Origin: Cytophagales bacterium
Lineage (GTDB): Bacteria; Bacteroidota; Bacteroidia; Cytophagales; Cyclobacteriaceae
Reading direction: 5' to 3'
Length of the DNA: 53,854 bases
NCBI GenBank assembly: GCA_022360875.1
Contig: JAKSBZ010000377.1
Span: forward strand, 1 to 53,854
Positions 1-53,854 of this stretch are shown here, in pieces (the first letter of the stretch is position 1; each line of letters begins with the position of its first letter). The notes beneath the pieces are model-generated. The model worked only from the letters and a program-made list of their open reading frames with translations, was not told the DNA's origin and made no database searches. Both the position numbers and the translations under genes were made by a program.

Positions 1-150
1 ATATGAATGGATGGTGCACGTTCTTACCAAAATCAATGAGCATCCGATCAACCGGATAGATGAACTGCTCCCCCTAAAAGAAAATTTTCAATAAAATTTC
101 AGGATGTTTTTGAGAAGCAACTCATGACCTGTGGAAGACCGAAGGGTTAC
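1..150 (+). mobile_element. Right end of an IS66-type insertion sequence (partial)
   Basis: The window opens inside the last codons of an IS66-type transposase reading rightwards, so the left part of the element is outside. After the stop at 92-94 there are about 55 noncoding bases ending in GAAGGGTTAC at 141-150. IS66-family elements usually have terminal repeats beginning with GTA and make 8-bp target duplications, so a right boundary at 150 with ATAGCAAA (151-158) as the target copy is possible. Without the left end neither the inverted repeat nor the duplication can be confirmed; the boundary is an inference. Confidence 0.45.
2..94 (+). CDS. IS66-family transposase, C-terminal 30 residues (partial)
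   Basis: Frame 2 is open from the window edge to TAA at 92-94. The visible peptide contains VLTKINEHPINRIDELLP, which fits the IS66 transposase C-terminal element, where a (D)VL..I..HP.NRI.ELLP signature closes the protein. The catalytic DDE core would lie upstream and cannot be seen. It sits immediately beside a decayed mnmE fragment, suggesting the element inserted into, or took part in rearranging, that remnant. The family call rests on this short signature only, but the match is specific. Confidence 0.7.
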   Translation, partial: YEWMVHVLTKINEHPINRIDELLPLKENFQ

Positions 151-164
151 ATAGCAAATGTCTC

Positions 165-312
165 TCAAATATTTTTTTCCTAAAAAAACTAAAAAAATCA
201 CCCATCAGATCATCCGCCATGATTTCGCCCTGGCGGTTCGCAGTGGAAACCGATTTCCCGCAGGCTGAATGCCGCTGAGCACGCTGTGCAGGGTTTTCCG
301 GGGATTTCCCTT
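165..312 (-). pseudogene. Decayed second copy of the mnmE 3' end
   Basis: Read on the minus strand, 312-241 encodes REIPRKTLHSVLSGIQPAGN, matching the intact MnmE segment TREALHDVLNGIG...VTGD. After a frame change, 230-172 encodes GEIMADDLMGDFFSFLGKK, matching the MnmE C-terminus GEITTDDLLSNIFSSFCIGK. Short deletions in the middle remove the equivalent of SLHHLGEI, the C-terminal Cys of FCIGK is gone and the stop codon is lost. The intact mnmE lies 2.2 kb to the right on the same strand, so this is a non-functional duplicate or the relic of a recombination at the mnmE 3' end. It is not a gene. Confidence 0.8.
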
Positions 313-313
313 A

Positions 314-937
314 TTATTCAAAATGAAAAATCACACCGAAGCCAATCGAAAACAGGTAGCCTGGATCTTGTTTAAACGCACGGAAGTTGTCAATCAAATA
401 CACCCAGTCTTGATTGATGCTGTAGTAAACCGACAGCGCTTTTACTCCATTCTTATTCTTGAACCGCTTTTTCAGGCTTTGGCCAAGAAATGTTTGTGCG
501 GTTTTGTCGTTTCTAAAGCGATAATAGTCTTTGGGAAATTCCTTCTGCAGGCTAGTCTGAATTTCATCAAAATAGAAGATGCTAACTATTCCCAGCTCAA
601 GCGGGGATAGGCTCCAGGATTTGCCCAGATTTACATCCCTGATGCTTTTGTACAAATACCTCAGTGACAAAATATCAAGATCTCGCTTGCCGCGGATGTT
701 TCTGGGTTTGTACCCAAAACCAATCTCCAGGGAATGATTCATGGTATGCCCAAATTGATACCCAAAGAAACCAGCAATCATTCCTGTTCCGCCCGCATAC
801 TGGACTTTTGCGAAATCGGGCAGCCAAATAGATCTTTTATTTTCTGTAGAATCACTTTTGACAATGGTGCGGTTTGCAAATGAATCTACCGGCGCAAGGC
901 ATATAATAAAAAATGCAAAAAAATATATGTTTTTCAT
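314..937 (-). CDS. Small outer-membrane beta-barrel-like protein
   Basis: A 207-residue protein not recognised as a named family. It starts with a clear Sec signal peptide (KNIYFFAFFIICLAPVDSFA, cleavage after about residue 21). The rest alternates hydrophobic and polar residues, with Gly/aromatic-rich stretches around residues 45-95 (GGTGMIAGFFGYQFG, SLEIGFGYKP) and ends IGFGVIFHFE, an aromatic-terminated beta-strand typical of outer-membrane barrels. I infer a small 8-strand-type barrel or periplasmic beta protein. Its stop codon falls at the edge of the mnmE remnant, so its 3' end coincides with a rearrangement junction. No operon partner: the next gene is on the same strand but 141 bp upstream. 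Confidence 0.6.
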   Translation of the reverse strand: MKNIYFFAFFIICLAPVDSFANRTIVKSDSTENKRSIWLPDFAKVQYAGGTGMIAGFFGYQFGHTMNHSLEIGFGYKPRNIRGKRDLDILSLRYLYKSIRDVNLGKSWSLSPLELGIVSIFYFDEIQTSLQKEFPKDYYRFRNDKTAQTFLGQSLKKRFKNKNGVKALSVYYSINQDWVYLIDNFRAFKQDPGYLFSIGFGVIFHFE

Positions 938-976
938 CTGATGTCAATAATTATTAATAGACCAGATGTGCCCTCT

Positions 977-1018
977 ATGATAATCATTGCTTTTGTGTTT
1001 GCTAAACCCGATTATCAT
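977..1018. repeat. Inverted repeat, 9-bp arms
   Basis: ATGATAATC at 977-985 and GATTATCAT at 1010-1018 form a perfect 9-bp stem with a 24-base loop between the two leftward genes. There is no T-run on the minus strand after it, so it is a weak terminator candidate or an operator-like element. No protein binding family is suggested. Confidence 0.3.
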
Positions 1019-1078
1019 GGAGTTTTCATCTGTCGTCAGTGAGTGGTTTTTCAATGGCCCGATTGGGCATTCATTACA

Positions 1079-1912
1079 TTAATACTTTATTCTTTCCTGT
1101 GTTAACACCCCCTCATTGATGCGGAATACCGAGTATCTTTTATTGGCAATTGCACCAACTTCGATAACAGGAATTTTCTCGTTTGTAAGCGGAAATTCCA
1201 TGTTTTCAGAGTGTCCGTGTCCATGAATCATTGCCAACAAGTGCGGAGTGTTGCTAAGCACGCGATCCAATTCCGGGAACAACCGCTGGTCAAGATTATC
1301 GTCATTGGGCAGCGCTCCGCTGTGGGCAGCAACAATAGCGAAATCATATTTATCGGTTTTGCGCAGTTCCGATTCCAGCCAGCTTACATCGGGAACCTTG
1401 CCTGTTAGGCCGAATTCCCTGGAGTTTGTATTGAGAATAATAAATTTTATGCGTTTATAAATAAATGCGTAGTGATAGGCTCCGAACATTTTGCTGTACA
1501 TTTCTTTGCCAACTCCCAGCGCGTCATGGTTTCCAATGACATTCAGAAAAGGCTGGTCTAAATTTTTTAGATTGTTTACGCTAAGTTTAAACTCTGCCGG
1601 TAAGGAATATTCAGTGATATCGCCCCCGATTATGGCAAATTCACAATCTTCTCTTTCGTTAAAATTGCTAACTCCTTTTGTTAACCGATCAAAAAAATTT
1701 TGGCTGTCAGTGATAAAAGCAAATGAAAATGCCTGCTTTTTACTAGCATCATCTCTGATGAGCAGTTTATTAAGATTCTTATTTATTAAATCTTTTTCAT
1801 CTGAGTCAATAACTATGTCGTATCTTGTGTATTGAAATTGTTCGCAAGAACTGAAATATAAGAGGGGCACTATAAAGAGTAATTGCCAAGCCCGTTTTTT
1901 TTCTTTAATCAT
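1079..1912 (-). CDS. Calcineurin-like metallophosphoesterase, lipoprotein
   Basis: A 277-residue metallophosphoesterase. Motifs in order: ITDSQN (a D-x-Q variant of the usual D-x-H), GGD, GNHD, AAHSG and GHGHS, which together make the two-metal phosphoesterase site; the Gln in the first motif is a substitution to note. I chose the internal ATG at 1910-1912 because it begins a lipoprotein signal (MIKEKKRAWQLLF...LYFSSC), whereas the longer frame to 2005 adds a Cys-rich peptide with no signal. Likely anchored by a lipidated Cys facing the periplasm. Substrate unknown: phosphomonoester, phosphodiester or nucleotide. It lies between mnmE and the mnmE remnant, so it is part of a possible inserted segment. 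Confidence 0.8.
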   Translation of the reverse strand: MIKEKKRAWQLLFIVPLLYFSSCEQFQYTRYDIVIDSDEKDLINKNLNKLLIRDDASKKQAFSFAFITDSQNFFDRLTKGVSNFNEREDCEFAIIGGDITEYSLPAEFKLSVNNLKNLDQPFLNVIGNHDALGVGKEMYSKMFGAYHYAFIYKRIKFIILNTNSREFGLTGKVPDVSWLESELRKTDKYDFAIVAAHSGALPNDDNLDQRLFPELDRVLSNTPHLLAMIHGHGHSENMEFPLTNEKIPVIEVGAIANKRYSVFRINEGVLTQERIKY

Positions 1913-2511
1913 CTTTAAAAAATAATATCTAAATAAAATAATTAGAGCCAGTGAATCGATTTCGGTACAATATATACATGATTGTGGAAAATACTCAACG
2001 GGCAACTGAAAAAGATAAAAACTCCCTTTATTTGGCGGTAGGGGAAAGTATTATTTTTTCAATAAAATAGTGTTTGTCGAGCAAAGAAGCCAAAATTATA
2101 TACTAAAGGCCGTATTGCTGTTCTATTACTGTGCTATAGGTTATCAACTCTTCCAAACTCACAGCGGGAGAACAGCTCATAAATGCGGTTATTGACCTTC
2201 TGAAAATCACAGCTCGCTGAGTCGTCTGAGCTTGTAATATTAATATGCCTGCTTTGTCCTGTTGGTAAATTTAAGTTTTAACAAAATCATAGAATTCTTT
2301 GCAGAGGCGGTATGCTTGGCTGCCGGTGTTTTTAATTGTCATACATAGGCTAGGGATGGGTGATTGGGAAGTTGTTAAACAAAACCAATATCCATGAACA
2401 AAAGCATGAAAAGCAAAAAGGAGTGCAGGGCTTCTAGCAGTTGCAGGGGGTGATTTTATGATGGCAAGTCCAAGGCATGCTTATGATCTTAGGCATGCCT
2501 TGGGTTGTCGG
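1913..2511. other. Noncoding 599-bp stretch between phosphoesterase and mnmE
   Basis: No gene with recognisable features was found here on either strand. It should hold the promoter of the leftward phosphoesterase gene. The only structure I see is the strong palindrome at 2470-2503, next to the mnmE stop codon. The AT-rich composition and many stops in all frames agree with noncoding DNA or decayed sequence. Confidence 0.5.
2470..2503. repeat. Perfect 11-bp palindrome beside the mnmE stop
   Basis: CCAAGGCATGC (2470-2480) and GCATGCCTTGG (2493-2503) pair perfectly around a 12-base loop, 9 bases past the mnmE stop. It could end mnmE transcription, but the minus strand has no T-run following it, so it is not a canonical intrinsic terminator. 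It may instead be an end or attachment-type site of the segment lying downstream of mnmE. Confidence 0.5.
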
Positions 2512-3897
2512 TTATTTTCCGATGCAGAAACTCGAAAAAATATTGCTCAGCAGATCATCTGTTGTTATTTCGCCGGTGATTTCGCCCAGGTGGTGCAGCG
2601 ACTGGCGGATGTCCATGGCCAGGAAGTCGCCGGTTACTTGCAGGCCGATGCCGTTGAGCACGTCGTGCAGGGCTTCGCGTGTTTTTACCAGGCTTTCGTA
2701 GTGGCGGATGTTGGTCACGATCGTATCGCCGGTTTTGAATTCCGGCAGGTTGACTTGGCTGACCAGCTCGGCTTTTAGCTGCTCGATGTTCGTGCCTTTG
2801 TCTGCCGAAATGAACTGCCATGAATGCTCGCTGCCCTGCAGCTGGTCGATGACCGCCGGACTGGCCGCATCGATTTTGTTGCCTACCGGAACGAACGGCT
2901 TGCCCAGATTTTCCAGCTTGTTCACCTCTTGCAGGATTTCGCTGACCGAGTCTTCCACCAAGTCGAACAGGTAGATAATCAGCGAGGCGTCCTTCATTTT
3001 TTCCTGCGTGCGCTCCACGCCGATGGCTTCGACTTTGTCTTCGGTGTGGCGGAGTCCGGCCGTGTCGATGAAGCGGAAGCACATGCCTTCGATGTGCAGC
3101 TCGTCTTCGATGAAGTCGCGCGTGGTTCCCGCAATGTCCGAAACGATGGCTTTTTCCTCGTTCAGCAGGGCGTTGAGCAGGGTGGATTTTCCGGCGTTCG
3201 GTTTTCCGGCTATTACGGTCGGGATGCCGTTTTTGATTACGTTCCCCAGATCAAAGCTTTTGATTAAATGGTTCACCACTTCAAGCAGGCGGTTAATCAG
3301 CGCCTTGAGCTCGTCGCGGCTGGCGAATTCGACGTCTTCTTCGCTGAAATCCAGCTCCAGCTCGATCATCGAGGCAAAGTGAATCAGTTTCTGGCGAAGC
3401 TCTTTGATTTCGTTTGAAAAACCGCCGCGCATCTGGCTGAGCGCCGCCTGGTGCGAAGCCTCCGAATCAGAATGAATAAGGTCGGCTACGGCTTCGGCCT
3501 GCGCCAGGTCGAACTGTCCGTTGGCGAAAGCGCGTTTGGTAAACTCGCCCGGAAGCGCCGCGCGGGCGCCTTCGCGGATCAGAAGCTGGATAATCTGACG
3601 CACGATGTATTGTGAGCCGTGGCAGGAAATCTCCACGGAATTTTCTTTGGTAAAAGAATGCGGGGCCTTGAAAAGCGATACCAGCACTTCGTCAAGGATT
3701 TTTTCTCCGTCCCGGATCGTGCCGAAATGTATGGTGTTCGGTTCTTGCCTCATCAGGTCTTTTCCTTTGAAGACCTTGTTCACCAGCGCAATGCAGTCTT
3801 TTCCGGACAGGCGGATGACGGCAATGGCTCCGACGCCTTGCGGCGTGGCCAGTGCGACAATGGTGTCATCTATATTGGCGTAAGCGTATTGGCTCAA
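2512..3897 (-). CDS. mnmE: tRNA modification GTPase MnmE (TrmE)
   Basis: MnmE, with MnmG, installs the carboxymethylaminomethyl (or related) group on wobble U34 of several tRNAs in the cytoplasm. The 461-residue length is normal. Visible parts: N-terminal tetrahydrofolate-binding domain (IVALATPQGVGAIAVIRLSG, PHSFTKENSVEI), central helical domain, inserted Ras-like G domain with G1 GKPNAGKST near residue 230, switch IAGTTRD, G3 DTAG and G4 GNKID, then the C-terminal FCIGK whose Cys is invariant. Transcribed alone, with a terminator of the next gene upstream. Its 3' end has a degenerate copy at 165-312, and in other bacteria (SGI1 in Salmonella) this 3' end is an integration site. Confidence 0.97.
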   Translation of the reverse strand: MSQYAYANIDDTIVALATPQGVGAIAVIRLSGKDCIALVNKVFKGKDLMRQEPNTIHFGTIRDGEKILDEVLVSLFKAPHSFTKENSVEISCHGSQYIVRQIIQLLIREGARAALPGEFTKRAFANGQFDLAQAEAVADLIHSDSEASHQAALSQMRGGFSNEIKELRQKLIHFASMIELELDFSEEDVEFASRDELKALINRLLEVVNHLIKSFDLGNVIKNGIPTVIAGKPNAGKSTLLNALLNEEKAIVSDIAGTTRDFIEDELHIEGMCFRFIDTAGLRHTEDKVEAIGVERTQEKMKDASLIIYLFDLVEDSVSEILQEVNKLENLGKPFVPVGNKIDAASPAVIDQLQGSEHSWQFISADKGTNIEQLKAELVSQVNLPEFKTGDTIVTNIRHYESLVKTREALHDVLNGIGLQVTGDFLAMDIRQSLHHLGEITGEITTDDLLSNIFSSFCIGK

Positions 3898-3965
3898 TTT
3901 TTTTTATTTTGGTCAACTGTAAAACGGGAGACAATGAAAATGTTGTTTCCGCTGCAAAAATGCAT

Positions 3966-4000
3966 AAAAAAAGGCTGAACTCCTGTCCAACCTTTTTTTT
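3966..4000 (-). terminator. Intrinsic terminator after the thioredoxin-like gene
   Basis: On the minus strand AAAAAGGTTGG pairs with TCAGCCTTTTT (one G-U pair) and is followed by T residues; the A-run on the other side makes it usable in both directions. It separates the thioredoxin-like gene from mnmE. Confidence 0.65.
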
Positions 4001-4021
4001 TCTTGAAAAGGAATTCCGCCG

Positions 4022-4474
4022 TTACAGGCCTTTTCCCTTTTCAGCTTTTAACACCTGAAGAAAATCCGGACCTTTTTTATAGCCTACGCTCAGGCTGTGG
4101 TTTTCGAATTTGTTGTCCAGAAAAACGATGGTTGGGTATCCCTGAATTTGGTATTTTTTCACCAGCTGCGGGGCGATTGTTTTCTGGCCTTTGAAGACAA
4201 ATGCCTTTTTGCTTTCGGCGTTCAACTTTACGGCATAGAAGTTTTTATTAACGTAGTCGATTACTTTTTGGTCTTTGAAAGTGGTTTTGTCAAACACTTT
4301 GCACCAGTGGCACCAGTCGGTGTAAAAATCGATTACAATAGGCCGGGGATCTTTCTGTGCGAGTGTTTGGGCCTCTTCAATACTTATCCAGTTGATTTTC
4401 TTGTCGGGCTTGCTGGCGAAAACCGGAACGGCAAGGAAAAGGATCAGAATGGCTAGTGAATGCAAATTTTTCAT
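4022..4474 (-). CDS. Periplasmic thioredoxin-fold protein with CHWC motif
   Basis: A 150-residue secreted thioredoxin-like protein. I chose the ATG at 4472-4474 because it begins a signal peptide (MKNLHSLAILILFLAVPVFA); the longer frame to 4522 puts charged residues in front. Core features: VIDFYTDWCHWCK (residues about 45-60), a CxxC redox pair in the style of the thioredoxin_7/DUF255 group, then QLVKKYQIQGYPTIVFLD with the cis-Pro Thr-Ile strand. It probably acts as a thiol-disulfide reductase or disulfide-handling chaperone in the periplasm. Single gene, divergent from the sigma-factor operon. Electron donor and substrates cannot be read from sequence. Confidence 0.85.
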   Translation of the reverse strand: MKNLHSLAILILFLAVPVFASKPDKKINWISIEEAQTLAQKDPRPIVIDFYTDWCHWCKVFDKTTFKDQKVIDYVNKNFYAVKLNAESKKAFVFKGQKTIAPQLVKKYQIQGYPTIVFLDNKFENHSLSVGYKKGPDFLQVLKAEKGKGL

Positions 4475-4809
4475 TTGTTTTTTGATAGTTTTTTTAATGG
4501 CCAGATGGAATATCCACTTCAACCATGCTTGCTGTGTGTGTTAAAGCCGGTTGCCAAGGATGTTACATAAGTTTATGTTGTAATAGAATTGCATGTTGGT
4601 TTTACTGACTCTGGCGTTTTTTGTTGCACAGATGTGCTAAAAATCGCACTTGATGAATAAAAGAAAGCTTTTTGGATTTTTAATTTTTCATATCCTTATT
4701 TCAAACTTAACTTTGCAGGGAAGAGAAGGCGGGACGTGGAAGCGGACGGTGATTTGTTAAAAAATAAAACCGGGTTTCCAACTGGGCCGGCGAGAACGGT
4801 GTCATTAAA
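4475..4809. other. 335-bp divergent intergenic region
   Basis: Lies between the leftward thioredoxin-like gene and the rightward sigma-factor operon, so it must hold both promoters. Only the TAACTTTG box at 4708-4715 stands out. No small gene or RNA seen. Confidence 0.45.
4708..4715 (+). promoter_or_regulatory. TAnnTTTG-type -7 box upstream of the ECF sigma gene
   Basis: TAACTTTG matches the Bacteroidota -7 consensus TAnnTTTG. It lies 95 bases before the sigma-factor ATG. No good TTG -33 box was found at the expected distance, so the promoter could instead be recognised by the ECF factor itself. Confidence 0.3.
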
Positions 4810-5391
4810 ATGAAAGATTTTTTGAGTGACCTTATGCAGCATAAAGAAGAGGAACTAGTCAAAGGATGCATTCAGAAAAATCGGCAGATCCAGCGTGAGG
4901 TTTACGAGAAATACGCCCAGAGCATGATGTGCATAGCCAGGCGGTATACGAAGTCGGATATGGAGGCGGAGGATGTACTGCAGGAGGCTTTTGTAAAGGT
5001 TTTTACGAAGATCGATACCTTTAAGAAAGATTCGACGCTGGGCGCATGGATAAAGCGGATTGTCATCAATACGGCTTTGAACAGCCAAAGGGGCAAAATG
5101 TATGCGCAGCCGATGGAGGATGTGACCGATTTTAATTATCAGGATGTTCGCGAGCGCTTGATGGCTGATATTGCCTACGAGCAGCTGCTGGCGTATATAC
5201 GCGAGTTGCCATCGGGTTCGCAGATGGTTTTTAACCTGCATGTGTTAGAGGGCTTCAACCATAAGGAAATCGGGGAGAAGCTTGGTATATCGGAAGGGAC
5301 GTCGAAATCGCAGCTTTCCAGAGCCAAGCGGTTGTTGCAGGAGAAAATAATAAAGAATGACGAAATTACGGCAAATCATTATGGACGCTAA
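4810..5391 (+). CDS. ECF-type RNA polymerase sigma-70 factor
   Basis: 193 residues, the usual ECF length. Region 2 (about residues 25-95) contains EKYAQSMMCIARRY and AEDVLQEAFVKVF, followed by the -10-binding WIKRIVINTALN. Region 4 (about 130-180) contains LPSGSQMVFNLHVLEGFNHKEIGEKLGISEGTSKS, a helix-turn-helix for the -35 element. It directs RNA polymerase to a regulon that is not visible here. The gene overlaps the next one by 11 bases (ATG at 5381 inside its last codons), the arrangement of sigma/anti-sigma pairs. It resembles the many Bacteroidota ECF factors not linked to SusC/SusD receptors. Autoregulation is likely but not shown. Confidence 0.93.
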   Translation: MKDFLSDLMQHKEEELVKGCIQKNRQIQREVYEKYAQSMMCIARRYTKSDMEAEDVLQEAFVKVFTKIDTFKKDSTLGAWIKRIVINTALNSQRGKMYAQPMEDVTDFNYQDVRERLMADIAYEQLLAYIRELPSGSQMVFNLHVLEGFNHKEIGEKLGISEGTSKSQLSRAKRLLQEKIIKNDEITANHYGR

Positions 5392-6709
5392 CGGAAAACA
5401 GCAACCTGACGAGTTGGCAGAATTGTTTCGGCAGAAAATGAGCCGGGCAGAAAGCCCGAGTTTGTCGGACTCGCTGTGGGAACGCATTGAAGAGGATTTG
5501 AACAGGATAGACGGGAAAGGCAAACGAAAAGGCGGCTTCTGGTGGTTTCTGGGTATGGAAGGCTACGCAGGAATTGCGGCCGCTTCGGCGGCGGTGCTGC
5601 TTTCGGCGGCGGTTGGCTTGCAATTGTATTGGAGACAGTTTGATAATGTGCCTAATGCCGGAAACACTGAAATACGCATAGGCAAAAACACTTTGTCTGA
5701 ACAGCTGAATAACGTGCCGGTGCCTGCTGAAGAAATTCGTTTGGGAAATGAAACGGCTCTTGCTGCTGTTGCTGAAGAGGTTTTCGCAGAACAGGAAGCT
5801 GAGGCTTCTCTGGTTTCGGCGTTAGCAGATCATGAGATGCCGGCGGAAAATGCTAGTGCACCCGGAGTTCTTGAAAAATCAGGAAATCAAACGAGAAAGA
5901 TTCCGTTACTGTCCGCTGAGCCGCTGCCAGGCGGGCGGGCTTCGATAGTTGAAGAGGTGTTGTATGCTCCGGTTCCGGAAGTGTTGCCTGCCGCGAGTTT
6001 AGGAAGTAATGAGGGACAGTGGCTGGTGCTGGCCGATTTTTCTTCCGGGCATGAGCAAGGGGAGTCCAAGGCTGTGCTGAGTCAGGCGAGGATGTTCGGC
6101 AATGTGTCGGACAGTTATTCCGGCAGCAAGAGGACTGTGACCGAGCTTCAGTCTGAGACGGAGAAAACCAGTGCTTTCGGCGTGAAAGTAGGATGGATTA
6201 AAAGCCGGATAGTCTATCAGACGGGAATGCAGTATTATGAAATGAGGATGTTCGATGAGCTGGAGTCTTTTGGAGCTCTCAACCAGGAGAAAGAGCGGGT
6301 TAGCCACAGCATGACGGCTTTCAGTGAGGAGGAAGTAATTACGGTAAAACGTGCCGTAAAGGTGTTTAATGTACCGCTTAGGGTAGGCTACAGGGTTTGG
6401 GACAAACGGCTGCAGGTGCTTCCTCATTTTGGCGCGAACTTGCACTTCGCCTGGGATGACGAGCTGGATGCAAAACATATGGCCAGCGGCAATCAAATAT
6501 TGGATTATGAATCGGACCGAATTGCCGGGTTTAGCATGGCGACTGCCAGTGCTGGCATAGATCTGAGTTATCCGCTGCTGAAGTTTTTCTCTTTGAATGT
6601 GGGAACTGTTTATGAAAAATCACTTAAAGAGCTGAGTTCAGAAAAGGAATTTGTAAATAAATATCCGGATGGGTTTTCACTCAATTTTGGTGTACAGTTT
6701 AATTTTTAA
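5381..6709 (+). CDS. Membrane-anchored anti-sigma-like protein with beta-barrel-like tail
   Basis: 442 residues from the ATG at 5381, which overlaps the sigma gene; an earlier ATG at 5357 is possible but less likely. Residues 1-55 are charged and helical (ELAELFRQKMSRAES, SLWERIEEDLN) and would be cytoplasmic; one membrane helix follows at about 62-84. Then come a low-complexity Ala/Glu/Pro stretch (about 90-220) and a C-terminal domain of alternating strands (GVKVGWIKSRIVYQTGMQYYEM, PLRVGYRVW) ending NFGVQFNF, as outer-membrane barrels do. I infer that the N-terminus restrains the sigma factor while the rest spans the periplasm. Named family not recognised; the zinc-binding HxxxCxxC of classical anti-sigma factors is absent. 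Confidence 0.65.
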   Translation: MDANGKQQPDELAELFRQKMSRAESPSLSDSLWERIEEDLNRIDGKGKRKGGFWWFLGMEGYAGIAAASAAVLLSAAVGLQLYWRQFDNVPNAGNTEIRIGKNTLSEQLNNVPVPAEEIRLGNETALAAVAEEVFAEQEAEASLVSALADHEMPAENASAPGVLEKSGNQTRKIPLLSAEPLPGGRASIVEEVLYAPVPEVLPAASLGSNEGQWLVLADFSSGHEQGESKAVLSQARMFGNVSDSYSGSKRTVTELQSETEKTSAFGVKVGWIKSRIVYQTGMQYYEMRMFDELESFGALNQEKERVSHSMTAFSEEEVITVKRAVKVFNVPLRVGYRVWDKRLQVLPHFGANLHFAWDDELDAKHMASGNQILDYESDRIAGFSMATASAGIDLSYPLLKFFSLNVGTVYEKSLKELSSEKEFVNKYPDGFSLNFGVQFNF

Positions 6710-6728
6710 ATTTTTAACAAAGTAAAGA

Positions 6729-7457
6729 ATGAAAAAGTATTTGTATTTACTGTTTGGGCTTATGATGACGGGATGTCTTGATTCTGATACTGTGGAGCCC
6801 TATTGGGAATCGTATGCTGAATTCAATTTCGATAATGAGTCTTCCGATGAAGTCTGGGGCACTGAGTTTGCCGGCTATGATCTTCCTAAGGATACCTTAA
6901 TGGAGTTTATAAGCGATTATAGCGATAAGCCCGATACTAGGCTGAAGATGGAAGTCTTAAACAACAGCAGTGACAGCTTGGTGGGAATGGCTAAGGTGAA
7001 GCTTGAAAAACTGAAGCCGAACCAGTCTTATGAAGCCGTGATGAACTTCGTGCATATGCAGGCCAGCATTACCGAAGAAGAGTACAATGAAGCGGATTTG
7101 CGTTCTTTCCTGGGAGTGAAGAAGAATGATAAATACGTTAATGGAATTTTTCTGAAGTTCGGTGTGTTCAATCAGGAGCCTGTAATTGTTGAGACGGAAA
7201 GCCGTGTGTCCACATCGTTGAAGACGGGAGAGATTTACAAGGCCACCGACGATCTAGTTTTGCTGGGCAGGTTGCCTGTAAACAACGAATTGAAAGACGG
7301 TTCAAGGCAAGTAGTGACCTTCAAAGCAAATGCGCAGGGAGAAGCATGGGTAACGCTGGTGTGGATGAGCAATATTAAAGATCTGGATCATAGCGTTAGT
7401 TTTGATTACTTGCGCGTTCTTTTTCATGAGCTGGAAACCGAGGCATCCAGACAATAA
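6729..7457 (+). CDS. Lipoprotein of unknown function, sigma/anti-sigma operon
   Basis: 242 residues, starting only 19 bases after the anti-sigma-like gene and so probably cotranscribed. The N-terminus is a lipoprotein signal, KKYLYLLFGLMMTGC, with lipidation at about Cys16. The mature part is acidic (DSDTVEPYWESYAEF), beta-rich, with an AKVKLEKLKPNQSYEAVMNF strand-turn-strand section; it resembles Ig-like or jelly-roll surface domains only in general composition. No catalytic motif or named family recognised. Context suggests a sensor or target in the envelope stress circuit run by the ECF factor. A strong terminator follows at 7481-7519. Confidence 0.7.
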   Translation: MKKYLYLLFGLMMTGCLDSDTVEPYWESYAEFNFDNESSDEVWGTEFAGYDLPKDTLMEFISDYSDKPDTRLKMEVLNNSSDSLVGMAKVKLEKLKPNQSYEAVMNFVHMQASITEEEYNEADLRSFLGVKKNDKYVNGIFLKFGVFNQEPVIVETESRVSTSLKTGEIYKATDDLVLLGRLPVNNELKDGSRQVVTFKANAQGEAWVTLVWMSNIKDLDHSVSFDYLRVLFHELETEASRQ

Positions 7458-7480
7458 TAAAAAAATCGATTTTTTGCCAT

Positions 7481-7519
7481 AAAAAAAGCGGCCAGGATTT
7501 TTTCCCGGCCGCTTTTTTT
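7481..7519. terminator. Bidirectional terminator between convergent genes
   Basis: AAAAAAAGCGGCC and GGCCGCTTTTTTT pair perfectly around GGCC-rich arms with a 13-base loop, leaving T-runs on both strands. It ends the sigma-factor operon (+) and the phosphofructokinase gene (-). Confidence 0.9.
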
Positions 7520-7538
7520 CGTCGTGTGCTGCAGGCTT

Positions 7539-8765
7539 TTAGCTCTGCATATTCAGTATTTTTTTGAAATTGTAAAGCTCCGGTTCCGGAACATATTCCC
7601 GGGCTTTGTCGTAGTCGTTTTCCGTAACAAACTGCATGTTGTATTCCAGGACATGCTTTACAGGCTCGTCGTTCATGTCGATCAGCCTTGGTTTAATCTT
7701 TCCTGTTTCAGGATCTTCCACATCACGGAGGTAAAGTGGCGCCACATCGCCCTGCAGGTTTACCGATACCATGCATTTGCTGCGGCCCTGGTCGAAGAGT
7801 TTGCCTACTCCCAGTCCCAGCTGCGTGCACAGCTCCAGGTCGAAGCCGATCGGCGCTTTGCACCGCAGTTCGAACCCAAGCTCAAGCGGTCTGCAGTTGG
7901 CGTTTATTTGCAGGCGGTTGAGCTCGTTTTGGATGAGCGTTTTGAAAATGTGTGCTTTGCTTACGCTGTGCAGCTCCGGATGGCCGTGGGCATCAAGCGT
8001 AAAGTTGATGCCGCTGTTTTTAAGTTCTTCGTCGCTGATGAAATGAAAAACGCCTTCGCTGATCATTACGGCTCCATAGTCCAGTCCCAGAATGCTTCGC
8101 TTAATGATGCACGAAACGGCCAGTTTGACGATTTTGTCAAGGGAAATTTCGGTTTGTTCGAACATTTCCGGAAAGATGATCATCGGGTAGTGGCAGGCTT
8201 TGCCGATCCCCAGAGCCAGATGCCCGGCCTCGCGTCCCATTGCCGAAACCACGAACCAGTTATGGCTTGTCCGTGCGTCCTCATAAGCCGTTTGGGCGAT
8301 GAGCATGCCCTCGTGCACAGCCGTTTGGTAGCCGAAAGTTGGTATTCCTTTAGGCAGCGGCAAGTCGTTGTCAATGGTTTTCGGAACATGAATGTTGGCA
8401 ACGTCCAGTCCTTCGGCCTGCAGGAATTTGCTTATCCGGTTGGCGGTGGAAGCTGTGTCGTCGCCGCCGATGGTAACGAGCAGCTTTACGCGGTTCTCTT
8501 TGAAAAAACGGGAGCAGAACTCCTCGTCTTTGGGTTTGTAGCGGCTCATAGGCAGGTAAGACCCGCCTTTGTGAAGAATGGCTTCGGCAGTTGCCAAGTC
8601 CAGCTCGGTGGTTTGCGGATTTTCTTTAAAAAGCGTCGAAAATCCTTTGTTTAAGCCTAGTACGCGGTAGTTTTTCCGTACAAAGTATTTGGTAATTGTA
8701 CTGATCACCGTGTTTATGCCGGGAGCAGGCCCCCCTCCGCAAAGAATGGCAATGGAATCTTTCAT
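7539..8765 (-). CDS. pfp: 6-phosphofructokinase, PPi-dependent type
   Basis: Phosphorylates fructose-6-phosphate to fructose-1,6-bisphosphate in glycolysis; the PPi type is reversible. 408 residues. Motifs: CGGGPAPGIN (phosphate-donor loop, residues about 8-18), GGDDT (near 100), PKTIDND (near 129, catalytic Asp), MGREAGHLAL (near 177). In ATP-dependent enzymes the donor-site residues are Gly in GGDG and Gly before TIDND; here both are replaced, by Asp (GGDD) and Lys (PKTIDND), the known signature of pyrophosphate use. So a PPi-dependent enzyme is favoured strongly by sequence. Single-gene unit with a 544-bp upstream region. Confidence 0.93.
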   Translation of the reverse strand: MKDSIAILCGGGPAPGINTVISTITKYFVRKNYRVLGLNKGFSTLFKENPQTTELDLATAEAILHKGGSYLPMSRYKPKDEEFCSRFFKENRVKLLVTIGGDDTASTANRISKFLQAEGLDVANIHVPKTIDNDLPLPKGIPTFGYQTAVHEGMLIAQTAYEDARTSHNWFVVSAMGREAGHLALGIGKACHYPMIIFPEMFEQTEISLDKIVKLAVSCIIKRSILGLDYGAVMISEGVFHFISDEELKNSGINFTLDAHGHPELHSVSKAHIFKTLIQNELNRLQINANCRPLELGFELRCKAPIGFDLELCTQLGLGVGKLFDQGRSKCMVSVNLQGDVAPLYLRDVEDPETGKIKPRLIDMNDEPVKHVLEYNMQFVTENDYDKAREYVPEPELYNFKKILNMQS

Positions 8766-9309
8766 CTGTTAATAGTGGTTTTTCAATGCCCTGACCTTGC
8801 TTCCATAATAATTATTGTCCCTATGCGCCGAGGCAGTTTATATGGAGGCTCCGTCTGCTGATTGATTTAGACTGGTGCTGCGTCATGAAATCGGTCGCTG
8901 GCAGGTGCACAGGGCCAAATTGTCGCGCTCCAGTCGCGTGTTTATAAATGAAAGCGCAAAGGTGCGAATTTTTCATTCAAAACCACAAGTTGACAAAAGC
9001 TATATTGTTTTCTTTGGCAGAAAATACAGAAAAAGAGCACTGAAAAACTAAAAAAAAGCTTGTGTTTCCTCAAGGGTTGTTTCGGATAGCTTCTGTATAA
9101 AAGATGGATTGGTGTGTACAGAGGGGCTGCGCAGCGGATGCTGCAAGTTCTGTAAAGTGTTTTAAGGCGTAAACAGATGTAATTTTTTTGCTAAAAGTAT
9201 AAAATAAAATTTTCTCACAAAAACCCTATTAAAGATGCGGAGAATTTTAAAAGATTATATATTTTTTTACCTTAGTGAGAGAATTGCAGTTTTTACAAAA
9301 TTATTACAT
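8766..9309. other. 544-bp divergent intergenic region without genes
   Basis: Separates pfp (-) from the coiled-coil lipoprotein gene (+). It must contain both promoters. I see no open frame with gene-like content, no tRNA-like fold and no repeat shared with the rest of the window. It is the longest noncoding stretch in the first 28 kb after 1913-2511. Confidence 0.5.
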
Positions 9310-10050
9310 ATGAAAAAGACAGGGCTAATTGCATTAGGGTTAACCATTTTTTTTGGGTGTAACCAAAAGAAAGTAGAAAGGCTGGAGCATAAAGTAGACA
9401 GTTTGCAGACTGTGCTTACAACAACTGCTGGCCATAATGAAAAAATGACCACTCAGTTGAACGGAATTGACAATCTTCTTGACCAGATCGAGTCGATGGA
9501 GCAGTCGGTGAAGCTTTCTATTGAAGAAAAAGCGCCGAGCAACTCGACACTTGACCGCGTGAAGAATATTCAGAGCCTTTTCGCTAAGCTGCAGTCGAAA
9601 GTTGGCGATTTGGAAGCTTCTATTCAGAAATCAGAGAAAACTTCCCGCAACCTGCGTTGGTTGGTTAGAAAGCTTAAAAAAGAGGCCAAAGCCAAAGACG
9701 CTGAGATCGCCGCGCTGAAACAGCAGGTGGAGCAGCTGCTTGCCGAAAACAAATCGCTGAACAATCGCGTTGCTGAGCAGGCTTCGGCTATTTCGTCGCT
9801 GAATGACAAGCTGGACCAGGCTAATAAGGATATGGAAGATCTGAAAAACGCTACTAAGAAGACGCGTGCTGAAATTCTTTATGACGAGGCGGCTGTTCTG
9901 GAGCAGTTTGCAAGAAAAACATTTTTCAACGGCAAGAGAAAAAGAGAGCGCTATGCCAAAGCATATCAGCTTTACAAAGAAGCTTTTGAGCTTGGCAAAG
10001 CTGAAGCGGAAGCTAAAATGAAGGAGCTTGAGCCGAAAGTAAAAAAATAA
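9310..10050 (+). CDS. Coiled-coil lipoprotein
   Basis: 246 residues from the ATG at 9310; an upstream ATG at 9235 adds a peptide that would hide the signal. The N-terminus MKKTGLIALGLTIFFGC is a lipoprotein signal (Cys17). Residues about 22-185 are heptad-like and Leu/Ala/Glu/Lys-rich (VERLEHKVDSLQ, AEIAALKQQVEQLLAENKSLNNRV), a long coiled coil. The last 60 residues (AEILYDEAAVLEQFARKTFF...AYQLYKEAFELG) look like a single TPR-type helical hairpin. Likely a periplasmic spacer or scaffold on the inner leaflet of the outer membrane, functionally reminiscent of Lpp- or YbgF-like proteins (inference only). Monocistronic with its own terminator. Confidence 0.8.
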   Translation: MKKTGLIALGLTIFFGCNQKKVERLEHKVDSLQTVLTTTAGHNEKMTTQLNGIDNLLDQIESMEQSVKLSIEEKAPSNSTLDRVKNIQSLFAKLQSKVGDLEASIQKSEKTSRNLRWLVRKLKKEAKAKDAEIAALKQQVEQLLAENKSLNNRVAEQASAISSLNDKLDQANKDMEDLKNATKKTRAEILYDEAAVLEQFARKTFFNGKRKRERYAKAYQLYKEAFELGKAEAEAKMKELEPKVKK

Positions 10051-10083
10051 CAGGAATAGAAAAAAATTGCACTTCACTGACAG

Positions 10084-10109
10084 AGCAACCCTTAGGGGTT
10101 GCTTTTTTT
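10084..10109 (+). terminator. Intrinsic terminator
   Basis: AGCAACCC / GGGTTGCT with a 4-base loop, followed directly by six T residues; ends the coiled-coil lipoprotein gene. Confidence 0.92.
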
Positions 10110-10411
10110 GTTTTCAAGTAAATTTTTGAGTTGAGCGGCGGGATGCGTTTCTGTATGGTTGCGGCAGTCGTGTTTTGGGTAAAGTATCTAGCCTGTATGT
10201 GTATAATATTGCTGTAAAATATGAAGATACTATTGTTGTTGGCAAGTGAATTTATATATTTGTATGTAACTAGTTTTAAATAAAATTATTCAGTAAAAAA
10301 TCAATGAGAGTTTGAGGGCTGAAACGGGGATGAATATTCAGTGATTGAAAAGGGGGTTTGTTTTGGTTTTTGGATCTCATAACCTGATTATTGGAAAACC
10401 ATTAGCAAAAG
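10110..10411. other. 302-bp intergenic region before the TlpA-like gene
   Basis: Contains the promoter-like pair at 10233-10262 and an AT-rich leader of about 150 bases. Nothing else recognised. Confidence 0.4.
10233..10262 (+). promoter_or_regulatory. Bacteroidota-type promoter for the TlpA-like gene
   Basis: TTG at 10233-10235 is followed after 19 bases by TATATTTG at 10255-10262, matching the -33 TTTG / -7 TAnnTTTG layout of Bacteroidota housekeeping promoters. It predicts a leader of about 145 bases. Confidence 0.4.
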
Positions 10412-12955
10412 ATGAAAAGAACCTGCTTTTTTTTGATGGCCTTATTAGGCAGCGTGCTGGCGATGGCGCAGCACGAATTTAAAAATCCCCGCCAGCTGAG
10501 CATGTCCTGGGGGCTGAAGATCGACCAGGTGGATTTGCGGAAAGAGGCGACCGTGCTTCATTTTACTTTCCGGGCCGGTCCTGGAACTCAGTTTACAATT
10601 CCCGATCATTCCTACATACAGGCGGATGGCAAAGGAGATTTGCTGAAAGTGGTGCAGGCCGACGGTGTGCAGATTAATAAAAGCGCCAGTGTGCCCGAGT
10701 CGGGTGTGTTTGCTTATACGCTGTACTTTCCAGTGCTTCCCGAAGGAACCAAAACGCTCAAGTTTGGCGAGGAGAAAGGGAGCTGGTGCGTTCTGGCCGT
10801 TCGGCTGGAGCAACGGAAGCTGCCGGGCCTGCCCGATTACTTGAAAGGAAAATGGTACAGCACCGACGGCGAGGGCAAGCTGTGTTATTATTTTATGCCC
10901 GACCAGGCGCTTTGCCGGAATGAGATCTGGGAGTACGGACAGGTGAGCTTCAAAAAAAGAAAAGGAACCGTCGAGCTCCGTAATGAGGCCGACACGCTGC
11001 TCTTGCATGTGCGGAAACAAAAAGACGGCACGATAAAGCTGGGCACGGACAGAAAAGAGCTGAAGGAGTATTCGAAAACTCGGCGCGTGGCAGCGGTGTC
11101 TGATGAGCCCTACGACATGGAGAATTACCTGAAGCCTGGAAAAGCGGTTTACAGGGGACTCATCGCAGGCTATTCTCCGGAGGCGGGTTTTAAAACGGGT
11201 AAGGTGATTTTCGATAATCCTATTACGGGAAAACGGGAAAATCATTTGATCCGAATAGCTCCTGACGGTTTCTTTTCGGTAGAGCTGTCGGTTTACTCGC
11301 CGCAAACGATTTTGGTGGATATTCAAAATATAGTCTTTGCCGATGTGTTTATTGTGCCGGGAAAAGTTGCTTTTCATGTGTTTGAAGACAGGAATAATTA
11401 TTTTATGGGCGATTTGGCAAGAGTCAATGAAGAGTATAAACTGCGAAAAGAGCTGGTTAAGGGTTTCGGCTGGAAAGAGTTTTCGCAGAGGGAACTGCTG
11501 GACTGGAGTCCGGAGGAGTACAAAGCGTTTTGCATGAAGAAGCTGCGGGAGGCGGAGGAAAAGCTTAAGAAGATGAAGAAGGAACATACGCTGAGCCGCA
11601 GAGGAGAGCAGCTGCTGGCGGCGTCACTGAAGTTTGAGGCTTTGATGCAGTTTCTTGAGATGGAGAATGCCAGAAATGGAGTATTCTATCGGCATAAAGA
11701 CATAAAAAAAGAAGACTATCCGATGCCGAAGCTAAACGATGCCTATTTTGATTTTCTCAATGGGGAGAATTTGAATGACGAGGAAGGGCTGATGGTTTCG
11801 AATACGTATTTTTATTTTATTAATCGGCTGGAATTTAGTGAGTGGATCAGAGCAACCCAAGTATCGTCTACATTAGACGAAATATTGGAGTATGCAGAGA
11901 AACGGGAAGACTTAAGTGTTGAAGAGAAAGCACTTTTGAAGCATATCAGGTCAAAGGAAGCAAGAGAAGACCAGAAAAAGTGGGATGATTTTGAAAAGGA
12001 GGTTAAACTTGACGAGTTTTTGAGTAGGCACCAAAAGCTTATTGTTAAGTTTTCTGAAAATAATCAGAAGACAGTGACAATGCTGGATTATATTAAATAT
12101 GTCGAATTGAATGCTCAGAAACTAAGTGAAAAAGATAAGCATGTGATTGCCCGGGTGAAGGAATTTATGACACCGGAAATTGTGCAAAAAACAAAAGCGA
12201 TTACAGAGAAATTTGGAAAGGTCTATAGGGAAGTGTACGCAAAGCATCGGTTTGTTGCCAATTTATTAAGCACAAAAAAGCGTCTCATTCGTGTGGATAG
12301 CATTGTTGCGGATAGATTCGGAGGAAAAGAGCCTCTCGCTTTTCAGCTGATTCGAATGTATAGTGCCTTGAAAATGCCTTTGTCCAGCCCGGACAGGACC
12401 GAAAGGGAAATCCAGGAGGTGAAAAGCTGGTTTTCGGAGCCGAAACTTAAGAATTATCTGGATGAGTATATTGCTGAAGGCAAGCGAAAGCTGCAGGCGC
12501 TGGAAAATTCTAAAACGGTTTCCATTTATCAAACCGGCAAGGTTGAATCGGACAAGTTGTTTGACTCGATGATGGAGCGGTTCCGGGGAAAAGTCGTGCT
12601 GGTGGATTTCTGGGCAACTTGGTGCGGGCCATGCATGCAGGCTCATGCGGACATGAAAACAATAAAGGAAGAGCTGGAAGGAAAGGATGTGGTGTTTGTG
12701 TATATAACTGATCCTTCGTCTCCGGAGGGCCGGTGGAAGCGGGTTATTGCCGGCATCAAGGGCGAGCATTACCGGGTAAGCAAGGATGAATGGAATACGC
12801 TGTCCGAGAAATTCCAGATCAACGGGATTCCGCATTATGCTTTGGTGGGCAGAGACGGAAAAGTGCTGGAACACAAGCTGGAAAGAGGTGACCGGTGTGT
12901 CAACTTGAAAAACAGTATTTTGAAAGCGCTGCGAACAGAAAAGCAGGTGCAGTAA
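10412..12955 (+). CDS. Large TlpA-like thioredoxin-domain protein
   Basis: 847 residues with a Sec signal (RTCFFLMALLGSVLAMAQ). Residues about 20-330 form a beta-rich region that includes a lipocalin-like or DUF4369-style part (LPDYLKGKWYSTDGEGKLCYYF). The middle, about 340-670, is helical and highly charged (EEKLKKMKKEHTLSRRGEQLL). The C-terminal domain, about 710-847, is a TlpA/ResA-type thioredoxin: VVLVDFWATWCGPCMQAH with the CGPC redox pair, then FQINGIPHYALVGRDGKV with the cis-Pro. It likely reduces or isomerises disulfides in the periplasm. Long N-terminal extensions on TlpA domains are common in Bacteroidota but their role is not known. Single gene between two terminators. Confidence 0.85.
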   Translation: MKRTCFFLMALLGSVLAMAQHEFKNPRQLSMSWGLKIDQVDLRKEATVLHFTFRAGPGTQFTIPDHSYIQADGKGDLLKVVQADGVQINKSASVPESGVFAYTLYFPVLPEGTKTLKFGEEKGSWCVLAVRLEQRKLPGLPDYLKGKWYSTDGEGKLCYYFMPDQALCRNEIWEYGQVSFKKRKGTVELRNEADTLLLHVRKQKDGTIKLGTDRKELKEYSKTRRVAAVSDEPYDMENYLKPGKAVYRGLIAGYSPEAGFKTGKVIFDNPITGKRENHLIRIAPDGFFSVELSVYSPQTILVDIQNIVFADVFIVPGKVAFHVFEDRNNYFMGDLARVNEEYKLRKELVKGFGWKEFSQRELLDWSPEEYKAFCMKKLREAEEKLKKMKKEHTLSRRGEQLLAASLKFEALMQFLEMENARNGVFYRHKDIKKEDYPMPKLNDAYFDFLNGENLNDEEGLMVSNTYFYFINRLEFSEWIRATQVSSTLDEILEYAEKREDLSVEEKALLKHIRSKEAREDQKKWDDFEKEVKLDEFLSRHQKLIVKFSENNQKTVTMLDYIKYVELNAQKLSEKDKHVIARVKEFMTPEIVQKTKAITEKFGKVYREVYAKHRFVANLLSTKKRLIRVDSIVADRFGGKEPLAFQLIRMYSALKMPLSSPDRTEREIQEVKSWFSEPKLKNYLDEYIAEGKRKLQALENSKTVSIYQTGKVESDKLFDSMMERFRGKVVLVDFWATWCGPCMQAHADMKTIKEELEGKDVVFVYITDPSSPEGRWKRVIAGIKGEHYRVSKDEWNTLSEKFQINGIPHYALVGRDGKVLEHKLERGDRCVNLKNSILKALRTEKQVQ

Positions 12956-12963
12956 AATCTAAT

Positions 12964-13002
12964 GGCACAGATAGTCTGAATCGGGCAGTCTGTGCCTTTT
13001 TT
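12964..13002 (+). terminator. Intrinsic terminator after the TlpA-like gene
   Basis: GGCACAGA (12964-12971) pairs with TCTGTGCC (12989-12996) and is followed by TTTTTT. Confidence 0.85.
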
Positions 13003-13022
13003 AATGTTAAGCAATTTTTCGT

Positions 13023-13114
13023 GTATTTCGTGCTTTTTTATTGTTTTCGGTTTCACTTCATAGCCAGCGATTTAGATAAGCAATCGCATAAGATAAATTA
13101 CTGGCAGTATTTAT
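13023..13114 (+). repeat. Dispersed noncoding repeat, copy A
   Basis: Shares with copies at 29165-29262 and 53541-53612 (reversed) the ordered blocks GTATTTCGTGCTTTTT, a TTTTC.GTT pair, CATAGCCAGCGATTTAG and AAATTACTGGCAGTA. CCAGCGATT and AATTACTGG form an imperfect hairpin within it. It lies between convergent genes and encodes nothing. It looks like a miniature mobile repeat or a REP-like element. Confidence 0.7.
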
Positions 13115-13120
13115 AAGGAC

Positions 13121-14320
13121 CTAGTTTTTTGAAAGCAAAGAAAGCCAGCTGGCAACCCGCTTTATTGATGTTCCCTGAAGAACGGCGGAGGAGAGCACGA
13201 CAAAAAAGACAATGTTGAAAATCTGTTCGGATTCTTTCACGCCGTGAATCGCCGGATAAATGGCGAAAATAATCGGGGTGGCTCCTTTGAGGCCGACCCA
13301 GGAGACAAGCAGGATTTTGCGCCAGCCAGCTCTGAAAAACGCCAGGACCAGGGCCACGCTTACCGGTCGCGCAATGAAAATAAGCATAAACGAGATGAGC
13401 AGGCCGGTGTCTGCAATCTTGATCATTTGCTCGGGGAATACTTGAAGGCCAAGGATCAGGAACATGGACACCTGCATGAGCCAGGAAATCCCCTGAAAAA
13501 AATGGACGTTTTCCGTTTTCTGCTCAAACTCTTGGTTGCCGATGACCATACCAGTGATGTAAACAGCCAGAAATCCGCTGCCGTAGATTACCTGCGTCAG
13601 CGAGTAGCAGAGGAGCACAAGCGAAATGATGAGCACCGGATACAGACCCTTAATATCCAGTTTTACATGCCGGAGAATAAAAACGGAGAATCTTCCGAAC
13701 AGAAATCCCATGCCCGCTCCCAGGGTCATTTGCAGAAAAAATGAAGGAACAAGCAGCCAAGGGCTTTGAGCCGGGTGGAGGATGAGTGCGGTAATGCCGG
13801 CAGTGAGGAAAAAGACCATCGGGTCGTTGGCGCCGGATTCCAGTTCCAGCGTGCGTGAAATCCGCTGTTTGAGAGTTATCTTTTGTGTGTTGATGATGGA
13901 GAAAACAGCCGCTGCGTCCGTGGAGGAGACAATGGCGCCGAGCAGCAGGCTGTGCAGCAGGGGCATCGGACTTATGGCATGGATAAAAATTCCTATTACG
14001 ATCATTGTTATAAGCACACCGAAAGTGGCCAGTGACAGTCCTTCGTAAAGCACTTTTCGGATATACGTCCATTTGGTGCCCATTCCGCCAGAAAAAAGAA
14101 TAAAGACCAGCGAAAGACTGCCCAGGCTTTCGGTGATTTTCGGCGCATTGAAGTAAAAGTCATAGGGACCGCCGTTTCCGAAGGCCATTCCGATGCCGAG
14201 AAAAACCAGCAGGCTTGGAATGCCGTAGTTTGTGGAGGGTTTGCTGAGCAGAATGCATATGAGCAGCAGCAGCGAGCCGACAAGCAGAATGTTCGGAAAA
14301 TCGAAGTGCATAGCGGGCAA
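13121..14320 (-). CDS. Na+(K+)/H+ antiporter, CPA1 (NhaP-like)
   Basis: 399 residues, 11-12 predicted membrane helices, starting ILLVGSLLLLICILLSKPS. The conserved transport core is visible: SSTDAAAVFSI and LELESGANDPM, the two motifs carrying the ion-binding Asp residues of CPA1 antiporters. Exchanges monovalent cations for protons at the inner membrane, for pH or K+/Na+ balance. NhaP2/CvrA-type proteins usually carry C-terminal TrkA-C or CorC-like regulatory domains of 150 or more residues; they are absent here, so this is the membrane domain alone. An ATG three codons downstream is an alternative start. Gene lies alone, convergent to the TlpA-like gene. Confidence 0.9.
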   Translation of the reverse strand: MPAMHFDFPNILLVGSLLLLICILLSKPSTNYGIPSLLVFLGIGMAFGNGGPYDFYFNAPKITESLGSLSLVFILFSGGMGTKWTYIRKVLYEGLSLATFGVLITMIVIGIFIHAISPMPLLHSLLLGAIVSSTDAAAVFSIINTQKITLKQRISRTLELESGANDPMVFFLTAGITALILHPAQSPWLLVPSFFLQMTLGAGMGFLFGRFSVFILRHVKLDIKGLYPVLIISLVLLCYSLTQVIYGSGFLAVYITGMVIGNQEFEQKTENVHFFQGISWLMQVSMFLILGLQVFPEQMIKIADTGLLISFMLIFIARPVSVALVLAFFRAGWRKILLVSWVGLKGATPIIFAIYPAIHGVKESEQIFNIVFFVVLSSAVLQGTSIKRVASWLSLLSKN

Positions 14321-14381
14321 TGGGTTCTATGCGAGAAACCTGCGGGAAACAGGTAAGGTTTAGGGAGAAAAGCTGGAAATA

Positions 14382-14410
14382 AAAAAGGGAGGAATAATCC
14401 CTCCCTTTTT
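14382..14410. terminator. Terminator after serB-serA
   Basis: AAAAAGGGAGG / CCTCCCTTTTT with a 7-base loop and T-runs on both strands. It ends the fused serine-biosynthesis gene (-). Confidence 0.9.
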
Positions 14411-14455
14411 ACAATATTTATGTCTTGCGCTGCGGATGAGCGCTCGGCGATAGGC

Positions 14456-16339
14456 TTAATAAAGAATCCGCACGCGAATAGTTCCTTCAATTTTTTCCAG
14501 TTCTTCTATTACCGCCGGGTGGTAGGCTTTGTCAACAGAAGTGATCATGTAGCCTACTTTTTCGTTGGTTTTCAGGAACTGCCCCAGGATGTTAATCTGG
14601 TGCTTGGCCAGAATTTCGTTGACAGCGGCAAGCATACCGGATTTGTTCTCGTGAATGTGAATCAAGCGGTGCGCATTGTTGAATTTGGAAAGCTGAATTT
14701 CCGGAAGGCTGACGTTGTTTGCCGTTGAGCCCGTTTCCAAATAGTCAATCAGCTTCGACGGCACATAATTAGCAATGTTCTCTTGCGCCTCCAGCGTGCT
14801 GCCTCCGATGTGCGAAGTAATGATCGTGTTGGGAAGGCCCGTAAGCGGCGAGTCGAAAGGCTCGTTGTTGTCCTTTGGTTCTGTCGGGAAAACATCCACT
14901 GCACATCCGGCAATTCTCCCTTCTCTGATTTGCTGGGCCAGGGCTTCCAGATCAACGATGTGTCCGCGGCTCAGATTGATGAAAATGGATCCTTTTTTTA
15001 GAAGGCCCAGGTTTTCGGCGTTCAGCAGGTGCTTGTTTTCTGGCCGGCCGTCTACGTGTACGGAAACTACGTCCGATACGCTCAGCAATTCGTAGAGGCT
15101 GCTGCATTTCACGGCGTTGCCCAGCGCAAGTTTTTCTACGATGTCGTAGTAATAAACCTTCATGCCCAGGTTTTCGGCAAGCACCGAGAGCTGCGAACCG
15201 ATGTTTCCGTAGCCGATAATTCCCAGTTTCTTGCCGCGGATTTCATGGCTTCCTTTGGCGGTTTTGTTCCAAACCCCCTGGCGCATCTGTTGAATCGGGT
15301 CAATGAGGTTTCTGAACAGCAAGATGATTTCGGCAACGGCAAGCTCCACTACCGAACGGGTGTTGCTGTACGGCGCATTGAAAACGGCAACTCCTTTTTG
15401 CTGGCAAGACTCGATATCGATTTGGTTGGTGCCGATGCAGAAAGCGCCAACGGCTTCCAGCGTGCGGGCTTTTTCGAGCACTCGGGCGGTGAGCTGGGTT
15501 TTTGAACGCAGTCCGACAAGATGCACGTCTTTTACTTTTTCGCAAAGTTCTTCTTCGTCTAGCGCTCCGGCATAGCTTTCCACCTCGTAGCCGGCTTGTT
15601 CAAAACGCTCTCGGGCTATAGGGTGGATGTTTTCGAGCAACAGCACTTTTTTTCCAAGTGTCTTTTTTGCGTTTTTCTGCTGGATTTGTTTGATGACTTC
15701 CGAAAAGTCTTTGGCAACGTGGTCTGAAAGCTTGGCGATATTGGGCCGGTAAACGTTTTCGGTGTAGGCGAAGAAATAATCCGCCTGTCCAGCCTGCCGG
15801 ATTTCGTAGTCGGTAAAGCCGTCGCCCACCACGAAAATCTCGCCCTCCAGCTTCAGCTGTTCGGCGACTTTTATTTTGCCTGCGTCTTTGCTGAGCGGGT
15901 TGCTGCCGTCCAGCCCGATAATATTGCCTTTGAAATCAAAGGTAAACGAATTGGCGTATACGTGGTCTTCGGCAATTCCGTATTCGCTTACAATCGGGAC
16001 AATGAATTCCTTGAAACCGCTTGATACAATATATATTTGGCCGGCATGTTTCCGGATGAATTCTTTGTGTTTGACAACCGAGTCGCTGATGTCGGTTTTC
16101 AGAAACTCGATCAGTCCGTTCAATTCCGAAGCCGTGGCGTTCAGGATCTTAAGTCTCTTTTGGAGCGACTGTTCCATCGAAAGATTTCCCTCCATTCCCT
16201 GAGCCGTAAGAGCTGCCACTTGCTCTTTGAGGGACTGGTCATCTCTTTTTTTGCCGATGTAGTCCGCCAGATAATCCAGCGATTCGCTTTTTACAAAAGT
16301 ACTGTCGAAATCTAATATGATATATTGATTTGAATTCAT
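14456..16339 (-). CDS. Fused phosphoserine phosphatase / 3-phosphoglycerate dehydrogenase
   Basis: 627 residues from the ATG at 16337-16339; the longer frame adds 16 unlikely residues. Residues 1-220 are a SerB-type HAD phosphatase: DFDST (nucleophile), IVSSG, a Lys-bearing loop and VVGDGFTD (metal). Residues about 228-545 are a SerA-type D-3-phosphoglycerate dehydrogenase: GIIGYGNIGSQL (NAD+), NLSRGHIVD, and TSHIGGSTLEAQ with the catalytic His. The last 80 residues (RLIHIHENKSGMLAAVNEILAKHQINILGQFL) are an ACT domain, the serine feedback site. It therefore holds the first and last steps of serine synthesis; the middle enzyme SerC is not nearby. Single gene with its own terminator. Confidence 0.93.
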   Translation of the reverse strand: MNSNQYIILDFDSTFVKSESLDYLADYIGKKRDDQSLKEQVAALTAQGMEGNLSMEQSLQKRLKILNATASELNGLIEFLKTDISDSVVKHKEFIRKHAGQIYIVSSGFKEFIVPIVSEYGIAEDHVYANSFTFDFKGNIIGLDGSNPLSKDAGKIKVAEQLKLEGEIFVVGDGFTDYEIRQAGQADYFFAYTENVYRPNIAKLSDHVAKDFSEVIKQIQQKNAKKTLGKKVLLLENIHPIARERFEQAGYEVESYAGALDEEELCEKVKDVHLVGLRSKTQLTARVLEKARTLEAVGAFCIGTNQIDIESCQQKGVAVFNAPYSNTRSVVELAVAEIILLFRNLIDPIQQMRQGVWNKTAKGSHEIRGKKLGIIGYGNIGSQLSVLAENLGMKVYYYDIVEKLALGNAVKCSSLYELLSVSDVVSVHVDGRPENKHLLNAENLGLLKKGSIFINLSRGHIVDLEALAQQIREGRIAGCAVDVFPTEPKDNNEPFDSPLTGLPNTIITSHIGGSTLEAQENIANYVPSKLIDYLETGSTANNVSLPEIQLSKFNNAHRLIHIHENKSGMLAAVNEILAKHQINILGQFLKTNEKVGYMITSVDKAYHPAVIEELEKIEGTIRVRILY

Positions 16340-16414
16340 TTTTATGAAATTAAATCTGTTCTTTGAATATTTTGAAAAATTAGTCAAAAAAATTTATAAT
16401 TGATAATTTTTATT

Positions 16415-17713
16415 TTAAATATTTATAGAATTAATAATTCTTTCCAAAAAATCCTGATTGTCAAAAGATTGGCTGGGCGTTGTGCCAAAGCGGAGAGCGA
16501 TAAGTTCCAGCGACGGAACAATAAAAATGCGCTGTCCCTGAAATCCCTGGGCGATAAAGCAGTCTTCGGGGATGTTCGGTATGCTCTTTCCGGCTGATGA
16601 GCTTTTTTTGTTTAGCCAGAAATGCGCGCCGTAGGTTCCCAAGGAGCCATAAGATGGCTGCAGGCTGAAGTTTACCCAGTAGTCAGAAAACAGCGGCTTT
16701 CCGTTCCATCGGCCGTTCTGCAGATAAAGCTGCGCGAAATTGGTCCAGTCCCGCAGCGAGGCCCAGCCGTACGACGAGCCGACAAAGGTTTTCCGCCGGT
16801 CGGTTTCTAGGAAGAAATGTTTCATGTTCAGTGCCGAGGCAAAAGATTCATAGGGAAAGCGCAGGTACTCCTTTTCTGTGGCAAAATACGACTTGAGAAT
16901 GCCGCACAGCAAATTGGTGGTTCCGGATGAGTAGCGCCATTTTTTTCCGATGGGTTCGGAAAGCGTCGAGCTTAGCGCGTAGCCGAACATGTCATGCTGC
17001 AAATACAGCATGTTGGTGACATCCGAGTACCGATGGTATTCTTCCGACCAGTCGAGCCCGGAGTTCATTTGCAGCAAGTGACGAACAGTAAGATGTTTTC
17101 TCTGATCTTTCGCCCATTCGGGCGCCAAATGCGAATCGTCCAGCGAAAGGCGTCCTTCATATTCAAGAATTCCGACCAGCGCATTCACCCAGCTTTTAGT
17201 CATCGACCAGCCCAGCAGGGGAGTATCCGGTCCGATGCCCGGTCCGTACCGTTCGTAGATGTTTTGTCCGCGGTGGATGACCATTACAGCTTTGGTGTGG
17301 AGCTTGGGCGCAAAAAGCGTGTGCAAGTTAGAAAAGTTTTGGCGGCAAGTATCGCGGTATTCGCTTTTTTGGGGAAGCAAGGGCTTAGGTTTGGAAATGT
17401 AAGGCTTGGAAGAAGGCAAACGGAGGATGGCGCCCAGTCCTTGGTGGAAGTAAGCTTTGCTTTTTATCAGAAAAAAAAGACCGCTGGTGACCGAAAGGTC
17501 TGAGGGCCTAAAGGTGTTTTTCGTCAGCTTGCTGAAAAAGCTGGTGAAATCGTGGCGGACAATAGCGTGGAATTCCCTTCGTGCGATGAAAAGCTGCGAG
17601 CACAGGTTTTTGGCATTGAAGCCGGTGAGGATGAGCAGGGTTTTGTAAATGTATAAAAAAAAAGGAGTGAGAAACAGGAAAAGGAAGGCTGTGAAAAGCA
17701 GTGTATTTAACAT
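16415..17713 (-). CDS. Beta-lactamase-fold serine hydrolase, membrane-anchored
   Basis: 432 residues. An N-terminal hydrophobic segment (LFTAFLFLFLTPFFLYIYKTLLIL) would anchor it in the membrane or act as an uncleaved signal. The class C beta-lactamase/esterase fold is visible: SMTK (residues about 173-176, nucleophile Ser and Lys), then YSSGTTN in the place of the YxN motif, and SYGTYGAHFWLN near the end of the fold where KTG/HxG would lie. It is probably an esterase, peptidase or low-activity beta-lactamase-related enzyme rather than an antibiotic resistance enzyme. The ComEC gene upstream is read in the same direction with a 33-bp gap, so cotranscription is possible. Confidence 0.8.
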   Translation of the reverse strand: MLNTLLFTAFLFLFLTPFFLYIYKTLLILTGFNAKNLCSQLFIARREFHAIVRHDFTSFFSKLTKNTFRPSDLSVTSGLFFLIKSKAYFHQGLGAILRLPSSKPYISKPKPLLPQKSEYRDTCRQNFSNLHTLFAPKLHTKAVMVIHRGQNIYERYGPGIGPDTPLLGWSMTKSWVNALVGILEYEGRLSLDDSHLAPEWAKDQRKHLTVRHLLQMNSGLDWSEEYHRYSDVTNMLYLQHDMFGYALSSTLSEPIGKKWRYSSGTTNLLCGILKSYFATEKEYLRFPYESFASALNMKHFFLETDRRKTFVGSSYGWASLRDWTNFAQLYLQNGRWNGKPLFSDYWVNFSLQPSYGSLGTYGAHFWLNKKSSSAGKSIPNIPEDCFIAQGFQGQRIFIVPSLELIALRFGTTPSQSFDNQDFLERIINSINI

Positions 17714-17746
17714 AATGCCTGGTGGGTAAGGTTGATGAATCTAATT

Positions 17747-19690
17747 TTATCTAAAAAAATATTCGCCTTTGTAATTGATAAACCGGTAGTTGATTTTACC
17801 GTTTTGAGGGATGATTTTTTTCATTTTATCTATGGAATAGGGGGAATTGGAAGAGTCGATAATAACATAAAGTGCGTTCAGTTTTAGCAAAAGATTTTCG
17901 GTGTACAGCAGGGCATTGTTGGTTACAAAGATAAAGTCTACCGGAGGAAGTTCTTTAAGGTTTTCGCTCGATGGTTTCTTTTTAATCAAAGCAATTTTTT
18001 TGCCCTTCACCCTGTAAAAATTGACCCAGTTGTAATACAGTCCGAGTCTGGATGTTTGGTAATTGGTCAGGATTATTTTGGAAGTGTCTGGCTCGAAAAA
18101 AATGTGGTCGCCTTTTATTTCTGCGATGATTCTGGGAGCTTTTTGCTGTTCGGGGCGCGACAGATAGACTGCAGAGAACTGAATCAGCCCGGCGAGGGCT
18201 ATGGCGGTGCCTGTTTTCCGCTTGTTTTTAACAAGCAAAGCCAGCATAGTGCCCGATGCTGTGATGATTATGCCGAGGTAGGAGAGGAAGGTGAAAATAT
18301 CCAGCTGGACTATTCCCCACGAAGCTTGGGAAAGAAAATGGATAAACGTGTCATGTGCCGTTATGAGGTAAGAGATCGCGTAGCCTGTATACTGAGCAAT
18401 AAAAGGAACGGAAGCTGTCATAAGCAAGAGGCAAGAGCCGGAAAACAACAGAAAAGCAAAAGGAATGCTTACTAGACTGGCAACACAGCCCAGCAGCGAA
18501 AGTTCTCCGAAGTAGTAAATAAGCAGCGGGCTCGTACCTGTTTGCACGGCAAAAGATATCAGGAAAGTGCCCAGGATGTACTTGACGATTTGGTGTTTGT
18601 TTTTTAAAATTGGGTTAATAACGGGTAAAGCAAGAAGGATGCTGCCAACGGCCGCGTACGAAAGCTGGAAGCTGAGGCTCTGCCAGTCGGCTGGAAAAAT
18701 GAGTAAATGCACGAGCATGGATAGGAAGAATATGTTTGCCAGTCCGGTGTTGCGGTGGAGGATCCCGGACAAAAAGTAGAAGCCGAACATCAGCGAAGCT
18801 CTGACGACCGAGGCGGAAAAGCCGGCCAGGGCGCAATAGGCGAGCAGAGCTATGGCAAAAACCGAGAAACACCACCAGCGCTTGTGTCGTATCGGTTGCA
18901 GCAGAAAGTGCAGCAAGGTGGCCAAGATGCCCACGTGCAGGCCTGATACCGCAAGAATATGGCTGATGCCCGCGGTTTTGTAAAGCTCGCGGGTGTCTTT
19001 GCTGATTTCCTGTTTGTAGCCCACGGTTATTCCTTTGGCCAACGCGGCCTGTTCAGCTGGTAAATAGCGGTCAAAGACCTTGAAGAAATACCGCCGGACA
19101 TAGTCGGCAGGCTGCAGAGGAGCTGTGTTTGTTTTTTCAAAATCGGAAACGAAACCCTGCATGTATATGCCTTGCGACTGTAAATAGGCAAGGTAAGAGC
19201 CGTTCGAAGAGTTAGCGGCAAGGGGAACAAGCCGGTTGGCGAACACTATCTCGTCGTATAGCTTGAGCTGGCTTGTATCTGAAAAAAACACTTGGAATTG
19301 CCCTGTTGCTTTACTCCAGCTTCCCTTGCTTCGATGAAGTTCCCTCAGCGTTGCTTGCCAGCTGTTTCTCCCTTTTTTAAGGCTTTGAACGGTGGCGTGC
19401 AGGTAATCGCCTTTTGAGGTTTGGAGCGCGTTTTCTTTGTGTGTATTATGCTGGCGGCTGTGGAGCTGCATGCGAAAAAGACCAAGAGAGCTCAGGAAGA
19501 GAAACAAAAATGCCGCGGAAAAAAGTTTCAGTTTACCGAACAGAAGAAGAGTTATAATGCTGAAGGTAAAGAAAAAACAACAGTGGAACAGCAGCTGCTG
19601 GTTTGGCACGAATACAAATTTGCTTAGCAGAAGGCCTGAAAAGTAGGAGAGAAGTAAAAAAAATACAGGATATATAGACGATTTGTTCAT
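17747..19690 (-). CDS. comEC: ComEC/Rec2-family DNA-uptake channel protein (short form)
   Basis: 647 residues. Four or more N-terminal membrane segments (VFFLLLSYFSGLLLSKFVF) precede a DUF4131-like region, then the Competence domain with the family signature GISHILAVSGLHVGI (residues about 230-245) and many membrane helices to about residue 500. In Bacillus-type ComEC a metallo-beta-lactamase domain with HxHxDH follows; here the last 130 residues (IIAEIKGDHIFFEPD...) have no such motif, so only the channel part is present, as in other Bacteroidota. Role: import of single-stranded DNA across the inner membrane in natural transformation. No other competence genes are in view. Confidence 0.88.
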   Translation of the reverse strand: MNKSSIYPVFFLLLSYFSGLLLSKFVFVPNQQLLFHCCFFFTFSIITLLLFGKLKLFSAAFLFLFLSSLGLFRMQLHSRQHNTHKENALQTSKGDYLHATVQSLKKGRNSWQATLRELHRSKGSWSKATGQFQVFFSDTSQLKLYDEIVFANRLVPLAANSSNGSYLAYLQSQGIYMQGFVSDFEKTNTAPLQPADYVRRYFFKVFDRYLPAEQAALAKGITVGYKQEISKDTRELYKTAGISHILAVSGLHVGILATLLHFLLQPIRHKRWWCFSVFAIALLAYCALAGFSASVVRASLMFGFYFLSGILHRNTGLANIFFLSMLVHLLIFPADWQSLSFQLSYAAVGSILLALPVINPILKNKHQIVKYILGTFLISFAVQTGTSPLLIYYFGELSLLGCVASLVSIPFAFLLFSGSCLLLMTASVPFIAQYTGYAISYLITAHDTFIHFLSQASWGIVQLDIFTFLSYLGIIITASGTMLALLVKNKRKTGTAIALAGLIQFSAVYLSRPEQQKAPRIIAEIKGDHIFFEPDTSKIILTNYQTSRLGLYYNWVNFYRVKGKKIALIKKKPSSENLKELPPVDFIFVTNNALLYTENLLLKLNALYVIIDSSNSPYSIDKMKKIIPQNGKINYRFINYKGEYFFR

Positions 19691-19726
19691 CCTGTATTTT
19701 CAGCGATTTTCAAACCAAAAGCCACA

Positions 19727-20170
19727 CTATATCATAGTCATGGGAATTTGAATTTCACCGTCTTGAATAAAGGGAGATCCCGATTTGGCAAAGCCGAACT
19801 TTTGATAAAGAAAAATGGAGCTGGGCTGGCAGCAGAGCGAAATTTTCAGTCCCTGAGTATTCGGATTGGCCTGTATGTCTTTGATGATTGCTTGCACTAG
19901 GGAAGTGCCGACTCCTTTGGTGCGGTATTCCTTTAGTACTGCGCATCTTTCCAGTACGATTTCACCTTCCCCGAATCGCCACCGCGCCGCGCCGCAGGCT
20001 TTGCTGTTTTCGTCATAGGCGAGGAATTGCTCGGATATCAGATCAAGGTCTTCTTTCTCCGCAGGGTAAGAGGATATTTCTTTCGAAAAAACCAGATTCC
20101 TGATTTGCAGAGCAACGGAAAGCTCTTGAGCTGTCGAAATTTTTTTAATGGTAATCACAAATAAAAACAA
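19727..20170 (-). CDS. GNAT-family N-acetyltransferase
   Basis: 147 residues. The acetyl-CoA loop is visible as RTKGVGTSLVQAII (Q/RxxGxG/A, residues about 84-97), preceded by VLERCAVLKEYR and followed by CCQPSSIFLYQKFGFAKSG, the usual N-acetyltransferase end. The layout with an early AARWRF strand resembles the ElaA/YjcF type. Substrate not predictable. Start is uncertain: the first four residues before VITIKKIS could be absent if a GTG start is used. It is read in the same direction as comEC, 36 bp upstream. Confidence 0.83.
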   Translation of the reverse strand: MFLFVITIKKISTAQELSVALQIRNLVFSKEISSYPAEKEDLDLISEQFLAYDENSKACGAARWRFGEGEIVLERCAVLKEYRTKGVGTSLVQAIIKDIQANPNTQGLKISLCCQPSSIFLYQKFGFAKSGSPFIQDGEIQIPMTMI

Positions 20171-20272
20171 ATATTAGATCATTACAGACTGTGTAAATAT
20201 CAAAGTAATGAATATTTTTAAAGAATCTGAATTTATTTTTTTAGATAATAAAAAAAGGTTTTAGGCATTGCA

Positions 20273-20280
20273 TATATTTG
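20273..20280 (+). promoter_or_regulatory. TATATTTG -7 box upstream of the LpoB-like gene
   Basis: TATATTTG followed by CATC fits the Bacteroidota -7 box TAnnTTTG. It is 121 bases before the ATG at 20401. A TTG -33 box at the right distance is not obvious. Confidence 0.35.
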
Positions 20281-20400
20281 CATCCCGTAATACTTTTTTA
20301 TTTTAATAAGATAAATTTATTCATAACATCAACACGTGAACATATGTAACAATATGGCGCGTTTCCGTTCGTATACATTTTAAACAAAGTAAGTCATACT

Positions 20401-20997
20401 ATGAAGCATTTATTTTCGAGTAAAATTAATTTTTTAGCACTTCTGTTCGGTATTATGGTGTTTGGTTGTTCTCGGCACACGGTTACCCGTCTTAATCCTT
20501 CTCAGCAAATTGATCTTAGCGGAAGATGGAATGACAGCGATGACCAAATGGTTGCAGAGTCTATGATTGGGGATGTGCTGAACAGACCATGGGTCGCTCG
20601 TTTTCAGGCCGCTCACAAGCGCAGACCTGTGGTTATCGTTGGGTTTGTGAAAAATAAGACGGATCAGCATATAGAATCGGATGTGTTTGTCACTTCGCTG
20701 GAAGAAGAGTTTATTAGATCAGGCAGCGTAAGGGTGGTGCAGAACAGCGAGTTCCGAGAAAAGCTTAGACAGGAGCGTGCTCAGCAGCAGGATTATTCAT
20801 CGAAGGAAACAGCAAAGAAATTTGGTAAAGAACTGGGTGCAGACTTTATGCTTTTCGGAAAAATTAATTCGGTGAAGGATGAGTACGGTAAGAAAAAGGT
20901 TATTGCCTATACGGTTAGCCTTGAACTGGACGACATAGAAACAAATGAAAAGGTTTGGCTGAACAAAAAAACCATCAAAAAATTCATTGAGAATTAA
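20401..20997 (+). CDS. LpoB-like lipoprotein (penicillin-binding protein activator family)
   Basis: 198 residues. Lipoprotein signal ending LLFGIMVFGC (Cys about 23). The mature protein carries the LpoB family pattern: SGRWNDSDDQMVAESMIGDVL, then VVIVGFVKNKTDQHIESDVFVTSLEEEFIRSG, VVQNSEFREKLRQERAQQQDY and KELGADFMLFGKINSV. In Enterobacteria LpoB spans the periplasm from the outer membrane and activates PBP1b. A similar job in peptidoglycan synthesis is inferred, but these Bacteroidota homologues could act on another partner. The gene 67 bp downstream, in the same direction, is a TPR-like lipoprotein and forms a two-gene unit with it. Confidence 0.85.
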   Translation: MKHLFSSKINFLALLFGIMVFGCSRHTVTRLNPSQQIDLSGRWNDSDDQMVAESMIGDVLNRPWVARFQAAHKRRPVVIVGFVKNKTDQHIESDVFVTSLEEEFIRSGSVRVVQNSEFREKLRQERAQQQDYSSKETAKKFGKELGADFMLFGKINSVKDEYGKKKVIAYTVSLELDDIETNEKVWLNKKTIKKFIEN

Positions 20998-21064
20998 TTT
21001 GTTCAGAAAAATGCAGACTGGGCAGCTTTTCAGCTGCCCAATGTTTCGCTATTGTCTAAAGAAG

Positions 21065-22474
21065 ATGAGAAGTAGAGGAATTATCGCGGGAATTCTGCTG
21101 TGTTTTTCGTCCTGTGCGAGCTATTATCAGAAGAATCTGAAGTTTAATACGGATTTTGCTTCCGGGCAGATTGAGAGAGCAAAAAAAGACTTGGACAAAT
21201 CGAGCAAGGAGGCGTTCAAGAACAACCGTTATCTGTATTATGTGAATCAAGGAGTGGTTGGCCAGTTGCTGGGCGATTACCGGCAGAGCAATGAATGGTT
21301 TGAGAAAGCGTATTTGTTCAACGAAGACTTCCGGAAAAGTTTTTTGGAAGAAGGGGCTTCGTTTTTGGTAAATGACAAACTCAAGACTTACACTCCTGAA
21401 GATCACGAACAGTTCTATGTGCTGTATTACAAGGCGGTGAATTACATTAAACTGGCTAAGTGGGATGAAGCCTTGGTGGAATGCAAAAGACTGATCAGCC
21501 TGACAAATGTGCTTTCGGATAAAAAGAAGGTGAAAAACAAGTTCAGAGAAGATGCTTTTGCCCATGTGCTCATAGGCCTGGTTTACGATGCTCTCCGGGA
21601 CTACAACAATGCGTTTATAGCTTACAGGAATGCTCTGAGAATTTACGAAAATCAGTACCGCCCACTGTTTGGCATTGAGGCGCCTCGTCAGCTGAAGGAA
21701 GATCTGCTTCGGACAGCTTATCTTGTTGGTTTTTACGAAGAACTGGAGTCGTATCAAAAGAAATTTGGAATGACATATGTTCCTGAAGACAACCAGCAAA
21801 CTGGTGAACTGGTGTTTTTGTGGAACAACGGATTGGGACCTGTGAAAACCGAGTGGAGTCTGGATTTTGTGATTTTTCCCGGCGGGCCGGGAGCGGTGAT
21901 GTTCAGGAATGAAGACTTAGGCTGGGCCTTTCCGTTTCCTGTAGGATCTGGCGATAAAATCAGTCTTGAAAAACTTAGGGTTGTTCGCATTGCTCTGCCA
22001 AAATATGTAGAGCGGCCTTTGATGTTCAGCGGGGCGAACCTGCAGGCCGGAAGCCTGCAGAGTGATTTTAATTTAGGGGAAGACGTGAATATCATATCCC
22101 GCAAGCTGCTTAGTGAGCGGATGTTTCTGACTGTCGGCAAAACCTTGCTGCGTGTGGCGCTTAAGCAAGCGGCTTCCGAACAAATCCGGAAAAAGAATCA
22201 GGGCTGGGGAGTTGCGGCCAATCTACTGGCTAGCTTCACAGAACAAGCAGATACCAGAAACTGGCAGACTTTGCCGCATTCGATCTATTACACGCGCATG
22301 CGTCTGCCGGAAGGAGAGCAGGAAGTACAACTGAATTTGCATTCGGATTTTGGAAGTCAGTACAATCAGAAGAGAACATTTAAGTACAATATAAGAAGAG
22401 GACAGACTCAGTTTGCAGCTTTTTCTTCGTTGGAAGTGGCCCCCTATTTTCGGTCGGAAAAACTCGAGCATTAG
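21065..22474 (+). CDS. TPR-type lipoprotein partner of the LpoB-like protein
   Basis: 469 residues from the ATG at 21065, which begins a lipoprotein signal MRSRGIIAGILLCFSSC; the longer frame from 20987 overlaps the previous gene and hides it. Residues about 20-260 contain TPR-like helical repeats (LLGDYRQSNEWFEKAYLFNEDF, AKWDEALVECKRLI, LRDYNNAFIAYRNALRIYENQ). The rest is beta-rich (LVFLWNNGLGPVKTEWSLDFVIFPGG). It resembles the proteins annotated as COG3014, which I recall near LpoB homologues in other bacteria; this is recall, not a search result. Probably a scaffold at the outer membrane in cell-wall synthesis. Cotranscription with the LpoB-like gene is likely. Confidence 0.75.
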   Translation: MRSRGIIAGILLCFSSCASYYQKNLKFNTDFASGQIERAKKDLDKSSKEAFKNNRYLYYVNQGVVGQLLGDYRQSNEWFEKAYLFNEDFRKSFLEEGASFLVNDKLKTYTPEDHEQFYVLYYKAVNYIKLAKWDEALVECKRLISLTNVLSDKKKVKNKFREDAFAHVLIGLVYDALRDYNNAFIAYRNALRIYENQYRPLFGIEAPRQLKEDLLRTAYLVGFYEELESYQKKFGMTYVPEDNQQTGELVFLWNNGLGPVKTEWSLDFVIFPGGPGAVMFRNEDLGWAFPFPVGSGDKISLEKLRVVRIALPKYVERPLMFSGANLQAGSLQSDFNLGEDVNIISRKLLSERMFLTVGKTLLRVALKQAASEQIRKKNQGWGVAANLLASFTEQADTRNWQTLPHSIYYTRMRLPEGEQEVQLNLHSDFGSQYNQKRTFKYNIRRGQTQFAAFSSLEVAPYFRSEKLEH

Positions 22475-22620
22475 CAGATGAATCCGTCTTGTGTTCAGTG
22501 TTTGTCCAAGAATGAAGGCTTTTTTGCAGATGTGTGAAATAGAATCGGGCAGCAGGCGTTTTCTACACGGCGCTTTCGGCATTGTTCAACAGTTGGCGCC
22601 GTGTTTACAATTGATTATAT

Positions 22621-23289
22621 TTGCTGACGAATTTTTACAGAAAGAAATTGGAAACATTGACAATAGACAGGACTGCTGTAGACAGGGGCTTGGTTTTGCC
22701 CGTGATGGAGGCATTTTACACAATTCAGGGAGAAGGATTTTATCAGGGCCATGCGGCTTATTTCATAAGGCTGGGCGGCTGCGATGTGGGCTGTGTTTGG
22801 TGCGATGTGAAGGAATCCTGGGATGCAGACAGTCATCCGCTGTATACAGTGGAACAGATTGTCCGGAAAGCCAGTGAGGAGGCCGCAGGGAAGCTTGTCG
22901 TGCTGACTGGCGGAGAACCGCTGATGTACAACTGCCAGCCGCTGACTGATGCGCTGCGCAAGGCGGGATTCCAGGTTAATATTGAAACCTCGGGGGCGCA
23001 TCCTCTTTCCGGCGCTTTTGACTGGATTTGTCTTTCGCCCAAAAAGTTCAAGCCTGCCGTTCCCGAAATATTCGGGAAAGCAAACGAGCTGAAAGTGGTG
23101 GTATACAACAAAGCCGATTTTGCCTGGGCAGAGGAACTGGCTCAGAAAGTTGACAAAGACTGCCGATTGTATCTGCAGCCCGAGTGGAGTAAATCGGCTA
23201 AGCTGATGCCGCTGCTGGTGGAGTATGTGAAGAACAATCCGAAGTGGAGAGTTTGCGTGCAGATTCATAAATACATGGATATTCCATAA
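22621..23289 (+). CDS. queE: 7-carboxy-7-deazaguanine synthase QueE
   Basis: Radical-SAM enzyme that turns 6-carboxy-tetrahydropterin into 7-carboxy-7-deazaguanine on the way to queuosine. 222 residues from a TTG at 22621. The core starts PVMEAFYTIQGEGFYQGHAAYFIRLGGCDVGCVWCDVKESW, with CxxxCxxC for the 4Fe-4S cluster, TGGEPL for SAM contact and a DWICLSPKKFKP strand. The start is uncertain: other TTG codons (22648, 22660) or the ATG at 22705 are possible, but a short extension before the ME(A)FYTIQGEG motif is usual in Bacteroidota. Neighbouring queC/D are not in view. A terminator follows at 23309-23346. Confidence 0.93.
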   Translation: MLTNFYRKKLETLTIDRTAVDRGLVLPVMEAFYTIQGEGFYQGHAAYFIRLGGCDVGCVWCDVKESWDADSHPLYTVEQIVRKASEEAAGKLVVLTGGEPLMYNCQPLTDALRKAGFQVNIETSGAHPLSGAFDWICLSPKKFKPAVPEIFGKANELKVVVYNKADFAWAEELAQKVDKDCRLYLQPEWSKSAKLMPLLVEYVKNNPKWRVCVQIHKYMDIP

Positions 23290-23308
23290 AGAATGTGTCA
23301 TTTTGGCT

Positions 23309-23346
23309 AAAAAGGCTTCTGTTTAAAACAAAAGCCTTTTATTTTT
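23309..23346 (+). terminator. Terminator after queE
   Basis: AAAAGGCTTCTGTTT and AAACAAAAGCCTTTT pair over 15 bases with one mismatch and a 2-3 base loop, followed by ATTTTTATT. Confidence 0.75.
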
Positions 23347-23370
23347 ATTGCAAAAGTAAAATGTAAGACA

Positions 23371-25311
23371 ATGGCTAAAAAATTACGGATTTTTTTGATC
23401 TTGTTTTGGGCGTTCAGTGCGGTGTGCCCTGGGTTTTCTCAGAGCCGAAAAGTCAGCAAAAAAGCACAGGCGCTCTATGAGCGGGCTAATAAACAGATTC
23501 GGACACGTGATTTTGAAAATGCCAAGAAAACACTGGAAAAAGCAATAAAGAAAGATCCAGAATTTTTAGCGGCTTACATGAAGCTGGCAAGCTGCTACGC
23601 TGTTTTCGGAGATGTCAGAAAAGAAAATGAAATTTACATGCGGGTGCTGGAAAAAAACATCGTTCCCCGCAAATATCCACGTGTTTATGCTTCGCTGGCC
23701 AACTACGAGTTTGGAAAAGGCAAGTATCTGGAAGCCAGGAAGAATGCGCAGGAATACTTGAAATATTTAACTTCGGACAGAAGACTTAACAGCCGCTGCC
23801 GGCGGATTGTCGAAAATGTGGATTTCGCGTTGAAAACGATGAAAAATCCGCAGGAGTTCGAACCTCGAAGGCTTGAAAAACCGCTGAATCAGTTTGGTCT
23901 TCAGTATTTCCCAACGTTGACGGTCGATGGGAAGACAATTTTTTTTACCAAGAGAGACAAATACGGACGTTCTTTCGACGAGGATATTTATTACAGCACT
24001 AAGGATAAGAAAGGCAACTGGTCGGTGCCGCGGTCTATATCCAAGACAATCAACACGCCTTTCAACGAAGGAACCTGTTCCATTTCAGCTGACGGTAAGA
24101 CATTGATTTTCACTTCGTGCGCCAACAAAGCTAGAAAAAGCTATGGCAACTGTGACCTGTACGTTTCGTACCGGCAGGGAAATCGATGGTCGAAGCCAAA
24201 AAATCTGGGACCGAGCATCAATACTAAATACTGGGAATCTCAGCCTTCGCTAACCGCCGACGGGCGAATGCTGTACTTTGTTTCTGACCGACCGACAGGA
24301 CTTGGAGGCCGCGATATTTATTTCGCTTACAGGAAAAAGGACGGAACGTGGTCGCATTCGATAAATCTCGGTCCGAAAATCAATACAAGAGGCGAAGACA
24401 TAGGGCCGTTTATACATGTGAACGGCGAAACCTTGTATTTTGCTTCGGACAGCCGCAAGGGAATGGGAGGCTTTGATTTGTATTTTGCCAATCGAAGCTC
24501 TGAAGGCTGGTCGGAGGTGAAGCATATGGGCTATCCGATAAACAACCACGATGATCAGATTTCGCTTGTGGTGTCGACAGACGGAAAGAAAGGTTACTAT
24601 TCGGAAGATGTTGAAGAAAATGGAGCGGTGTTCAGCTATATGTACCAGTTTGACATTCCCGAAGTGTTGAAGATAGAAAAGCAGACAAATTATGTGCAGG
24701 GTATAGTGCGTGATGCTGTCACAAAGCAGCCTTTGGCATCGGTTATTGAGCTGAGCGAGTTGGAAACGGACAGTCTGCTGGCCAAGGTGCGTTCTGATTC
24801 CATAACAGGGCAGTATTCATTTGTGCTGAACGAAGGGAAGGAATATGGGCTTTTTGCTAGTTCGCCGGGCTATCTATTTCATTCCGAAACTTTTAATCAT
24901 GTGGTTAAGGATGACATAAATGAGCCTCTTGAATTGGATATTGAAATGCAACCGATTAAAGAACGGACGGAAGTGCGACTCAACAATGTGTTTTTTCAGA
25001 CCGGTAAATACCAGGTGCAGGAAAAGTCTTTTTCGGAACTAAGAAAAGTTGCTTCTTTTTTGAAAAAAAGTCCGAACCTGGAAGTCCTTATCGAAGGTCA
25101 TACCGATGATGTGGGATCTGAATTGGATAATCAGCAGCTGTCCGAAAAAAGGGCTCAGGCGGTGTACAATTTTTTGATTGGGCAGGGAGTGAATGTGAGC
25201 CAAATTGGCTACAAGGGTTTTGGGGAGTCGGCTCCTGTTGCCCCTAATGATTCGGATCTTAACCGGCAGAAAAATCGTCGGATAGAATTCAGAATTGTGA
25301 AAAATGGCTAA
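23371..25311 (+). CDS. PorE-like OmpA protein (TPR, PD40 propeller, CRD, OmpA)
   Basis: 646 residues with a signal peptide ending VCPGFSQ. Order of domains: TPR-type helices (residues about 27-165; ALYERANKQIRTRDFENAKKTLEKA), a PD40/WD40-like propeller (about 170-420) with repeats such as WSVPRSISKTINTPFNEG and SQPSLTADGRMLYFVSDR, a carboxypeptidase-regulatory-type domain (about 440-530; VQGIVRDAVTKQPLASV), and an OmpA peptidoglycan-binding domain (about 540-646; LIEGHTDDVG, RRIEFRI). This exact order is that of PorE, a type IX secretion accessory anchored to peptidoglycan. PorE-like proteins are numerous in Bacteroidota, so a T9SS role is an inference; no other por genes are nearby. Confidence 0.85.
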   Translation: MAKKLRIFLILFWAFSAVCPGFSQSRKVSKKAQALYERANKQIRTRDFENAKKTLEKAIKKDPEFLAAYMKLASCYAVFGDVRKENEIYMRVLEKNIVPRKYPRVYASLANYEFGKGKYLEARKNAQEYLKYLTSDRRLNSRCRRIVENVDFALKTMKNPQEFEPRRLEKPLNQFGLQYFPTLTVDGKTIFFTKRDKYGRSFDEDIYYSTKDKKGNWSVPRSISKTINTPFNEGTCSISADGKTLIFTSCANKARKSYGNCDLYVSYRQGNRWSKPKNLGPSINTKYWESQPSLTADGRMLYFVSDRPTGLGGRDIYFAYRKKDGTWSHSINLGPKINTRGEDIGPFIHVNGETLYFASDSRKGMGGFDLYFANRSSEGWSEVKHMGYPINNHDDQISLVVSTDGKKGYYSEDVEENGAVFSYMYQFDIPEVLKIEKQTNYVQGIVRDAVTKQPLASVIELSELETDSLLAKVRSDSITGQYSFVLNEGKEYGLFASSPGYLFHSETFNHVVKDDINEPLELDIEMQPIKERTEVRLNNVFFQTGKYQVQEKSFSELRKVASFLKKSPNLEVLIEGHTDDVGSELDNQQLSEKRAQAVYNFLIGQGVNVSQIGYKGFGESAPVAPNDSDLNRQKNRRIEFRIVKNG

Positions 25312-25402
25312 AGAAATCATGTTTCCTCAGGTTTTGTTTTAGCGCTGATTTGAATTTTTTCTTGGAATCTTGCCGAACTCGTTTTACATTCGTATTTCAA
25401 AT

Positions 25403-25490
25403 ACAGGGGTGCCTTATAACAACGGGCTGAGAGTATACCCTAGTTCTTCGGAACAAACCTGATCCCGGTAATGCGGGCGTAGGTAGTGTT
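25403..25490 (+). promoter_or_regulatory. TPP (THI-element) riboswitch
   Basis: The conserved TPP aptamer blocks occur in order: AGGGGTGCC at 25405, GGGCTGAGAGTATACCC at 25424, then ACCTGATCCCGGTAATGC (25458-25474) and GGGCGTAGGTAG. The TonB-receptor ATG lies 18 bases beyond the aptamer end. I see no T-run terminator between them, so TPP binding probably blocks translation start (inference). It sets the receptor gene under thiamine control. Confidence 0.95.
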
Positions 25491-25508
25491 AACTTTAACA
25501 GATACAAC

Positions 25509-27899
25509 ATGCGAGTTTTTTTGATAACAGCGATGCTGGCTTTTGCGTCGTTGAACAGCTTTGCGCAAATTCTTTTTGAAGGAAAAGTAATGCAGCGGGA
25601 CAGCCGTGAAATTTTGACCGGGGCATACGTTGTGCTCCGTTCAGCGCAGCACAATTATGCGGGAATTACCGATTCGGAAGGCAATTTTTCTTTTCGTGCC
25701 GTCGAGGGGACCTATGAGCTGCGAATCAGTTTTGTAGGATTCAGCACTCTGCAAAAGGAATTGGTGCTGACCGGCGACCATAAAGGAGTTTTTGAGCTGG
25801 CAGTGGAGGAAAGATCAATGGAGGCAGTGGTTGTGGCTTCTACCCGGGTTCACGAAAAAACGCCTGTCGTGTATACGGAGTTGTCAAAACAGGAAATTGC
25901 CAAAAAAAATCTGGGGCAGGATTTAACCTATTTAATGAGCGGTACACCGTCTGCTGTGGTGACTTCGGATGCGGGTTCCGGTGTGGGATATACAGGCTTG
26001 AGGATCAGAGGAAGCGATCAGACAAAGATCAACGTAACCGTCAATGGAATTCCGCTTAATGACGCCGAGTCGCACAACGTGTTTTGGGTCAATATGCCCG
26101 ATTTTTCTTCTTCGGTGGAAAATATTCAGATTCAGCGCGGGGTGGGCTCTTCGGCCGGCGGATCGGCTGCTTTTGGCGCGGCGGTGAATATCCGTACCGA
26201 GGAATCAAACAAAGAGCCGTATGCCTCAACCGACAATTCTTTCGGCTCTTACGGCACACGCAAGCATACAGTAAAAGTGGGAACCGGACTGATTAAAGAC
26301 CGCTTTGCTTTCGACGCAAGATTTTCGAAAGTTGAGTCGGACGGTTATATTGACCGGGCAAGTTCGGATCTGAAGTCGTATTTTCTGTCCGGGAGCTTTA
26401 CCGAAGGCAAGCATTTGCTGAAGTTCCTGACTTTCGGAGGAAAGGAAAAAACATATCAGTCGTGGTATGGGGTAGACAAGGAGACATTGGAGAAAGACCG
26501 GACATTTAATTACTCGGGAATGATTGTTGACGAAAAGGGCCGGGTTAGTTATTACGACAATCAGACAGACAACTACTGGCAAAACCACTATCAGCTTCAT
26601 TACGTGTACGAGCTTTCAAAGGATCTGCTGGTAAACGCTTCGCTGCATTATACCGACGGCCGGGGGTATTATGAATCGTATAAGCAGGATAAGGAATTCG
26701 GAGATTACGGATTGAAGCCTGTTCCCGGGCATAATACCACTGATCTGGTAAATCGGAAATGGCTGGACAACGATTTTTACGGCGGTGTTTTTTCTGTGAA
26801 TTACAAGTTGAACAGCCAGCTGGATTTTGTGCTGGGAGGCGGACTGAATAAATACGACGGCGATCACTTCGGCAAAGTGATATGGATGAAGCACGCTGGA
26901 GACAACCCAAAAGACAAGCTATATTATTTCAACAACGGGGAAAAACGCGACGGCAATGTGTATGCGAAGATGAATTATTCACCTGTTGAAAAGCTGCATG
27001 TTTTTACGGATTTTCAGTACCGGAACATTGACTATTCGTTTGCGGGCAACAGCGATGAGTTGAGGAAAATCAAGGGAAAATACACCTACAATTTTTTTAA
27101 CCCTAAGCTGGGGCTTTCTTTTGATTTTTCTGAAAGAGAAAATGTATACATTTCTTACGCTATGACAAACCGTGAGCCGCTGAGAAAAGATTACATTGAC
27201 GCAAAAGGCGGAGAGGAGCCTGAACCGGAGCGTCTTCAGGATGTGGAATTGGGCTGCCGAGTGCTTGGCGAGAACTTCTCTTTCGAAGCGAACGGTTTTT
27301 ATATGTACTACACAAACCAGTTTGTAAATACCGGAGCAATCAACAGTGTGGGGGCGCCTATTCGCACAAACTCAGGGAACAGCTACCGCACAGGATTGGA
27401 GCTGTCGGGTGTATGGAAACCGGTGGGCTTTTTTGTGTGGAACATGAACGTGTCGTACAGCAGAAACAGAAACAAGTCGTTTAAAGAAGCCATTCTTGCT
27501 GAAGATGAAAAGCCTGCAACCGATGCGAATGGAAACATCAAATATAATGAGTATGAGAACACAGCGATTTCGTTTTCACCGGACTGGGTTGCTTTCAGCG
27601 ATCTGTCTTTTATTCCTTTGAAAGGCTTAAATCTGTCGTTGGCGTCAAAATATGTGGGCGAACAGTACATGGACAACAAAGAAACGAAAGCGTTGAAGCT
27701 TGATGATTACCTGGTGCATAATCTGAGAGTGTCATATGAAGTATTTCCATCTTTTATCAAATCGGCAAAGCTTACGATGGCCGTTAATAATGTAACGGGA
27801 AAGGAATATGTGACAAACGGGAACGGATATAATGGAACTCCATATTATTTTCCTCAGGCAACCAGGAATTATATGGTTGGCCTCAGTCTGAATTTTTAA
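25509..27899 (+). CDS. TonB-dependent receptor, thiamine-regulated
   Basis: 796 residues. Signal peptide RVFLITAMLAFASLNSFAQ, then a carboxypeptidase-regulatory-like domain (residues about 20-105; GTYELRISFVGFSTLQKELVL), a plug domain (about 115-235; TGLRIRGSDQTKINVTVNGIPLNDAESHNVFWVNMPDF) and a long barrel ending NYMVGLSLNF. Imports a ligand across the outer membrane using TonB energy. Because a TPP riboswitch lies directly in front of it, the ligand is likely thiamine, a thiamine precursor or a related vitamer; this is inference from context. No inner-membrane transporter (for example PnuT-like) or thiaminase gene is next to it in the window. A perfect 20-bp terminator follows. Confidence 0.94.
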   Translation: MRVFLITAMLAFASLNSFAQILFEGKVMQRDSREILTGAYVVLRSAQHNYAGITDSEGNFSFRAVEGTYELRISFVGFSTLQKELVLTGDHKGVFELAVEERSMEAVVVASTRVHEKTPVVYTELSKQEIAKKNLGQDLTYLMSGTPSAVVTSDAGSGVGYTGLRIRGSDQTKINVTVNGIPLNDAESHNVFWVNMPDFSSSVENIQIQRGVGSSAGGSAAFGAAVNIRTEESNKEPYASTDNSFGSYGTRKHTVKVGTGLIKDRFAFDARFSKVESDGYIDRASSDLKSYFLSGSFTEGKHLLKFLTFGGKEKTYQSWYGVDKETLEKDRTFNYSGMIVDEKGRVSYYDNQTDNYWQNHYQLHYVYELSKDLLVNASLHYTDGRGYYESYKQDKEFGDYGLKPVPGHNTTDLVNRKWLDNDFYGGVFSVNYKLNSQLDFVLGGGLNKYDGDHFGKVIWMKHAGDNPKDKLYYFNNGEKRDGNVYAKMNYSPVEKLHVFTDFQYRNIDYSFAGNSDELRKIKGKYTYNFFNPKLGLSFDFSERENVYISYAMTNREPLRKDYIDAKGGEEPEPERLQDVELGCRVLGENFSFEANGFYMYYTNQFVNTGAINSVGAPIRTNSGNSYRTGLELSGVWKPVGFFVWNMNVSYSRNRNKSFKEAILAEDEKPATDANGNIKYNEYENTAISFSPDWVAFSDLSFIPLKGLNLSLASKYVGEQYMDNKETKALKLDDYLVHNLRVSYEVFPSFIKSAKLTMAVNNVTGKEYVTNGNGYNGTPYYFPQATRNYMVGLSLNF

Positions 27900-27910
27900 G
27901 GAAAATCGCT

Positions 27911-27956
27911 TATCCAAACAAAAGGCCCGCTTTTATGCGGGCCTTTTGTTTGGATA
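27911..27956. terminator. Bidirectional terminator with perfect 20-bp stem
   Basis: The 20-base arms 27911-27930 and 27937-27956 are exact complements around a 6-base loop (TTTTAT). AT-rich outer stems give T-runs on both strands, ending the receptor gene (+) and fabH (-). Confidence 0.93.
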
Positions 27957-27968
27957 ATGAAAACTGTC

Positions 27969-28970
27969 TTACCATTTGATCAGGGCTGATGCCCAGGTGA
28001 AGCCGCTGCCGAAAGCTGCCAGGCATATGGTGTCTCCTTCTTTGATCTTGCCCTGTTCCCATGCTTCGCTCAGGGCAATCGGTATGGAAGCCGCCGTAGT
28101 GTTTCCGTATTTCATGATGTTGTTGAAGACCATTCCCTCGGCCAGCTTTAGTTTCATCCGCACAAATTCAGATATACGCAGATTGGCTTGGTGCGGGATG
28201 AGCAAGTTGATGTCTTCGGAAGTCATCTGGTTTGCTTTAAGCGCTTCGCCAATAACTTCCAGGAATCGGACTACAGCGTGTTTGAATACAAGATTTCCGT
28301 TCATGTACGGACGCGAGTCCGGATGGTCTACGATGTCGTGGTTCATCCAAACTTCGTTGGCGCTGCTGGGTTGTTTGATGCACAGCTCTTCGGCAAAATT
28401 TCCGTCGGCGTGCAGGTGAGTGGAAAGAATTCCCCTTCCTTTTTCTTCCGAACGCTGCAAAACCGCTGCTCCGGCGCCGTCACCGAATATTACTGCCACG
28501 TTTCTTCCGCGCGTTGTTTTGTCCAGTCCCGATGAGTGGATTTCTGATCCAACAACAAGTACGGTTTTGTACATGCCGGTTTTAATGAATTGGTCGGCAA
28601 CTGACAGGCTGTACATAAAGCCGGAGCAGGCGTTCCGAACATCCAGAGAAGGCACACCCGCTGGAATGCCGAGCTCACGCTGCATAAGCACTCCCGAACC
28701 CGGAAAATAGTAATGAGGGCTTAGCGTGGCAAAAACAATCATGTCAACGTCTTCCGGCTTGAGTCCGGCGCGATCCAGAGCAATTCGTGAGGCTTCGGCT
28801 CCCATGCTTTGGACGGTGTCCTTTTTTGGATCGAAGTAGCGGCGTTCTTTTATACCTGTTCGCTCGGTAATCCATTCGTCGCTGGTATCCATTATTTTTG
28901 CCAGGTCATCGTTGGTAACAATTTTTTCAGGGACGTAATGTCCTATGCCTTTTACAATGGAATTGTACAT
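27969..28970 (-). CDS. fabH: 3-oxoacyl-ACP synthase III (FabH)
   Basis: 333 residues, normal length. Starts fatty-acid synthesis by joining an acyl-CoA primer to malonyl-ACP. The catalytic triad is visible: Cys in DVRNACSGFMYSL (about residue 114), His in LIPHQANLRI (about 255-265) and Asn in MKYGNTTAASIP (about 285-295). N-terminal VKGIGHYVPEKIVTNDDLAK is typical. The Bacteroidota enzyme often takes branched acyl-CoA primers, but substrate choice cannot be read here. It stands alone, convergent with the TonB receptor, and the 297 bases upstream of its start hold a dispersed repeat. Confidence 0.96.
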   Translation of the reverse strand: MYNSIVKGIGHYVPEKIVTNDDLAKIMDTSDEWITERTGIKERRYFDPKKDTVQSMGAEASRIALDRAGLKPEDVDMIVFATLSPHYYFPGSGVLMQRELGIPAGVPSLDVRNACSGFMYSLSVADQFIKTGMYKTVLVVGSEIHSSGLDKTTRGRNVAVIFGDGAGAAVLQRSEEKGRGILSTHLHADGNFAEELCIKQPSSANEVWMNHDIVDHPDSRPYMNGNLVFKHAVVRFLEVIGEALKANQMTSEDINLLIPHQANLRISEFVRMKLKLAEGMVFNNIMKYGNTTAASIPIALSEAWEQGKIKEGDTICLAAFGSGFTWASALIKW

Positions 28971-29164
28971 AGTATTTCTTTTTCTATAAAAAATGGTTAA
29001 AAGGTGTTTTTTGAATTATTGCTTGTTAAGCTCTAAAATAGTTAAAATATGTTTATTTACTTAATCTTGTGGTATAAGATAATGGCTAATGATGCCGAAA
29101 AGGCTATTTTGATTGAATGAGTTCGCTTATCTTTTTTCCAGATTTGCAATGGCATACAAATGGT

Positions 29165-29262
29165 GTTAAGTACTTCGTGCTTTTTATTATTTTCAGTTAT
29201 GTCTCATAGCCAGCGATTTAGTCAAACAATAACATATGTTTAATTACTGGCAGTACTTAATC
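29165..29262 (+). repeat. Dispersed noncoding repeat, copy B, with terminal inverted repeats
   Basis: Best preserved of three copies. It begins GTTAAGTACTTCGTGC and ends CTGGCAGTACTTAATC; the ends carry TTAAGTACT / AGTACTTAA as an inverted repeat of 9 bases, which is what a miniature transposable element would show. Inside are CATAGCCAGCGATTTAG and AATTACTGGCAG. It finishes 5 bases before the GTG start of the first amidoligase-like gene. Confidence 0.75.
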
Positions 29263-29267
29263 TATAA

Positions 29268-30578
29268 GTGTTAACTCATTTTTCGTCTACAGTCAGGAAA
29301 GTGGAAAACAAGTCCGGAAGCGGCATTGCCAGGATGCCTCCGCATTTGAAGCAGACTCAAGTTATTCAGCCCAAAATCGGTTTTGAAATAGAGGTTCTGG
29401 ACGTCTACGTGCATCGAAATTATGATCAAGCCCTTGAATCTAACATCGCAGTTGATGTGAATGAGCTGAGTTTGAGTCCTTACGGAAAAGGTGAGGTGAT
29501 TATGCAGGGCAAAGGATATACACTGGAAGCAGACACTTATGAGTTCTATTTCCCTTATCTTGAAATAGTGACTGAACCTTTTGATGAGACGGCGGAGGGC
29601 TTTGAAAAAATGCGCCAGACTTTTCGGGAAATAGAAAACCTGTTCGAAAGCATTCTTGCTGTAACTGAAAAAAAGGAAGTGTTTTATCCGATTATTAACG
29701 ACAGACAATTTGGGACTTTCGCTCCTCATACTGAGAATACAGTACTGGAAATGCCGGCTGGCACGATAAAAGGCTTTATGCAAGTAACAGCAGGTCTGGA
29801 CCTGGGCGCAGTAAGCCGGCTTTTTGAGAATATTCGCCCAATCTCTCCGTCGGATAGAGAATTCAGAAATTACTACAGAAGCTATGGCCAGCAGGCCTTT
29901 CTGAGGCTGAACCTCAATCCCGAACATAGAGACGCGGAGAAAGCGGAACATCTGGCCAAAGCTTATAAACTGTCGGAGTTGTATGCTGAAAAATATTCAC
30001 TGCATGAAAAAACGAAAGGCTTTCTGTGTTTGCTTTTTGCTTATTTGATGTGGGGAAAGCTTGGGTCTGCTATATATCCCAAGGTTTTTACGCCGGTTCT
30101 TGCAAAAACGGATTTTGCAGCCATGTTCAAGCTTTCGCCCGATTACGGCCGGCTTAGCGAGGCTAGCGGAGAATTACTCAAAGAAATATACGGTGATTTT
30201 TTGCAGCGCAGCAATTTGGAGCCTAAGGAGCCGCTTATACAATATGTATACGGACGAAAGAAAGCGGTTCATCAGCAGATTCTCAAATCGCTGACGCGTG
30301 AGAAATGGCTGGCGGGTATACTTGAGGGCAAGGATTTGCTTACAGAGAAGCATTTTCCGAACCGATTGCGGGCGTATGAGCTTGAATCTTTGGGAGTGTT
30401 GGGTGCCCAGACAGATGATGACGGTGATGTGTCAGGAAAACCAGTGTTTGAATTCAGGAGGCTGCCAAAGGTGGTGTTTTGTGAGGACTGGCGGCCTTTT
30501 GCCGAATTGTTGTTCCAGTATTTTTATGCATTGAATCATCAGATTCCTGCTTTTTTAGGAAAGACGGTTCCCATTTAA
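29268..30578 (+). CDS. Amidoligase-like protein 1 (shortest, most divergent paralogue)
   Basis: 436 residues from GTG at 29268; an in-frame stop sits right in front, and an ATG at 29334 is an alternative. Leader residues 1-34 end in TQVIQPK, then GFEIE (about 37-41), a region TLEAD...YLEIVTEPFDE, MQVTAGLDL (about 170-180), and VFEFRRLP near the C-terminus. These match the Mg2+-Glu, D/E...EIVT and late EFR positions of amidoligase and glutamate-cysteine-ligase-like (COOH-NH2 ligase) folds. It lacks the MFQ start and the AWP...E insert shared by the next three genes, and its promoter region is occupied by repeat copy B. The likely reaction is ATP-dependent amide bond formation on a peptide or amino acid; no substrate known. 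Confidence 0.6.
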   Translation: MLTHFSSTVRKVENKSGSGIARMPPHLKQTQVIQPKIGFEIEVLDVYVHRNYDQALESNIAVDVNELSLSPYGKGEVIMQGKGYTLEADTYEFYFPYLEIVTEPFDETAEGFEKMRQTFREIENLFESILAVTEKKEVFYPIINDRQFGTFAPHTENTVLEMPAGTIKGFMQVTAGLDLGAVSRLFENIRPISPSDREFRNYYRSYGQQAFLRLNLNPEHRDAEKAEHLAKAYKLSELYAEKYSLHEKTKGFLCLLFAYLMWGKLGSAIYPKVFTPVLAKTDFAAMFKLSPDYGRLSEASGELLKEIYGDFLQRSNLEPKEPLIQYVYGRKKAVHQQILKSLTREKWLAGILEGKDLLTEKHFPNRLRAYELESLGVLGAQTDDDGDVSGKPVFEFRRLPKVVFCEDWRPFAELLFQYFYALNHQIPAFLGKTVPI

Positions 30579-30680
30579 AAAATAACATTGAATTATGCGT
30601 TGCTTGCTTTTTCGGAGATGGAGAAATGGATTTCGAAAACTGGCCAGGAGCTTGAATAAGAAGAATTCAGATACAGCTAA

Positions 30681-30703
30681 GGCTTTTTTATCGAAAGAAA
30701 TGT
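30681..30703 (+). promoter_or_regulatory. Upstream box shared with amidoligase-like genes 3 and 4 (weak copy)
   Basis: GGCTTTTTTATCGAAAGAAA resembles the GGTA-T8-GAAAGAA element before genes 3 and 4. It lies 19 bases before the ATG at 30722. Possible promoter or leader element, carried along by tandem duplication. Confidence 0.3.
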
Positions 30704-30721
30704 TGGTAAATGTTCTTGTGT

Positions 30722-32143
30722 ATGTTTCAAAAGCCTCTCATATATAAACCGTTAAGTTATAGGCGAAAAAAATCTTCAGGAACGGCAGATATTAAGCAAG
30801 CGATGGCTGCCCAGCGAAAGGTTTTTCCGCCGAAAGGTAAGGTTATTCAGTGTGCTGTGGGCTTTGAAATCGAAATTCGTTTCACTCCGTTTCGCAACAT
30901 GGAGCATTTCAACGAGTATGTGAAGTCTTTCATCCCTTTCCGGGATTCCAAGTTCGAACGTTTCAAGAAGAACGATGTGCTGTTGAAAGGATTGGATTTT
31001 GAACTGAGAGTGGACTTGTCTATGGAGGACATGATGCCCTACTTGGAGATTGTTACTGCACCCTTTGAGGAGTCAGCTGCTGGACTGAAAAAGATGAATG
31101 CGGCTTTTGAAGTTCTTCACATGATGATGAGAGATTTAACCAGGGCAGATGGCGATGAAGCCAGTGCATTGGACTTTTATCAAATATTCGGAAACTACGG
31201 TGAAATCAAGGGGAAAGACCGGACAATTAGGCTGCTGGGACATCCTCCTTTTTATGAAGGAGTTTTTCAGGTGACTGCAGGAATAGGTTTAGAGCGTATT
31301 CCTATTGTTTTTAGGGACCTTGCCTGGCCGGACGACGATGAGGACCCAGATCTTGTCAGAAGGCGGGAAATGGGGAGAAGGTGGCTTATTGGCTGGAAAA
31401 GAGAAAAAGCCGATGAGTATGATCCGGATTTGAGCAGAGCTCGTAAGTTTCAAAAAATCAATGAAGTTATAAGAGGATTGCGTGTTTTTTCGACTGAAGG
31501 ATCATCAAGAATAATGTCAGGTCCAGTACCCTGGTCGCCGAGTCTGGAGGGGTTGCTTTCAATGATTGCCCAGTATTTACTGCTCACTCATACCAGGCTG
31601 AGGCGTTATCCAAAATCCTTTGCGGTTTTGCTCAGCCGAAACGATTTTGCCAGTCTTTTTCAGTTGCTTAGCGCTGAACAAAAAGCTTTTTTCAATGCAG
31701 GGCAAAATTGGTCTCACTTTATGAAAATACTGTCGAGCAGGCTGGAGGTAGGGGATGCAGAAGAACCGCTTTTTTCCGGAGGCGTATTTCACGGCTTCGG
31801 CGGAGAATTTAAAGAGCTGCGGCATGCATTTGCTCCTTTGTCCCGAATGGACTGGCTGGTGCAGATTCCTAAAGGAAAGGACCTTCTGACAGAAAAGTTT
31901 TTTCCCGTTCGTGAACACAAGCATTTTTTCAAGTCTTTTGGCGAGTTTGGAGGAAAAATGGATTCTGTTGATATAGCAGGCCTGAAAATGAATGCACCGA
32001 TTTTTGAATTTCGGATGATAGGTTTTCGATTGCATTTTTGGCAATGGAAAAATTTTGCCCAGGCTGCGCATAGTTGGATTAGCGCTCTGAACAGCGGAAA
32101 GGATGTGAAATTTGGTGAAACGGAAGGTTTCATGGGCTTTTAG
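30722..32143 (+). CDS. Amidoligase-like protein 2
   Basis: 473 residues from the ATG at 30722; this gives the MFQ start shared with genes 3 and 4, whereas the ATG at 30710 adds only four residues. Leader (1-43): basic, RRKKSSGTADIKQAM, ending VIQC, where the others have VIQR. Then GFEIE (47-51), FELRVDLSMEDMMPYLEIVTAPFEE (about 94-118), FQVTAGI, AWPDDDEDPD insertion, LLSMIAQYLLL, GKDLLTEKFFP and IFEFRMI near 428-434. These fit an amidoligase / GCS-like ligase fold. No membrane helix and no Sec signal. The gene is separated by 143 bp from gene 1 and 219 bp from gene 3, so each copy probably has its own promoter. Confidence 0.65.
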   Translation: MFQKPLIYKPLSYRRKKSSGTADIKQAMAAQRKVFPPKGKVIQCAVGFEIEIRFTPFRNMEHFNEYVKSFIPFRDSKFERFKKNDVLLKGLDFELRVDLSMEDMMPYLEIVTAPFEESAAGLKKMNAAFEVLHMMMRDLTRADGDEASALDFYQIFGNYGEIKGKDRTIRLLGHPPFYEGVFQVTAGIGLERIPIVFRDLAWPDDDEDPDLVRRREMGRRWLIGWKREKADEYDPDLSRARKFQKINEVIRGLRVFSTEGSSRIMSGPVPWSPSLEGLLSMIAQYLLLTHTRLRRYPKSFAVLLSRNDFASLFQLLSAEQKAFFNAGQNWSHFMKILSSRLEVGDAEEPLFSGGVFHGFGGEFKELRHAFAPLSRMDWLVQIPKGKDLLTEKFFPVREHKHFFKSFGEFGGKMDSVDIAGLKMNAPIFEFRMIGFRLHFWQWKNFAQAAHSWISALNSGKDVKFGETEGFMGF

Positions 32144-32231
32144 TGTTTAGCTTGAGCGCTGTATCCAGGTGAATTTGAAAAGTCGTTGAGTTTTTATGTG
32201 TTTGCATTGCAGCGGAGCAAAATGCCGATGG

Positions 32232-32260
32232 GGTATTTTTTTTGAAAGAAAGATGTGTTG
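32232..32260 (+). promoter_or_regulatory. Shared upstream box of amidoligase-like genes, copy before gene 3
   Basis: GGTATTTTTTTTGAAAGAA occurs here and again at 33897-33915, word for word. It lies about 112 bases before the ATG of gene 3 but only 19 bases before that of gene 4, so it is not a ribosome-binding site. Promoter UP-element, regulator site or duplication relic are options. Confidence 0.4.
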
Positions 32261-32362
32261 TGCAATAATGGTCAAGTGTTGATTCAGGCTGAATCGCAAG
32301 TAATTAATTAATCACTGAGGAAGGGACTAGATTGCACGAAGTGCAAAGAGAAATAATCTTTT

Positions 32363-33784
32363 ATGTTCCAGCATGTTTCTCCCAAAAAATCTTCGGTTTC
32401 CCGGCAGAAAAATTCTGCAACTGCGGATGTTTTTCAGGCGCTGGATTCCCGCCCTAATTTATTGTCTAGGGATAACCGGGTCATTCAGCGTGCGGTGGGT
32501 TTTGAGATTGAAATTAAATACAGTCCGTTCAGAGATGCTGGACACTTGCTGGAGTTTGTGAAGCACCGCGATCCTTACAGAGATTACGGTATTGAACGGT
32601 TTAACAAAGATGATGTCCTTATGAAAGGGCAGGGCTTTGAATTGCGGGTGGATTTGGTGCATCAGAATCAATTGCCTTATCTGGAATTTGTCACCGATCC
32701 TTTCGAAGAAACATTGTCAGGCTGGAGAAAGCTCAATGCCGCTTTTGATACCATGGTTTCGATAATGCGCGATTTAGTTGACGCCTCGCAGGAGAACCGT
32801 TACAATGTGGATTTTTTTCAGGTTTTCAAAAAATACGGAGAAATTGAGCGTAAAAACCGGGCGATACGGATGATCGGGCGTCTGCCGCTTGACAGCGGTT
32901 TGTTCCAAATGACTGCCGGGATTGCCCTTGAGCGTATTCCGGTTGTTTTCCAGGATATTGCCTGGCCCGAACCCGGAGAAGATCCCGTGCTTTTCAAAAG
33001 AAGGGAAGCCGGCAGGGACTGGCTGATCAGTTGGAAAAAAGAAAAGGCGGACTTGTATATACTGAAGACAAACAGGGCGCTGAAACTCAGGATAATAAAT
33101 GAGGTGATAAGGGAGCTTCGCACCAGCTTTCCGGATAAGGTTGCAGTAAAAATGACCGGGGCCATTCCATGGACGGCAAAGCTTGAGGGCCTGCTCAGCA
33201 TGATAGGCCAGTACCTGCTGTTTGCCCATCATAAGCTGGAGCGTTACCCAAAGTATTTTTCAACTTTGCTGGGCCGCACCGATTTTGCAAGTATGTTTCA
33301 GCTTCTTGGCGATGAGGAAAAAGAATTTTTTCGCAAAGACCGTAACTGGTTTCATTTAGTTGACCAGCTGGTAGAACGCCTGGGTATTGGCGGAATTGTC
33401 GATCCGGTTTTTTCTAAAGGAATATATCACGATTACGGGCCTAGGTTCGAAGATAAGCGCTATGTGCTTGATCCCTTGTCTCGGATGAGCTGGCTGATGG
33501 AACTTCCCAACAATAGAGATTTCCTGACAGAAGGATTTTTCCCGATTCCGGAATATAAGCATCTGTTCAAGTCATTTGGCGAGTTCGGCTCTAATTACGA
33601 TTCTGTAGATATTGCAGGCCGGAAAGAGCAGGTTCCGATATTTGAGTTCCGGACAATAAGCAAAAGACCGCCTTGTTCAGAGTGGAAGACATTCGCACAG
33701 GAGGCGTATCAATGGATACGGGCTTTGAATGCCGGCGCAGACAGCAAGTTTGGCGAGTGGAGGGAACCGGAAGATTTTGTATAG
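32363..33784 (+). CDS. Amidoligase-like protein 3
   Basis: 473 residues, ATG at 32363. Leader 1-43 has KKSSVSRQKNSATADVFQ, then ALDSRPNLLS and ends VIQR (40-43). Conserved core: GFEIE (46-50), FELRVDLVHQNQLPYLEFVTDP (92-113), FQMTAGIALERIPVVF (181-196), AWPEPGEDPV, LEGLLSMIGQYLLFAH, YPKYFSTLLGRTDFASMFQLL, and IFEFR (426-430). The Glu residues of GFEIE, the Asp of LRVD and the E of YLEFVT are the positions expected to hold Mg-ATP in GCS-like ligases. The ALDSRP..VIQR leader resembles N-termini I recall from Bacteroidota proteins bearing DUF4157-type domains; role in export or loading is a guess. Confidence 0.67.
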   Translation: MFQHVSPKKSSVSRQKNSATADVFQALDSRPNLLSRDNRVIQRAVGFEIEIKYSPFRDAGHLLEFVKHRDPYRDYGIERFNKDDVLMKGQGFELRVDLVHQNQLPYLEFVTDPFEETLSGWRKLNAAFDTMVSIMRDLVDASQENRYNVDFFQVFKKYGEIERKNRAIRMIGRLPLDSGLFQMTAGIALERIPVVFQDIAWPEPGEDPVLFKRREAGRDWLISWKKEKADLYILKTNRALKLRIINEVIRELRTSFPDKVAVKMTGAIPWTAKLEGLLSMIGQYLLFAHHKLERYPKYFSTLLGRTDFASMFQLLGDEEKEFFRKDRNWFHLVDQLVERLGIGGIVDPVFSKGIYHDYGPRFEDKRYVLDPLSRMSWLMELPNNRDFLTEGFFPIPEYKHLFKSFGEFGSNYDSVDIAGRKEQVPIFEFRTISKRPPCSEWKTFAQEAYQWIRALNAGADSKFGEWREPEDFV

Positions 33785-33896
33785 ACGGGCAGTGCGTCAG
33801 AATGTTCCTTGTAAGCTGTTTTGCTGAGGCGGCGGTTTCGCTTAGGGGCCTGTGCCCAGAGTTTCTGCTTTCAATTTGAAAGCATAGGACTTCTAA

Positions 33897-33921
33897 GGTA
33901 TTTTTTTTGAAAGAATAATTG
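33897..33921 (+). promoter_or_regulatory. Shared upstream box of amidoligase-like genes, copy before gene 4
   Basis: Second exact copy of GGTATTTTTTTTGAAAGAA, 19 bases before the ATG at 33935. See the copy at 32232. Confidence 0.4.
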
Positions 33922-33934
33922 AAAGTATTTTTTG

Positions 33935-35359
33935 ATGTTCCAGACCAACTACAGTACTGAGCCTGCAATTTCCAAGAGGAAGAATCCTGAGGGAACTTCC
34001 GATATTTTTCAGGCTTTGAAGTCGCATAGAAGAATATTTGATCAAGGAAGTCAAGTCATTCAGCGCGCTGTGGGTTTTGAAATTGAGCTGAGCTACAATC
34101 TATATCGCAACAGAGAACATTTAAGCGAAATGGTGAAAGAAAACGTGCCTGTGCGCAGTTCCAGATTTGAGCGTTTCAAAAAAGATGATGTGTTGCTGAA
34201 AGGGAAAGATTTTGAGCTGCGTGTGGACGTATCGCCAAACAATCTTATGCCCTATCTGGAGATTGTAACCGTGCCGTTTGACGATACTGCTGAGGGTTGG
34301 GATAAACTGAATGCCGCTTTTGATGCAATAGTTGCAATGATGCACGACTTGTTTACGGTTGCCCAGCGGTGGTGGACGAATTTGGGTTTTCTTGAGGTGT
34401 TTAAGAAGCACGGAGAGATTGATCCAAAAGATCATGAGATCAGATTGAAAGGTTTTTTCCCGTTGAGTTCCGGAGGCTTTCAGATGACTGCGGGAATTGA
34501 TCTTGAGCGCGTTCCTATTGTTTTTCAGGACCTTGCCTGGCCTGAGGAAGCTGAGGATGCAGCGCTTTCGGAAAGGAGGGCCAAAGGAAGGAAATGGTTT
34601 ATTGACTGGAGGAAAGAAAAGGCTGATGATTATCTTCCGGAATTAAATGAAGCGCTTGGATTTCAGAAAATCAACAAAGTGCTTAATGAGATGCAGTTCG
34701 GTTTGCCTGAGAGTATGGTAAAAAAAATGGCTGGTGCTATTCCGTGGTCAGCGAAGCTGTCCGGATTGCTGAGCATGATTGCCCAGTACCTGTTGCTTGC
34801 TAACCAAGAGTTGGAGCGTTATCCCAAATCATTTTCTGTTTTGTTTGGCCGGACAGATTTTGTGCACCTGTTTGAACTGTTGAGTGATGAGGAAAAAGCT
34901 TTTTTCCGCGTAGAGAAAAATTGGTTTCATCTGATGGACGAACTGATCAGGCGCTTGGATATCGGAGGAATTAATGAGCCATTTTATTCTAAAGGAATCT
35001 ATCATAATTACGGTGAAGAGTTCAAGGACATGCGGTATGCGCTTTCCCCTTTGTCTAGAATGAGCTGGTTGATGGAAATTCCCAAAGGGAAGGATTTGCT
35101 GACGGAAAAGTTTTTTCCTATCCCGGAGTTCAAATCATTGTTCAGGTCCTTTGGTGAGTTTGCCGGAAAATATGACACGATTGAAGTGCAGGGACAGAAG
35201 GTTCAAGTTCCGATTTTTGAATTCAGAATGATCAGCAACAAGTTGCACTATGTTCAGTGGAAAAGGTTTGCGCAAGAGGCCTATCAGTGGGTTTTGGCGC
35301 TGAATGCTGGTCTGGATCAAAAATTCGGGGAATGGAAGCCGCAGGTTTCACAAATGTAA
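33935..35359 (+). CDS. Amidoligase-like protein 4
   Basis: 474 residues from the ATG at 33935 (a TTG codon lies just before it in frame). Leader 1-44: SKRKNPEGTSDIFQALKSHRRIF, ending VIQR (41-44). Core: GFEIE (47-51), FELRVDVSPNNLMPYLEIVTVPFDD, FQMTAGIDLERVPIVF, AWPEEAEDAA, LSGLLSMIAQYLLLAN, GKDLLTEKFFP and IFEFRMI. Closest to proteins 2 and 3 in length and motif spacing. Differences cluster in the leader and in the loop after EIVT, hinting at substrate or partner diversification after duplication. Cytoplasmic, no signal peptide. Ends at a bidirectional terminator shared with sucC. Confidence 0.67.
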   Translation: MFQTNYSTEPAISKRKNPEGTSDIFQALKSHRRIFDQGSQVIQRAVGFEIELSYNLYRNREHLSEMVKENVPVRSSRFERFKKDDVLLKGKDFELRVDVSPNNLMPYLEIVTVPFDDTAEGWDKLNAAFDAIVAMMHDLFTVAQRWWTNLGFLEVFKKHGEIDPKDHEIRLKGFFPLSSGGFQMTAGIDLERVPIVFQDLAWPEEAEDAALSERRAKGRKWFIDWRKEKADDYLPELNEALGFQKINKVLNEMQFGLPESMVKKMAGAIPWSAKLSGLLSMIAQYLLLANQELERYPKSFSVLFGRTDFVHLFELLSDEEKAFFRVEKNWFHLMDELIRRLDIGGINEPFYSKGIYHNYGEEFKDMRYALSPLSRMSWLMEIPKGKDLLTEKFFPIPEFKSLFRSFGEFAGKYDTIEVQGQKVQVPIFEFRMISNKLHYVQWKRFAQEAYQWVLALNAGLDQKFGEWKPQVSQM

Positions 35360-35397
35360 ATTTGCTTTCTGAAGCTCTTTTTAAGTTTTTAAAAAAT

Positions 35398-35429
35398 GAA
35401 AACCGCAAATATTCGGGCTTGCGGTTTTC
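35398..35429. terminator. Bidirectional terminator after the amidoligase-like array
   Basis: GAAAACCGCAA / TTGCGGTTTTC pair over 11 bases with a 10-base loop; the flanks give T-runs in both directions. It separates the array (+) from sucC (-). Confidence 0.85.
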
Positions 35430-35470
35430 TTCGTCCGTAGTTTGTGAACGGTGTGATTTTTCTTTTCGAT

Positions 35471-36664
35471 TTAAGCGCTTACGGCTTTTTTCACTTTTTC
35501 CGCGGCGTCTTTCAGCAATATAGCCGATTCAACTTTCAGGCCTGAAGCATTGATGATTTCCGCGGCTTCTTCGGCGTTGGTTCCCTGCAGACGGACAATA
35601 ATCGGAATGTTGATGTTGCGGATGTTTTTGTAAGCTTCCACCACGCCCTGAGCAACTCTGTCGCAGCGGACAATGCCGCCGAATATGTTGATCAGAATGG
35701 CTTTTACGTTCGGATCTTTCATGATGATCCGGAAGCCCGCTTCCACGGTTTCGGCATTGGCCGTGCCGCCTACATCCAGAAAGTTGGCCGGATCGCCGCC
35801 CGAAAGCTTGATGATGTCCATAGTGGCCATGGCCAGTCCGGCGCCGTTTACCATGCAGCCGACGTTGCCGTCAAGCTTAACGTAATTGAGATCGTGTTCG
35901 CCGGCTTCCACTTCCTCGGGAGCTTCTTCGTGCACATCGCGCATAGCCGCTATTTCTTTCCGGCGGTAAAGAGCGTTCGGATCAATGTTTATCTTGGCGT
36001 CCAGCGCCAGAATTCTGTCGTCAGAGGCGTGCAGAGCCGGGTTGATTTCGATCTGCGAGGCGTCGGAGCCAAGATAAGCCTTGTAAAGGCTTGTCAGAAA
36101 ACCGGTCATTTCTTTGTTGGCTTTTCCCTCAAGCCCCAGCGCGTAGGCTACTTTCCTGGCTTGGAAAGCCTGCAGCCCCGTTGCCGGATCTATCCATTCC
36201 TTTATGATTTTTTCCGGCGTTTTTTCGGCAACCTCCTCGATGTCCATGCCGCCTTCGGCCGAAGCAAGTATCATATTCGTGCCTTTTTCGCGGTCGAACA
36301 GGATGCTCACATACAGCTCTTTGGGCTCTCGGGCTCCGGGGTAAAACGAGTCTTCGGTGATCAAAATCTTGCGCACAAGCTTGCCTTCAGGGCCTGTCTG
36401 GGGAGTTACCAGCTGCATGCCCAGGATGTTTCCGGCGTGCTGACGCACTTCGTCCAGGTTTCTGGCCAGCTTCACGCCGCCGCCTTTTCCCCGTCCTCCA
36501 GCGTGTATCTGCGCCTTGACCACAAAACACTCGGATCCTGTTTCTTCGCGGATAGTCTTGGCGGCCTGTACAGCCTCCTCAGGTGTGTCTACAGTGATTC
36601 CCGCCGGAACACGGACTCCGTATCCTGCTAAGATTTCTTTTGCTTGAAATTCGTGAATATTCAT
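35471..36664 (-). CDS. sucC: Succinyl-CoA synthetase beta subunit (ADP-forming)
   Basis: 397 residues, usual length. ATP-grasp protein of the TCA cycle enzyme that makes succinate and ATP from succinyl-CoA. N-terminus [19 protein letters not shown], nucleotide-binding [14 protein letters not shown], and the CoA-ligase part [16 protein letters not shown] and [13 protein letters not shown](Q)GVV. The partner sucD (carrying the phosphohistidine) is not adjacent. Read alone, on the minus strand, with a 456-bp upstream region. Confidence 0.97.
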
Positions 36665-37120
36665 TTGCCTTATTGGTTTTCAGTGGTCAGATGCAATTTC
36701 CGAGATAATTGTCCTGCGAACGCGGCAGGGTATATTATATCGGAAATTTTATCGTTTTGTATTGGTTTGTTAGTTAGTGGCAGTCTTTGTTTTTCTAAAA
36801 AAATTCAGGTGGGTTTAGGGCTCTGGCTTTTGTTTGGAAAATCATTCTTGTTTAAGACGAAAATATGGGTTTTGAGTCTTTTTGACAAGAAATATCTACA
36901 AATGTGCAGATTGGCATAGAATAAAATGCATCGGAGTTGAAGTCTGGCAGATCCGTTAGGAAGAATGGACGGGGTTTTGGCTGGAGAATTTCCAGAAAAA
37001 TCGAGCCGCCTTCTACAGATAACAGACTGGTAGATATTTGGATTATATCAATTTAAAACAAGAGTTCCCATGTGAAAAAATACATAGGAACTCATTTTTA
37101 AACAGTTTCGTTAAAACGGA
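36665..37120. other. 456-bp intergenic region upstream of sucC
   Basis: Holds the sucC promoter and, at 37062-37093, the hairpin that follows the first leucine-rich lipoprotein gene. No gene or RNA recognised. Confidence 0.45.
37062..37093. terminator. Hairpin downstream of leucine-rich lipoprotein 1
   Basis: GAGTTCCCATGT / ACATAGGAACTC pair over 12 bases with one G-T position and an 8-base loop. It follows the leftward gene by 28 bases, with a T-rich tract after it on the minus strand. The same GAGTTCCCAT arm recurs behind the second copy. Confidence 0.6.
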
Positions 37121-38617
37121 CTAGTTGCAGCTTAAGGATTGAAATTCCAGATAGCTGAGGGAGAGACCGTCTTTCAGGTTTTCGATTTTAAAGTTATCTC
37201 CATGTCTGGGAATTGTTGAGTAATAAAAATTGAATTTCTTTCGAAGCGGACAGAGGTTTTCAAGGCTGTCGCAGCTTATTAGCTTAAATGATTCGCCGCC
37301 AATTAAGCTTCTGAAGGCATCAATGGTATGCAGTGACGGACAGTTGACAACAGATAACCTTTCGAATCTGTGAAATCTATCGAACCCTTTAATGTGGGTT
37401 AGGTGTTCGTTGTTTGTGAAGCAAAGGGAATTCACACGTTCTAGTTTGTCAAAGCCGTCAATTTGTGTGAGCCCGTGCGCATAATTAAAGGTCAGCGCGT
37501 TTACTTCTTCGAGATTTGGAAATGCATTGATAGTGTTGTAAAGGCATCTTTCAAAAGTTATTGACTTGGCATATTTGAGCGAGTTCATTTTGGACAAGTC
37601 AAGAGTATGTTGAAAATTGAAATAAAGATGCCCCTCATAGTGTGTAATTTGATATTGTTTAATGAGGTTGACCGTATAAGGGCCGTTGTAGGGAGGATTA
37701 TTGGGCCAAGGATAAGGATTTGGGTACTTATCTATGTATGCCATATAGCGAGAGAAATGTATGTTTTTGGATTCCTCATCTAGCAGCAGGTTTATCGGAT
37801 CTAAGTTTGGTCCGTAAAAGCCGTAGCCCAACCAAACACCTTCGAAATAGTAATTTTGATGATCAGAATAAAAACTGTAGCGCTGTGTAGCGTAATTTTC
37901 TGAACTTACGCGCAACTGAACGGTAGTTGCGTCTCCCTGAAGATCAATATCAAATCGGCGAACGCCAAAAGGCAGACTGTCCTCCTGGTAAAGCATTACG
38001 CTGTCTTCCAGCCGCAGCACCTCTAGTTTATAATATCCGTCATCTGCAAACAGGCTGTCTTTTTGCCGGACTCCCAGCGTAAATCCCAGCAAACTGTTTT
38101 TGATAACAACGGAGCTCAAGTGATAGCCGAAGCCATCCAAAAAGGCATCTATGACCGGAACAACTTCAACTTGGAGAACATTCTCTTCTTCGCTGATTGT
38201 GAATTCCAGCGGCAGGGGATTATTAACAGTGGACAGAATTTGTTCGCTGGCATTCTCATCCGGACAGGCATAGAGTGTTGTGCCGGACTCGCTGAGCAGT
38301 TCAAAACGGGTTAATTTGTGTTCCCCGAAAGGCAGTACAATCGGGTCGATGGCAACTCTTCTGTCGCTTATTTGTGTAGCCTTTACTGTTTTATTATAGG
38401 TGTCATTCACGCCTACAACCTGAAAGCTAGCTGAATGAATATCTTGTGGCCGGGGAAAGAAGGATGAAGTTTTCGCTGCCCGGGCTTCCGGGCTGGAGAG
38501 CTCTCTGATATCCAAAGAAAAACCAATGCTTCCGCTGGGATCGTCTTCTGTTTGTTCGCAGCTGGCCAGCAAAAAGGCAACCAGCAGACAGATCAATGTA
38601 AAATGTAGATTTTTCAT
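37121..38617 (-). CDS. Leucine-rich-ladder lipoprotein 1
   Basis: 498 residues. Lipoprotein signal KNLHFTLICLLVAFLLASC (Cys20). Residues about 27-265 form a beta-rich domain with ACPDENASEQIL and LLGFTLGVRQKDSLFADDGYYKLEVLRLEDS. Residues about 330-490 contain irregular leucine-rich-type repeats of 20-25 residues (LKYAKSITFERCLYNTINAFPNLEEVNALTF, GFDKLERVNSLCF, GFDRFHRFERLSVVNCPSLHTIDAF), similar to receptor-L-domain ladders. Likely an outer-membrane-anchored surface protein for binding or adhesion. Tandem duplicate of the next gene; 71% or more of the N-terminal and middle parts look identical by eye, the LRR part less so. Confidence 0.8.
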   Translation of the reverse strand: MKNLHFTLICLLVAFLLASCEQTEDDPSGSIGFSLDIRELSSPEARAAKTSSFFPRPQDIHSASFQVVGVNDTYNKTVKATQISDRRVAIDPIVLPFGEHKLTRFELLSESGTTLYACPDENASEQILSTVNNPLPLEFTISEEENVLQVEVVPVIDAFLDGFGYHLSSVVIKNSLLGFTLGVRQKDSLFADDGYYKLEVLRLEDSVMLYQEDSLPFGVRRFDIDLQGDATTVQLRVSSENYATQRYSFYSDHQNYYFEGVWLGYGFYGPNLDPINLLLDEESKNIHFSRYMAYIDKYPNPYPWPNNPPYNGPYTVNLIKQYQITHYEGHLYFNFQHTLDLSKMNSLKYAKSITFERCLYNTINAFPNLEEVNALTFNYAHGLTQIDGFDKLERVNSLCFTNNEHLTHIKGFDRFHRFERLSVVNCPSLHTIDAFRSLIGGESFKLISCDSLENLCPLRKKFNFYYSTIPRHGDNFKIENLKDGLSLSYLEFQSLSCN

Positions 38618-38737
38618 TTTTTATTAAGTTTAGTCTTTCGTTTTTTAAAGGTTAGGGGGGTAGGTATTTGGGGTTTTGAATTGAGATAATGCTTGGCTTA
38701 TAAATAGTTTTTTAAAATAGAAATTGGTTTTTTTTAA

Positions 38738-38770
38738 TGAGTTCCCATATGGCAGTTATATGGGAACTCA
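38738..38770. terminator. Perfect 13-bp hairpin downstream of leucine-rich lipoprotein 2
   Basis: TGAGTTCCCATAT / ATATGGGAACTCA pair exactly with a 7-base loop, 28 bases after the stop of the second copy, the same distance as its paralogue. The minus strand shows A-rich rather than T-rich sequence after it, so it may be an mRNA 3'-end stabiliser more than a terminator. Confidence 0.55.
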
Positions 38771-38797
38771 TCATTATGAAGTTGTTGGCAAAAGCAA

Positions 38798-40285
38798 TCA
38801 GTAGCAGCTTAAGGATTGAAATTCCAGATAGCTGAGGGAAAGGCTGTCTTTCAGGTTTTCGATTTTGAAGTTTTCTCCATGAGTTGGGATGGTTGAGTAA
38901 AGGAAATTGTAATTTTTTCGAAGCGGGCAGAGGTTTTCAAGGCTGTCGCAGTTTAACAGTTTGAATGATTTGCTTCCCACTAAATCATCGAAGGCTTCAA
39001 TGGAATGCAGCGTCGGACAGTCGGCAATCAATAAGTTTTCAAAGCTTCCGAATCTATCGAATCCTTCGAGATGGGTTAGGTTCTCATTGAAGCTGATATT
39101 AAGGGATTTTACACGTTCTAGCTTGTTGAATCCGTCAATCAGCGTGAGTCCGTGTGCTCTTTGAAAGCCGAGGGAAATTACCTCTTCGAGGTTGGGAAAG
39201 GCATTGATGGTGTTGTAAAGGCATCTGTCAAAGGTTATAAATTCGGCATATTTGAGCGAGTTCAGTTTGGAGAGGTCAAATGTTTGAGAATGGTCGAAGT
39301 ACAGCTCGCCCAGATAATGTGTGATTTTATAATGATTTATGAAGTTTACTGTGTAAAGGCCAGTAGGAGGAGGAGTAGCCCAAGGATTGGGCGGTTTTTC
39401 CAAATATCTCATATAGCGAGAGAAAAGGAAATTTTTGGGCTCATCGTCTAGCAGCAGGTTTATCGGATCTGTATTTGGGCCGTAGAAGGCATAACCTAAC
39501 CAAACGCCTTCGAAATAGTAATTCTGATGGTCGGAAAAAAAGCTGTAGCGCTGCGTGCCGAAATTTTCTGAGCTTACGCACAACTGAACAAGGCTAGCGT
39601 CTCCCTGAAGATTAATATCAAATCGGCGAACACCGAAGGGCAGACTGTCCTCCTGGTAAAGCATTACGCTGTCTTCCAGTCGCAGCACCTCTAGTTTATA
39701 ATATCCGTCATCTGCAAACAGGCTGTCTTTTTGCCGGACTCCCAGCGTAAATCCCAGCAAGCTGTTTTTGATAACAACGGAGCTCAAGTGATAGCCGAAC
39801 TCATCCAAGAAGGCATCTATGACCGGAACAACTTCAACTTGGAGAGCATTCTCTTCTTCGCTGATTGTAAATGCCAGCGGCAGGGGATTATTTATAGTTG
39901 ACAGAATTTGCTCGCTGGCATTCTCATCCGGACAGGCATAGAGTGTTGTGCCGGATTCGTTGAGCAGTTCAAAACGGGATAATTTGAATTCCCCGAAAGG
40001 CAGTACAATCGGTTCGATGGAAACTCTTCTTTCACTTATAAGTGTAGCTTTTACCGTTTTATTATAGGTGTCATCCAAGCCTATTACTCTAAATCTAGCT
40101 GAATGAATATCTTGTGGCCGGGGAAAGAAGGATGAAGTTTTCGCTGTCCGGGCTTCCGGGCTGGAGAGCTCTCTGATGTCCAAAGAAAAACCAATGCTTC
40201 CGCTGGGATCTTCTTCAGTATGTTCGCAGTCTGCGAGCAAAAAGGCAGCAAGCAGACAGATCAATGTGAAATACAGATTTTTCAT
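38798..40285 (-). CDS. Leucine-rich-ladder lipoprotein 2
   Basis: 495 residues, paralogue of the preceding gene with the same lipoprotein signal (KNLYFTLICLLAAFLLADC), beta-rich N-terminal domain and C-terminal leucine-rich ladder (LKYAEFITFDRCLYNTINAFPNLEEVISLGF, GFDRFGSFENLLIADCPTLHSIEAF). Differences gather in the ladder: surface-facing residues change while the leucine/phenylalanine frame is kept, as expected if the two proteins bind different partners. The 39610-39810 and 37930-38130 blocks differ at only a few bases, so gene conversion may have kept them alike. No catalytic motif. Stands upstream of copy 1 on the same strand. Confidence 0.8.
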   Translation of the reverse strand: MKNLYFTLICLLAAFLLADCEHTEEDPSGSIGFSLDIRELSSPEARTAKTSSFFPRPQDIHSARFRVIGLDDTYNKTVKATLISERRVSIEPIVLPFGEFKLSRFELLNESGTTLYACPDENASEQILSTINNPLPLAFTISEEENALQVEVVPVIDAFLDEFGYHLSSVVIKNSLLGFTLGVRQKDSLFADDGYYKLEVLRLEDSVMLYQEDSLPFGVRRFDINLQGDASLVQLCVSSENFGTQRYSFFSDHQNYYFEGVWLGYAFYGPNTDPINLLLDDEPKNFLFSRYMRYLEKPPNPWATPPPTGLYTVNFINHYKITHYLGELYFDHSQTFDLSKLNSLKYAEFITFDRCLYNTINAFPNLEEVISLGFQRAHGLTLIDGFNKLERVKSLNISFNENLTHLEGFDRFGSFENLLIADCPTLHSIEAFDDLVGSKSFKLLNCDSLENLCPLRKNYNFLYSTIPTHGENFKIENLKDSLSLSYLEFQSLSCY

Positions 40286-40800
40286 TTTATTACGTGTTTG
40301 ATGTGCAGTTTTTCAGGCTGTTCATTATGTGTTTGAAAATCAGAAAGGCCTTAATCAGGCTTGTGGGTGCGGGGTTATGAGCTGTGATCGATAAAGAGTT
40401 TTGGTAAAATGAAATGACTGTTTATAATGTGTTAAATGTGAAGGGGGTATTATAAATTAATTCCATTCAGAATGCGAAAAATCCTATGGACTCATGTGTT
40501 TTTGTCTGAAAGGCTGCAAGTTGGTGAAGCGCTGAAATTGCCGAAAGCTGTTTTATGCGAGTTTTTTTCAAAAAATTGGCAGATGGCATTTGGGAAGGCT
40601 GATTCAGTGTTTTATGAAACGGAGGATTAACTGCCTGGAAATAATCAGGAAGGAGTTTTTTTGGAATTTTTTAGCAAAAATTTCAAACGCCAGCGGAGAA
40701 ATCAGGAAAGGAATAATATTCAGTTTGGGTGTGCTATTTCCGAATTATTTTATTTGTTTTGATAATTAAGAACAAGGGCAAGCAAAAACAAAACAATGTA
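40286..40800. other. 515-bp divergent intergenic region
   Basis: Between leucine-rich lipoprotein 2 (-) and lolD (+). No gene-like frame, repeat copy or structured RNA recognised. It must contain the promoters for both. Confidence 0.45.
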
Positions 40801-41469
40801 ATGTTAGAAATAAAGCAGGTTTACAAGAAATACGATACGGTCGAGGTGCTAAAGGGCGTTGATCTGAGGATCGAGGAAAACGAAGTGGTTTCGATTGTGG
40901 GAGCTTCGGGAGCCGGCAAAAGCACTTTGCTGCATATTTTGGGCACTCTGGACCGGCCCGATTCGGGAGAGCTTCGTATGGACGGACAGGATTTGCTGCA
41001 TCTAAACGAAGAGGAACAGGCGCTTTTTCGAAACCGGCATATGGGCTTTGTTTTTCAGTTTCATAATTTGCTGCCCGAGTTTACTGCCTTGGAAAATGTC
41101 TGTATTCCCGGTTTTATTGCCAACAGGAACGAAAACGAGGTGAAGGAGCAGGCTGAAGACCTGCTGAACCTGCTGGGGCTTTCTCACCGGCTGGACCACA
41201 AACCGCAGGCTTTGTCGGGAGGCGAGCAGCAGCGGGTGGCGATAGCGCGCGCGCTTATTAATTCGCCGAAGGTGATTTTCGGAGACGAGCCAAGCGGAAA
41301 CCTCGATTCGAAGGGAGCAGGCTCGCTGCACGAGCTTTTTTTCCGGCTTCGCGACGAGCTTGGGTGTACATTCGTGCTTGTTACTCACAACAGCGAGCTG
41401 GCTGCCATGGCCGACCGCAGGCTGGAAATGAAAGACGGGAAATTGATTAATGATTTTAAAAAACGATAA
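40801..41469 (+). CDS. lolD: ABC transporter ATP-binding protein, LolD type
   Basis: 222 residues from the ATG at 40801; the longer frame from 40729 adds an unrelated Lys-rich extension. Walker A GASGAGKST, Q-loop QFHNLLPEF, signature LSGGEQQR, Walker B VIFGDEPSG, H-loop VTHN. The FQFHNLLPEFTALENV pattern is typical of the LolD/MacB (lipoprotein or envelope substrate) subfamily. LolD, with LolC/E, extracts lipoproteins from the inner membrane for transfer to the outer membrane. The permease genes are not beside it here. Stop overlaps the start region of the MaoC-type gene by 20 bases or less, so the two are cotranscribed. Confidence 0.9.
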   Translation: MLEIKQVYKKYDTVEVLKGVDLRIEENEVVSIVGASGAGKSTLLHILGTLDRPDSGELRMDGQDLLHLNEEEQALFRNRHMGFVFQFHNLLPEFTALENVCIPGFIANRNENEVKEQAEDLLNLLGLSHRLDHKPQALSGGEQQRVAIARALINSPKVIFGDEPSGNLDSKGAGSLHELFFRLRDELGCTFVLVTHNSELAAMADRRLEMKDGKLINDFKKR

Positions 41470-41470
41470 T

Positions 41471-41878
41471 ATGATTCAGGAAGGAGATATTTTTAGCCAC
41501 GAGTTCAGTTTTTCGCAGGAACAGGTACGCGCCTTTGCCGAAGTAACCGGTGACAGCAATCCGATTCACCTGGACGCCGAATATGCTTCGCAGACGCCGT
41601 TCAAACAGCCGATAATACATGGCATGCTGGGCGCTGCGGTATTTTCGAAAGTTTTCGGCACTCTCTTTCCGGGAGAGGGAACGGTGTACTTGGGACAGAC
41701 GCTGCAGTTTAAGCGGCCGATGTATGTGGACACGCCATATGTTTCCAGCTTTCAGGTAACTGAGATTGACAGGAAGAAGCATCAGGCTAAGGTTCGCGTT
41801 GAGATAAAAAATGCCGAAGGAAGAGCCAAGGTAGTACTCGACGGAGAAGCACTGGTTATGCACGCCGAGAAAATCTGA
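41471..41878 (+). CDS. MaoC-type (R)-specific enoyl-CoA hydratase-like protein
   Basis: 135 residues from the ATG at 41471, 1 base after lolD ends; the ATG at 41450 would overlap lolD. Hot-dog fold with the hydratase-2 motif FAEVTGDSNPIHLDAEYASQ TPF...IIHGMLGAAVFS, where Asp and His form the catalytic pair. The length and composition match PhaJ-type (R)-specific enoyl-CoA hydratases (monomeric MaoC unit). Probable substrates are short to medium enoyl-CoA or enoyl-ACP. Its pairing with lolD does not define a pathway; it may simply share the promoter. Confidence 0.85.
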   Translation: MIQEGDIFSHEFSFSQEQVRAFAEVTGDSNPIHLDAEYASQTPFKQPIIHGMLGAAVFSKVFGTLFPGEGTVYLGQTLQFKRPMYVDTPYVSSFQVTEIDRKKHQAKVRVEIKNAEGRAKVVLDGEALVMHAEKI

Positions 41879-42197
41879 GCATCTTTAGAATAGACATTAT
41901 TAATTTTTTTGCTGAAATGCGGCTGTATGCCGGTAAACAGCTAACTGAAAACACCTTTGCAGTACACGGGTGTTTTTTTCTTTTGGGGGAACAGCCAGTT
42001 GGGGCCGATCCTGATCCGTTTTACTCCTTTGTGAGCCGCTTCAGTATATGGGAGTTCCTGTTCAATATTTTTTTTCTACGCTTCATCGGATCATTCCCCG
42101 GTCCAACGAACTCCTTTTCATTTTTTGGCTTTACTGCAGGTATTTTTAAAGAGTCAATTGTTTCGTTGATTTTTTAAAAATTTAAAAAACCTGAGAA
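41879..42197. other. 319-bp intergenic region between the hydratase and the START operon
   Basis: Contains the terminator at 41948-41979 and the promoter region of the five-gene operon. A short frame at 41917-42177 is not convincing as a gene (see rejected items). Confidence 0.4.
41948..41979 (+). terminator. Intrinsic terminator after the hydratase gene
   Basis: AAACACC / GGTGTTT with a 12-base loop, followed by a T-run; it ends the lolD-hydratase unit. Confidence 0.65.
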
Positions 42198-42932
42198 ATG
42201 AAATTCAGACTAAAGAAAAATTCCGGTGCAAGAGAGCCGGATGTTGTACTGAATCTTAGCAGGAAATTCGGCGTGTTTTTCTGTTTATGCATTCTGCTTG
42301 CCCTGGGGAATTCTTTATTCGCCCAAATGGAATTTAAACCTGTTAGCGAATGGAAGAAGATCAGAGAATCGGAAGGAATTCGTTTGTTGTCGCGGTGGAT
42401 TCTCATAGGCGACAGCCTGAAAACAAGGCAGCTTAGGTTTGTCGGAGAAATAAATGCCGAAGTGGAGGATTTGGTTTATTGTCTCCGAACAGAGGAGGAG
42501 CTGGACAAGTGGAAAACAGGAGCCCGCAAAAACCAGCTGTACGGCTATTCAGGAAACGAATGGGTTGTTTACACTTCTTTTGGAGTTCCGAAATTATTTT
42601 CTCAGCAGGACATTGTAGTTCGCTACCGTCTAGTAGGTTCGGAAGGGAAAACGATTATCACGGCTCGTTCGGAGCCTGATTTTGTTCCAAGAGTTCCTGA
42701 GGTTAACAGACAGGAAAAATACGAAGAGCATTGGGAGCTGGCTTTGGACAGGCCGAGTCATATTCGAATGGTTTTTTCTTCTATTGCCCCAAGCCGGCCA
42801 GTTTTGCCCCGTTTTATTCAAGACCGGTTTGTTCATCCCATGCTTATCAGGTCAATAAAAAATCTTATTCGGCTGGCTGAAAATCGGTTTGCTGAGCGAA
42901 TGAAAAATTACTGCAGTTATGAGAGGAAATAG
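42198..42932 (+). CDS. Secreted START/SRPBCC-domain protein
   Basis: 244 residues. N-terminal hydrophobic signal (KFGVFFCLCILLALGNSLFAQ, after a 20-residue basic lead), then a START-like lipid-binding domain: EWKKIRESEGIRLLSRWI, a central QLRFVGEINAEVEDLVYCLRTEEELDKWKT, LFSQQDIVVRYRL and EEHWELALDR. START-type SRPBCC proteins bind hydrophobic ligands such as lipids or sterols in a deep pocket. No key catalytic residue is expected. First gene of a five-gene, overlapping operon; its last codons overlap the SDR gene by 14 bases. Alternative: a general stress START-like protein, ligand unknown. Confidence 0.78.
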   Translation: MKFRLKKNSGAREPDVVLNLSRKFGVFFCLCILLALGNSLFAQMEFKPVSEWKKIRESEGIRLLSRWILIGDSLKTRQLRFVGEINAEVEDLVYCLRTEEELDKWKTGARKNQLYGYSGNEWVVYTSFGVPKLFSQQDIVVRYRLVGSEGKTIITARSEPDFVPRVPEVNRQEKYEEHWELALDRPSHIRMVFSSIAPSRPVLPRFIQDRFVHPMLIRSIKNLIRLAENRFAERMKNYCSYERK

Positions 42933-43737
42933 AAAACGATACACTCTGATTACGGGTGCAAGCATGGGTTTGGGAAAATCTCTTGCTCAGGAATGCGCGA
43001 AAAGAGGACACAATCTGCTGCTGGTTTCTCTTCCCGGCGAAAGGATTGACGCATTGGCCAGCGAGCTGGGCGCTGCTTTTCCGATAGAGGTGGTTGCCTT
43101 TGAGAAGGACTTAACAAATGAATGTCAGCTCAGCGGTTTTATAAAGCTGATTGCGGAGTTTTATAAGGTCAGCTTGCTGATTAACAATGCTGGAATGGGC
43201 GGAACCAAAGAGTTTTTGAGCGCTTCGGAAGATTACATCAGCCGCATTATTTTGCTGAATATTCGTGCTTTGGTGTTGCTCACACGTCATCTGCTGCCTG
43301 TGCTTAAAGCACAACCGGATGCTTACGTTCTGAATATCGCCAGCATGGCCTCATTCGGGCCGATTCCTTTTAAAACCATTTATCCGGCTTCCAAAGCCTT
43401 TGTCCGCTCTTTTTCAATGGGTTTGTGCGAGGAATTAAAATATTCCAATGTGCAGGTCAGCGTTGCTTGTCCGGGCGGTATGCCAACCAACCGGGAGGTG
43501 TCCAGGCGGATTATGCGCCACAGCCGGATAGTTAGATGGACTGTTTTAGACCCCGACGAAGTTGCTCGGATTTGTTTAAGGGAAATGTACAGGGGAAAGG
43601 CGCAGATTATTCCGGGAAAAATGGGTAAATTAAGTTGGCTGTTTCTCAAATTGTGTCCCGAGTCGATACGCTTGCCTCTAATGCGGAAGAGCGTTATGAA
43701 AGAATTGTCGGAAGAAAATAAGCTGATGCATGGCTAG
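42919..43737 (+). CDS. Short-chain dehydrogenase/reductase (SDR)
   Basis: 272 residues. Cofactor motif TGASMGLG (residues about 12-19), NNAGMGG (about 90-96), catalytic Ser in LNIASMASFG and YPASK (about 155-159). DLTNECQLSGF marks the NAD(P) adenine site; classical single-domain SDR. The C-terminal part ends with a membrane-like region (GKMGKLSWLFLKLCPESIRLPLM), suggesting association with the membrane, as in many lipid-acting SDRs. Starts 14 bases inside the START-like gene and ends 8 bases into the next, so translational coupling is likely. Substrate unknown; neighbours hint at a lipid or steroid-like alcohol. Confidence 0.9.
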   Translation: MRGNRKRYTLITGASMGLGKSLAQECAKRGHNLLLVSLPGERIDALASELGAAFPIEVVAFEKDLTNECQLSGFIKLIAEFYKVSLLINNAGMGGTKEFLSASEDYISRIILLNIRALVLLTRHLLPVLKAQPDAYVLNIASMASFGPIPFKTIYPASKAFVRSFSMGLCEELKYSNVQVSVACPGGMPTNREVSRRIMRHSRIVRWTVLDPDEVARICLREMYRGKAQIIPGKMGKLSWLFLKLCPESIRLPLMRKSVMKELSEENKLMHG

Positions 43738-44728
43738 AACAGAAAGAGTGCTGGTAACAGGCGCAAACGGTCTGTTGGGAGCAAATGTTGTCCGCTGGCT
43801 GAACGGGCAGAAACGGTATGAAGCAGTGGCGATGGTTCGCAGAGGATGCAATATGAGGGCTTTGGAAGGTTTGGAATACGAGCTTTTCGAAGGAATGATT
43901 ACCGAATTCAGGGATTTGGACGAAATAATGGCGAGCTGCGATTATGTGGTTCACTGCGCGGCTCTTACCGCCGTGCAGTCCAGGAGTTTCGATGAATTTT
44001 GCCAAGTGAATGTAGAGAGCACTCGGCGCATTTTGGAGCTTTGTGAAAAGCACAGGCTGAAGCGGATGATTTTTGTGAGTACGGCGAACTGTTTTACGAA
44101 TGGGACGCTGGAAAAGCCTGGCGATGAAACCGGCGGATTTATGCCGTGGCTGCGCCGCTCTCCTTACGCCTACAGCAAATATTTGGCTCAGGAGCTTGTG
44201 CTGCAGGCCGCCAGAGACGGAAAGGTCAGCGTGTTGGTGGTGGCTCCGACTTTTATGATCGGCGCCAGAGACGGAAGTCCTTCCAGCGGAAGGCTACTGC
44301 TTTATTGCTTGAAAGCACCGGTTGTGTTTTATCCTCCCGGCGGCAAAAGTTTTGTGGACGTGGAACACGCATCGGAAGCCATTGGAAGCGCATTGGAGAA
44401 GGGAAGGAGTGGCGAGCTTTATATGTTGTCGGGTGCAAATCTGACATATAAGGCTTTTTTTCGGGAGGCGTTGCACCTTGTCGGAAGGCGAAAGCTGCTT
44501 TTTCCGATTCCCTCTGCTTTTTTTACTTTGGTTGCAAAGGCGGGCAAGCTGTATCAGAAGTTGGGCGGCAGGCGTGTGTTGCTTGACGAAACCGCCGGCC
44601 GGCTTCTTTGTCTGGAGAATTATTTTTCGAATAATAAAGCCAGGCGTGAATTGGAAATGCCCGAAACCGATTTAAAAAAGTGTCTGAAAAGCAGTTATGA
44701 ATGGTTCAAAAAGAACAATTACCTATGA
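43730..44728 (+). CDS. NAD-dependent epimerase/dehydratase (3-beta-HSD-like)
   Basis: 332 residues. Extended-SDR fold: VLVTGANGLLGANVV (TGxxGxxG, residues about 7-20), DYVVHCAALTAVQSRS, and YAYSKYLAQE carrying the YxxxK catalytic pair. VAPTFMIGARDGSPSSGRL and the FVDVEHASEAIGSALEKG segment are typical of 3-beta-hydroxysteroid dehydrogenase or dihydroflavonol reductase-like enzymes rather than of sugar epimerases. Start at 43730 overlaps the SDR stop; its end shares ATGA with the kinase gene. Together with the SDR it could reduce or isomerise a lipid-type alcohol. Substrate unknown. Confidence 0.88.
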   Translation: MARTERVLVTGANGLLGANVVRWLNGQKRYEAVAMVRRGCNMRALEGLEYELFEGMITEFRDLDEIMASCDYVVHCAALTAVQSRSFDEFCQVNVESTRRILELCEKHRLKRMIFVSTANCFTNGTLEKPGDETGGFMPWLRRSPYAYSKYLAQELVLQAARDGKVSVLVVAPTFMIGARDGSPSSGRLLLYCLKAPVVFYPPGGKSFVDVEHASEAIGSALEKGRSGELYMLSGANLTYKAFFREALHLVGRRKLLFPIPSAFFTLVAKAGKLYQKLGGRRVLLDETAGRLLCLENYFSNNKARRELEMPETDLKKCLKSSYEWFKKNNYL

Positions 44729-45762
44729 GAGCTAGAATTTTTATTAAGCGGCTGACGGTTGTTTTTTTAATTCAGCTGATGATCAAGTTGTTTGACCACA
44801 GCTTCGAAGTGTTAAGCGGCATTACGCTGAGGGGTTTTGTTGTTTCTTTCTATTTCACATCCTTTTGGTTGGCGGTTTGGTATCTTGCAGAGGCGGTGAA
44901 CAGAAAGCTTAGAGAAGAGAACATGGCACTGAGAACAGCAGTGAATGTGTGCCTGGCCTTTATTGCCGGTTTTCTCACTAACAAAGGCTATGAGTTGATA
45001 GATATTTTTGGGTTTGGCTATGATCGGATTTGGGAGGAAATTGGGTTTTTCAACCCCGAGCTTACTGTAGGCACGGCATTTATTTATCTGCTGATTTTTG
45101 CTTCCAGCGAAGTGGTGGAAAAGGAGGTGAGGATCAGAAAAGAGCTGTTGAGGATTAAAGAGTTGGAAAAGCAAAGCATCCAGGCCCAGTATGCTGCGCT
45201 GAAGAGGCAGATAGAACCGCATTTTTTGTTTAACAGCCTGAGCGTGCTCTCCGGGCTGGTTTATACTGACCCCGATGTGGCATCGGACTTTATCGTAAAG
45301 CTGTCAAAGATTTTACGATATATTATTGAGCGAAATGCCAGCGCGCTTGTGCCTCTGAAAGATGAACTGCAGGTCGTCAGTGATTATTTGTTTTTGTTGA
45401 AAACCAGATTCAAAGAAGCTGTTAATTTTTCGATTCGTATTAATGCGGATAGCATTGAACATTTGTACCTTCCGTCAACTTCGCTTCAGACGCTGCTGGA
45501 AAATGCCGTTAAGCACAACAAGCTCGGGAAAAAAATGCCATTGAGCATCGAAATGCGGCAGCAAGACGATTTTTTGGTAGTGAAAAATAATTTGAATAAG
45601 AAAAAGAGTTCAGTGCATTCCTTTGGCAAGGGGCTTTCCAACCTTAAGCAGCGCTATGAGCTGATTACCGACCGCGAAATGATTATCGAAGAAAGCGAAA
45701 GCGAGTTTGCCGTTTTTTTGCCTGTATTAACCGTAAAGGATTATGAATATTTTAATAATTGA
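44725..45762 (+). CDS. LytS/YehU-type sensor histidine kinase
   Basis: 345 residues from the ATG at 44725, which shares ATGA with the preceding stop. Four predicted membrane helices in residues about 5-130, no large sensor domain. Cytoplasmic part: KELEKQSIQAQYAALKRQIEPHFLFNSLSVLSGLV, the His_kinase box with its phospho-His in PHFLFN, then ETLL... style region PSTSLQTLLENAVKHNKLG, the N box, and FGKGLSNLKQRYE. This is the LytS family that pairs with LytTR regulators; the LytTR gene follows with an overlap of 20 bases. The signal it senses may be in or at the membrane, possibly the lipid made or altered by upstream genes. Confidence 0.92.
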   Translation: MRARIFIKRLTVVFLIQLMIKLFDHSFEVLSGITLRGFVVSFYFTSFWLAVWYLAEAVNRKLREENMALRTAVNVCLAFIAGFLTNKGYELIDIFGFGYDRIWEEIGFFNPELTVGTAFIYLLIFASSEVVEKEVRIRKELLRIKELEKQSIQAQYAALKRQIEPHFLFNSLSVLSGLVYTDPDVASDFIVKLSKILRYIIERNASALVPLKDELQVVSDYLFLLKTRFKEAVNFSIRINADSIEHLYLPSTSLQTLLENAVKHNKLGKKMPLSIEMRQQDDFLVVKNNLNKKKSSVHSFGKGLSNLKQRYELITDREMIIEESESEFAVFLPVLTVKDYEYFNN

Positions 45763-46501
45763 GGATGAGTATCATTCGGCGGCCAGGCTGGAGCATTTGC
45801 TCAAAAACTATGACCCTTCGGTTCAAATAGCGGCGGTACTGACCTCGGCCGGCGACAGCATTCAGTGGTTGAAAGAAAACAAACACCCGGATCTTATTTT
45901 TCAGGATATTGAGTTGAATGACGGTAATTGTTTTGAAATATACAGCCAAGTGGATGTGAAAGTCCCAATCGTATTTACAACGGCCTATAGCGAGTATGCG
46001 CTTAAGGCTTTTGAGCTGAACAGCATAGATTACCTTGTTAAGCCTTTTGACAAAGAGGATATAAAGAAAGTGCTGGACAAGTACAGTCAGTTTCAGTCCC
46101 TTTTTTTTCTGCAGAACCGCAGGCTTTCCGAAGAACAGCTCCTTATGAATACCTCTTCAAAGAGCCGGTTTCTGGTAAAAATCGGTGATAGGTATGAGTC
46201 CGTAGGCAGTTCCGATGTGAACTATATCCGTTTTGAGCAGGGGATGAGTTTTATATATCTGGCGAATAAAAGGAAATATCCGGTAGAGGGTTCGCTCTCG
46301 GAACTGGAAATACAGCTGGATAGAAAGTCTTTTTTCAGAATCAACCGAAAATATATAGTCAGCATAGATTGTATTCAGCAAATGAATGCCTGGTTTAACA
46401 GCAGGATAAAGCTGAAGATTGTTCCTGATCCGGATGAGGATGTCATAGTTAGCCGGGACCGTGCGAGGCATTTCAAGAAATGGCTTAACGGCGGGGAATG
46501 A
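45743..46501 (+). CDS. LytTR-family response regulator
   Basis: 252 residues. Receiver domain (1-120): ILIIEDE at the start, phospho-acceptor Asp in IFQDIELND (about 55), VFTTAYSEYALKAFE and LVKPFD (Lys). C-terminal LytTR DNA-binding domain (about 145-250): FLVKIGDRYESVGSSDVNYIRFEQGMSFIYLANKRKYPVEGSLSELE, SFFRINRKYIVSIDCIQQM. Works with the LytS-type kinase directly upstream. Target promoters not determined; the operon's own promoter and the barrel protein gene downstream are candidates. Confidence 0.95.
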   Translation: MNILIIEDEYHSAARLEHLLKNYDPSVQIAAVLTSAGDSIQWLKENKHPDLIFQDIELNDGNCFEIYSQVDVKVPIVFTTAYSEYALKAFELNSIDYLVKPFDKEDIKKVLDKYSQFQSLFFLQNRRLSEEQLLMNTSSKSRFLVKIGDRYESVGSSDVNYIRFEQGMSFIYLANKRKYPVEGSLSELEIQLDRKSFFRINRKYIVSIDCIQQMNAWFNSRIKLKIVPDPDEDVIVSRDRARHFKKWLNGGE

Positions 46502-46749
46502 TGATTTTTTTGAAATAGAGGAAACTGAGACTTGCTGAGCCGGCATTTTTTTATCTGAAGGCTAAGAATTATGGATTTTTTTATTCGAAGTAAAGTCTCT
46601 TCTGTGATCATAAGGAGGCTTGTTGTATGTTCGGAAAACACACCATGTACTTAAGAATATACTTACGAATGATGGAAACTAAGCGGTGAAGGCTTTTTCA
46701 ATCATTTGTTCAGGTGAGCATTGTCAGCCTTTTCAAATACTTCGGGAAT

Positions 46750-46757
46750 TACTTTTG
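46750..46757 (+). promoter_or_regulatory. TACTTTTG -7 box before the barrel protein gene
   Basis: TACTTTTG fits TAnnTTTG and lies 24 bases before the ATG at 46781, the expected distance for a short leader. No -33 TTG at 19-21 bases. Confidence 0.4.
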
Positions 46758-46780
46758 CGTTCATATTAAAAATTACAGAT

Positions 46781-47299
46781 ATGAACAAATTTATACTCGC
46801 TCTGACGGGTTTGTTTTGGATGGCCACGGTTGCTCAGGCACAGCACAGCGAGCATGCCGAAGGCAAGAAGGACATTCACGGAAAAGTAGGAATGCATACG
46901 AAGTTTGAGGCGGGGCTTTCTTTCAACTACGGGGAAGAATTCGGCTTCGGGCCGCTTGTCGGCTATTCGTTTACTCCGGAGCACAAAGTGCAGTTTACAG
47001 GAAACCTGAACGGAAAATATTTTTCCGGACTGTATGTTTACGAGCATGCTATTGGTCATGGACCTTTTTACGGCTTCTTAGGAGCAGGATTTGCTTTTGA
47101 GCGCGTGGAGGAAGAAGTTGAACACCACGGGCACAAAATCGAGGAAAAGGAATGGTGCAATGTTGTGGAGTCTAAACTGGGCCTTTTGTATCATGTAAAT
47201 CACAGCCTGGGCTTTTCAGCTTCAGCTTTGCCTAATTATAATATTACAGAATCAAAATTCGGTTTGATGGGTGAGCTTGAAGTGGTGTTTTTCTTCTAA
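46781..47299 (+). CDS. His-rich outer-membrane beta-barrel-like protein
   Basis: 172 residues from the ATG at 46781, which begins a signal peptide NKFILALTGLFWMATVAQAQ; the longer frame from 46721 has none. After HSEHAEGKKDIHGKVGMHTK comes a short barrel pattern with alternating strands (FEAGLSFNYGEEFGFGPLVGYSF, YGFLGAGFAFERVEEEVEHHGHK, SLGFSASALPNYNI) ending GELEVVFFF. His pairs (HSEH, HHGH) suggest metal binding, but no known metal family was recognised. Located downstream of the LytS/LytTR genes with its own -7 box, so regulated output is possible. Confidence 0.68.
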   Translation: MNKFILALTGLFWMATVAQAQHSEHAEGKKDIHGKVGMHTKFEAGLSFNYGEEFGFGPLVGYSFTPEHKVQFTGNLNGKYFSGLYVYEHAIGHGPFYGFLGAGFAFERVEEEVEHHGHKIEEKEWCNVVESKLGLLYHVNHSLGFSASALPNYNITESKFGLMGELEVVFFF

Positions 47300-47343
47300 C
47301 GCTTCAGCTTAGTTTGATTTACTTGTTTTATGGATATTCTCAG

Positions 47344-47379
47344 GAGTTGCTTGCATGTCGGGCAACTCTTGTTGTTTTT
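47344..47379 (+). terminator. Candidate terminator after the barrel protein gene
   Basis: GAGTTGC / GCAACTC, 7 bp, followed by TTGTTGTTTTT. Alternative pairings of GGGCAA with TTGCCC nearby weaken the call. Confidence 0.4.
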
Positions 47380-47434
47380 GCCCGATTCATTTAGCGGTTT
47401 GTTGGCTGTTGTTGCGTTATCGCATCATTGCACA

Positions 47435-47800
47435 TCAAGGCTTTAGTTTAACCAGTTTTTCAGAAAGCGCCTGAATGCTCTTTTTTGAATTTCCTATGAA
47501 AATTTCCCCGTCGACAATAAATACCGGCCGTTTCAGAAAAGTGTATTCATTCAGAATAAAATCCCGGTAGTCATTCTCCCCCAGTTGCTGGTTTTTCAGC
47601 TTGCGTTCTCGGTATTTGCGGGCTGTTCTGCTGAAAAGCGCTTCGTAACTTCCGGCCATCGCTTTCATTTTTTCCAGTTGTTCGGCAGTGACGGGGCTGG
47701 TTTTAATGTCCTGCAATTCAAAATTCCACTTGTCAATTTCGAGCAAGCGAAGTATTCTTTTGCATGTATCGCAGGTGGAGAGATAGTATCCTTTATTCAT
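47435..47800 (-). CDS. ArsC/Spx-family thioredoxin-fold protein
   Basis: 121 residues, normal for the ArsC/Spx family. YYLSTCDTCKRILRLLE near the N-terminus holds a CxxC pair (CDTC) in the ArsC position; the rest shows IKTSPVTAEQLEKMKAMAGSYEALFSRTARKYRE and FLKRPVFIVDGEIFIG. The Cys pair suits a redox role (arsenate reductase-type or Spx-type). Arsenate-specific operon partners (arsR/arsB) are absent, so a regulator-like or redox role is as likely. Lies downstream of oxyR on the same strand, 101 bp away, and might respond to the same stress. Confidence 0.82.
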   Translation of the reverse strand: MNKGYYLSTCDTCKRILRLLEIDKWNFELQDIKTSPVTAEQLEKMKAMAGSYEALFSRTARKYRERKLKNQQLGENDYRDFILNEYTFLKRPVFIVDGEIFIGNSKKSIQALSEKLVKLKP

Positions 47801-47901
47801 TGGTAGTTGACTATTTAAAGAAAAGCTGCTTCCATGACAATCACCCCGCTTGAATGGCTAAAAAAATGATCACCATGGAAGCTCCAAGCTGCAAAGTCGG
47901 C

Positions 47902-48858
47902 TTATTTCTTTTTGGTTTCCCACTCTATTATTTCGCCTTGCTTGAGCGTTAGCATTTCCTGCGGCAGCGAGGTTTTCAGTGTGTCGGTAAGCAGATTGAG
48001 AAGCTTCATCTTTGTGAATCCTTTTCGGTAAACCAGGCTGACCTCCCGGAACGGGTGCACTTTCCCGATGGACTTCAGACGCTCCGGCGTGTTTTTTTCT
48101 ATCTCCTTGCATGCTAATGTCGGGAGCAGCGTGGCGCCGCCCTCGGTGTCGACAATCTGCTTGAGCGTGTCCAGCGAGCCGCCCTCGAACTGAAAGTTGC
48201 CGTGCTCGCCGAATCCTTCGGTGGCTGTGCACAGGTTGATGACCTGGTTGCGGAAACAGTGGCCTTCCGAAAGCAGCCAGAGCTCTTTGGGATTGATAGA
48301 TTCAAAATCCACGTACTCTCTGTTGATGAACGGATGTTTTTTGTTCACGTACATCTTGAATTCCTCGTAGTAAATCGGGATTTCATGTATGTCCGGATTG
48401 CTGATGGGTGTGACCAGGAGCCCGAGATCTATCGTGTCGCGTTTCAGGCCCTCAAGAATTTTGTGCGTCTGAAGCTCATTGACCTTCAGTTTTATCTTGG
48501 GATGTTTGTTGATGAACCGGCCGACAAAATAGGGAAGCAAGTAGGGTGCGATAGTCGGAATGACTCCCACGCGAAGTTCTCCGCTGATTTTCTCCTTGAA
48601 GCTCATGACGATGTCGTCAATCATTCGAGCGTTCGAAAGCACTTCCCGCGACTGGGCGATGATGGCTTCTCCCGCTGCAGTCGGTTCAATCGGCTGCTTG
48701 CTCCGGTCAAAAATGATTACTCCGAGCAAGTCTTCTAGTTTTTTGATCTGCATGCTCAGGGTAGGTTGGGTTACAAAACATTTTTCCGCGGCAGTAACAA
48801 AGTGCCGGTGGGTGTCTACAGCGACAATATATTCCAGTTGGGCTAGTGTAATGTTCAT
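47902..48858 (-). CDS. oxyR: OxyR-type hydrogen peroxide-sensing LysR regulator
   Basis: 318 residues. N-terminal winged helix with NITLAQLEYIVAVDTHRHFVTAAEKCFVTQPTLSMQIKKLE. The sensing domain contains SEGHCFRNQVINLC, whose two Cys are nine residues apart, as the C199/C208 redox pair of E. coli OxyR, placed at the same distance from the N-terminus. On peroxide these form a disulfide and switch transcription of defence genes. No catalase, ahpC or dps gene lies next to it, so its targets are elsewhere. The upstream region (48859-49327) is shared with the aminotransferase gene in divergent orientation; autoregulation is likely but no site was identified. Confidence 0.93.
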   Translation of the reverse strand: MNITLAQLEYIVAVDTHRHFVTAAEKCFVTQPTLSMQIKKLEDLLGVIIFDRSKQPIEPTAAGEAIIAQSREVLSNARMIDDIVMSFKEKISGELRVGVIPTIAPYLLPYFVGRFINKHPKIKLKVNELQTHKILEGLKRDTIDLGLLVTPISNPDIHEIPIYYEEFKMYVNKKHPFINREYVDFESINPKELWLLSEGHCFRNQVINLCTATEGFGEHGNFQFEGGSLDTLKQIVDTEGGATLLPTLACKEIEKNTPERLKSIGKVHPFREVSLVYRKGFTKMKLLNLLTDTLKTSLPQEMLTLKQGEIIEWETKKK

Positions 48859-49327
48859 GTTGTTTTAAATGGTTTCGTTCTAAAAAATGGATTTTTGGAA
48901 AAAGAACTGATCATTTATCTTGCATATTGCAAGCTGCTCTGAAGGGCTGTCGGTTAGCCGGGGCATAGGACTTTCCTTGCTGGTGAACGCGCAACGATTC
49001 CCGCAATGATTTTCGAACCCAGTGAAGGTTGTCTTATAATTCTGATTCTTAGAATTCAGAAGGGGATAAATGCGTGTTCTAAAGTAATAAAAAACTCAGT
49101 CATTTTACTAGCTCAGATACTGAAAAAACCAAAACGCAGAAGAGAATAGAGCAAACGGACAGATAATCAGGTGATTTGCTTTTTCTTCGGCGTGGGTTTC
49201 GGTTTTCGGATTATGTCATTTGGGTATTGTGCCGCCAGTTGTTTTCGAACAAAATATTGACACGCTCTTTTCCGGTCAGATTTTTTTGTATCTTTTGTCT
49301 GTAATGTTTGGTGAAAAAAATGAATTT
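48859..49327. other. 469-bp divergent intergenic region of oxyR and patB-like gene
   Basis: Holds both promoters. Several AT-rich stretches but no clear TAnnTTTG box at a proper distance from a TTG. Nothing else recognised. Confidence 0.4.
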
Positions 49328-50530
49328 ATGAAGGCGAAAAATCACAGCTTTACTGAGGATTTTGACAGTGAGTGGAGCAGGGCAGGCACTGGAGCAATAA
49401 AATATGAAATGAGAAAAAAGCTGTTTGGAAGCGGGGAAGTTATTCCCCTTTGGGTGGCGGACATGGATTTGCCGATGGCTGACGAGATAAAGGAGGCTTT
49501 GGCTCAAAGACTGGAACACCCTTTTTTCGGCTATACGCTTTGGACCGACTCCTGCAAAGACGCGCTGGTGCGCTGGATGTACAAGCGATACAGATGGAGC
49601 ATTTCGCCCAAGTGGCTGGGGCTGAGCATGGGCGTGATGCCTTCCATTTCCTTTTTGCTCGAAGAGTTTACCGCAGAGCAGGATCCGGTGATCATTTTGA
49701 GCCCTGTGTACAATCCTTTCCGCGAAGTGGTTGAGGATGGCAATCGGCGGCTGGTGGAATCAGCCATGAAGCTAACCGGCGGAAAGTACGTTGTGGATTT
49801 TGAGGATTTTGAGAAAAAAATTATACGCTTTGGGGTAAAAGTTTTTCTTCTCTGCAACCCCCATAATCCTTCCGGTAGAATGTGGACAGCCGAAGAACTG
49901 CAGAAGCTGGCGTCTGTCTGCGAGCGCCATGGCGTATTGGTTGTAAGCGATGAAATCCACGCTGATTTGGCGCTTCAGGGCAAAACGCATGTCCCTTTTG
50001 CAAAGACAGGGGAATGGGCGAAAAACCACTCGGTGACTTGCGTTGCGCCCAGCAAAACGTTTAATCTGGCGGGCTTTAACACCTCTGTGACTATCATTCC
50101 CAATTCCAAGCTTCGCGTCCGATTTGCCAGACGCATGCAGAAGCTCCACTGGTCATACAATACGCTGGCTCTGACGGCAATGGAAGCGGCGTACCGCGAC
50201 GGCAACAGGTGGTTGGAAAGGCTCAAAAAATACGTATGGGAGAATTATTTGTTTTTGAGAAATTTTGTTGAAAAAGAGCTTCCGGAAGTGAAGCTGGTGG
50301 AGCCTGAAGCTGGATATCTGCTTTGGCTGGATTTTCGGGATTGGAAGATGACGGTGAATGAGTTGAATGACTTTCTGGTGCACGAAGCTCGTTTGGGGCT
50401 TAGCGATGGAGCCTCTTTCGGAAAAGAAGGCGAAGGTTTTCAGCGGCTGAACATGGCTTGTTCCCGATCGGTTTTGGAACAGGCCATGCGGCAGCTGAAA
50501 GAAGCTGCGGAAAAATTGAAAAAAGAATAA
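49328..50530 (+). CDS. patB: PatB/MalY-type pyridoxal-phosphate C-S lyase (class I/II aminotransferase)
   Basis: 400 residues from the ATG at 49328; the longer frame from 49220 lacks support, and an ATG at 49304 is also possible. Fold type I enzyme: WVADMDLPMADEIKEALAQRLEHPFFGY, LLCNPHNPSGRMWTAEEL, VVSDEIHADL and APSKTFNLAG, where Lys of SKTFN binds PLP. This set of motifs is the MalY/PatB group, which cleaves cystathionine or related C-S bonds and sometimes has aminotransferase activity. Role: methionine or cysteine metabolism, perhaps sulfide release. Neighbours do not narrow this. Transcribed divergently from oxyR. Confidence 0.9.
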   Translation: MKAKNHSFTEDFDSEWSRAGTGAIKYEMRKKLFGSGEVIPLWVADMDLPMADEIKEALAQRLEHPFFGYTLWTDSCKDALVRWMYKRYRWSISPKWLGLSMGVMPSISFLLEEFTAEQDPVIILSPVYNPFREVVEDGNRRLVESAMKLTGGKYVVDFEDFEKKIIRFGVKVFLLCNPHNPSGRMWTAEELQKLASVCERHGVLVVSDEIHADLALQGKTHVPFAKTGEWAKNHSVTCVAPSKTFNLAGFNTSVTIIPNSKLRVRFARRMQKLHWSYNTLALTAMEAAYRDGNRWLERLKKYVWENYLFLRNFVEKELPEVKLVEPEAGYLLWLDFRDWKMTVNELNDFLVHEARLGLSDGASFGKEGEGFQRLNMACSRSVLEQAMRQLKEAAEKLKKE

Positions 50531-50569
50531 GTATTCCTTGGCTGTGGTAGATCAATACAAGCAAAGGCA

Positions 50570-50604
50570 AAAAAATGCCCGAATCCGTTATTTCGAGTTC
50601 GGGC
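50570..50604. terminator. Terminator between patB and sppA
   Basis: GCCCGAA / TTCGGGC with a 14-base loop. On the minus strand it is followed by ATTTTTTT, so it mainly ends sppA; the other side has GTTTT for patB. Confidence 0.8.
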
Positions 50605-50652
50605 GTTTTGCAGAAAGCGATAAGATTTTTTTATCGCTTGAAATGCCATCGA

Positions 50653-52410
50653 CTATTCGATAACCAGCTTGTACGGCAGGCGAGCGTTGATGCCTTCGTA
50701 GCTTTTCGCTTCTTCCAGTTTGTGAATCAGCGGCATATAGTCCTTGAATTTGTCTCCTAATATTCTTGATTCCAGTCCCTGGCTGTAGTTGCTCATCAGT
50801 TCTTCGAATACCGATTTGGGCTTTGGATAAACCGTCAGCGAATAATTTCCTTCTTCCAGTGATGCTTTTTCGGCTGCGATGCGCAGTGCATCATCCATGT
50901 TTCCGAGCACATCGACCAAACCGATTTTCTGCGCCTGTTCGCCGGTCCAAACCCGGCCTTCGGCTACTTCCAGCAATCGGTCCAGAGCCAGGTGGCGCCC
51001 GGCAGCGGCCTTGCTGGTGAATGTTTCGTATCCGTGTTCTACTTGCTTTTGGATAATGTTTCGCTCGGACTGGGTCATTTTGCGGAACGGATTGCCAAGG
51101 TCCGAGTATTCACCTGTTTTTACGGTGGAAGCCGTTATGCCGATTTTTTCGCTCAGAAATTTATGCGGGTTGAACATCAGGCCGAAAATTCCGATGGAGC
51201 CGGTAAGCGTGTTGGGCTGAGCGACGATTGTGTCGCAGCCCATGGAGATGTAATAGCCTCCTGAAGCCGCCAGGTCAGACATCGAGGCGATGATCGGTTT
51301 TTTCTCTTTGACGCGCTGCACTTCCCGCCAGATGTTGTCTGAGGCAAGCGCGCTGCCGCCCGGCGAGTTGACGCGAAGCACCACTGCTTTTATTTTGTCG
51401 TTGTCACGGACTTTGCGGAGCAGCTGGGCAAGTGACTTGTCGCCGATTTTTCCGTCCCGGCTTTTTCCTTGTACAATTTCACCTTGGGCAACAATTACGG
51501 CTATTCGGTCTTTTTTTCTTTTTTTGTTGCCGCTTACAGCGCTAATATAATCCTGCAAGGAAATCGACTTCAGTTTTTTTCCTTCTTCGGTGCCGGTTTT
51601 TTCCTTCAGAATATCCAGCACTTCGTCGTAGTATTTCGCGCCGTCAAGCATTCCGAGATTGACGCCGTCGCCTATGCTTCTTATCAGCATGTTGTCGGAA
51701 ATATCTTTGATTTCCTCGTATTTTTTTTTGCGCGAAGCGGCGATTTCTTTGAGGTATATTTCATTCAGGCTTTCAAGAAACGAGCTGGTTTGCAGTCGGT
51801 TGGCTTCGCTCATTTCGGTGAGAATAAACGGCTCTATGGCGCTTTTGAATTTTCCGACCCTGAACACTTCAGGTTCGATGCCTAGTTTGTCAAAAAGCCC
51901 TTTAAAAAATGCGATTTCAGCTTTCAGTCCATTGAATTCCACGCCTCCTTCCGGAGCGCAGAAAATTTGGTCAGCGGCGCTGTTCAGGTAATAGGCTCCC
52001 TCGCTCATTGCAGAGCTGTAGGCAATTACAAATTTCCCGCTTTCTTTAAAGTCGAGCAACGCGTCCCTAATGGCCTTTTTGGTTGACGAACCTGCCATCA
52101 CATGAGAGACATTCAAGAAAATTCCTGAGATTTTTTCATCAGTTTTAGCTTTTGATATTGCCTTTTTGATATTTATCAGCCCCAGGTAACTGTGCTGGTT
52201 AGGGAAGAGTTCCAGTTCTGCCAGCGGATCTTCCCGGCTTTGTTCTAAGATCGGCTGATCCAGATTCATGTACAGAACAGAGTTGGCAGCAACTACCGGT
52301 TTTGAGGGGCGGGAAACCAGAGCTACGAACCCAAAGAAGAACACAATGCATAAAATACTAAAGACAAGCAATCCGACTATCGTTGCTAATAAATTTCTTA
52401 AAAATGCCAT
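50653..52410 (-). CDS. sppA: Signal peptide peptidase SppA, long (67K) form
   Basis: 585 residues, matching the long tandem-domain SppA. A membrane helix at about residues 5-32 (NLLATIVGLLVFSILCIVFFFGFVALV). The Lys general base is in VFRVGKFKSAIEPF (about residue 190), and the Ser nucleophile in SMSDLAASGGYYISMG (about 390); the first domain has the AYSSAMSEGAYYLNSAADQIF part without a working Ser. Cleaves remnant signal peptides in the inner membrane. Own terminator. The folK promoter lies across its 5' end. Confidence 0.94.
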   Translation of the reverse strand: MAFLRNLLATIVGLLVFSILCIVFFFGFVALVSRPSKPVVAANSVLYMNLDQPILEQSREDPLAELELFPNQHSYLGLINIKKAISKAKTDEKISGIFLNVSHVMAGSSTKKAIRDALLDFKESGKFVIAYSSAMSEGAYYLNSAADQIFCAPEGGVEFNGLKAEIAFFKGLFDKLGIEPEVFRVGKFKSAIEPFILTEMSEANRLQTSSFLESLNEIYLKEIAASRKKKYEEIKDISDNMLIRSIGDGVNLGMLDGAKYYDEVLDILKEKTGTEEGKKLKSISLQDYISAVSGNKKRKKDRIAVIVAQGEIVQGKSRDGKIGDKSLAQLLRKVRDNDKIKAVVLRVNSPGGSALASDNIWREVQRVKEKKPIIASMSDLAASGGYYISMGCDTIVAQPNTLTGSIGIFGLMFNPHKFLSEKIGITASTVKTGEYSDLGNPFRKMTQSERNIIQKQVEHGYETFTSKAAAGRHLALDRLLEVAEGRVWTGEQAQKIGLVDVLGNMDDALRIAAEKASLEEGNYSLTVYPKPKSVFEELMSNYSQGLESRILGDKFKDYMPLIHKLEEAKSYEGINARLPYKLVIE

Positions 52411-52458
52411 AGATAAAATTGATAAGTCAAAATCGTTTTCTCCAATATTAGTAAATGC

Positions 52459-52490
52459 TTGGCTGAATTGATATACATTTCATACTTTTG
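52459..52490 (+). promoter_or_regulatory. Promoter-like pair before folK
   Basis: TTG at 52459-52461 and TACTTTTG at 52483-52490 (TAnnTTTG) are 21 bases apart. The ATG at 52505 follows in 14 bases, so the leader is very short. Confidence 0.5.
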
Positions 52491-52504
52491 TCAAAAAAAA
52501 ATTT

Positions 52505-52999
52505 ATGAGGGGCATCTATTTGTTGTTGGGCAGCAATATGGGAGACAGAATGGCAATGCTTGAAGAATCCAGGTCGGCTATTGAGCATAGAGTGGGGCCG
52601 GTGCTGTCGGCTTCTTCGTGGTACGAAACCGAAGCCTGGGGCGTAGAGGATCAGGCCAGTTTTCTTAACCAGGTGCTGGAAGTGAGCAGCCGGATGAACC
52701 CGCAGCAGCTTCTTGCCGAAGTTCTGGACATTGAAAGAGACTTGGGCAGGGAGCGTTTTAGGAAGTGGGGAGAGCGAGTCATAGACATTGACATTTTGTA
52801 TTTCGGCGAGCGGGTAGTCTTGGATGACAATCTGAAGATTCCGCATCCGTTTATACAGGAGCGCCGTTTTACTCTGGCGCCGCTAGCAGAGATTGCCCCA
52901 GAATTTGTGCATCCGCTTATCGGCAAAAGCCAGCAGGAGCTGTTGGCGATCTGCCGTGATCCTCTTCAGGTTGCACAGTTGATAAAAGAAGTAGTTTAA
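52505..52999 (+). CDS. folK: 2-amino-4-hydroxy-6-hydroxymethyldihydropteridine diphosphokinase
   Basis: 164 residues. Transfers pyrophosphate from ATP to the pterin in folate synthesis. Motifs: YLLLGSNMGDRMAMLEES at the N-terminus, SSWYETEAWGVEDQASFLNQVLEV, RDLGRERFRKWGERVIDIDILYFG with the Mg-binding DIDIL, and IPHPFIQERRFTLAPLAEIAPEFVHP. All parts of the family are present at full length. Divergent from sppA and 1 base before the unknown gene at 53001, with which it is probably cotranscribed. Confidence 0.97.
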   Translation: MRGIYLLLGSNMGDRMAMLEESRSAIEHRVGPVLSASSWYETEAWGVEDQASFLNQVLEVSSRMNPQQLLAEVLDIERDLGRERFRKWGERVIDIDILYFGERVVLDDNLKIPHPFIQERRFTLAPLAEIAPEFVHPLIGKSQQELLAICRDPLQVAQLIKEVV

Positions 53000-53000
53000 T

Positions 53001-53510
53001 ATGAAACAAATACAGTTGGTGCCGCTTCAGGGAGCGGGAAAGCTTGCTTTCGGAATGTCTCGTTCTGATGTGGAAAAGGAAATGGGAAAGCCTTTTAGAA
53101 GATTTCGTGAAAACGAAGAATTGCTTCCTGATGAGCCCTTGATCGATTCTTATTTTGATGATCAATGGAAGATTTTTTATGACGAGAACGATCAGGTGGA
53201 GTATATGGAGTTTTCCGCTTTCCGTTCTGAAGACTTGAAAGTGATGTTTGAGCAGATTGATATTTTCACTGTTCCGGCCGAAGGTTTGGTGAGTACATTC
53301 GAATCGGTTTGCGGCAAGACCTGTGATGAAGAACTGTCCAATCAGCCTTACAGCTTTGTGTTCGGCGAGCTGGAGCTGCAGCTTTGGCGTTCGGTTATTC
53401 CCGAGGACTACGAGCCTATCGAGCCGGATGATGAGTACGGAAAGGGTGAGTTTTTTACGCATTTAGGAGTTGGCCGAAAGGGCTTTTTCACTGAGGAAAA
53501 TGCAGATTGA
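53001..53510 (+). CDS. Uncharacterised small acidic protein
   Basis: 169 residues, starting 1 base after folK ends. No signal peptide, no membrane segment. The N-terminal 60 residues follow a pattern VPLQGAGKLAFGMSRSDVEKEMGKPFRRF, common at the start of small acidic proteins (SMI1-like or BamE-like shape) but without a firm family hit by eye. Acidic C-terminal part PEDYEPIEPDDEYGKGEFFTHLGVG. It may be an immunity-type or housekeeping protein. I did not recognise it; the coupling to folK gives no clear function. Confidence 0.6.
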   Translation: MKQIQLVPLQGAGKLAFGMSRSDVEKEMGKPFRRFRENEELLPDEPLIDSYFDDQWKIFYDENDQVEYMEFSAFRSEDLKVMFEQIDIFTVPAEGLVSTFESVCGKTCDEELSNQPYSFVFGELELQLWRSVIPEDYEPIEPDDEYGKGEFFTHLGVGRKGFFTEENAD

Positions 53511-53540
53511 TCATGGAAAGAAATGGAAATATGTGTTGGC

Positions 53541-53612
53541 GGTAATTTAAAGAATGTTATCATTTAGCTAAGCCGCTGGCTATGAAGCATAACTGAAAGT
53601 TATAAGAAGTAT
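53541..53612 (-). repeat. Dispersed noncoding repeat, copy C (reversed)
   Basis: Read on the minus strand: TACTTC, TTTCAGTTATG, CATAGCCAGCGGCTTAG and AAATTACCGCC in the order of copy B, with ATAACA between them. This copy is diverged and the terminal repeat is not kept. It lies between the unknown acidic gene and the terminator at 53624. Confidence 0.65.
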
Positions 53613-53623
53613 GAAGGAATTAG

Positions 53624-53652
53624 CCGGGCAATTTTTGCCCGGTTTTTTTTTT
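53624..53652 (+). terminator. Intrinsic terminator
   Basis: CCGGGCAA / TTGCCCGG with a 3-base loop, followed by ten T residues. It ends transcription after the folK pair. Confidence 0.92.
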
Positions 53653-53783
53653 AAAAAATGGGATACAGCGGAGCGGCTGGCTGTTTTATTGACTGAAAAG
53701 GGTAGTGACGGCTATTGTTGAAAACGCGGGTGATAAAGTGTGCCGGAACCATGTTTTTTTGTTCAATTAGAGAAAGATTGCTT

Positions 53784-53854
53784 ATGCCGCAGTTGGTGAT
53801 GCTTCGTCATGGCGAGAGCGTGTGGAATCTCGAAGGCCGTTTTACCGGATGGAC
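53784..53854 (+). CDS. gpmA: 2,3-bisphosphoglycerate-dependent phosphoglycerate mutase (partial)
   Basis: Only the first 23 codons are in the window. They read [22 protein letters not shown], the invariant GpmA start: LRHGE with the catalytic phospho-His and W..(E/N)RFTGW. The rest runs beyond the window. Glycolysis enzyme converting 3- to 2-phosphoglycerate. Start ATG at 53784 fits the family N-terminus. Its 5' region lies just after the repeat and terminator. Confidence 0.9.

What the first reader, a model, noticed from the sequence alone, without database searches (positions are those of the whole stretch)
29268..35359. Tandem array of four amidoligase / GCS-like proteins
Seen: four paralogous genes in a row, same strand, each with GFEIE, an ELRVD...YLEIVTxPF segment (LEAD...YLEIVT in the first), an FQ(V/M)TAGI-type segment and a late FEFR. 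Established: the amidoligase (Amidoligase_2) and glutamate-cysteine-ligase-like folds use a GxExE Mg-binding start, a D...E(L/I)V(T/S) strand and a late E(F)R. Inference: four ATP-dependent carboxylate-amine ligases, possibly modifying peptides, in a Bacteroidota genome and without an obvious biosynthetic partner. The array has the look of recent, diversifying duplication.
Basis: partly seen in the sequence, partly recalled or inferred. Interest (0 to 1): 0.85.

Follow-up and report, generated by a model that had tools for sequence, protein, structure and literature searches.

The report
Injected protein-welding enzyme gene family
Four neighbouring genes, part of a family of at least twenty in this bacterium, encode enzymes predicted to share the fold of a bacterial toxin that welds actin molecules together, and they are likely carried into other cells by the bacterium's phage-tail-like injection particles.

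Summary
In detail: four paralogous genes at 29268-35359 carry the motifs described. The genome has 21 family ORFs on 8 contigs (two cut at contig ends, so at least 20 genes).

Relatives point to injection: 13 of 23 outside proteins are fused to eCIS_core (DUF4157), the marker domain of contractile-injection cargo; one relative lies beside an eCIS operon, one inside a type VI secretion locus. The window's genome has two eCIS loci, and the family leaders show three of four published eCIS-signal features tested.

Against this, the window array is not near an eCIS locus and lacks eCIS_core. Likely role: ACD-like cross-linking cargo of contractile injection particles; the target is untested. A new variant of a known kind: a predicted actin-cross-linking eCIS toxin (EAT13) is already published.

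The parts
29268..30578 (+). Family member 1 (436 aa), the divergent one of the array; predicted ACD-fold ligase
30710..32143 (+). Family member 2 (477 aa; ATG at 30722 is an alternative start)
   Evidence: (53% identical to member 3)
32363..33784 (+). Family member 3 (473 aa); predicted ACD-fold ligase
33932..35359 (+). Family member 4 (475 aa; likely start ATG at 33935)
   Evidence: (57% identical to member 3)
32363..32485 (+). Leader of member 3 (residues 1-41), up to the VI of its VIQ motif: predicted disordered, basic, hydrophilic
   Evidence: pLDDT under 50 over residues 1-42; eCIS-signal-like features
29268..29366 (+). Leader of member 1 (residues 1-33), up to the VI of its VIQ motif; predicted disordered
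30710..30847 (+). Leader of member 2 (residues 1-46), up to the VI of its VIQ motif
33935..34060 (+). Leader of member 4 (42 residues from ATG 33935), up to the VI of its VIQ motif
32486..33781 (+). Catalytic domain of member 3 (residues 42-473)
32504..32512 (+). Glu48 to Glu50 of member 3 (GFEIE motif)
   Evidence: Glu48 in all 26 rows of A1 with a letter there, Glu50 in 23 of 26
32684..32686 (+). Glu108 of member 3 (LEFVT strand)
   Evidence: all 26 rows of A1 with a letter there
32906..32908 (+). Gln182 of member 3 (FQMTAGI strand)
   Evidence: 27 of 27 rows of A1
33251..33253 (+). Lys297 of member 3
   Evidence: 27 of 27 rows of A1
33644..33652 (+). Glu428 to Arg430 of member 3 (FEFR)
   Evidence: Glu428 and Arg430 in 27 of 27 rows of A1

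Best explanation
The four genes encode ATP-dependent ligases, predicted to share the actin-cross-linking-domain (ACD) fold, that are likely loaded into the bacterium's own contractile injection particles and would, once injected, weld target-cell proteins (most likely actin or another cytoskeletal protein) together through amide bonds. Shown here: the paralogous family of at least 20 genes, the retained ligase-type active-site residues, relatives fused to eCIS_core, one relative beside an eCIS operon and one inside a type VI secretion locus, and eCIS genes in the window's genome. Predicted: the fold, the ligase activity with ATP, and the disordered leader. Inferred: loading through the leader, acyl-phosphate chemistry as in ACD, a protein target in a eukaryotic cell (the gaps between array members are too short for a typical immunity gene), and that the many paralogues differ in target or host.
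Against: The window contig has no hit to any of four eCIS marker families searched in the genome, and the array's nearest neighbours are fabH-like and sucC-like; in the published set 88% of eCIS toxins lie within ten genes of the operon (PMC11297309, passages). No window member has eCIS_core, and neither of the genome's two eCIS_core domains is in a family member. The leader model finds nothing outside the family in this genome (best other hit E 1.38), so it is not a sequence signal shared with other cargo. One of four leader features, aromatic residues in positions 1-8, was not clearly enriched (p 0.07), and the 19 leaders are related, so the p values overstate. No ACD profile hit over the cut-off in five family-bearing genomes. 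Foldseek's TM-scores for the ACD match are low (0.32-0.49, rmsd 7.9-13.9) and the two models share their alignment rows. eCIS presence alone proves little: 104 of 390 genomes of the order have CIS_tube, while 2 of 390 have the family, and only one of those two, G000, is among the 104.
Confidence: 0.58

Rival explanations
1. Injected cargo as above, but the ligase attaches a small amine or amino acid to a target protein (for example glutamylation or amidation) instead of cross-linking two proteins.
For: Same delivery evidence. The active site kept is generic to the glutamine synthetase / GCS fold (the generic character is recalled), and GCL, YbdK, glutamine synthetase and PafA/Dop, which use small or peptide substrates (recalled), are the next fold matches.
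Confidence: 0.22
2. Cytoplasmic amidoligases that make or modify a peptide or small molecule for the producing cell.
For: Housekeeping neighbours at the window array; no eCIS_core in the window members; the superfamily includes peptide-modifying enzymes (recalled).
Against: eCIS_core fusions and contractile-system neighbourhoods of relatives; the basic, predicted-disordered leader. No biosynthetic partner stood out among the five neighbouring ORFs scanned; a precursor peptide was not searched for.
Confidence: 0.12
3. Antibacterial injected toxins of interbacterial competition rather than anti-eukaryotic effectors (this overlaps with the first explanation in delivery and chemistry).
For: One relative lies in a Bacteroidota type VI locus, and the next ORF listed downstream, 468 bases on, is an unknown 149-aa gene that could be an immunity gene.
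Against: The gaps between the array members in the window are 131, 219 and 147 bases, too short for a typical immunity gene for each copy.
Confidence: 0.1

Closest known systems
Actin cross-linking domain (ACD, Pfam PF16671) of VgrG1 and MARTX toxins
   Same: Best fold match for two predicted models; ACD is described as a distant glutamine synthetase-type ligase that joins actin Glu270 and Lys50 (PMC3448709 passages; PMC2908040 section 12); ACD toxins reach cells by type I or type VI secretion (PMC3448709 abstract start)
   Different: 12-14% identity; no PF16671 profile hit; stand-alone proteins with a short leader or fused to eCIS_core; actin as target untested
EAT13, predicted actin cross-linker of Candidatus Udaeobacter copiosus (Geller et al. 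2021, PMC8213781)
   Same: eCIS-associated, flanked by DUF4157 genes, predicted to cross-link actin, kills yeast (passages)
eCIS_core (DUF4157, PF13699) cargo proteins
   Same: Relatives of the window proteins are such fusions, with the ligase C-terminal to eCIS_core
   Different: The window members have a 33-46-residue leader and no eCIS_core
GCS2 / YbdK, glutamate-cysteine ligase, Amidoligase_2
   Same: Same fold superfamily; GxExE start and late ExR (motifs recalled)
PafA / Dop (Pup ligase and depupylase)
   Same: Protein-modifying members of the same superfamily (recalled)

Membership tests
Glutamine synthetase / GCS-type ligase superfamily | Fold, by structure comparison | tested here: met
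   Rows 1-10 and 1-33 are ACD, YbdK, GCL, glutathione or glutamine synthetase, Dop or PafA; on predicted models
Glutamine synthetase / GCS-type ligase superfamily | Glu pair on the first strand, Glu on the second, late Glu-x-Arg (pattern recalled) | tested here: met
   the second Glu of the pair is Gln in 3 of 26 rows of A1 and Ala in the G195 relative
ACD (PF16671) | Fold of the VgrG1 ACD | tested here: met
ACD (PF16671) | Match to the family's sequence profile | tested here: not met
   0 of 5 genomes over the cut-off; no match at all in G000 and G474 at E up to 10
ACD (PF16671) | ATP- and Mg-dependent joining of actin Glu270 to Lys50 | not testable with these tools
   Needs biochemistry
eCIS cargo (EAT) | eCIS_core domain in the protein | tested here: not met
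   None of the 4 window proteins; 13 of 23 outside relatives have it. Published: 36% of EATs have it
eCIS cargo (EAT) | Within ten genes of an eCIS operon | tested here: not met
   No hit to four eCIS marker families on the window contig; met by the G474 relative
eCIS cargo (EAT) | Hydrophilic, positive, disorder-prone N terminus with aromatic residues in the first eight | tested here: inconclusive
   19 members against 32 window genes: p 4e-7, 4e-6 and 4e-8 for the first three, 0.07 for aromatics. The published score itself was not run
eCIS cargo (EAT) | Found in purified particles | not testable with these tools
   Needs an experiment
Amidoligase_2 / GCS2 | Match to the Pfam profiles | tested here: not met
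   No family hit for 4 window proteins at E up to 1; no ligase profile among the 5 families hit by the 22 members of A5 at E up to 10

The most novel reading that the evidence does not exclude
This bacterium carries an arsenal of some twenty injected protein-welding enzymes, a new branch of the actin-cross-linking fold, in which each paralogue joins a different host protein; the eCIS_core carrier domain has been replaced by a short leader that keeps only the VIQR-like junction as the loading or release mark, so that one needle system delivers a whole set of molecular welders.
Probability: 0.25. Interest if true: 0.85.

Novelty: new variant of a known kind. Interest (0 to 1): 0.66.

Why it matters
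A 2009 review held that actin-welding enzymes might be restricted to the Vibrionaceae (PMC2908040, section 12); the published EAT13 prediction already stretches that. A separate family, with no detectable sequence match to ACD but the same predicted fold, in Bacteroidota and Actinobacteria and tied to eCIS and T6SS, would widen the chemistry further, give contractile injection systems a new cargo class, and offer about twenty natural variants in one genome in which to learn how the target is chosen. The VIQR-like motif in eCIS_core proteins is a testable lead on how cargo is loaded or released.

Tried and rejected
Amidoligase_2, GCS2 and any Pfam, NCBIfam, PHROGs or PADLOC family for the window proteins: no convincing hit. 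Sequence search of solved structures with one protein (two unrelated chains at E 1) and with two profiles (none): nothing relevant. Profile alignment to a GCS2 protein: none. A search of the phylum with alignment A5 (71 of 395 genomes) was badly posed: the model held the eCIS_core columns, so most matches were that domain; in the listing only G000 and G474 matched most of the ligase part, and G615 a short piece. It was repeated with A7 (3 of 395; G615 again only a 58-position piece with two stops). A leader-only model was tried as a general cargo signal and failed. A shared regulatory element: an identical 17-base stretch upstream of members 3 and 4 is not general (control genes reach 14 of 17) and is taken as a trace of duplication. 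Consensus promoters and terminators were near shuffle level. Literature, listings only: no paper holds both 'amidoligase' and 'contractile injection'; ('amidoligase', 'effector') listed 15 of 24, one search listed 20 of 94 and 10 of 41, none of which, by title, reports this family; of 'eCIS', 'actin cross-linking domain', 'DUF4157', 'ACD' one paper held three; 'eCIS core domain' or 'VIQR' listed 10 of 12 and nothing on the motif. The 2024 eCIS toxin paper does not mention actin in its main text. The library holds only open-licence papers.

Full report
WHAT IS THERE. Members 2 and 4 are 53% and 57% identical to member 3; member 1 is 27% identical but clearly homologous (E 1.6e-29). The same search found 24 matches in the window's genome (G000, 4.55 Mb, 412 contigs, completeness 99.09, contamination 4), which fall into 21 ORFs on 8 contigs: C38 (the window) 4, C130 3, C65 2, C295 6, C139 1, C64 1, C6 2, C158 2. 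One ORF of C295 and the one of C64 are cut by contig ends and might be parts of one gene, so the count is at least 20. The end of C6 and the start of C158 share 141 bases, so those two pairs may form one array of four.

FAMILY. No Pfam or NCBIfam model hits the four window proteins at E up to 1. Homology searches gave 23 proteins outside the genome (P0006-P0028); named ones are from Aureibacter, Fulvitalea (one source calls it 'Amidoligase enzyme'), Saccharothrix and Tenacibaculum. Some look close to each other (P0017-P0019 by length, name and score; P0010 and P0020 in the tree). A genome scan added Streptomyces and Pseudonocardia loci. The family is rare: 2 of 390 genomes of the order (alignment A2) and 3 of 395 of the phylum, one of those only a broken fragment (alignment A7). 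These searches score only the first few candidates per genome.

DELIVERY. Of the 23 outside proteins, 13 carry eCIS_core (PF13699) by precomputed domains; I scanned 11 of these 13 and all 11 are over the cut-off (P0017 and P0018 not scanned). P0011 scores 20.0 bits against a cut-off of 22, and nine have none (P0006 and P0028 by the precomputed column only). The Streptomyces relative has eCIS_core as well. Four proteins without it (P0022, P0023, P0025, P0028) have near the N terminus a stretch with GN and then V or I after a leucine-containing start, like one in P0013 and the Streptomyces protein, which do have eCIS_core (seen by eye). In G474 the 789-aa fusion is next to another eCIS_core gene and, on the other strand, DUF4280, AAA, CIS tape measure, gp25 and spike genes; a sheath gene lies about 2 kb further on the same contig. 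In G195, which has no PF04984 sheath hit, the ligase gene lies in a type VI locus: AAA, TssC, TssD, OmpA, a 161-aa protein, the ligase, a 149-aa protein, a VasE-like match below its cut-off, TssN. So the five family-bearing genomes looked at all have some contractile system: a sheath hit in four (PF04984 is not specific to eCIS and rang in 3 of 14 controls) and a T6SS in the fifth.

THE WINDOW'S GENOME. It has two eCIS loci: C260 with sheath, two tube proteins, CIS_tube and spike, and C189 with tape measure, baseplate J, sheath, tube and CIS_tube. It also has two eCIS_core proteins, neither of the family. Tetranucleotide make-up of these four contigs correlates 0.93-0.98 with the window, against 0.47 and 0.58 for two other genomes; this speaks against a distant contaminant but not against a near one. 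CIS_tube occurs in 104 of 390 genomes of the order, so its presence alone is weak evidence; of the two order genomes with the family only G000 is among the 104.

LEADER. The 19 members used (the C64 ORF and the cut C295 ORF left out) have more hydrophilic first 35 residues (mean -0.71 against 0.29), higher charge at 6-21 (3.4 against 0.1) and more disorder-promoting residues (0.67 against 0.37) than 32 hand-picked window genes; aromatic residues in the first eight are not clearly enriched (p 0.07). The start codon was moved by me in two of the 19, and the members are related, so the p values overstate. These are the directions reported for eCIS signal peptides (PMC11297309 section 9). Just before the domain stands [VPLMT][IV]Q plus a variable residue (R in 6 of 19, otherwise C, A, P or T). 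In 18 eCIS_core proteins picked by a HExxH rule from fetched Bacteroidota loci, [VIMLP][VIL]Q[RKM] occurs in 16, 25 times against 3.9 expected from shuffles (the motif was chosen after seeing the leaders); 5 of 32 window genes have it. I found no paper on it.

HISTORY. In the tree of 39 domains members 2-4 form one group (94/87) and join the three C130 genes (100/99); member 1 is apart, on a long branch; the five C295 genes form one group (100/100); C6 and C158 genes pair across contigs (100/96 and a weak 82/42) as if a two-gene block was duplicated. P0006 and P0007 (Aureibacter, Fulvitalea) are sister to the C38/C130 group and P0008 lies elsewhere, so several lineages seem to predate these genera. 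Long branches make some places unsure.

MECHANISM. ACD phosphorylates the side chain of actin Glu270 with ATP and then joins it to Lys50 of another actin (PMC3448709, passages; PMC2908040 section 12). With the same predicted fold and ligase residues, the family would do the same kind of reaction on some target protein. That the target is in a eukaryotic cell is inferred from the lack of room for immunity genes in the array and from the precedent EAT13, a predicted actin cross-linker flanked by DUF4157 genes that kills yeast (PMC8213781, passages). The target itself is unknown.

VERDICT. Real, more extensive than reported, and best read as a new, expanded family of ACD-fold ligases tied to contractile injection. 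My rough weights: ligase superfamily fold about 0.9; injected cargo about 0.75; cross-linking of actin or a similar protein, if injected, about 0.4 to 0.6. The rivals listed are not all exclusive of the main explanation.

Noticed in passing
window 37121-38617 and 38798-40285 (- strand): A second tandem pair of close paralogues near the array: two about 495-aa proteins with lipoprotein-like starts (by eye); the first has a leucine-rich-repeat signal below its cut-off.
   Followed up: partly
loci L014, L064-L080: A [VIMLP][VIL]Q[RKM] motif recurs in eCIS_core (DUF4157) proteins, 16 of 18 with 25 copies against 3.9 expected; it may mark loading, sorting or cleavage of cargo.
   Followed up: partly
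L082 3131-4426: Next to the ligase fusion in G474 lies another eCIS_core protein whose C terminus looks by eye like an ADP-ribosyltransferase (not tested).
   Followed up: no
L083 17930-19000: A true GCS2 (YbdK-like) gene lies a few genes from the ligase gene in the type VI locus of G195; probably coincidence.
   Followed up: partly
L021 7900-15358 (contig C295): A TGGAA(C/T)AGTAT(G/A)TG element recurs before several genes of the C295 array (seen in the upstream stretches printed).
   Followed up: no
window 32234-32250 and 33899-33915: An identical 17-base stretch upstream of members 3 and 4, likely a duplication trace.
   Followed up: yes
L021 12296-13612 and 13787-15103: Two C295 paralogues (and P0012) have Gln in place of the second Glu of GFExE; they may be altered in activity.
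   Followed up: no
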